The position numbers were made by a program, and so were the translations under genes. Of a stretch of 32,658 nt of DNA, positions 1 to 32,658 are shown piece by piece; within the stretch, counting starts at the first letter, position 1, and every line of letters begins with the position of its first letter. Location of the stretch: the NCBI GenBank assembly GCA_012838865.1, contig DUOK01000069.1, positions 1 through 32,658 on the forward strand. The letters are read 5' to 3'. The notes beneath the pieces were generated by a model. That model ran no database searches. It was not told where the DNA came from and worked only from the letters and a program-made list of their open reading frames with translations. This DNA comes from Bacteroidales bacterium (GTDB lineage Bacteria > Bacteroidota > Bacteroidia > Bacteroidales > Marinilabiliaceae).

Positions 1-1690
1 AACTGTCTTTCACCAACTTGCGGTAACGAATGCGTTGGGGGCCGGCATTTCCGAGTCGTTTCTTTCGGTTTTCCTCGTAATCAGAATAACTGCCCTCAAA
101 ATAATAAACCGTTGAGTTGCCCTCAAAAGCCAGAATGTGTGTAGCAATCCTGTCGAGAAACCAGCGGTCGTGAGATACCACTACCGCACAACCTGCAAAA
201 TCCTCTAAGCCCTCTTCAAGCGCCCGAAGTGTATTAACATCAATATCGTTGGTGGGTTCATCCAAAAGCAAGACGTTGGCCTCTTCCTTAAGCGTCATGG
301 CCAAATGCAGGCGATTGCGCTCTCCTCCCGAAAGCGTACCACATTTTTTTTCCTGATCGGCACCGGCAAAATTAAAACGAGACAAAAAAGCACGCACGTT
401 GATGTCACGTCCCCCCATCCGTATGGTTTCATTACCGCCGGACACCACCTGGTAAACAGTTTTCTCCGGGTCAATTTCGGCGTGGGTCTGATCCACATAG
501 CCGATCTTAACGGTTTCACCCACCTGAAAGGTTCCCTTATCAACCTCCTCCTGCCCCATAATCATACGAAACAGCGTGGTTTTTCCGGCTCCGTTGGGAC
601 CAATAACCCCAACAATACCGTTGGGTGGCAAAGTAAACTCCAAACCTTCAAACAACAAACGTTCGCCAAAAGCCTTGGACACATCGTGCGCCTCTATCAC
701 TTTATCTCCCAAACGCGGCCCGTTGGGAATAAAAATCTCCAACTTTTCTTCCTTTTGTTTTACATCCTCCTTTAAAAGATTTTCGTAGGCCGCCAAACGG
801 GCTTTCGACTTGGCCTGCCGAGCCTTCGGGGCCATACGCACCCACTCCAGCTCCCGCTCCAGGGTCAGCCTGCGCTTCGAAGCCTGCTTCTCTTCCTGTG
901 CCAAACGCTTGGCCTTCTGGTCCAGCCACGAAGAGTAATTGCCCTTCCAGGGGATTCCCTCTCCACGATCCAGCTCTAAAATCCACCCGGCCACATTATC
1001 CAGGAAGTACCGGTCGTGGGTAATCGCAATAACCGTTCCCTTATACTGCTGCAGGTGCATCTCCAGCCACTGTACCGATTCGGCATCAAGGTGGTTGGTA
1101 GGCTCATCCAGCAGAAGAATGTCGGGCTCCTGAAGCAACAAGCGACACAGCGCAACACGCCTGCGCTCTCCTCCGGAAAGCTCCTTAATCATTTGCTCCT
1201 CAGGTGGACAACGCAAAGCATCCATAGCTCTTTCAAGTCTACTGTCCAGGTTCCAGGCATCAAACTGATCAATCTTCTCCTGCAGCTTGGCCTGCTCATC
1301 CATCAAGGCCTGCATTTTATCCGGATCCTCTAAAATCTCCGGTTCAGCAAAACGCTCGTTAATGGCCTCATAGGCTTTCAATACATCAACCACCTCCTGC
1401 ACGCCTTCCTCAACGACCTGACGTACTGTTTTCTGCTCGTCGAGCCTGGGTTCCTGCTCCAGATATCCTACGGAATAACCTGGCGAAAAAGCGACCTCAC
1501 CCTGGTAATTCTTCTCCAAACCGGCAATGATCTTGAGCAGGGTGGATTTACCGGAGCCGTTGAGACCAATCACCCCAATCTTTGCCCCGTAAAAAAAGGA
1601 CAAATAAATATTGCTCAGCACCTTCTTCTGTGGCGGATAAACCTTGCTTACCCCCACCATGCTGAAAATAATCTTCTTATCGTCGGACAT
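1..1690 (-). CDS. ettA: EttA, ABC-F translation factor (3' end cut off)
   Basis: ABC-F ATPase, expected to bind the ribosomal E site and gate entry into elongation according to the ATP/ADP ratio. The minus-strand frame is open from the ATG at 1690 to the window edge, 563 codons, ending ...RIRYRKLVKDS. E. coli EttA has 555 residues, so only a few codons or just the stop are missing. Two ABC domains are visible: Walker A GLNGSGKST near residue 42 and GPNGAGKTT in the second half, two LSGGE signatures, and LLLDEPTNHLD and LLLDEPTNDID Walker B motifs. The two halves are joined by a basic, charged linker of the ABC-F type, and there is no membrane domain. It appears to be a single-gene unit with its own promoter just upstream. 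Another ABC-F member is possible, but the length and the C-terminal RIRYRKL favour EttA. Confidence 0.93.
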   Translation of the reverse strand, partial: MSDDKKIIFSMVGVSKVYPPQKKVLSNIYLSFFYGAKIGVIGLNGSGKSTLLKIIAGLEKNYQGEVAFSPGYSVGYLEQEPRLDEQKTVRQVVEEGVQEVVDVLKAYEAINERFAEPEILEDPDKMQALMDEQAKLQEKIDQFDAWNLDSRLERAMDALRCPPEEQMIKELSGGERRRVALCRLLLQEPDILLLDEPTNHLDAESVQWLEMHLQQYKGTVIAITHDRYFLDNVAGWILELDRGEGIPWKGNYSSWLDQKAKRLAQEEKQASKRRLTLERELEWVRMAPKARQAKSKARLAAYENLLKEDVKQKEEKLEIFIPNGPRLGDKVIEAHDVSKAFGERLLFEGLEFTLPPNGIVGVIGPNGAGKTTLFRMIMGQEEVDKGTFQVGETVKIGYVDQTHAEIDPEKTVYQVVSGGNETIRMGGRDINVRAFLSRFNFAGADQEKKCGTLSGGERNRLHLAMTLKEEANVLLLDEPTNDIDVNTLRALEEGLEDFAGCAVVVSHDRWFLDRIATHILAFEGNSTVYYFEGSYSDYEENRKKRLGNAGPQRIRYRKLVKDS

Positions 1691-1709
1691 AGTTAAAATA
1701 ATTTTGAGA

Positions 1710-1740
1710 CAAAATTAACCAAAAGCCGGTGGTAAACAAA
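1710..1740 (-). promoter_or_regulatory. Bacteroidota-type promoter of ettA
   Basis: Read on the minus strand, TTTG (1740-1737), 19 nt, then TAATTTTG (1717-1710) fit the -33/-7 consensus TTTG-N19-TAnnTTTG of the main Bacteroidota sigma factor. The ettA ATG begins 20 nt downstream, leaving a short leader without a Shine-Dalgarno sequence. This is the best two-part match in the window. Confidence 0.65.
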
Positions 1741-1775
1741 GCCCCAGCTGAGTCGTGCATCCCATAAAACCAAGA

Positions 1776-2615
1776 TCACTTTAAACGCTTAAAGTCACGC
1801 TTTTGAAAAGCATCATCGCTTACGTGCTTAATCATCCCGTAATCCCAGTAATACAATTTGGAGTCGGCCGCACCCACCAGCATCTTATAAACCCTTGCAC
1901 GAATGCGCGTCCCTTCGGGCCCAACTTTATGCAGGAATACCGCATTTTCATCCTGACGCTTAATGGCCTCCGCGACCTCCTCACGCGATACAATCTTAAA
2001 CGCGTAAGGATAAACAGCAGCAATGGCTTCAGGGCTTTGAACATCACTGGCCAAATCCTCCCGGGTCAATAACAAAGTCTTGTCGGCCAGCGAGCTTTTT
2101 CCCTGGTACTGCTTAAATCCGTTTTCGCCAATTAATTTTGGATTCTGAAGTACATTTTGAACATGCCGCTGAATGAAAAGCACAAAAGCTTCCAGCTTGT
2201 AGTGATAGCTGGCCTCTTCCACCCTGAGGTAAGCAAGCGGCAAAGAACATAAATCCGGCATGGTACGGACATGGGCACCAGGTTCCCCCATCAACAAACT
2301 GATAAAATTGTATCGGGCTTTGGTACGATCCTTGGCAAACGTCACAGTGCTTGTCATCAAAAACGACAATTCCGGATCGTCCTTAAGCTCCTCAAACTGC
2401 TTAAAAGAAATAATTTCAAAAGGGGTCAGGCTCCATGAGCGCTCCATGATATCACGAATAACCATGTTGAATTCGCTCATAAGGACATCATCCATAACCA
2501 CCATGGTCTTGCTCTTCATAAAACGCTCATAATCTCCCAACTCAGGCATATGCTGCTGAGCTGCTCCCCACTGAAAGCAAAACAGCAAAAACAATAAAAC
2601 CAACAAATCCTTCAT
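1776..2615 (-). CDS. Exported protein of unknown function
   Basis: I do not recognise this family. The product starts MKDLLVLLFLLFCFQWGAAQ, a hydrophobic signal peptide with a likely cut after GAA or AQ, so it should act in the periplasm or at the outer membrane. I chose the ATG at 2615 because it puts a lysine directly before the hydrophobic core; an in-frame ATG at 2621 would add only Met-Val. From 2615 the product is 279 residues. The mature part is mixed alpha/beta in character, rich in charged residues, with no repeats, lipobox or metal-binding motif that I can see. The gene is divergent from the hybrid kinase at 2792 and shares a 170-nt intergenic region containing a palindrome. It ends with TGA at 1778-1776, and no convincing terminator follows. 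It could be a periplasmic partner of the neighbouring sensors, but only position suggests that. Confidence 0.75.
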   Translation of the reverse strand: MKDLLVLLFLLFCFQWGAAQQHMPELGDYERFMKSKTMVVMDDVLMSEFNMVIRDIMERSWSLTPFEIISFKQFEELKDDPELSFLMTSTVTFAKDRTKARYNFISLLMGEPGAHVRTMPDLCSLPLAYLRVEEASYHYKLEAFVLFIQRHVQNVLQNPKLIGENGFKQYQGKSSLADKTLLLTREDLASDVQSPEAIAAVYPYAFKIVSREEVAEAIKRQDENAVFLHKVGPEGTRIRARVYKMLVGAADSKLYYWDYGMIKHVSDDAFQKRDFKRLK

Positions 2616-2664
2616 CACCATCAGCTTTTTAGTAAAACATTAACTCCCGGGTAAACACCCACAA

Positions 2665-2672
2665 CAAAGATA
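2665..2672 (-). promoter_or_regulatory. -7 element upstream of the exported protein gene
   Basis: The minus strand reads TATCTTTG, a full match to TAnnTTTG, about 50 nt before the chosen ATG. No good -33 TTTG is seen at 19 nt. The element abuts the inverted repeat at 2671-2690. Confidence 0.5.
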
Positions 2673-2690
2673 TACCACCGAATTGGTATA
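2671..2690. promoter_or_regulatory. Operator-like palindrome between divergent genes
   Basis: TATACCA (2671-2677), a 6-nt spacer, then TGGTATA (2684-2690): 7-bp perfect arms with the spacing expected for a dimeric helix-turn-helix regulator. It overlaps by 2 bp the -7 element of the leftward gene, in the -33/-7 spacer, and lies about 100 bp before the rightward kinase gene. A regulator bound here could control both, but no regulator gene is adjacent. Confidence 0.4.
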
Positions 2691-2791
2691 CGCCCACAAT
2701 CCGCCCACTAAATTATCCCTAAAGTCTGAACCTGAAAACAATAATTTTAACTAATTTGCAACAAAAACATAACCCTGTCACTTATCGAAAA

Positions 2792-4534
2792 ATGCTTACC
2801 AAACTCTTAAACCGACTCATGGGGCTTTTCATTTCAGAGCAAAACGAAAAGGCCGACATGGATACCAAAGTAAAATCACTCACCATCAACCTGGCCAGCA
2901 TCACCTTTACACTCGTTGTTTTGTCCGAAGGTGTTTGGTCTCTGGCTGTTGAGCGGGTCGAACTGGCCATTCCTTTTCTATTTCTAAGCTTCTTATTGGC
3001 GCTCAGTCATCTTTTTCTTAGAAAATTCAACGAAGACCTGCACCAAAATTATCTGCTGTTCATTCTTTGGCTCACCTGCAGTTTTTTCGTTCTCTTTGGT
3101 GGAAATGTCGGAAGCGGTGCAACCTGGACCCTCCTGTTTCCCTTTTTTGCTACTGCACTTCAGGGACGAAGAAATGGCTTGCGTTGGTCGCTCCTCCTCT
3201 TCCTGGTCATGCTCTTGCATTTGAGCCTGATTCAAAACAGCCAGGCATTTTTCCAAAACTACAGCTCAGCTCAGGGGGTGTATTTGTTGGCTATATACGC
3301 AGTGGCCACTTTAATTGCCTTTGCCTTTCAATTTATTCGCTCAGAGGTCTTACTCGAAAAAGAGGGCTTGTTGCTTGACTCCCAAAACAGAAATAGAGCG
3401 CAGGAAGATCTTCTTTCCCGACTTTCACATCAAATAAGAACACCCCTAAGCAACATCACAGGCGTTCTGGATATGTTAACCAATACCGATCTGGACCCGC
3501 AACAAAAAGAATACATCAGCACCATTCATGCTTCGGCCAACAATTTGGTGGGCGTAGTCAATCACCTGGTGATGGCGTCCCACTCCGATGCCTCCGAAGA
3601 CAAAGACATCACCAGCTTCAATCTCTACAATACGCTCAACAATGTCTTGCGCCTGTTTCCCTACGAAAAATTCAAGGTGCGCTTCAACTTATTACTTGCT
3701 CCCGACATTCCCGGTCAGCTGACCGGCAACAGTGTAAAAATCAAGCAAATTCTATTGAATTTAATCAACAGCATTGCCGCCCAAAACAAAGCAGAACAGA
3801 AACAAATCACCCTGGAAGTGCGCAACCGCGACTTAATGCCGGGAAAAACAGAGCTCACCTTCTCGCTCACATCCGATTTTGTTTTTCAAAGCCCGGACGA
3901 CCGACACTCCGGAGAAGGCTTTTTCAACAATCAGGATTTGGCCCGCCTCAATGCCGGACGCATCATTCATTTTCTGGATTTGGGCCTAACACAAAAGATG
4001 ATTGAAGTCGACGGACACAACCTCAGCATTATCCCTTACCCCAACCGCACAGTTTTCGAATTTGGCGCCGGTTTCAGCACCCATACAGGCCCCTTTTCGG
4101 CACCTGCCAGTAAAACAAACACCCAAAACAGCAACAGTTTCAAGCGCAAAGTTGAACTGAAGGATGCCTCCATCTTATTGGTCGAAGACAATTTCAGCAA
4201 CCAGCAGATCATGAATCTCTACATCAAAAACGATGTCAAAAAAGTGGAAACAGCCTCCAACGGAAAGGAAGCCCTTGAGAAATTTGGAATGGCCCGCTTC
4301 GACCTAATACTTATGGATGTACAAATGCCCATTATGGATGGCTTTAAAGCGACCCAGAAAATTCGGGAGTTGGAAAAAAGCACAAACACTCATGTGCCCA
4401 TAATTGCCGTCACAGCCAATGCCTTTCCTGAAGACAAGGAGCGCTGTCTGGCTTCCGGTATGGACGACTACATCAGCAAACCCTTCCAACCCGATGAACT
4501 CTTGGATAAAATCAGGCAGCACCTCAACGGTTAA
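2792..4534 (+). CDS. Membrane hybrid histidine kinase/response regulator with a degenerate ATPase domain
   Basis: 580 residues from the ATG at 2792; an in-frame TTG at 2756 would add 12 residues but overlaps a promoter-like TAATTTG, so I prefer the ATG. Order: five or six hydrophobic segments (about residues 35-182), a linker helix, a HisKA dimerisation domain with H-box SHQIRTPLSN (His about 213), a poorly conserved HATPase region (about 315-430), then a complete receiver domain (about 458-580) with LLVEDN, phospho-acceptor Asp in ILMDVQMP (about 509), and the SKPF lysine. The HATPase region keeps the helix ILLNLIN, but the next Asn of the N box is Ser, no DTGxGI is present, and the GLGL box is reduced to DLGLTQ. 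It may therefore not bind ATP, and could serve as a phosphotransfer or phosphatase module. The gene ends tail to tail with the SpoIIE gene, the stop codons sharing bases. No DNA-binding output domain is present. Confidence 0.88.
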   Translation: MLTKLLNRLMGLFISEQNEKADMDTKVKSLTINLASITFTLVVLSEGVWSLAVERVELAIPFLFLSFLLALSHLFLRKFNEDLHQNYLLFILWLTCSFFVLFGGNVGSGATWTLLFPFFATALQGRRNGLRWSLLLFLVMLLHLSLIQNSQAFFQNYSSAQGVYLLAIYAVATLIAFAFQFIRSEVLLEKEGLLLDSQNRNRAQEDLLSRLSHQIRTPLSNITGVLDMLTNTDLDPQQKEYISTIHASANNLVGVVNHLVMASHSDASEDKDITSFNLYNTLNNVLRLFPYEKFKVRFNLLLAPDIPGQLTGNSVKIKQILLNLINSIAAQNKAEQKQITLEVRNRDLMPGKTELTFSLTSDFVFQSPDDRHSGEGFFNNQDLARLNAGRIIHFLDLGLTQKMIEVDGHNLSIIPYPNRTVFEFGAGFSTHTGPFSAPASKTNTQNSNSFKRKVELKDASILLVEDNFSNQQIMNLYIKNDVKKVETASNGKEALEKFGMARFDLILMDVQMPIMDGFKATQKIRELEKSTNTHVPIIAVTANAFPEDKERCLASGMDDYISKPFQPDELLDKIRQHLNG

Positions 4535-7500
4535 AGCGGTTTAAAACCCATTACCAGGACATCATCCACCTGTTCTTCAGCACCGCGCCATTCTTCAAAC
4601 TTCTGGTGCAGAATGGCCTTCTGGTCTTCAGGAGCCAGGGCGTGGATATTCAAAAGCAAGTGCCTAAAGCGGCGATACTTAAATTTCTTGTGTTCTGGTC
4701 CGCCAAACTGATCCGCATAACCATCGCTGAATAAGTAAATGAAGTCCTCATCCTGTAGCTCCAAGCGGGTAGCATTGTAAGCAGGGGTACCACCCTCGGG
4801 ATGTCGTCCGATGGACAAGCGATCGCCTTTGATTGTTTGCAGTTCGTTATTCCGAACCAGGTACATTCCATTCACCGCTCCTGCAAAATCAAGCGTTCGG
4901 GCCGACTGGTCAATCACGCAGAGACTGACATCCATCCCATCTTTAATCCCTTCAGCATAAGCCATCCCGGCATTCTCCCGAAGGGTTGCGTCCAATTCCA
5001 TACTCATCTGTTCCAGAATTTTTGCAGGCGCATAAATTTTCTGAACCGCAACGATACTCTTGAGCAAATCCATGCCAATAATCGACATAAACGCACCAGG
5101 AACACCATGCCCTGTACAATCCACAGCAGCCACCACCAATTTTCCGTCCTGCTTAAAAAGCCAATAAAAATCGCCACTCACCATATCCCTGGGCCTGAAA
5201 TATACAAAGCAGGACTTCAAATATTCATGCAAACGCTCCTCAGTAGGAAGCATCGCCGCCTGAATTCTGGTGGCATAATGAATGCTGTCTGTCAGGTTTT
5301 GGTGCACCCTTGAAAGCGACTTGCGCTGTTCATCCACCTTTCGCTGGTCTTCAGTCTGTTCAGCCAGGGAACGATTGGCTCTTCTATAGTGGCGCAAACG
5401 ATAATTCACCAGCATTTGAATAAAAAATATAAGCAGCAGGAAATAAAAGGCGTAGGCATAATTGGTCATCCAAAGCGGCGGGGTTACTTCAAACGACCAT
5501 TCCTGAATATGAGTATTCCAGGTAAAGTCGTTATTTGCTGCTCTGATACGCAGCGTGTACTGCCCTGGCATTAGATTAGAGAAACTCACACTGTTTTCAC
5601 GGCTTACCGGGCGCCAGTCCTTATCGTAGCCTTGGAGCATGATTTGATAACTGTTCTTATGGGGCTGCGTAAATTCAAGAGCTGCATACTTAACGTTAAA
5701 CAGCATGCCTGGCCGGTACTTCACCTTAATCCCTTCAAGGGCAAAATGCGCCAGCTCCCGACAGTCGCCCCGGTGACATACCGAAACTCCGGTAACCGCA
5801 ACAGGGGGCCGATGCATATTAATGTGCAGGGAATCAGGATGCCCCCACACCAAGCCACTTACAGCACCAAAATACAAGGTACCATCCAAAGCCTGGGCAG
5901 CACTGCCTACATTAAACAAATCGGAAGGCAAGCCATCCGCTCCATCGTAGTTGTGCACAACCCCGTCGGCACCGTAAACAGATAAGCCCTTACCCGAACT
6001 GAACCACAACTGGTGCTCATTCAAAGGCAACACCGCAGTAACCATATCATTTGCCAAAGGCGCAATCTTTGTAATCACCAGACTGTCTTGCTCTGAATAC
6101 GCCAAGGCAAACAGCCCTTTGCGTGTGCCAGCCCACACCCTGTCTCTGCCATCAAAGGCCAAATCCAGTACCTGGAGCTCCAAGGGCAAACTGTCCCCGT
6201 ATTGCAGCAGGGAGCGCAAGTGACCGGTGCGACTGTCGTAATGGGCCATCCCATGGTTGGTGCCAATCCACAAATCCCCTTGGCCATCCGTACAGAGAGC
6301 AGAGATCTCATCTGCCGGAAGCTGCTGTCCCATAGGGTCGCTGAAAAACGACTGCAGCTGTCCGTCCCAATACCTGTATAGTCCAAAACGGGTTCCAAAC
6401 CACAGACTCCCCATGCCATCTTTTTCAATCGCAGACACTAAGCTGTTTCGCAACAAATTTCTAAAACGAACACTGTGCCCATAATCAAATTCTGAGAAGC
6501 GCTGTTCCCAGGGCTCCTTATAATAGATCCCTGTGTTGCTTCCAACCCATAGGCGACCATTTTCCTCTTCAAATACAGCCCCAACCTGATCGTTATGATT
6601 CCGATAGGCCTGTTCATTAAGAAGATACTGCTGTACCTGACCCGAAGCAGGATCTAAGCGGTAAAGACCGCTGGTAAGCGTACCCAGCCATACATGCCCC
6701 CTCCTGTCGGCATGAATGGCAGTTATGTTGTAGGTTCTTAAATTCCAAGCGCCTGCATCCTCTTCCCCTACAAAAGAGAAGCGGGTCGGGCGCGTGTTAA
6801 TTTTAAATAGTCCTTTGTAGCGTGTTCCTACCCAAAGCAAACCCGAAGCATCCTCAAATAAGGCACTTACCTCATAGGGCAACAGTGGCTCGCCCCCGGT
6901 TACCTGATCATCCACCAACTGGTGCTGGTTTCGATCGGGAACCAGGCGTTCCAGGCCCCTGGAAGTGCCCACCCAGACCTCATCCGCTCCACCAACACAA
7001 AGGGCATTTACGGCAACCTTACTGCCCAATGCCATGTAAGCCCTAAGGGGCTTCAGGCCCGCCCCTTCCTGATATACATACAATCCACTTCTGCTGCCTA
7101 TAAGAAACTGCTGCTGCTTCCATGGTACTACTGCAGCAACGGCATCCTGAAAAAACAGGGAGTCTGCAGTCTCACCCTGCAGGCGTCGAAAAACTTCTTC
7201 CCCACATGAAAAGCGACTTAAACCATCTCGGGTGCCTACCAGAAGAGTAGTGTCGCTTTCTTGAAGAACAGCCTTTCCCACCACCATTTCATGCTTGAAC
7301 ACATTAGAGTAATGCACAAAAGATTCAAAAGCATCTTCTTCTTCCAAATAACGGCTCAGGTGGGTTTCAAACTTTACCCAAAGCACCCCTTGCGGGGACA
7401 AATAAAGACCCAGAACCTGATTGCCAGGAATTCCTCCGGAATCACCTTGTAGGTGTTTAAAATTTCTGCTGGTACCTGTAGCCGGGTTCAAAACAGTCAG

Positions 7501-7824
7501 ACCTTGATCCTTGGTGCCAATCCATAGATTCCCGTGCCGGTCCTCAGCAAGAGCAGAGATCCTATTGCCCACCAAAGCCGGTCCAAAATCAGTACCCGAA
7601 CGATAAATCTGAAACTCATAACCATCGTAACGATTCAATCCATCTTCCGTTCCAATCCAAATAAATCCTCTGCTGTCCTGAAACACAACATTCACCGAAT
7701 TATTGGAGAGACCTCCTGCTATGGAAAAATGCGCTATGGATATTCCGCTTTGAAACTTTGCTCCAAAAGTGTACAAAGCAGAAAAACAGAAAAGAAGCAG
7801 AACTAAAAAAATCTTTTGTAACAT
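4531..7824 (-). CDS. Two-propeller Reg_prop/Y_Y_Y sensor with SpoIIE-type PP2C phosphatase
   Basis: 1097 residues from the ATG at 7824. That start gives the signal peptide MLQKIFLVLLLFCFSALYTF; an upstream in-frame start at 7908 would add 28 residues without signal character. I count 14 propeller repeats of the form W(I/V)GT..GL.RY, such as LWIGTKDQGL and LWVGTRYKGL, which fits two seven-blade propellers, followed by a Y_Y_Y domain, a transmembrane segment (about 788-805), a coiled-coil linker with the IHYATRIQAAMLP motif, and a PP2C/SpoIIE domain. Metal-binding aspartates are present in GDFYW (about 885), VDCTGHG (about 902), FSDG (about 1034) and VDDV (about 1087). By family this is a membrane protein that senses in the periplasm and dephosphorylates a Ser/Thr phosphoprotein, often an anti-sigma antagonist, in the cytoplasm. 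Unlike hybrid two-component systems of the same architecture, it carries a phosphatase instead of a kinase. The ligand is unknown. Confidence 0.92.
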   Translation of the reverse strand: MLQKIFLVLLLFCFSALYTFGAKFQSGISIAHFSIAGGLSNNSVNVVFQDSRGFIWIGTEDGLNRYDGYEFQIYRSGTDFGPALVGNRISALAEDRHGNLWIGTKDQGLTVLNPATGTSRNFKHLQGDSGGIPGNQVLGLYLSPQGVLWVKFETHLSRYLEEEDAFESFVHYSNVFKHEMVVGKAVLQESDTTLLVGTRDGLSRFSCGEEVFRRLQGETADSLFFQDAVAAVVPWKQQQFLIGSRSGLYVYQEGAGLKPLRAYMALGSKVAVNALCVGGADEVWVGTSRGLERLVPDRNQHQLVDDQVTGGEPLLPYEVSALFEDASGLLWVGTRYKGLFKINTRPTRFSFVGEEDAGAWNLRTYNITAIHADRRGHVWLGTLTSGLYRLDPASGQVQQYLLNEQAYRNHNDQVGAVFEEENGRLWVGSNTGIYYKEPWEQRFSEFDYGHSVRFRNLLRNSLVSAIEKDGMGSLWFGTRFGLYRYWDGQLQSFFSDPMGQQLPADEISALCTDGQGDLWIGTNHGMAHYDSRTGHLRSLLQYGDSLPLELQVLDLAFDGRDRVWAGTRKGLFALAYSEQDSLVITKIAPLANDMVTAVLPLNEHQLWFSSGKGLSVYGADGVVHNYDGADGLPSDLFNVGSAAQALDGTLYFGAVSGLVWGHPDSLHINMHRPPVAVTGVSVCHRGDCRELAHFALEGIKVKYRPGMLFNVKYAALEFTQPHKNSYQIMLQGYDKDWRPVSRENSVSFSNLMPGQYTLRIRAANNDFTWNTHIQEWSFEVTPPLWMTNYAYAFYFLLLIFFIQMLVNYRLRHYRRANRSLAEQTEDQRKVDEQRKSLSRVHQNLTDSIHYATRIQAAMLPTEERLHEYLKSCFVYFRPRDMVSGDFYWLFKQDGKLVVAAVDCTGHGVPGAFMSIIGMDLLKSIVAVQKIYAPAKILEQMSMELDATLRENAGMAYAEGIKDGMDVSLCVIDQSARTLDFAGAVNGMYLVRNNELQTIKGDRLSIGRHPEGGTPAYNATRLELQDEDFIYLFSDGYADQFGGPEHKKFKYRRFRHLLLNIHALAPEDQKAILHQKFEEWRGAEEQVDDVLVMGFKPL

Positions 7825-7839
7825 TGCAGCAAAATGAGC

Positions 7840-7847
7840 CAAAAATA
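7840..7847 (-). promoter_or_regulatory. -7 element of the SpoIIE-sensor gene
   Basis: The minus strand reads TATTTTTG, a full TAnnTTTG match ending 16 nt before the ATG at 7824. No TTTG is seen at the -33 position. Just upstream lies a 6-bp inverted repeat (CCGTAT/ATACGG, 7854-7867). Confidence 0.35.
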
Positions 7848-7980
7848 AACAATCCGTATTTATACGGCAGCTATGGTAAAACGTTAGGGCTGGCGCCGAC
7901 AATGCCACTTATTCAGGAATTATTTTGACGAAAAGCCCTCCCAGTCGTGTCAACCAATAAATCCTAAAGATAACAGAATC

Positions 7981-8020
7981 GCTAAAAATAAAGCCCTCAC
8001 ACTTAAAAAAGTGTGAGGGC
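7981..8020 (-). terminator. Terminator of citrate synthase
   Basis: A perfect 12-bp stem, GCCCTCACACTT (7993-8004) with AAGTGTGAGGGC (8009-8020), closes a 4-nt loop. Read on the minus strand it is followed by a T-rich tail, TTTATTTTTAGC. It starts 24 nt after the citrate synthase stop codon. Confidence 0.85.
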
Positions 8021-8043
8021 GCACAGTTCTTTGTAAAACTAAA

Positions 8044-9357
8044 TCAACTTTTGAATCCCACCTTCTCCTGAAACCACTCTAAGGTATGGGATGTAGGCCT
8101 TTCGAGCGGCATACCATAAATACGGTCCCACACCAGGGAAGACAATACCCCAAGGGCTCTGGAAACACCAAACAACACGGTATAAATGGGATATTCCTTA
8201 ATACCATAACTTGAAAGCAAACTGCCCGAAATGGCATCCACATTGGGCCAGGGGTTCTTAACTTTACCCGTAGCCCGTAAGACCTCGGGCACGACCTCAT
8301 AAATGTTGCGCACCAATTCGATCAAGGGCGCATCGGGGATATACTTATTGGCAAAATCCAGCTGCTCACTAAAACGGGGATCCGTTCTTCGCAAAACCGC
8401 ATGCCCATAACCCGGTATCACACGGCCTTGTTTCAGCGTCTCTTCAGCGTACTCACGGATTTGCGCCTTGCTTGGTCGATCGGTGCCAATCGCTTTGAGC
8501 AGATGCTCTAACCAGTTCATCACCTCCTGATTGGCCATCCCATGAAGTGGACCGGCCAAACCGTTCATACCTGCTGCAAAACTGTAATAAGGATTGGACA
8601 GCGCTGTGCCAACAAGGTGTGTGGTATGTGCAGATACATTGCCGCCCTCATGATCAGCGTGCAGTACCATGTACAAACGCATCAGGCGCTTTACCTCCTC
8701 ACTCTCGAAGCCCATCATATGGGCCATATTGCCGGCCCAATCCAAAGAGGGATTCATCTCAATTTGTTTTCCATCGTGAAATACCCTTCGGTAAATATAG
8801 GCAGCAATAACCGGCAAGCGGCTGATAAGATCCATCACTCCCTCATACATCGGATCCCAATAATCCTTCTTATCCATACCATCCATGTAGGCCTTTCTAA
8901 AATGAGATTGTGTACTCATGGCCAGAATAGCGGTATTGAACTGAATCATCGGGTGGGCAGATTTGGGCAAGGCATCAATCACCTTAAAAGCATGGTCAGG
9001 TATATTCTGCGCTCTTCGTGCCCAATCGCGCGAAATAAAATCAACATCTTTCTGAGTAGGCAACTCCCCTATCAACATCAAATAAAACAGTCCCTCGGGC
9101 AAAGGTTCCCCGTCTTGACTGATTTTGGGAAGATGACTGCGAAGTTCCGGAATGGAATAACCTCTGAAGCGAATGCCCTCAGCAGGATCCAACTTTGAAG
9201 TATCGGTCAATAAGGCCACAATGCCCTTCATTCCGGAAATGACCTGTTCCAGTGTAACTTCCTGAATGACCTTAGTCCCATGTTCCTGCACCATCTTCTT
9301 CAAGCTTTCAGCACGCGGGACGGCCACTTCTTTGAGCCTCTGTTTTATGTGATCCAT
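8044..9357 (-). CDS. gltA: Citrate synthase, mitochondrial-like type
   Basis: Condenses oxaloacetate and acetyl-CoA to citrate, the entry step of the TCA cycle, in the cytoplasm. 437 residues. The catalytic triad of the pig-heart enzyme (His274, His320, Asp375) is matched by His272 in GLAGPLHGMANQE, His319 in VIPGYGHAVLRRTDPRF and Asp374 in NPWPNVDAISG; HADHEGGNVSAHT is also conserved. Wording and spacing are much closer to mitochondrial synthase than to the NADH-regulated hexameric E. coli GltA, so NADH inhibition is not expected. The symbol is given for function; some annotators would use another. The gene follows enolase in the same direction with 167 nt and a terminator between them, so it probably has its own promoter, though I found no clear one. 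Its own terminator follows. Confidence 0.96.
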   Translation of the reverse strand: MDHIKQRLKEVAVPRAESLKKMVQEHGTKVIQEVTLEQVISGMKGIVALLTDTSKLDPAEGIRFRGYSIPELRSHLPKISQDGEPLPEGLFYLMLIGELPTQKDVDFISRDWARRAQNIPDHAFKVIDALPKSAHPMIQFNTAILAMSTQSHFRKAYMDGMDKKDYWDPMYEGVMDLISRLPVIAAYIYRRVFHDGKQIEMNPSLDWAGNMAHMMGFESEEVKRLMRLYMVLHADHEGGNVSAHTTHLVGTALSNPYYSFAAGMNGLAGPLHGMANQEVMNWLEHLLKAIGTDRPSKAQIREYAEETLKQGRVIPGYGHAVLRRTDPRFSEQLDFANKYIPDAPLIELVRNIYEVVPEVLRATGKVKNPWPNVDAISGSLLSSYGIKEYPIYTVLFGVSRALGVLSSLVWDRIYGMPLERPTSHTLEWFQEKVGFKS

Positions 9358-9448
9358 AACAATAGCAGATTATATCGGTTAGCTTAACAATTTATAACAA
9401 TGTTCGCACATTTTAAACAGGAAACTACTCTTTTTGTTTTACTGACAC

Positions 9449-9477
9449 AAAAAAAGGGATCCCCAAGGATCCCTTTT
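9449..9477 (-). terminator. Terminator of enolase
   Basis: Stem GGGATCC (9456-9462) with GGATCCC (9467-9473) around a 4-nt loop, flanked by A4 and T4 that extend the stem. On the minus strand a run of seven T follows. It starts 48 nt after the enolase stop codon. Confidence 0.85.
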
Positions 9478-9524
9478 CCGCAATATCAAAGTTGGCATTG
9501 TAGCCTCTAAAGGCTTACAAACGC

Positions 9525-10841
<1,317 letters not shown>

Positions 10842-10867
10842 TTATAAAAGGATAAATAATAAATTCA

Positions 10868-10900
10868 AAAAAAAAGGATAAAGCCATAATGCCTTTATCC
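10868..10900 (-). terminator. Terminator closing the ribosomal-protein supercluster
   Basis: Stem GGATAAAG (10876-10883) with CTTTATCC (10893-10900), 9-nt loop, followed on the minus strand by an uninterrupted T8. It lies about 50 nt after the rplQ stop codon and marks the end of the long ribosomal operon. Confidence 0.85.
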
Positions 10901-10951
10901 CCTTTTTCAAGAACGTTATGTCTGATTCGACACTGTAATGTCTGTACAGAA

Positions 10952-11497
10952 TTACTCCTCAGTCTTATCAGCTTCAGGGGCCTGCTCCTCCTTTTGAGGT
11001 TCAGCCTTGGGAGCAGCTTCCTTAGCCACAGGGGCTTTTTCGGCAGCAACTTCAGCAGAAGCCTTTTTAGAACCACGACGGCTGCGTCGGGTTTTCTTCT
11101 CTGCACTTGCAGCAGAACCGGCAGCATTCAACATGTTTTCGTTGAAATCTACCAATTCGATGTAGCACATCTCAGCAGCATCACCCAAACGATTACCCAG
11201 TTTAAGAATACGGGTATAGCCGCCGGGACGATCGGCCACCTTTTGGGCAACCTCACGAAAGAGCTCAGATACAGCCTCTTTGTTCTGCAAATAACTAAAA
11301 ACGATACGACGTGAGTGTGTGGTATCTTCCTTTGAACGATTGATCAAAGGCTCCACATACATTCTCAACGCCTTAGCTTTGGCCACCGTGGTTTTAATAC
11401 GCTTGTGCACAATAAGAGAAGCAGCCATATTGGACAACATGGCCTTTCTATGTGAGCTGGTACGGCCCAGGTGGTTGAATTTTTTTCTATGTCTCAT
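10952..11497 (-). CDS. rplQ: Ribosomal protein bL17 with a long C-terminal tail
   Basis: Large-subunit protein near the exit-tunnel side of the 50S subunit. The core, residues 1-123, begins [20 protein letters not shown] and contains the usual [19 protein letters not shown] segment. Residues 124-181 form a low-complexity tail of Ala, Lys, Glu and Pro: first basic ([12 protein letters not shown]), then acidic at the end. E. coli L17 has 127 residues, so about 55 residues are extra. The tail is probably disordered. It is the last gene of the alpha section, 6 nt after rpoA, and is followed by a terminator. Confidence 0.97.
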
Positions 11498-11503
11498 CGT
11501 TAC

Positions 11504-12496
11504 TTATTCCTTGTCTAATTTATACTTCTGAATGTCCATTCCGAAATTAAGATTCAGATTACCCAACAAGTCGTCCAATTCTGCAAGGGACTTCTTACCG
11601 AAGTTTCTAAATTTAAGCAAGTCAGTCCGGTTGTACTGAACCAATTCACCCAGCGACTCCACATCTGCAGCCTTCAGGCAGTTCAATGCACGTACCGACA
11701 AATCCAGGTCTACGAGTTTGGTTTTTAGAAGCTGACGCATATGCAAAACCTCTTCATCAAACTCCTCGTTTCCAAACTTCTCATCCGAGTCCAGTGTAAT
11801 CTTTTCATCAGAAAACAACATAAAATGATAGATGAGAATTTTAGACGCCTCCTTAAGTGCATCCTTCGGATGAATAGAGCCATCCGTTGAGATCTCAAAC
11901 AAGAGCTTCTCATAGTCGGTCTTCTGTTCTACACGGAAGTTCTCCACTTCGTACTTAACATTCCGAATGGGGGTAAATATGGAATCTACAGCTATAGTTC
12001 CAAACTCCTGATCGGCGGTACGGTTTTCTTCTGCAGGTACATAGCCACGTCCCTTACCAATGGTGAGGGTCAGCTGCAAATTTACGTCGGGACTCATGCG
12101 GGCGATTACCAACTCAGGGTTCAGCACTTTAAAATTGCTCAACGCACTGTTTAAATCACCAGCTGTGAAAGTTTCTTTGCCGGTAATGGTAAGAACAATG
12201 CGCTCATTCTCACCTTCCTCAACAACTTTCTTGAAACGTACCTGCTTCAGATTCAGAATAATTTCAGTAACATCATCAACCACACCGGGGATGCTGGAAA
12301 ACTCATGATCAATACCTTCAATCTTGACGGTGGTGATTGCAAAACCCTCCAAAGATGACAGTAAGATTCTTCTTAAGGCATTTCCAACAGTAATACCATA
12401 TCCTGGCTCAAGAGGACGAAATTCGAATCGACCGAACTTGTCATCAGCATCAAGCATGATAACTTTATCAGGTTTTTGGAACGCTAATATTGCCAT
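11504..12496 (-). CDS. rpoA: RNA polymerase alpha subunit
   Basis: Alpha nucleates assembly of RNA polymerase, and its C-terminal domain contacts promoter DNA and activators. 330 residues. The N-terminal dimerisation domain shows [20 protein letters not shown] and [10 protein letters not shown]; the linker is acidic; the C-terminal domain reads [20 protein letters not shown] and [14 protein letters not shown], keeping the Arg equivalent to the DNA-contacting Arg265 of E. coli. It lies between rpsD (9 nt) and rplQ (6 nt), the classic alpha-operon order. Confidence 0.98.
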
Positions 12497-12505
12497 AAGA
12501 AAAAA

Positions 12506-13111
12506 TTATTTAGAGTACAATTCAACAATCAACTGTTCTTTGATGTTCTCAGGAATTTCTGAGCGTTCAGGAGCATTCAGGAATTTACCGGTCATGCTCT
12601 GCTGATCCCACTCTAACCAAGAGTATTTGTGAACACTTGAATTAGCCATTGCACTGTTAATGGATTCCAGGGATTTAGATTTTTCTCTTACGCCAACCAG
12701 TTGTCCGGCTTTAAGCGAATAAGAAGGAATGTTCACCACAGAACCGTCAACGGTGACATGACGGTGTGACACCAACTGACGAGCAGCAGCTCTGGTAGGT
12801 GCCAAGCCCATGCGATAAACCACGTTATCGAGACGGGACTCCAACAGAATCAGCAAAATTTCACCGGTAATACCGGGCTGACTGTTGGCTTTTTCAAACA
12901 TATTACGGAACTGCTTTTCAAGAACGCCATAAGTATATTTTACTTTCTGCTTTTCTTTCAGCTGAACACCGTATTCACTGGTCTTACGACGACGGTTGTT
13001 ACCGTGCTGACCAGGGGGATAGTTCTTCTTCTCGAAGTACTTGTCGGGACCATATATGGCCTCACCGAATTTACGTGAAATTTTAGTCTTTGGACCTATG
13101 TATCTAGCCAT
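12506..13111 (-). CDS. rpsD: Ribosomal protein uS4
   Basis: Primary 16S rRNA-binding protein and, in E. coli, translational repressor of the alpha operon. 201 residues, starting [20 protein letters not shown]. The S4 RNA-binding fold is visible in [20 protein letters not shown] and [13 protein letters not shown]. No zinc-binding cysteines are present. The gene is separated from rpsK by 141 nt, the widest gap inside the supercluster, with repeats and a promoter-like element. Autoregulation by S4 at this leader is possible but not shown by the sequence. Confidence 0.98.
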
Positions 13112-13117
13112 TCTACT

Positions 13118-13226
13118 AAATTTTTGATTTTAAATTTTTGATTTTAAAGATTGAATATGACAGCCGCAAGATTATAGAAGGAAGGTTGATGTATAACCCA
13201 CCAGTATTCAAAATTAAAATCAAAAA
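13118..13226. repeat. Tandem and inverted AT-rich repeats in the rpsK-rpsD gap
   Basis: AAATTTTTGATTTT occurs twice back to back (13118-13131, 13132-13145). TTAAAATCAAAAA at 13214-13226 is an exact 13-nt inverse of a segment of each copy (13121-13133 and 13135-13147), so the transcript could fold two alternative 13-bp stems around a loop of 66 or 80 nt. The repeats bracket most of the intergenic region. Confidence 0.7.
13209..13216 (-). promoter_or_regulatory. Possible internal promoter for rpsD-rpoA-rplQ
   Basis: The minus strand reads TAATTTTG, a full match to TAnnTTTG, 98 nt before the rpsD start. It overlaps the right arm of the inverted repeat. No proper -33 TTTG is seen, so chance in AT-rich DNA is a real alternative. 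Confidence 0.35.
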
Positions 13227-13252
13227 CTTATGGTTAATAACTAGTAAAAAAA

Positions 13253-13642
13253 TTAAACCCTACGTCTTTTGGGCGGACGACAGCCGTTATGAGGCATTGG
13301 TGTAACATCTACAATTTCATTCACTTCAATACCGGTAGCATGGATAGAACGAATAGCAGACTCACGGCCATTGCCGGGACCCTTAACATAAACTTTAACT
13401 TTTCTCAAACCCAGGTCGTAAGCAACTTTAGCACAGTCGGCTGCAGCTGTTTGTGCGGCATAGGGAGTGTTCTTTTTAGAACCTCTGAATCCCATTTTAC
13501 CGGCACTAGACCAGGAAATAACCTGACCGTTTGCATTGGTAAGGCAAACGATAATGTTATTGAACGATGAATGAATGTGGGCCTGTCCTAAGGCTTCCAC
13601 TTTCACAACTCTTTTCTTTTGTGATCCTGCCTTTTTTGCCAT
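13253..13642 (-). CDS. rpsK: Ribosomal protein uS11
   Basis: Small-subunit platform protein that contacts 16S rRNA near the E site. 129 residues, starting after a basic leader [14 protein letters not shown], with typical [18 protein letters not shown] and [14 protein letters not shown] segments and the ending [15 protein letters not shown]. It lies 10 nt after rpsM. The longest spacing in the supercluster follows it, before rpsD. Confidence 0.98.
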
Positions 13643-13652
13643 GTTTCAATGA

Positions 13653-14030
13653 TTATTTAGTAGCTTTCTTCTTGTTCGCAACCGTTTTCTTTCTTCCTTT
13701 ACGGGTACGGGCATTGTTCTTGGTTGATTGACCACGAACCGGCAAACCAATACGGTGACGGATTCCACGGTAACAACCAATGTCCATCAATCGCTTGATG
13801 TTCAATTGTACCTCGGAACGCAATTCACCTTCGGTTTTAATGGTTGAACCAATTAACTCACGAACGGCAGTTATCTGGTCATCGTTCCAATCTTTAACTT
13901 TCATATTCACATCAATGCCTGCCTCAGTCAATAATGAGTTGGCCTTGCTACGACCGATGCCGTAGATGTAAGTCAAAGCAATTTCACCCCTCTTGTTAGC
14001 CGGGATGTCTACTCCTGCAATTCTTGCCAT
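13653..14030 (-). CDS. rpsM: Ribosomal protein uS13
   Basis: Head protein of the 30S subunit; its C-terminal tail reaches the P-site tRNA and it bridges to the 50S subunit. 125 residues, starting [20 protein letters not shown], with the helix-two-turn-helix region [13 protein letters not shown] and the signature [20 protein letters not shown] followed by a lysine-rich tail. It sits 10 nt from both rpmJ and rpsK. Confidence 0.98.
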
Positions 14031-14040
14031 ATTCTATAAT

Positions 14041-14157
14041 TTATCCTTGACGTTGTTTAAACTTGGGATTCTTCTTGTTTATCACGTACAAGCGACCCTT
14101 GCGCCGAACAATTTTACAATCGGCGCTGCGCTTCTTGATTGATGCTCTTACCTTCAT
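14041..14157 (-). CDS. rpmJ: Ribosomal protein bL36, zinc-free type
   Basis: A 38-residue protein, found by reading the gap between infA and rpsM. It starts [20 protein letters not shown] and ends NPKFKQRQG before TAA at 14043-14041. L36 binds 23S rRNA late in 50S assembly. The zinc-binding form carries CxxC...C....H; here only one Cys (residue 14) remains and the other ligands are Ser, Asn and Phe, so it should not bind zinc. The position infA-rpmJ-rpsM is the usual one. Confidence 0.95.
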
Positions 14158-14177
14158 TGTCTTGTGTATTGAGTCTG

Positions 14178-14396
14178 TTATTTATACCTGTAACTGATTC
14201 GGCCTTTGGTCAGGTCGTAAGGAGACATCTCCACTTTAACCTTATCACCAGGCAAAATCTTAATGTAATGCATTCGCATTTTACCGGAGATGTGAGCTGT
14301 AATCACATGACCGTTTTCCAACTCCACGCGAAACATGGCGTTGGAAAGAGCTTCGATAATGGTACCGTCCTGTTCTATAGAGGCTTGCTTAGCCAT
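14178..14396 (-). CDS. infA: Translation initiation factor IF-1
   Basis: IF-1 occupies the A site of the 30S subunit during initiation. 72 residues, the standard length, forming a single OB-fold: [19 protein letters not shown], then [20 protein letters not shown] and the ending [13 protein letters not shown]. It lies 18 nt after map and 20 nt before rpmJ, the standard map-infA-rpmJ order. Confidence 0.97.
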
Positions 14397-14414
14397 AAGT
14401 TATTTCTTTATTTT

Positions 14415-15194
14415 TTAAGACTGCAAAGTTAATACTTCTTCCACAAATTTAAAACTGGAAAGTATATCTGATTGATTTTTACCGACTGCAACTGCATGTT
14501 CAAAATGAGCAGAAACACTTTTATCCACAGTTCTGATGGTCCATTGATCATCTTCCATCAAAATTTGGCGTTTCCCCAAATTGATCATCGGCTCTATACA
14601 AATCACCATTCCTTTTCTCAACTTGCTTCCGGTGCCCCTTCGTCCATAATTAGGAATTTCCGGAGCCTCATGCAGGGAGCGTCCCAAACCGTGTCCCACC
14701 ATTTCACGAACTACTGAGTATCCACGCGTTTCACAGTACTCTTGAACGGCATAACCGATGTCTCCAATCCGATTACCCTCCACAGCCATTTCAATGCCCT
14801 TATAAAGAGCGGCTTTAGTGGCTTCAAGAAGAGCTTTAATTTCGGGCTTCACCACTCCCACCTCAAAAGTGTAGGCGCTGTCACCAAAAAATCCATTCAA
14901 AAGCACACCGCAATCAACAGAGACAATGTCTCCTTCTTGCAAGGGCTTTTTGTTGGGAATCCCATGAACAACCTGTTCGTTAACAGAAGTACAAAGGGTA
15001 TTGGGAAAACCCTGATAGTTGAGAAACCCTGGAACACCTTTATGGTCACGAATATAGGTCTCGGCGATTTTGTCCAATTCCAAAGTGCTGACCCCGGGCT
15101 TTACAGCCCGGGCAAGCTCAGCAAGAGTTTTACCTACCAGGAGATTACTCTCCCGCATCAGTTCAATTTCTTCGTCAGTCTTTAAATAAACCAT
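14415..15194 (-). CDS. map: Methionine aminopeptidase, type I
   Basis: Removes the N-terminal Met from nascent proteins after deformylation. 259 residues, close to E. coli Map (264). The five metal ligands are all present: two Asp in VSVDCGVLLNGFFGDSAYTF, His in MVGHGLGRSLHEAPEIPNYG, Glu in ICIEPMINLG and Glu in SAHFEHAVAVG. There is no type II insert and no N-terminal zinc-finger extension. It lies 15 nt after secY; GAGGT stands 8 nt before the ATG as a partial Shine-Dalgarno. Confidence 0.97.
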   Translation of the reverse strand: MVYLKTDEEIELMRESNLLVGKTLAELARAVKPGVSTLELDKIAETYIRDHKGVPGFLNYQGFPNTLCTSVNEQVVHGIPNKKPLQEGDIVSVDCGVLLNGFFGDSAYTFEVGVVKPEIKALLEATKAALYKGIEMAVEGNRIGDIGYAVQEYCETRGYSVVREMVGHGLGRSLHEAPEIPNYGRRGTGSKLRKGMVICIEPMINLGKRQILMEDDQWTIRTVDKSVSAHFEHAVAVGKNQSDILSSFKFVEEVLTLQS

Positions 15195-15209
15195 TGACTA
15201 CCTCAACTA

Positions 15210-16547
15210 TTAATATACAGCAGCACCACCGCCAGTTCTACCCTTAATACGTCCCGACTTCAACAAGCCATCGTAATGACGCATCAGCAGGTGACTCTCA
15301 ATTTGCTGCAAGGTATCCAGCACTACACCCACCAAAATCAGGAGTGAAGTACCTCCAAAAAATTGCGCGAAATTCTGATCCACTCCGGCCAGCATGGCAA
15401 AAGCGGGCAAAATCGCGACAAATGCAAGGAAAAAGGAGCCTGGCAACGTAATTTTTGACATCACTGAATCTAAAAATTCTGCAGTTTTTTTACCAGGTTT
15501 AACTCCGGGAATAAAACCTCCGTTACGCTTCATATCGTCAGCCATCTGTGTTGGATTGATGGTAATCGCCGTATAGAAGTACGTAAAAAGAATAATCAGG
15601 AAAGCAAATACAAAATTATACCAGAATCCGGTAAAGTTGGAAAATACAGCTGCAAAACCTGTGGCAGCTTCACTGTCAACAAAACCAGCGAGTGTAATCG
15701 GAATAAACATGATGGCCTGAGCAAAAATGATGGGCATAACACCAGCAGCATTCACCTTGAGGGGAATGTACTGACGAACACCACCATACTGCTTGTTGCC
15801 AACAATGCGCTTTGCATACTGAACAGGCACCCTGCGGGTACCCTGAACCAAAAGAATGGCTCCTTCAAACACAAAGAAAAGGACTACAAACTCGATCAAA
15901 AGCATAACCAAACCACCACCCTCTTCAAGTCTGGAAACAAGCTCTGCAAATAAAGAGAAGGGCAACATGGCAATGATACCAATCATAATGATAAGGGAAA
16001 TACCGTTTCCTATACCTTTATCGGTAATACGTTCACCCAACCACATGACAAACATACTGCCTGCAGTAAGAATGATCGTAGACATAACAGTGAAACTCCA
16101 TCCGGTAGTTACAAAGGCTGATTCCGGCAACTGTGCATAAAGGTTAGCAATATAACCGGGGGCTTGAAACAACAAAATAACCACAGTTAAATACCGGGTT
16201 ATCTGATTGATCTTGCGACGGCCACTCTCTCCTTCACGCTGCAATCGTTGAAAATAGGGAACTGCAATACCCATCAACTGGATAACAATGGAGGCTGAAA
16301 TATAGGGCATAATACCTAAAGCCATGATCGAGGCATTGGCAAAAGCACCTCCGGAAAACATGTTCAGCAGCCCCAGAACCCCATCACTGGTTTGAGCAGC
16401 AAGGTTCGAAAGCTGAGTTGGATCAATACCTGGAAGAACAACTTTGGATCCCAGACGATAAATCAGGATAAAGCCCAAGGTGGTCAATATCCTGCTTCTA
16501 AGGTCATCGATCTTCCAGATATTACGGATGGTTTCGAAAAGTTTCAT
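15210..16547 (-). CDS. secY: Protein translocase channel SecY
   Basis: Pore of the SecYEG translocon in the inner membrane, carrying signal-peptide-bearing proteins across or into the membrane. 445 residues with ten hydrophobic segments. Recognisable features are the N-terminal cytoplasmic start MKLFETIRNIWKIDDLRSRI, the PGIDPTQL plug-side segment, MPYISASIVIQLMG, the cytoplasmic loop QRLQREGESGRRKINQITRY, GNGISLIIMIGI, and the ribosome-binding loop with NPTQMADDMKRNGGFIPGVK. It lies 64 nt after rplO, across a strong hairpin, and 15 nt before map. Confidence 0.98.
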   Translation of the reverse strand: MKLFETIRNIWKIDDLRSRILTTLGFILIYRLGSKVVLPGIDPTQLSNLAAQTSDGVLGLLNMFSGGAFANASIMALGIMPYISASIVIQLMGIAVPYFQRLQREGESGRRKINQITRYLTVVILLFQAPGYIANLYAQLPESAFVTTGWSFTVMSTIILTAGSMFVMWLGERITDKGIGNGISLIIMIGIIAMLPFSLFAELVSRLEEGGGLVMLLIEFVVLFFVFEGAILLVQGTRRVPVQYAKRIVGNKQYGGVRQYIPLKVNAAGVMPIIFAQAIMFIPITLAGFVDSEAATGFAAVFSNFTGFWYNFVFAFLIILFTYFYTAITINPTQMADDMKRNGGFIPGVKPGKKTAEFLDSVMSKITLPGSFFLAFVAILPAFAMLAGVDQNFAQFFGGTSLLILVGVVLDTLQQIESHLLMRHYDGLLKSGRIKGRTGGGAAVY

Positions 16548-16576
16548 ATCTTAAAATAGATTTATAGGTCATCTGT

Positions 16577-16606
16577 AGTTCTGTCCGCCCGTGGGCGGAC
16601 AGAACT
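16577..16606. repeat. Strong GC-rich inverted repeat between rplO and secY
   Basis: AGTTCTGTCCGCCC (16577-16590) is followed after two bases by its exact inverse GGGCGGACAGAACT (16593-16606), a 13-14-bp stem. Neither side carries a T run, so it does not look like a factor-independent terminator. Its GC content is far above the surrounding DNA. It may be a dispersed palindromic element or an RNA-processing or attenuating hairpin. Confidence 0.8.
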
Positions 16607-16611
16607 GCAAA

Positions 16612-17058
16612 TTACAGTTTCACAACAGTTCCCTGTGCAGCTTCGATGGCGGCTTCAGCTGACTTAGAAAAGGCATGCGCCTTAACTTCAACTTTGGCAC
16701 TGATAGAACCATTGCCCAAAATCTTTACCAGGTCATTCTTATTAATGAGACCGGCTTCAATAAGATTTTCGGGAGCAATAACGCTCCAATTGTTCTTTTC
16801 TGCCAAGTTTTGCAAAACATCAATGTTTATAGACTTAAACTCTTTTCGGTTGATGTTTTTAAAACCAAACTTGGGAACACGGCGTTGAAGGGGCATCTGA
16901 CCACCTTCAAAACCAATCTTTCTGGAATAACCAGAGCGGGATTTGGCCCCTTTATGACCACGGGTAGAGGTACCTCCCAGACCTGAACCGGCCCCACGGC
17001 CAATTCTTTTCTGGTGATGGGTAGCTCCCGCTGCAGGTTTTAACTGATTCAGTTTCAT
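16612..17058 (-). CDS. rplO: Ribosomal protein uL15
   Basis: Late-assembling 23S rRNA-binding protein. 148 residues, starting MKLNQLKPAAGATHHQKRIG, with the Gly/Arg-rich GRGAGSGLGGTSTRGHKGAK and FEGGQMPLQRRVPKFGF stretches that thread into rRNA. It lies 29 nt after rpmD. A strong hairpin begins 5 nt past its stop codon. Confidence 0.98.
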   Translation of the reverse strand: MKLNQLKPAAGATHHQKRIGRGAGSGLGGTSTRGHKGAKSRSGYSRKIGFEGGQMPLQRRVPKFGFKNINRKEFKSINIDVLQNLAEKNNWSVIAPENLIEAGLINKNDLVKILGNGSISAKVEVKAHAFSKSAEAAIEAAQGTVVKL

Positions 17059-17087
17059 ATCTGATATTGATAACTTCGTTAAAACAA

Positions 17088-17264
17088 TTATTTTTCAACA
17101 CTCACAAGGTGTTTCACTTTATCCACCATCCCCAGAATAACCGGGGTATCCTCATGTTCAACGGTGGCGTTGATTTTCTTCAAACCAAGTGCTTCCAGTG
17201 TCCTTTTTTGACTAAGGGTGCACTTAATTTTACTACGAACCTGAGTTACTTTTATCTTAGCCAT
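17088..17264 (-). CDS. rpmD: Ribosomal protein uL30
   Basis: A 58-residue protein, read directly from the gap between rpsE and rplO. It starts MAKIKVTQVRSKIKCTLSQK, continues RTLEALGLKKINATVEHEDT and ends HLVSVEK before TAA at 17090-17088. L30 is a small ferredoxin-like-fold protein of the 50S subunit present in many bacteria; the length is normal. It lies 12 nt after rpsE. Confidence 0.95.
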   Translation of the reverse strand: MAKIKVTQVRSKIKCTLSQKRTLEALGLKKINATVEHEDTPVILGMVDKVKHLVSVEK

Positions 17265-17276
17265 AACAACTATTGC

Positions 17277-17795
17277 TTAACCATTAAAAACTTTGTCCAA
17301 AGTAACACCGCGGTGCTGAGCAACGGTAGCAGCATCGCGCATCTCGCACAAGGCTTCGATGGTTGCTTTAACCAGGTTGTGCGGGTTAGATGAACCTTTG
17401 GATTTAGCCAAAACATCCACCACGCCGGCACTCTCCAGCACAGCACGCATCGCACCACCAGCCACAAGACCGGTACCGTGAGAAGCGGGTTTCATAAATA
17501 CCCTGGCACCGCCAAAACGGGCAACTTGCGCATGCGGAATGGTACCATTAACGATGGGCACTTTAATCAAATTCTTTTTAGCGGCCTCTACACCTTTGGC
17601 AATAGCAGTAGTAACTTCATTGGCTTTACCAAGGCCCCAGCCTACAATGCCATTTTCGTTACCTACAACTACAATGGCTGAGAAGCTAAAGGTTCTACCC
17701 CCTTTGGTAACCTTGGTAACGCGGTTAATCGCTACCAGCCTGTCTTTCAGTTCCAGGTCGTTTGTTGTACGAACTCTTTTTGTATTTCCTGCCAT
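17277..17795 (-). CDS. rpsE: Ribosomal protein uS5
   Basis: 30S protein at the mRNA entry channel that contributes to decoding accuracy. 172 residues. The N-terminal double-stranded-RNA-binding fold contains [20 protein letters not shown] and [19 protein letters not shown]; the C-terminal part has [20 protein letters not shown]. It lies 6 nt after rplR and 12 nt before rpmD. Confidence 0.98.
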
Positions 17796-17801
17796 AATAA
17801 T

Positions 17802-18158
17802 CTAAAATTTAAGACCTGCCTCACGAGCAGCGTCCGCTAATTGTTTTACTCTACCATGATACAGATAACCGTTCCGGTCGAAAACTACAGCAGAAACTCC
17901 GGCAGCCAGGGCCTTCTCTGCAATAGCCTTACCCACCTTGGCAGCCATTTCTGTTTTGGTACCTTTTTCTGCAGCAATATCTTTAGCCAGTGAGGAAGCA
18001 GCTACCAGGGTTTTTCCGGTATTGTCATCAATGAGCTGAACAGAGATTTGCTTATTGCTTCTGAAAACAGTCATCCGTGGGCGTTCGGCAGTGCCGAGCA
18101 CCTTACTGCGGATGCGTGTTTTTATTTTGAATCGTCTTTCTAACTTTGAAAAAGCCAT
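17802..18158 (-). CDS. rplR: Ribosomal protein uL18
   Basis: Binds 5S rRNA and helps attach it to the 50S subunit. 118 residues, starting [20 protein letters not shown], with the [20 protein letters not shown] strand and the ending [20 protein letters not shown] followed by EAGLKF, the usual C-terminal signature. It lies 21 nt after rplF and 6 nt before rpsE. Confidence 0.98.
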
Positions 18159-18179
18159 AACACTTTCGAATTAAATCAA

Positions 18180-18731
18180 TTAAACTTTGGCACTCTTACC
18201 GGCCTTACGACGGACAACCTCGCCCACAAAACGAATACCTTTACCTTTATAAGGCTCTGGCTTACGAAACGAACGAATCTTGGCGCAAACCTGCCCTAAG
18301 AGTTGCTTGTCAATAGACTCCAGTGTTATAATCGGGTTGCTTTTCCGGTCGGTTACAGCTTCCACCTTAACTTCTTTGGGCAACTGCATATGAATCGCAT
18401 GTGTATAACCCAGAGAGAGTTCAAGAATTTGACCGGTGGAAGTAGCACGATAGCCCACTCCGACCAGTTCCATTTTCTTCACATAACCTTCTGAAACACC
18501 AACCACCATGTTGTTAATAAGGGAACGGTAAAGACCGTGCAAGCCCCGATGGTTCTTATCGTCACTGGGACGGCTGAGCTTAACTTCACCGTCCTCAACT
18601 TCCACAGTAATGTCGGGATTAATGTTTTGTACAAGTTCTCCCTTGGGCCCTTTTACGGTAACCAATTGGTCTTTAACAGTTACGCTTACTCCGGCCGGTA
18701 TGCTAATGGGTGATTTTCCTATCCTAGACAT
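18180..18731 (-). CDS. rplF: Ribosomal protein uL6
   Basis: 50S protein near the factor-binding region. 183 residues, starting MSRIGKSPISIPAGVSVTVK, with two alpha/beta repeats; the second contains VGVGYRATSTGQILELSLG and the ending PYKGKGIRFVGEVVRRKAGK. Its start is preceded by a complete AAGGAGGT Shine-Dalgarno sequence 5 nt upstream, rare in this window. It follows rpsH at 14 nt. Confidence 0.98.
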   Translation of the reverse strand: MSRIGKSPISIPAGVSVTVKDQLVTVKGPKGELVQNINPDITVEVEDGEVKLSRPSDDKNHRGLHGLYRSLINNMVVGVSEGYVKKMELVGVGYRATSTGQILELSLGYTHAIHMQLPKEVKVEAVTDRKSNPIITLESIDKQLLGQVCAKIRSFRKPEPYKGKGIRFVGEVVRRKAGKSAKV

Positions 18732-18736
18732 GACTT

Positions 18737-18744
18737 ACCTCCTT
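18737..18744 (-). promoter_or_regulatory. Full Shine-Dalgarno before rplF
   Basis: AAGGAGGT on the minus strand, 5 nt before the rplF ATG at 18731, fully complementary to the common 16S rRNA tail. Most other genes here lack such a site. Confidence 0.8.
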
Positions 18745-18745
18745 T

Positions 18746-19141
18746 TTAATAAACGTAACACAATACTTCTCCACCAACTTTCGCATTCCGTGCTTCCTTA
18801 TCAGTCATAACACCTCTGGAAGTGGAAAGAATGGCAACACCCAAACCGTTCAATACCCGTGGAACGCTTCTGTAACCGGTATATCGGCGCAAACCGGGAG
18901 AAGACACCCGGCTCAAATGCTTAATCGCTGGGGTTTTGGAAACAGGATCGTATTTCAGGGCAATTTTAATAATGCCCTGCTTGCCGTCATCCATAAATTT
19001 GTAATTCAGGATATAACCTTTCTCCAAAAGAATTTTGGTCATCTCCTTCTTAAGGTTGGAGGCTGGAATCTCAACAACCTTGTGGCGTGCCATAATGGCA
19101 TTCCTGATACGCGTCAGGAAATCCGAAATAGGATCTGTCAT
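18746..19141 (-). CDS. rpsH: Ribosomal protein uS8
   Basis: Primary 16S rRNA-binding protein and, in E. coli, translational repressor of the spc operon. 131 residues, starting [20 protein letters not shown], with [20 protein letters not shown] near the end and the C-terminal GEVLCYVY. It follows rpsN after an unusual 64-nt gap with two inverted repeats, and precedes rplF by 14 nt. Confidence 0.98.
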
Positions 19142-19162
19142 ATTTATAAAAGTTTAAATTGA

Positions 19163-19178
19163 TCCCGACAAGTCGGGA
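19163..19178. repeat. TCCCGAC palindrome between rpsN and rpsH
   Basis: TCCCGACAAGTCGGGA: 7-bp arms around AA. No T run follows on either strand. From general knowledge, palindromes with a CCCGAC/GTCGGG core are common between genes of Bacteroidota, so this is probably a dispersed repeat. Confidence 0.6.
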
Positions 19179-19193
19179 CAATATTTAATACTT

Positions 19194-19217
19194 GCCAGTT
19201 GGTACTTACCAACTGGC
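19194..19217 (-). repeat. Hairpin overlapping the rpsN stop codon
   Basis: GCCAGTTGGT (19194-19203) and ACCAACTGGC (19208-19217) form a perfect 10-bp stem with a 4-nt loop. The upstream arm in the transcript encodes the last residues and part of the stop codon of rpsN. No T run follows, so it is not a typical terminator. It could stabilise or mark a processing point in the mRNA. Confidence 0.7.
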
Positions 19218-19475
19218 CTTTCTAACTCCTGGGATCAAACCTGCTGCAGCCATCTCCCTAAATGAGATACGACTTATGCCGAACTGACGCATATAACCCT
19301 TGGGACGTCCTGTGAGCTTGCAACGGTTGTGCATACGCACAGGTGAAGCATTCTTGGGAAGCTTCTGCAAACCTTCGTAATCGCCCTCAGCTTTAAGCCG
19401 GGCCCGCTTCTCAGCATATCTGGCAACAAGCTTGGCCCGCTTTACTTCGCGGGCTTTCATTGATTCTTTTGCCAT
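19206..19475 (-). CDS. rpsN: Ribosomal protein uS14, zinc-free type
   Basis: Head protein of the 30S subunit. 89 residues, starting [20 protein letters not shown] and ending [13 protein letters not shown]. It is the longer, zinc-free form: only one Cys, in [20 protein letters not shown], whereas the zinc-binding form is about 61 residues with CxxC pairs. It follows rplE by 4 nt, and its stop codon lies inside a 10-bp hairpin. Confidence 0.98.
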
Positions 19476-19479
19476 ATAA

Positions 19480-20037
19480 CTAGTTCTTTTTTAAGTTTTT
19501 AAACGGTAATCCAAACTCACGCAAAAGTGCATAAGCTTCCTCATCGCTGTTTCCTGAGGTCACAAAGGTAATATTCATACCCATAATCTTACTTACATTA
19601 TCGATATTTATTTCAGGAAAGATGATTTGCTCAGTAACACCCAGGGTATAATTACCCCTTCCGTCGAGCTTGCTTTCAATACCTTTAAAGTCACGGATAC
19701 GTGGTAAGGCCACACGAACCAGTCGCTCCAGGAATTCATACATTTTATCGTGACGCAAGGTAACCTTAACACCAATAGGCATTTTCTTCCTCAATTTGAA
19801 GTTAGAGATGTCCTTTTTGGAATAACAGGGAACAGCTTGCTGACCGGTAATGTTGGTCAATTCCTTAACTGAAGTTTCGATCAACTTCTTGTCGGCCACA
19901 GCGGCACCAACACCCTGGTTGATGACGATCTTTTCCAAACGTGGCACCTGCATAACGCTTTTGTAGCTGAATTCCTTCTTAAGGTTGGCTACAATTTCGT
20001 CGTTGTACTTGGTTTTTAAACTAGGTGTATAGCTCAT
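19480..20037 (-). CDS. rplE: Ribosomal protein uL5
   Basis: Binds 5S rRNA and touches the P-site tRNA and S13 in the 30S head. 185 residues, starting [20 protein letters not shown], with [20 protein letters not shown] and [18 protein letters not shown] segments. Its ATG overlaps the rplX stop codon by one base (TAATG), a sign of translational coupling. Confidence 0.98.
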
Positions 20038-20357
20038 TACTTGATCTCCTCTCCTGACTTTTTAGAATAACGAACCAATTTACCATTCTCCCCTTCTCTG
20101 CGACCGATACGGGTAGCCTTACCTGTAGAAGGATCCTTAAGGTTCAGATTAGAGATATGGATGGGAGCTTCCTTCTTAAGGATGCCACCCTGTGGATTTT
20201 CGGCGTTGGGTTTGGTATGTTTGCTTACCATGTTAACCCCCTCCACAATAGCACGTTGCTTTTCAGGAAAAACTTCCAACACTTTGCCTTCCTGGCCTTT
20301 GCTGGTTCCTGCATTAACAACCACTATATCGCCTTTTTTAATATGTAATTTTCCCAT
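20037..20357 (-). CDS. rplX: Ribosomal protein uL24
   Basis: Assembly-initiating 50S protein at the exit tunnel. 106 residues with a KOW motif in [19 protein letters not shown] near the N-terminus and [19 protein letters not shown] in the middle. It lies 21 nt after rplN and shares one base with rplE. Confidence 0.98.
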
Positions 20358-20378
20358 TGCTGTTTGAATCAGTATAGA

Positions 20379-20744
20379 TTAAAGCACTTCAGGCGCCAGA
20401 GATACAATTTTCATATATCCTTCGCGCAATTCACGGGGTACGGGACCAAAAATACGGGTCCCGCGCATTTCACCGGCATTGTTCAGCAACACACAAGCAT
20501 TGTCGTCAAAACGGATGTATGAACCATCCGCCCTTCTGACTTCTTTCTTGGTACGCACCACAACGGCCTTACTTACTGTACCCTTTTTCATATCAGAAGA
20601 GGGGCCAGCGCTCTTTATAGTTACCACAATACGGTCGCCCACAGAAGCATATCTGCGTCCGGTACCGCCTAATACACGGATGCAAAGGACTTCCCTGGCT
20701 CCGCTGTTGTCGGCAACATTTAATCTGGATTCCTGCTGTATCAT
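20379..20744 (-). CDS. rplN: Ribosomal protein uL14
   Basis: 50S protein forming an intersubunit bridge, also the docking site of the silencing factor RsfS. 121 residues, starting [20 protein letters not shown], with a central beta-barrel and the ending [11 protein letters not shown]. It lies only 2 nt after rpsQ. In E. coli it begins the spc operon; here no promoter space separates it from the S10 genes. Confidence 0.98.
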
Positions 20745-20746
20745 GT

Positions 20747-21004
20747 TTACTTAGCTCTTTCAATGATTTCAACTAATCTCCAACGCTTGGACTTACTCAG
20801 AGGACGGGTCTCCATAATTTTTACGGTATCCCCCTCATGGCCGTTGTTCTGCTCATCGTGCGCGTAAAACTTCTTGGTCTTTTTCATAAACTTCCCATAA
20901 ATGGGGTGTTTCTCGCGAACCACAACACTCACGACGATGGTTTTATCCATCTTTTCGCTCACCACAACGCCTATACGTTCTTTTCTCAAATTTCTTGTTT
21001 CCAT
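20747..21004 (-). CDS. rpsQ: Ribosomal protein uS17
   Basis: Primary 16S rRNA-binding protein with an OB fold. 85 residues, starting [20 protein letters not shown], with [20 protein letters not shown] and the later [19 protein letters not shown]. It lies between rpmC (8 nt) and rplN (2 nt). Confidence 0.98.
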
Positions 21005-21012
21005 CTGCTTAA

Positions 21013-21210
21013 TTATTTTTCATTAAGTTGCTTCTGACGCAGAATGGTCAGCATACGCGCAATGTTCCTACGTGTTTGTCTGATCTTCATTGGGTTTTCC
21101 AACGGAGAAATGTGGTGGTTGAGATTCATACGAACGAGTTCCTGCTTCTCAGCATCAAGACGCTCCTCGATCTCACTAATGGTCATTTCTATTATCTCGG
21201 AAGTTTTCAT
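21013..21210 (-). CDS. rpmC: Ribosomal protein uL29
   Basis: Small helical 50S protein at the tunnel exit, beside the docking site of trigger factor and SRP. 65 residues in two antiparallel helices; the second carries the signature [20 protein letters not shown]. It lies 3 nt after rplP. Confidence 0.97.
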
Positions 21211-21213
21211 CGC

Positions 21214-21645
21214 TTACGCATTTGTAGATTCAACAAAATCCCTTCTCACAACAAACTTGGTGGTAACGGGCAACTTCTGAGCAGCAAGACGCAAAGCCTC
21301 TTTGGCCACTTCGAAGGGTACACCATCACACTCAATAAGAATGCGTCCGGGCGTAACTGGAGCAACAAAGCCTTCCGGGCTACCTTTACCTTTACCCATA
21401 CGAACTTCTGCGGGTTTCTTGGTAATGGGTTTGTCGGGGAAGATACGAATCCATATCTGACCTTGACGCTGCATATAACGGGTAACGGCAACCCTTGCCG
21501 CTTCTATTTGACGGCCGGTAATCCACTTGCTTTGGAGCGACTTGATACCGAATGAGCCAAAGGCCAGTTCGTGACCTCTTTGCGCATTCCCCTTCATCCG
21601 TCCTTTTTGCTGCCGTCTAAACTTAACTTTTTTTGGTTGTAACAT
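21214..21645 (-). CDS. rplP: Ribosomal protein uL16
   Basis: 50S protein near the A-site tRNA, needed for peptidyl-transferase centre maturation. 143 residues, starting [20 protein letters not shown], with [20 protein letters not shown] and [20 protein letters not shown]. It follows rpsC by 32 nt and precedes rpmC by 3 nt. Confidence 0.98.
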
Positions 21646-21677
21646 CTTTCCTGAGTCTATTAAAGGTTAACAGATGA

Positions 21678-22397
21678 TTACTTTCTTTTCCTCTTGAAGC
21701 CACCACCCTGCGGACCTTTACGGTTACCACCGGCAGTTTCCTTGGCATTGAAGTTGGGTGATAAATCCGGTTTCCCGTAAATTTCACCTTTACAAATCCA
21801 AACCTTAATACCAATCAAACCGGTTTTAGTAAGGGCTTCTGCCTGAGCGTAATCAATATCGGCACGGAAGGTGTGCAAAGGAGTACGTCCTTCCTTGTAC
21901 ATTTCTGAACGGGCCATTTCAGCACCATTCAAACGACCGGAAACCTGAATTTTAATTCCCTCTGCTCCCATTCTCATGGTTGAAGCAATGGCCATTTTAG
22001 TAGCACGACGGTAGGCGATACGTCCTTCCAGCTGACGTGCAATGTTATTGGCCACAATAAGGGCATCCAACTCAGGACGTTTCACCTCAAAGATATTGAT
22101 TTGAACCTCCTTGTCAGTAATCTTCTTAAGCTCTTCCTTCAGCTTATCAACCTCAGCTCCACCTTTCCCGATAATGATTCCGGGACGTGCAGTATAAACT
22201 GTAATGGTAATTAACTTAAGTGTACGTTCTATAATAATGCGCGAAATACTGGCTTTAGCCAGACGAGCATTCAAATACTTACGGATTTTGAAATCTTCCA
22301 GCAGTTTATCGCCGTAGTTCTTTCCTCCGAACCAGTTGGAATCCCATCCGCGGATGATCCCCAACCTGTTGCTTATTGGATTTACTTTTTGTCCCAT
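21678..22397 (-). CDS. rpsC: Ribosomal protein uS3
   Basis: 30S protein at the mRNA entry site, with helicase function together with S4 and S5. 239 residues, starting [20 protein letters not shown]. The KH domain carries [19 protein letters not shown]; the C-terminal domain has [21 protein letters not shown] basic Gly-rich tail ends the protein. It follows rplV by 7 nt. Confidence 0.98.
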
Positions 22398-22404
22398 CTG
22401 CCTG

Positions 22405-22821
22405 TTAGTTTTCCTGGTTTTCGTTAGTTACTTTGCTGTCCACGAGAATGGTCACGTGGTTTGACCTCTTACGAATTCTGTGTGCACGGCCCTGGGGAGC
22501 AGGACGCAAACGCTTCAAAATTCGACCTGAGTCAACATAAGCTTCTTTCACAAAAAGGTTGGCATCTTCCAAACGCTGACCTTCATTCTTCTCTTTCCAG
22601 TTGGCAACTGCAGACAATAAGAGCTTTTCTACACTGCGTGACGCTTCTTTAGTAGAAAATTTGAGGATATCGAGGGCCAGATTCACCTCTTTACCGCGTA
22701 TCAGGTCCACCACCAGCCGCATTTTACGGGGCGAGGTGGGCACATTGCGCAGCTTGGCATAAGCCTGGTTCTTTCTGGCTTCTTTCAGTTGTTCTGCTTT
22801 TATTCTTTTTCTTGCACCCAT
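22405..22821 (-). CDS. rplV: Ribosomal protein uL22
   Basis: 50S protein whose loop lines the exit tunnel at the macrolide-sensitive constriction. 138 residues, beginning with a basic extension [20 protein letters not shown] before the core [20 protein letters not shown]. The signature [16 protein letters not shown] lies near the end. It follows rpsS by 36 nt. Confidence 0.98.
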
Positions 22822-22857
22822 TTTTATTGCATTAAAGGTATTAACACTATCAGGCTA

Positions 22858-23127
22858 TTAACGTTTCTTATTGCCTGAATGACCACGGTAGGTCCGTGTT
22901 GGCGCAAATTCGCCCAATTTATGTCCCACCATGTTCTCGGTGACATAAACAGGAATGAATTTGTTCCCATTGTGTACAGCTATGGTATGTCCCACAAATT
23001 CAGGGGAAATCATAGAAGCCCTGGCCCATGTCTTAATCACTGTCTTTTTGCCGGAGTCGTTCAAGGCTAAAACTTTCCGCTCCAGCTTATAGTTGATATA
23101 AGGCCCTTTTTTTAATGATCTGCTCAT
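22858..23127 (-). CDS. rpsS: Ribosomal protein uS19
   Basis: 30S head protein that forms a complex with S13. 89 residues, starting [20 protein letters not shown], with [20 protein letters not shown] and [20 protein letters not shown], the family signature. It lies 20 nt after rplB and 36 nt before rplV. Confidence 0.98.
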
Positions 23128-23147
23128 AATCTCAATGAATTAACCGG

Positions 23148-23972
23148 TTACTTTTTTCTCTTTTCAAGAATGTACTTGCTGGAAGCTTTCTTGGGCGCAC
23201 GGGTTTTGTAACCCTTGGCCAAAAGTCCCTTTCTTGAGCGTGGATGACCACCGGAAGCACGACCTTCACCACCACCCATCGGGTGATCTACGGGGTTCAT
23301 ACCCACACCACGAACGCGGGGACGACGACCAAGCCATCTGCTTCGACCTGCCTTACCAGACTGTTCCAGTGCGTGGTCTGAATTACCAACAGCACCAATG
23401 GTGGCACGACAAGTTGTCAAGACCATTCGGGATTCACCGGAGGGAAGACGTAAAACTACGTACTTTCCTTCACGAGCAGCCAATTGGGCAAATGTACCGG
23501 CACTACGAGCCATAGCTCCTCCTTTGCCGGGTTGCAGTTCAATATTATGAACAATGGTACCAAGCGGAATCTCGCCCAGGGGCAGCGTGTTTCCGATTTC
23601 GGGAGCAGTCCCGCTGCCCGAAGCCAGTTCCATACCTACCTGCAAACCGTTAGGTGCAAGGATGTAGCGTTTTTCTCCATCTGCATAAACCAGCAAGGCA
23701 ATCCGAGCACTCCTGTTGGGGTCGTACTGAATGGATTCTACCTTTGCCAGAACACCGTCTTTATTTCTTTTGAAATCGATTACCCGGTACTTCCTTTTGT
23801 GTCCACCTCCAAGGTAGCGCATGGTCATTTTACCTGTGTTGTTACGACCACCGCTCTTCTTCAAAGGCTTCAGCAAGGATTTCTCTGGTACACTTGAGGT
23901 AATCGCATCAAATGCACCAATAATTTTGTGTCTCTGCCCCGGTGTTGTGGGCTTTAGCTTTCTTACTGCCAT
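23148..23972 (-). CDS. rplB: Ribosomal protein uL2
   Basis: Core 23S rRNA-binding protein near the peptidyl-transferase centre, needed for subunit joining. 274 residues, with [20 protein letters not shown] near the start and the signature [17 protein letters not shown], which contains the conserved His. The spacing of 5 nt to rplW and 20 nt to rpsS indicates co-translation. Confidence 0.98.
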
Positions 23973-23977
23973 TTTAC

Positions 23978-24268
23978 TTAGATATTGCTATAAAAATCAA
24001 TTTTATCTCCATCTACCAATGTTACAACAGCTTTTTTGTAAGCAGCAGTTCGTCCTGCAATTACACCACTTTTGGTGTAACGCGACTTGCTTTTACCTGC
24101 ATAACGCATGGTATTAACCGAAGCTACAGTAACATTGTACATCTCTTCAACAGCCTTCTTGATCTGCAACTTATTAACATCGCGTTTCACAACAAAGCCA
24201 TAACTGTTCAGGGTTTCCCCCTGGTGGGTCATCTTCTCAGTGACGATTGGTTTTACTATTACATCCAT
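23978..24268 (-). CDS. rplW: Ribosomal protein uL23
   Basis: Tunnel-exit protein and main docking site for trigger factor and SRP. 96 residues, starting [20 protein letters not shown], with [20 protein letters not shown] and [21 protein letters not shown] complete AAGGAGGT lies 5 nt before its ATG and overlaps the rplD stop codon. Confidence 0.98.
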
Positions 24269-24273
24269 GACTG

Positions 24274-24281
24274 ACCTCCTT
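24274..24281 (-). promoter_or_regulatory. Full Shine-Dalgarno before rplW
   Basis: AAGGAGGT on the minus strand, with the first two bases belonging to the rplD stop codon TAA, 5 nt before the rplW ATG. Spacing and sequence equal those at rplF. Confidence 0.8.
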
Positions 24282-24909
24282 ATTCGTTAAAAAGTTTTCC
24301 GATTTGCTCTACAGAGCTTTCAGTAAGCAGCAAATACTGAGCTTTCATGATGCTGTAAGTATTCAATCCGGAAGCCACGGAAACCTCAGTTCTGGGAAGA
24401 TTACGGGCCGAAAGCAAAACATTGCGGTTTTCGGTTCCCAATACCAGCAGAGACCTTTTTCCATCAAGCTGCAGACTCTTGCGAATGGCATTGAACTCCT
24501 TTGTTTTGGGCGCTTCAAAAGAAAAATCTTCCACCACCAAAATCTCGTTGTTCTTAGCCTTATGTGCTAAAGCGGAAAAGCGGGCCAATTGCTTCACTTT
24601 CTTATTCAGCTTGAAGCTGTAGTTACGGGGACGGGGACCAAAAATTCGGCCTCCGCCACGAAAAACGGGACTCTTAATGCTGCCTGCACGTGCTGTACCG
24701 GTTCCCTTTTGCTTCTTAATTTTACGTGTACTACCAGAAACCTCATTACGCTCCTTGGCCTTATGGGTTCCCTGACGATTGTTGGCCAAATACTGCTTTA
24801 CATCCAGATAAATGGCATGATCGTTGGGCTCTATGGCAAAAATTGAATCAGGTAACTCAATCTTGCGTCCGGTATCTTCTCCTTTTATATTTACTATGTT
24901 CAGTTCCAT
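24280..24909 (-). CDS. rplD: Ribosomal protein uL4
   Basis: 50S protein with a tunnel-reaching loop; in E. coli it also represses the S10 operon. 209 residues, with [40 protein letters not shown] and the later [20 protein letters not shown]. Its ATG shares one base with the rplC stop codon (TAATG), and its own stop codon merges with the rplW Shine-Dalgarno. Confidence 0.98.
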
Positions 24910-25526
24910 TACATTTCAATAATTAGATATGAACCATTAGCGCCCGGTACCGATCCTTTAACTAAAATCAGATTGTTTTCGGGAATCACTTTTAACACTC
25001 TCAGGTTTTCCACTTTCACACGGTCTCCACCGGTACGTCCGGCCATCCGCATTCCCTTAAACACACGTGAGGGAAATGAAGAAGCACCCAAAGAACCTGG
25101 TGCCCTGCCCCGGTTGTGCTGACCGTGGGTTTGTCCACCTACACCACCAAAGCCGTGACGCTTTACAACCCCCTGAAAACCCTTACCTTTTGATAAGCCG
25201 GTAACGTCTACAAAAGTGTCCTCTTCAATGATGTCGACAGAAACTACATCGCCCAGTTTGAACTCATTCTCAAAATCCTTGAATTCAACCAGCTTGGCCT
25301 TTGGAGTGGTACCTGCTTTCTGAAAATGGCCCTGTTGGGGCTTGGTGGTACTCTTCTCACGTTTTTCGTCGAACGCAAGCTGAACAGCAGCATACCCATC
25401 GGTTTCTGCTGTTTTTACCTGAGTCACGACGCAAGGACCAGCTTCGATAACAGTGCATGGTACATTTTTACCCTCGGCACTGAAAACGGAAGTCATTCCG
25501 ATTTTTTTTCCAATTAATCCTGGCAT
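24909..25526 (-). CDS. rplC: Ribosomal protein uL3
   Basis: Early-assembly 50S protein reaching the peptidyl-transferase centre. 205 residues, starting [20 protein letters not shown], with the rRNA-penetrating loop [19 protein letters not shown], which includes the Gln that is often methylated. It lies 23 nt after rpsJ and overlaps rplD by one base. Confidence 0.98.
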
Positions 25527-25549
25527 TGCTTGTGATTTTTAATTAATTA

Positions 25550-25855
25550 TCAAACTTTGATTTCAACTTCCACACCACTGGGAAGTTCAAGTTTCATCAG
25601 CGCGTCAATGGTCTTCGCAGTAGAGCTGTAAATGTCGATCAAACGCTTGTAGGACGACAATTGAAACTGCTCTCTGGACTTCTTATTAACGAAGGTGGAA
25701 CGCAATACAGTGAAAACCCTTTTGTGGGTAGGCAACGGAATGGGACCGCTAACAACAGCCCCGGTGCTCTTCACTGTTTTTACGATCTTCTCGGCAGACT
25801 TGTCTACCAAATTGTGATCGTAGGATTTCAGCTTAATTCTTATTTTTTGATTCAT
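25550..25855 (-). CDS. rpsJ: Ribosomal protein uS10
   Basis: 30S head protein, also known as NusE in antitermination complexes with NusB. 101 residues, starting [20 protein letters not shown], with the loop [17 protein letters not shown]. It lies 22 nt after fusA with no room for a tuf gene, so the str and S10 sections are joined directly. Confidence 0.98.
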
Positions 25856-25877
25856 AGCTATTTATGCGAACGAGTTC

Positions 25878-27986
25878 TTACAATAATTCGACTTTACCTT
25901 TGGCTTCTTTAACCACTTCCACTGCGATGGATTTAGACACCTCTTCGTAGTGAGAAAATTCCATGGATGAAGTGGCACGACCCGATGAAATGGTACGCAA
26001 GGCAGTAACATATCCAAACATCTCCGCCAAAGGCACACGGGCTTTAACCACGCGGGCACCAGCTTTGGATTCCATACCCTCCACCTGACCACGACGCTTG
26101 TTGAAGTCACCAATAATGTCACCCATATACTCTTCGGGAGTTACTACTTCCACCTTCATAATGGGCTCAAGCAATACCGGCTTGGCTTTAGCACAAGCCG
26201 CCTTGAAGGCCTGACGAGCAGCAATCTCAAAAGAAAGCTGATCGGAGTCAACCGGGTGGAAAGATCCATCCAACAGTTCCACTTTCAGGTTTTCAACGGT
26301 AAATCCAGCCAAAACACCATTCTGCATAGCGTTTTTGAAACCTTTTTCTACAGATGGAATGTATTCCTTAGGCACATTACCACCCTTCACCAGGTCAACA
26401 AACTGCAAGCCCGTCTTTCCTTCGTCAATGGGACCAACTTTAACAATGATGTCGGCAAATTTACCACGACCACCAGTCTGCTTCTTAAACACCTCACGGT
26501 GTTCTACAGTAGCGCCAATGGCTTCCTTGTAATTTACCTGAGGACGTCCCTGGTTACACTCTACTTTGAACTCGCGCTTCAGACGATCGATAATCACCTC
26601 CAGGTGCAACTCACCCATACCGCTGATTACAGTCTGACCACTCTCTTCGTCGGTCTGAACACGGAAGGTGGGATCTTCCTCAGCCAACTTGGCCAAACCA
26701 GTACCCAGCTTGTCGATGTCCTTCTGACTCTTGGGCTCCACGGATACACCAATCACGGGATCGGGGAATTCCATAGATTCCAAAGCGATGGGATGCTTCT
26801 CGTCGCACAAGGTATCTCCGGTACGCAAGTCTTTGAAACCAACACCGGCACAAATATCTCCGGCAGAAATGCTGTCAATAGGCATCTGCTTGTTTGACTT
26901 CATCCGGTAAAGTCGAGAAATACGTTCTTTTTTACCACTACGGGTATTCAGAACATAGGAACCGGCATCGAGCGTTCCGGCATATACACGAATAAAGGCC
27001 AGACGACCTACAAAAGGATCGGTGGCAATTTTAAATGCTAAAGCAGTGAAGGGAGCCTCGGGTACCTGCTTACGACCCTCTTCCTCCTCGGTATTGGGAT
27101 TAACCCCAACAACATCTGCAATATCGGTGGGAGCAGGCAAATAACGTATAATACCATCAATAAGGCGCTGAACACCCTTGTTCTTGAATGAAGCACCACA
27201 CATCATGGGTACAATTTTCATATCAATGGTAGCCTGACGGATAACATTGATCAGCTGATCACCGGTGATCGAATCTGGGTCTTCGAAGAATTTCTCCATG
27301 AGCTCATCGTCGTACTCGGCTACTGCCTCAACGAGTTTCCCACGCCACTCAGCTACTTCGTCCACCATATCGGCTGGCACTTCCTCTATCTCGTAACGCT
27401 GACCCAGTGTTTCGTCATCGTACCAAACAATCGCTTTGTTCTCAATCAGGTCAACAACTCCTTTAAAAGTCTCTTCGGCTCCGATTGGAATCTGAATGGG
27501 CACCGGATTGGCTCCCAAAACTTCACGAACCTGGCGTACCACTTCAAAGAAGTTGGCACCGGAACGGTCCATCTTGTTTACAAATCCAATACGCGGTACA
27601 TGGTATTTATTGGCCTGACGCCAAACGGTCTCCGACTGAGGCTCTACACCCCCTACGGCACAAAACAAGGCCACAGCACCATCCAAAACCCGCAGCGAAC
27701 GCTCCACCTCAACGGTGAAGTCAACGTGACCCGGGGTATCAATAATGTTGATCTTATATTCCTCGTCTCTGTACATCCATTGGGTACTGATGGCTGCAGA
27801 AGTGATGGTAATACCACGCTCCTGCTCCTGTTCCATCCAGTCCATAGTAGCTGAACCATCGTGGGTTTCGCCAATCTTATGGGTAATACCGGTGAAAAAC
27901 AGGATGCGCTCGGTAGTCGTCGTCTTACCGGCGTCAATGTGAGCCATAATCCCAATATTCCTTGTATATTTTAAGTCTTTTGCCAT
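25878..27986 (-). CDS. fusA: Elongation factor G
   Basis: GTPase that drives translocation and, with RRF, ribosome recycling. 702 residues, a normal length. GTP-binding motifs are complete: G1 [10 protein letters not shown] near residue 16, GITITSAA switch I, G3 DTPGHVDF and G4 NKMD. Domain II to V features follow, including [18 protein letters not shown] and the C-terminal [18 protein letters not shown] and [16 protein letters not shown]. It lies 21 nt after rpsG and 22 nt before rpsJ. I see no sign that it is a duplicate of the specialised EF-G2 type. Confidence 0.98.
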
Positions 27987-28007
27987 TAGTTTACTAAAAT
28001 CAAAGGA

Positions 28008-28484
28008 TTAAAATCTAAAGTGGGCAAACGCACGGTTGGCTTCCGCCATTCTATGCATGTCTTCTTTCTTCTTGTAAGCGCCGCCCTCCTGGTTGTATGC
28101 AGCAACAATTTCAGCGGCCAATTTATCGGCCATGGATTTACCGCTCCGCTTACGTGCAAAAAGAATCAGGTTCTTCATACTGTAAGAAACTTTACGCTCA
28201 GCGCGGATTTCGGTAGGTACCTGGAAGGTAGCACCACCTACACGGCGGCTCTTCACCTCTACGTTGGGAGTAACGTTTTCCAGGGCTTTTTTCCAGATTT
28301 CGAGTACAGACTTGCCTTCTTTCTCGGCTTTGTCCTTAATCTGATCGAGTGCAGAATAGAAAATGCTGTAGGAAATAGACTTCTTTCCATCCAACATCAG
28401 GTTATTCACAAACTGGGTAACCAAAGTGTCGTTAAACTTTGGATCGGGTAGAATCACCCTCTTTTTTGGTTTACTCTTTCTCAT
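28008..28484 (-). CDS. rpsG: Ribosomal protein uS7
   Basis: Primary binding protein of the 30S head; in E. coli it represses its own operon by binding the rpsL-rpsG spacer. 158 residues, starting [20 protein letters not shown], with [20 protein letters not shown], the decoding-side segment [17 protein letters not shown] and the C-terminal [10 protein letters not shown] 121-nt spacer separates it from rpsL. Confidence 0.98.
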
Positions 28485-28605
28485 TTCTTCTTTTGTTTAT
28501 CAGTTTTTCAAAATTTACTGGCTGTATTTTTGACTCTTCAACGGTCCTTTGACCATTTACTCAACCTAAACACGAACCAATAAACAAAAACTCCGGTCAA
28601 AAAAA
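28485..28605 (-). other. rpsL-rpsG spacer, possible S7-binding leader
   Basis: 121 nt in an otherwise tightly packed operon. It contains a small inverted repeat, GGTC/GACC, around 4 nt at 28543-28554 and no visible promoter with a full TAnnTTTG or a terminator. Its position matches the S7 target in the E. coli str operon; I infer a similar role only by position. Confidence 0.3.
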
Positions 28606-28995
28606 TTACTTCTTAGCTTTCGCTGCTTTCGGACGCTTGGTTCCATACTTTGAACGACGCTGTGTACGACCCTCAACACCAGAGGCATCCAAGGCGCCAC
28701 GAACAAGGTGATAACGAACACCAGGCAAGTCTTTAACCCTACCGCCACGCACCAAAACAATGGAGTGCTCCTGGAGGTTGTGACCTTCCCCGGGAATGTA
28801 GGCGTTCACCTCTTTTCCATTGGTCAGACGTACCCTGGCCACCTTACGCATAGCTGAGTTCGGCTTCTTAGGAGTAGTGGTGTACACACGCACACAAACC
28901 CCGCGACGTTGCGGACATGAATCCAACGCAGGCGATTTACTCTTGTCCACCAGCGTAGTGCGTCCTTTTCTTACTAATTGCTGAATTGTTGGCAT
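28606..28995 (-). CDS. rpsL: Ribosomal protein uS12
   Basis: Decoding-centre protein that controls fidelity. 129 residues, starting [20 protein letters not shown], with [19 protein letters not shown] and [13 protein letters not shown]. Both lysines whose changes give streptomycin resistance in E. coli are present (43 and 88, counting Met), so a sensitive form is predicted. It is the first gene of the supercluster, with two promoter-like -7 elements upstream. Confidence 0.98.
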
Positions 28996-29040
28996 ATAAA
29001 CTTTGATTTTAACTATAAAACACTCTCAACAAACGGGTTG

Positions 29041-29048
29041 CAAAGGTA
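29041..29048 (-). promoter_or_regulatory. Proximal -7 element upstream of rpsL
   Basis: The minus strand reads TACCTTTG followed by CA, a full TAnnTTTG match, 45 nt before the rpsL start. No TTTG at 19 nt upstream, so the -33 box is weak or absent. Confidence 0.45.
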
Positions 29049-29113
29049 TTCTTTTTTGCATAAAAAACCCATTGATTTTCAAACAATTTGGCACCTCGGC
29101 ACAAAAAGCGCTG

Positions 29114-29144
29114 CAAAAGTAGCAAAAAGGAACAGAATATGAAA
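29114..29144 (-). promoter_or_regulatory. Distal promoter upstream of rpsL
   Basis: The minus strand reads TTTC, 19 nt, then TACTTTTG (29121-29114). The -7 matches fully and the -33 three of four bases, at the preferred spacing. Together with the element at 29041 this suggests tandem promoters for the ribosomal supercluster. Confidence 0.45.
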
Positions 29145-29285
29145 CAGTTAAAACTCTTTTTCTAGTTAAATTATCCTTCGCCAGCATTTTAGCTGTTCGG
29201 GCCTAACACCCTGGATTATTCCTTAGGCAAGACTACGGATAATGAAAATAGAGACATTTTTCTTCCGCCAAGCAGACTTATGTTT

Positions 29286-29293
29286 TATCTTTG
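29286..29293 (+). promoter_or_regulatory. -7 element of fabD
   Basis: TATCTTTG, a full match to TAnnTTTG, ending 25 nt before the fabD ATG. The -33 region is T-rich but lacks a clear TTTG. Confidence 0.5.
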
Positions 29294-29318
29294 TGCTCTT
29301 TAAAAAACATTCAATACC

Positions 29319-30212
29319 ATGACTAAAGCTTATGTATTTCCCGGACAAGGGGCACAATTTGTTGGAATGGGCAAGGACCTTTACGAGCAGTCGGCCCTGG
29401 CCAAAGAACTGTTTGAACAGGCCAACGACATCCTGGGATTTCGGATTACTGACCTCATGTTTGAAGGAACAGACGAAGACCTGCGGCAAACCAAAGTAAC
29501 CCAGCCTGCCATCTTTCTTCATTCTGTAATATTGGCCAAAACGCTGGGCAAAAACTTCCAGCCCGATATGACAGCAGGGCATTCCCTGGGGGAGTTTTCC
29601 GCGCTGGTTACTGCGGGCGCCCTGTCTTTTGAGGACGGACTTAAATTGGTTGCTCAGCGCGCCATGGCTATGCAAAAAGCCTGCGAACTGGAGCCCTCTA
29701 CCATGGCCGCGATTGTTGGTCTCGACGACAAAACGGTAGAAGACGTATGTGCCGCCATCGATGCCGTTGTTGTACCGGCCAACTATAACTGCCCGGGGCA
29801 ATTGGTCATTTCAGGCTCGTTTGAAGGCATAGACAAAGCCTGTGAAAAACTGACCGAACTGGGTGCCAAGCGAGCATTAAAGCTCTCTGTGGGTGGGGCC
29901 TTTCATTCTCCTTTAATGGAACCTGCACGTGCAGAGCTTGCCGCAGCCATCGAAAACACCCAAATCAATGCGCCGATTTGTCCGGTATATCAAAACGTGA
30001 GCGCAGAGCCATTTACCGACCCCACGCTCATTAAGAAAAACCTGATTGACCAACTAACTGCACCGGTAAAATGGACACAAACCGTCCAAAACATGCTTAA
30101 GGACGGGGCAAGTCATTTCACGGAAATCGGACCTGGTAAAGTACTAACAGGTCTCATCAAAAAGATTGACCGCGCTACAGCGTGCGAAAACATCAGCTCC
30201 TTTCAAGGCTGA
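29319..30212 (+). CDS. fabD: Malonyl-CoA:ACP transacylase
   Basis: Transfers malonyl from CoA to acyl carrier protein, supplying the extender for fatty-acid synthesis in the cytoplasm. 297 residues, close to E. coli FabD (309). Motifs are the oxyanion-side FPGQGAQFVGMG, the nucleophile Ser89 in GHSLGE, Arg114 in VAQRAMAMQ, which binds the malonyl carboxylate, and His196 in GGAFHSPLM. Standalone here, with no other fab genes beside it. It converges on ilvA, with a shared terminator. Confidence 0.97.
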   Translation: MTKAYVFPGQGAQFVGMGKDLYEQSALAKELFEQANDILGFRITDLMFEGTDEDLRQTKVTQPAIFLHSVILAKTLGKNFQPDMTAGHSLGEFSALVTAGALSFEDGLKLVAQRAMAMQKACELEPSTMAAIVGLDDKTVEDVCAAIDAVVVPANYNCPGQLVISGSFEGIDKACEKLTELGAKRALKLSVGGAFHSPLMEPARAELAAAIENTQINAPICPVYQNVSAEPFTDPTLIKKNLIDQLTAPVKWTQTVQNMLKDGASHFTEIGPGKVLTGLIKKIDRATACENISSFQG

Positions 30213-30223
30213 TAAGACCAAAT

Positions 30224-30253
30224 AAAAAAGCTGTCCTTGCGGACAGCTTTTTT
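30224..30253. terminator. Bidirectional terminator between fabD and ilvA
   Basis: AAAAAAGCTGTCC (30224-30236), loop TTGC, GGACAGCTTTTTT (30241-30253). The GC core is 7 bp and each strand ends in a T run, so it can stop fabD and ilvA transcription alike. It begins 11 nt after fabD and touches the ilvA stop codon. Confidence 0.9.
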
Positions 30254-31494
30254 TATATCAACAAATGAAACAAATCCGGCGAATCATTGACCGACCTATA
30301 ATTAAAGCCATGTTCAGTCATCCTTTGAACCATCGCATCCCTGTCGGCCAGGCTCTTGGTTTCAATCCCCACTAAAGCGGGACCCGTATCGCGACTGTTT
30401 TTCTTGGTATACTCAAAGTGGGTGATGTCGTCATCGGGACCCAGGATCTCATTGACAAATTCTTTTAACGCACCAGACCGCTGGGGAAAGCGCACTATAA
30501 AATAATGCTTTAGGCCCTCATACAGCAGGGAGCGCTCCTTGATTTCTTCGGTACGGGTTATGTCGTTATTGCCCCCACTCACCACACAAACCACCGTCTT
30601 ACCCTTGATCTTATCCGCCATAAAATCAAGTGCAGCAACACTCAAAGCTCCGGCGGGCTCCACTACAATAGCCTCTTCATTATACAACTGCAGAATGGTG
30701 GTACACACCTTTCCTTCGGGCACCAGCAACAAACCATCGAGCACCTCCCTGGCAATTTCAAAATTAAGTTCGCCCACAGTTGCAACAGCCGCGCCGTCAA
30801 CAAACTTTTCAAAACCCTCGAGCACAATTCGACTTCCGGCATCAAGCGATTTTTTCATAGCAGGAGCCCCCTCGGGCTCCACGCCTATGATTCGGGTAGC
30901 AGGACTCTTAACCCGCAACCACGAACCCAGGCCACTCACCAAGCCTCCACCGCCAATAGGCGCCATCACATAATCAACAGGAAAATCAGTCTGCTCCAAC
31001 AACTCCAATCCGATGGTCCCCTGTCCCGCCATCACCAGCTTATCGTCAAAGGGATGAATAAATACGGAGGAATGCGCTTTACAATCGGCCATCGCAGCCT
31101 CATAAGCCTGGTCATAAGTATCGCCAATCAAAACTACATCCACCCACTCTCTCCCAAACATGCTGACCTGTCGAATCTTTTGCTTGGGCGTAGTCGTAGG
31201 CATAAAAACACGCCCCTTTATACCCAGGTGACGACACGATAAAGCAACCCCCTGCGCATGATTACCTGCGCTGGCACATACCACTCCCTTGACGCGCTCC
31301 TCCTTAGTCAACGATGCAATCTTGTTAAAAGCGCCCCTTATCTTATAAGATCGAACGGTTTGCAGATCTTCCCTCTTAAGATAAACACTTGCCCCATAAC
31401 GCTCAGATAAAATCTGATCCTTCATCAAAGGCGTTCTCTGCACAACCTGCTTTATGCGTTGCGCAGCTTCTTCGATACTCTTAACTGTTATCAT
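30253..31494 (-). CDS. ilvA: Threonine dehydratase (threonine ammonia-lyase)
   Basis: PLP enzyme converting threonine to 2-oxobutanoate, the first step of isoleucine synthesis. 413 residues. The PLP lysine is Lys51 in SYKIRGAFNK, the phosphate-binding loop is PIGGGGLVSG (181-184), and ASAGNHAQGVA is conserved. After about residue 330 follows one ACT-like regulatory domain (HYFIVRFPQRSGALKEF), in contrast to the two in E. coli IlvA (514 residues). That domain suggests allosteric control, probably by isoleucine, rather than the catabolic TdcB type, which is only about 330 residues. It stands alone, without other ilv genes. Confidence 0.95.
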   Translation of the reverse strand: MITVKSIEEAAQRIKQVVQRTPLMKDQILSERYGASVYLKREDLQTVRSYKIRGAFNKIASLTKEERVKGVVCASAGNHAQGVALSCRHLGIKGRVFMPTTTPKQKIRQVSMFGREWVDVVLIGDTYDQAYEAAMADCKAHSSVFIHPFDDKLVMAGQGTIGLELLEQTDFPVDYVMAPIGGGGLVSGLGSWLRVKSPATRIIGVEPEGAPAMKKSLDAGSRIVLEGFEKFVDGAAVATVGELNFEIAREVLDGLLLVPEGKVCTTILQLYNEEAIVVEPAGALSVAALDFMADKIKGKTVVCVVSGGNNDITRTEEIKERSLLYEGLKHYFIVRFPQRSGALKEFVNEILGPDDDITHFEYTKKNSRDTGPALVGIETKSLADRDAMVQRMTEHGFNYRSVNDSPDLFHLLI

Positions 31495-31604
31495 ATAAAT
31501 AAATCAAAAGCGACTATATACAACTACTATTCAAGGAATTAAACCCTACTAACCTGAACAAAAAACCTACACCCACCAAAAACAAACAAAAAATGTAAGC
31601 ATAA

Positions 31605-31641
31605 TGTTCGGAAACGAACACCAAGCATCCGAAAACGAACA
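31605..31641 (+). promoter_or_regulatory. Two phased upstream activator sites
   Basis: TGTTCGGAAACGAACA (31605-31620) is a 6-bp inverted repeat around GAAA. A second copy, CATCCGAAAACGAACA (31626-31641), matches 12 of 16 positions, with its right half (AAACGAACA) identical. They are 21 bp apart centre to centre, two helical turns, as in tandem binding sites for enhancer-binding proteins. They lie about 85 bp before the -12 position of the sigma54-like promoter. Confidence 0.55.
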
Positions 31642-31695
31642 ACACCCGCCTGCCTTCACAAAGCTAAACACCTGATTTACATTTCTTTAAAATAA

Positions 31696-31712
31696 TTGGC
31701 ACAGGTATTGAT
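31696..31712 (+). promoter_or_regulatory. Sigma54-type (-24/-12) promoter
   Basis: TTGGCACAGGTATTGAT fits TGGCAC(G/A)-N4-TTGC with the exact spacing between the -24 GG (31698-31699) and the -12 position (31710-31711); the -12 C is A here. Transcription would begin near 31722, giving a leader of about 74 nt. No housekeeping-type -7 element competes in this interval. Confidence 0.5.
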
Positions 31713-31744
31713 AAACCATAAGCATAAGAATCAAAAACAAACTT

Positions 31745-31770
31745 AAAGAACAAAGTAAAAGAACAAAGTA
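31745..31770 (+). repeat. 13-bp tandem repeat in the leader
   Basis: AAAGAACAAAGTA occurs twice without a gap (31745-31757, 31758-31770) just before the start codon of the exported protein. It would lie in the 5' leader if the sigma54-like promoter is used. Confidence 0.6.
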
Positions 31771-31795
31771 AAAAAATAATTCAAAATCCATAGCC

Positions 31796-32305
31796 ATGAA
31801 AAGAAACAACATCATTTCCGGAATCGCAGTAAGCTTTATGCTCCTCGTTGGAATTATTTCCGCCAGTGCCACTTCAGCATCTGAAACCCTCTCAGGCAAC
31901 TCTCAAACCCTCCTGGGAGAATACCAGATCACAGAATTGGAGCCAGAAACAGTAAACAACGAAACCATGCGTAAGTTTCAGCTCGACTATGAAAACGGCG
32001 TTGCACCAGTAACCATTTACCTGAGCGAGCGCAGAAATTGCCGGGAGTATATAGTTCGCAGCAAGGTAATGGAAGTTCAGTACGTATGCAACAAAAAAGG
32101 CTTTGGGGCTACACCTGTAAGCAGTCGCAACAGCCTCTATCCGGCACAAACCAATAAAATGTTTCTTTCTGCCGAAGCCCTTGGCTACCAGGAAAGAATA
32201 ACCGAGGGAGAAGTGGGACTCCAGAAAGCATTAGGACTGATTGCCTGCTACTACCCTTCCCTTCTGAAGAACATTCAAAATCTTGCAAAAGTTACCCAAA
32301 ATTAA
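31796..32305 (+). CDS. Small exported protein of unknown function
   Basis: I do not recognise the family. 169 residues. The N-terminus MKRNNIISGIAVSFMLLVGI followed by ISASATSASE is a signal peptide with a plausible cut at ASA or TSA. The mature part, about 140 residues, has a beta-rich first half (YQITELEPE, APVTIYLSERRNC, MEVQYVCNKKGFG) with two cysteines about 18 residues apart that may form a disulfide, then a helical C-terminal half with one more Cys. No lipobox or enzyme motif is visible. ATG at 31796 is the only sensible start. It is a single gene between a sigma54-like promoter and a strong terminator, so it is probably expressed under special conditions. Confidence 0.75.
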   Translation: MKRNNIISGIAVSFMLLVGIISASATSASETLSGNSQTLLGEYQITELEPETVNNETMRKFQLDYENGVAPVTIYLSERRNCREYIVRSKVMEVQYVCNKKGFGATPVSSRNSLYPAQTNKMFLSAEALGYQERITEGEVGLQKALGLIACYYPSLLKNIQNLAKVTQN

Positions 32306-32328
32306 AATAGGACAATTAATAAAGGGGG

Positions 32329-32368
32329 AAAAGCTCCCAAGGCGTGGCCTTGGGAGCTTTTTTTATTT
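32329..32368 (+). terminator. Terminator of the small exported protein gene
   Basis: AAAAGCTCCCAAGGC (32329-32343), loop GTG, GCCTTGGGAGCTTTT (32347-32361): a perfect 15-bp stem followed by T4 and ATTT. It starts 24 nt after the stop codon. The A-run on the other side would allow it to act on leftward transcription as well. Confidence 0.92.
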
Positions 32369-32371
32369 CTT

Positions 32372-32631
32372 GGCCGGCCCGCAAGACGACCCAGGACTGA
32401 AGTCCTGGGCTATTATTGGGAAGAAGCGGTGTGCCCCGGTTGGGGCACGGGTAAAAAAGGGGACTGAAGTCCCCTCGAGGCAGAGCCTCGGTAGGTCTGG
32501 TCATAGATATATCCTTCTCTGACGACCTTGGTCACAGCCATCTCCTTCTTTGACGACCCCTAGCCGCAGGGGCACGGGTGCCCCCAGGCCGCGGACTTCA
32601 GTCCGCTTACTTATCCGCGCCCACCGGGCGC
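32372..32631. repeat. Cluster of short palindromes
   Basis: About 260 bp with no gene and at least eight inverted repeats: GGCCGGCC (32372-32379); CCCAGGAC-TGAA-GTCCTGGG (32390-32409); GTGCCCC-GGTT-GGGGCAC (32431-32448); GGGGAC-TGAA-GTCCCC (32459-32474); CGAGGC-AGA-GCCTCG (32476-32490); GGGGCAC-GG-GTGCCCC (32569-32584); GCGGAC-TTCA-GTCCGC (32591-32606); GCGCCC-ACC-GGGCGC (32617-32631). Three share a GGAC-TGAA-GTCC core in either orientation and two share GTGCCCC/GGGGCAC arms. The segment is much richer in GC than its surroundings. It resembles REP-type or IS200/IS605-related palindromic elements; no transposase is seen before the window ends. Confidence 0.75.
32499..32560. repeat. 31-bp imperfect tandem repeat
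   Basis: Two adjacent 31-bp units (32499-32529, 32530-32560) agree at 24 of 31 positions, including GGTCA at the start and TCCTTCT.TGACGACC at the end. They lie in the middle of the palindrome cluster, in its only hairpin-poor part. Two copies only, so it is not a CRISPR array. Confidence 0.55.
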
Positions 32632-32658
32632 ACAAAATCTGCGTTAATAGTAACCCAG

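Follow-up and report, generated by a model that had tools for sequence, protein, structure and literature searches.

A likely sigma54-controlled envelope regulon marked by paired palindromic sites in Marinilabiliaceae

We show that a small gene for an exported protein in a member of the Marinilabiliaceae is preceded by two palindromic sites and a sigma54-type -24/-12 element, that its close relatives retain all three, and that the same site recurs upstream of other genes, among them the gene for an NtrC-type regulator, EBP-L087. Taken together, the conserved sites, the candidate regulator and the recurring groups of site-bearing loci suggest that this gene is one of the outputs of an envelope regulon under sigma54 control, in which a sigma54 promoter would be served by tandem sites for EBP-L087. 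We consider this reading likely, in the absence of transcript, binding or mutant data.

The control region and its gene

The window, by which we mean the whole 32,658-nt stretch of DNA analysed, is the entire contig C284 of a 3.08-Mb genome. The gene of interest (31796..32305, + strand; hereafter the window gene) encodes a 169-aa exported protein of an undescribed family, with a signal peptide recognised by inspection. Three elements precede it: enhancer site 1 (31605-31620, no strand assigned), a perfect palindrome of the form TGTTCG-N4-CGAACA (TGTTCGGAAACGAACA); enhancer site 2 (31626-31641, likewise strandless), CATCCGAAAACGAACA, which has a degenerate left half and the consensus TATCCG-N4-CGNACA; and a sigma54-type -24/-12 element (31696-31712, + strand), TTGGCACAGGTATTGAT, with its GG at 31698-31699. 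Site 2 is identical to site 1 at 12 of 16 positions and starts 21 bp from it, while the -24/-12 element starts 91 bp from the start of site 1, or 83 bp from the centre of that site. The -12 reads TTGAT, compared with the textbook TTGCW, and TAnnTTTG, the Bacteroidota -7 element, is absent from the 260 bp preceding the ATG. These results bear out the earlier note, which had described the palindrome, its 12/16 second copy 21 bp away, the -24/-12 element and the lack of a -7 element; the positions are confirmed, and the transcript start that it had placed at 31722 is predicted here at 31723, from the position of the element and without transcript data. An rpoN gene is present in the genome (PF00309 match at C78, above cut-off). 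Sigma54 control, also claimed in that note, is supported by the sequence, and dependence on RpoN is inferred.

The control region is real and lies beyond chance. In the 260 bp upstream of the window gene, neither the double-site score of 21/24 (best shuffled score 18) nor the TTGGCAC-N5-TTG score of 10/10 was matched by any of 1000 dinucleotide shuffles. The shuffle test was run on eight of the 16 close family members described below, the window included: the double-site score was reached in 0/1000 shuffles for seven of them and 1/1000 for one, and the promoter score in 0-3/1000 for six, with 159 and 204/1000 for L014 and L017, in which the promoter on its own is not significant. At the window the pair of sites is strictly helically phased (21 bp), and the target promoters are likewise.

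A search for the protein family gave 25 matches in 80 genomes, 22 of which, the window's own included, hold a member. Among the 16 close members (the window and 15 others, within L002-L017), those aligned show 41-91% identity to the window protein, and all 16, across the Marinilabiliaceae, keep both sites and the -24/-12 element at a nearly fixed distance. Their site pairs align without internal gaps at a spacing of exactly 21 bp; site 1 is TGTTCG-N4-CGAACA in 16/16, with a few changes in some, and in site 2 the positions A25, T26, C28, G29, G35, C38 and A39 (alignment numbering) are invariant. A GG-containing -24 is present in every member, as exact TTGGCAC in ten and with one or two changes in six. 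The TTG of the -12 is correctly spaced in all 16, but its usual C is replaced (TTGAT, TTGGA, TTGTT). The centre of site 1 lies 82-84 bp from the -24 in 15 members and 93 bp from it in one. The earlier note had held that lack of conservation in related genomes would refute its reading; this was examined and is not the case. In a scan of 450 bp for each of nine distant members, the double site was found in L020 alone (18/24), with 95 bp from the site-1 centre to the -24, about one helical turn longer. L025 has a single site, with one mismatch, that lies 94.5 bp ahead of the sigma54-like TTGGCATGGTGTCTGTT, and L023, which belongs to a different family of the order, has a two-mismatch site ahead of a sigma54-like TTGGCATGGCTGTTGT. 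In L018, L019, L021, L022, L024 and L026, no site better than three mismatches of 10 was found in the 450 bp scanned.

One alternative is that the palindromes bind an unrelated activator or repressor, that the -24/-12 is coincidental and that a sigmaA-type or other promoter is used. In its favour, the promoter score alone is non-significant in two of the eight members tested, as given above, and the scanned stretch contains two 9/12 sigma70-like matches, compared with a shuffled mean of 1.4. Against it, the -24 GG and the -12 TTG are kept in 16/16 at a near-constant distance, with TTGGCAC-N5-TTG exact in 10/16, and TAnnTTTG is absent within 260 bp in 13 of the 16 (single copies occur in L005, L011 and L016). 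Moreover, the loci described below show the same sites preceding a -24/-12 at MacB and M16 genes and a -24 at a small RNA, and adjoining the gene of a sigma54 activator. We regard this alternative as very unlikely.

The sites could also serve the divergent neighbour at 30253-31494, which we take to be threonine-dehydratase-like, rather than the window gene. This idea is supported by the divergent layout found in Geofilum, Alkaliflexus, Natronoflexus and ANBcel2, all of which share this neighbour. In Marinilabilia, however, the gene is found elsewhere in the chromosome next to a different neighbour, and both sites and the -24/-12 are retained, pointing at the gene. That the relocated gene keeps its sites argues that they belong to the window gene, and the neighbour can be all but excluded as their target.

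The window gene is followed by an intrinsic terminator (32326..32364, + strand; 18 pairs, then a T run) and, given this strong terminator, is inferred to be monocistronic. Both the terminator and the single-gene unit claimed in the earlier note hold for the window, with the qualification that the gene is one member of a regulon. The description of the product as small, exported and unrecognised also holds: no Pfam match was found at E <= 10, and NCBIfam gave a single non-significant match (E 0.064), far below the family cut-off. The predicted structure (mean pLDDT 84) has antiparallel strands and C-terminal helices, with residues 1-27 at low pLDDT (<50), and Foldseek returned nothing below E 0.9 for this model. 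The best VIA match, to an actin capping protein, had a middling Z of 6.4, with an rmsd of 4.6 over 100 aligned residues, and was taken as generic, which leaves no convincing solved fold; a known family outside the databases searched remains possible. Cys82, Cys98 and Cys151 are kept in most family members and are gone together in L068. The most distant members retain chiefly Cys98 and Cys151, from which we infer that a 98-151 disulphide is possible. The closest named protein relatives are those of Geofilum rhodophaeum (92% identity) and Geofilum rubicundum (71%), which makes the host a Geofilum-like member of the Marinilabiliaceae. Separately, short palindromes like CCCAGGACTGAAGTCCTGGG occur 3' of the terminator, at the contig end (32387-32630).

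Other loci carrying the site and the candidate regulator

Within the window's own genome, the strict site TGTNCGNNNNCGNACA occurs eight times, compared with three for a reversed-pattern control. Six of the eight fall in four regions upstream of regulon genes (labels partly by inspection): one at the EBP-L087 regulator and ABC operon (C32), a pair before genes for an ATPase and two MacB-type permeases, with a TolC-like gene further on (C46), a pair before two M16 peptidase genes (C188), and one at the window gene (C284). The remaining two lie well within ORFs (C318, C326). Relatives repeat these groups of site-bearing loci. Allowing at most one mismatch, the double-site pattern has 30 matches in 71 family genomes, compared with three for the reversed pattern: 16 at the window gene, which is one of the best-conserved targets of the site, six between an EBP-L087 orthologue and the ABC operon, two at MacB-like operons, two at DUF2807-like lipoproteins (labelled by inspection) and four elsewhere. 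The search of the genome for the 16-bp site and of the regions upstream of homologues, both proposed in the earlier note, thus found the site recurring at regulon genes and conserved in homologues.

Two profiles gave the same groups. With R1, built from the target sites alone, nine of 53 non-target matches (the two strands of a place counted apart) lay upstream of an EBP-L087 orthologue at a distance of no more than 600 bp, where 0.005 were expected. R2, built from 26 pairs, was applied to eight genomes, and at E <= 0.06 all 18 places found outside its training set were at recurrent groups (one target, four M16, four MacB, two EBP/ABC, five small RNA and two C92/CBAH pair). This cut-off was chosen after the list had been seen, and because G010 and G028 are sister species the 18 places represent fewer independent events. 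Beyond E 0.06 there were six places, one a MacB operon and the other five without group assignment. In another family (f50), strict sites showed no genome-wide excess (1, 1 and 2, compared with 5, 1 and 3 for the control). The C92/CBAH places, L240 (G028:C49) and L242 (G010:C4), have the site pair between genes for a Peptidase_C92 lipoprotein and a choloylglycine-hydrolase-family protein; a promoter scan gave no -24/-12 at either, and the Pfam labels come from L242 alone. At L049 (G023:C73), tandem 21-bp repeats (CATTCGTTATCGGGCATCCGG) match the site pattern by repetition, which we take as chance.

The ABC operon has a -24/-12 directed at it, which in several genomes reads TGGCATGGTTTNTG, and the double site lies downstream of this element, close to the start codon. 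For MacB promoters (TTGGCAAGATGATTGTTA and similar) the distance to the centre of a site is 93.5-95.5 or 115.5 bp, M16 promoters in G012, G010 and G028 (TGGCCTG-N3-TTTGT) lie about 95 bp from the distal site, and the own M16 operon has a weaker -24/-12, TTGGACTGATTTTTGA, with one site at a distance of 83.5 bp and the other at 105.5 bp. Off-phase promoters are those of the ABC operon in G002 (47.5 bp) and G001 (59.5 bp), and one in G003 (108.5 bp). Over the regulon, helical phase gave a Rayleigh p of ~6e-6 on 25 related rows and p = 0.24 in nine classes; as it is significant only when related rows are counted apart, we do not claim it regulon-wide. The helical phasing asserted in the earlier note therefore holds strictly for the 21-bp pair and the target promoters, and is a possibility, merely suggestive, beyond them.

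The regulon families recognised in Pfam are MacB_PCD/FtsX, ABC_tran, DUF2807, Peptidase_M16 and Peptidase_C92 (one or two members of each scanned), with DUF2807-type proteins tied to the site in G002, G008 and G040 only and none in the own genome. Judged by these families, the members act in or on the envelope, and some are of unknown function. The label "envelope-responsive" given earlier to the window gene is supported by the company that the site keeps, not by an induction experiment.

EBP-L087 (C32:8045-9418) is an NtrC-type response regulator whose Response_reg (receiver, PF00072), Sigma54_activat (PF00158) and Fis-type HTH_8 (PF02954) domains all score above cut-off. It belongs to a genome with 11 proteins above the PF00158 cut-off, five of them with strong matches; one of the five, L088, has nothing resembling GAFTGA. 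A kinase gene follows that of EBP-L087, and genes for an ABC ATPase and a MacB/FtsX-type permease are divergent from it; beyond this ABC operon lie what we take to be SecDF- and TatA-like genes. In the kinase, two membrane helices were recognised by eye, with only ~8 residues between them; this arrangement, two helices and a very short loop, is like that of intramembrane-sensing kinases.

Orthologues of EBP-L087 (>=73% identity) are present in 44 of 71 family genomes. Of these 45 orthologues, 30 had their upstream regions fetched, and 29 of the 30 carry the site, with 26 perfect and 39 one-mismatch sites in total; dinucleotide shuffles gave 0 perfect and 0.35 one-mismatch sites, and the first 600 bp within genes gave 0. 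G003 is the exception. In that genome a transposase-like 422-aa ORF (by inspection; L159:4885-6150) lies between the regulator gene and the ABC operon. The site is also present at three of three orthologues of ~61% identity in another family. At L154 (G002:C211) a stop interrupts the orthologue, of whose 458 aa the first 344 were matched, and the frame of the kinase gene is split; the two may be pseudogenes or draft errors, and the sites persist there.

It could be argued that the mechanism is right and the regulator a different one (L084, L085, L086 or a paralogue), the site at EBP-L087 then reflecting cross-regulation. Association with the gene's own upstream region is indeed indirect evidence, and G018 has the window gene and sites with no EBP-L087 orthologue found (this genome is 72% complete). 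Against this, no site was found in the loci of four other own-genome regulators, nor in 17,413 bp at 20 paralogues, and an EBP-L087 orthologue occurs in 15/16 genomes with the gene and sites, compared with 29/55 others (Fisher p = 0.003, uncorrected for the tree, EBP-L087 alone having been profiled). We therefore judge a different regulator very unlikely. EBP-L087 is the likely activator at the window sites, by association only, its binding being inferred without binding data; with this proviso, the enhancer-binding protein that the earlier note supposed to be encoded elsewhere now has a specific candidate on another contig. The main biochemical doubt is that 32 of 33 EBP-L087 orthologue loci have GAFTDA and one GSFTDA, with the canonical GAFTGA in none; activation of sigma54 by EBP-L087 is inferred. 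One paper lists GAFTDA among the variants that would retain activity (PMC4641369), and another states that the effect is unknown for the protein it studied (PMC10714721).

A putative small RNA and its predicted target

The five small RNA matches of R2 fall in the gap that separates a LolC/E-like permease gene (Pfam FtsX, MacB_PCD) from the NUDIX gene that follows. The interval from the sites to this NUDIX gene contains a conserved block, TGGCATGCTTTTTAT or similar, and about 24 nt past the GG comes a stretch of 60-70 nt whose 5' part is unpaired (approximately GGTTTAAATTAATAATRGGACAA), followed by a terminator hairpin, in which five of 15 pairs are changed on both sides among five sequences (0/500 shuffles). 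At E <= 0.01, a covariance model of the RNA gave 24 matches, spread over 21 of the 71 genomes. Eighteen were accepted as the RNA gene and six set aside (L258, L262, L263, L265, L266, L267), two of the latter being SusC leaders. A site with at most one mismatch occurs within 300 bp of 14 of the 18 RNA loci, accompanied at 21 bp by a degenerate second copy (2-4 mismatches), and TGGCA is found at -25/-26 in 16 of the 18, the -12 being weak. Rfam gave no match at gathering for the two loci searched. The anatomy of a small RNA appears complete (own promoter, short transcript, terminator and conserved unpaired 5' block), as inferred from sequence alone.

The own copy of the RNA (C206:22014-22077, + strand; L251:1501-1564) has a -24 and no site better than two mismatches within 1400 bp, and the copies in G004 and G001 are likewise without a site. 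With no site near the own copy, control of it by EBP-L087 in this genome is not supported. The weak matches L258, L262, L263 and L266 are possibly related RNAs in genus g13; as labelled by inspection, one follows a SusD-like gene and has the same block and hairpin, and three lie near a thiL-like gene with a shorter block and hairpin. A CpxQ-like RNA freed from the 3' UTR of the window gene, where AAATTAAAATAGGACAA before the terminator resembles the small RNA block, was also considered and set aside because such a block occurs in only two of 16 close members (the window and G004).

A search of 12 genomes for the 5' block of the RNA, allowing three mismatches at most, gave 16 matches, compared with one for the reversed control: eight at the RNA gene, five in SusC-type leaders, one at a DUF5020 gene and two elsewhere. 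The SusC-type matches, in five of the 12 genomes (G000, G002, G004, G010 and G028, the own genome among them), lie on the opposite strand, and in each case their end is separated by 9-10 nt from the ATG of the same receptor gene, which follows. In the own genome the leader paired by the block is that of the SusC-type gene MKKVLLALSFVMVFG... (L273; C136, complement of 3726-3748), whose product has TonB plug and CarbopepD_reg_2 domains. The complementarity between block and start region spans ~23 nt, with wobbles and, in G010 and G028, a bulge. Predicted duplexes reach -30.9, -35.4, -30.9, -26.1 and -26.1 kcal/mol in the five genomes as ordered above, with 0/300 shuffled leaders as good in each case. 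Among 86 own start regions the receptor is best at -30.9 kcal/mol, followed by -21.5, with a median of -11.65. Differences in the block among the five genomes are A/G or C/U changes that preserve a pair or wobble. The DNA of the SusC-type leader and first codons looks nearly identical in the five genomes, which span two genera, and this suggests a constraint at the RNA level.

The same search returned the RNA gene only, and no SusC-type leader, in G001, G003 and G012, one unrelated match in G017, and nothing in G022, G026 and G035, where the block is more diverged. A second target, a DUF5020 protein in G004 paired 11 nt before its gene, is weak (-20.4 kcal/mol, equalled by 10/300 shuffles), and the matches at G017:C298 and G002:C174 are not at starts of plausible targets. 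We predict that the small RNA silences the SusC-type receptor; its production and the repression are both inferences.

Proposed mechanism and comparison with known systems

In the mechanism that we propose, the kinase next to EBP-L087 would sense a membrane disturbance, envelope damage or crowding, and phosphorylate EBP-L087, which would occupy TGTTCG-N4-CGAACA / TATCCG-N4-CGNACA in tandem, with dimers placed ~62 and 83 bp ahead of the -24, and loop to sigma54-RNA polymerase at TTGGCAC-N5-TTG, so that a one-gene transcript for the small exported protein begins. The same site would drive the regulator's own divergent region and the ABC ATPase/FtsX-permease operon, as well as a second MacB-type export operon, M16 proteases and, in some genomes, DUF2807 proteins. 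Pumps, proteases and small exported proteins would then increase and, in many genomes, apparently not the own, the RNA would lower the SusC-type receptor by pairing with the start region of its mRNA. The window product may be a periplasmic or surface helper in this envelope response; both the inducing signal and protection of the envelope by this protein are inferred.

A bolder reading, which we think slightly more likely to prove wrong than right, is that Marinilabiliaceae possess a complete sigma54 envelope stress response that reinvents the enterobacterial design. Its parts would be an NtrC-type regulator, an intramembrane-sensing kinase and an ABC exporter, with pumps, proteases and an exported guardian protein (the window gene product) raised, and in many species its RNA arm would be a 60-70 nt RNA, made at the same time, that shuts a SusC/TonB receptor through ~23-nt pairing just upstream of the start codon. 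This RNA arm, itself an inference, is the newest part of the regulon.

In our judgement, envelope stress control in Bacteroidota is little known. In the literature searched (mostly open access, so absence is unproven), we found no sigma54 activator of envelope genes and no envelope small RNA in Marinilabiliaceae, nor any paper treating this family together with rpoN. In Flavobacterium psychrophilum, also of the Bacteroidota, sigma54 promoters have been mapped that drive genes for envelope stress, exported proteins of unknown function and a single putative regulatory RNA, and three proteins have a sigma54-interaction domain (PMC9723704). That SM4 regulon differs in its list of genes (chaperones, gliding) and in that the relevant sections give no activator or enhancer sequence and no Rfp36 target (PMC9723704). 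In Bacteroidia, predicted sigma54 promoters are enriched at genes of COG0577 (ABC antimicrobial-peptide permease) and COG0842 (multidrug permease) (PMC12316311); that study rests on promoter matrices, with regulator-target assignment absent from its relevant sections and no mention of "marinilabil" or "UAS" in its main text. More generally, sigma54 has been argued to control the bacterial exterior (Francke et al. 2011; PMC3162934). The present case fits published sigma54 regulons and, where Bacteroidota sigma54 activators are without assigned sites or targets in the relevant sections of the cited papers, adds a candidate regulator, its site and a target list. Regulator, DNA word, targets and RNA arm are named together, in genera with cultured type strains (Geofilum, Marinilabilia, Alkaliflexus and Natronoflexus).

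EBP-L087 resembles NtrC-family enhancer-binding proteins in its receiver, PF00158 and HTH_8 domains and in the use of tandem palindromes, spaced by roughly two helical turns, ahead of a -24/-12, and differs in its GAFTDA, its 16-bp TGTTCG-N4-CGAACA and its regulon of envelope genes. In Firmicutes, BceRS/LiaRS-type intramembrane-sensing kinases adjoin ABC exporters. Those systems share with the present one a two-helix kinase with a very short loop near an ABC ATPase/FtsX-type permease; here, in contrast, the response regulator is a sigma54 activator and the envelope is Gram-negative. The enterobacterial SigmaE, Cpx and Psp responses use the small RNAs MicA, RybB and CpxQ. The likeness lies in exported stress proteins combined with a small RNA whose 5' end pairs at the starts of outer-membrane-protein messages, whereas here sigma54 and an NtrC-type regulator would be in charge and a SusC-type receptor is the predicted mRNA, and we claim no homology. 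If the RNA works as predicted, separate lineages would share one logic, in which pumps and proteases go up and outer-membrane receptors are silenced.
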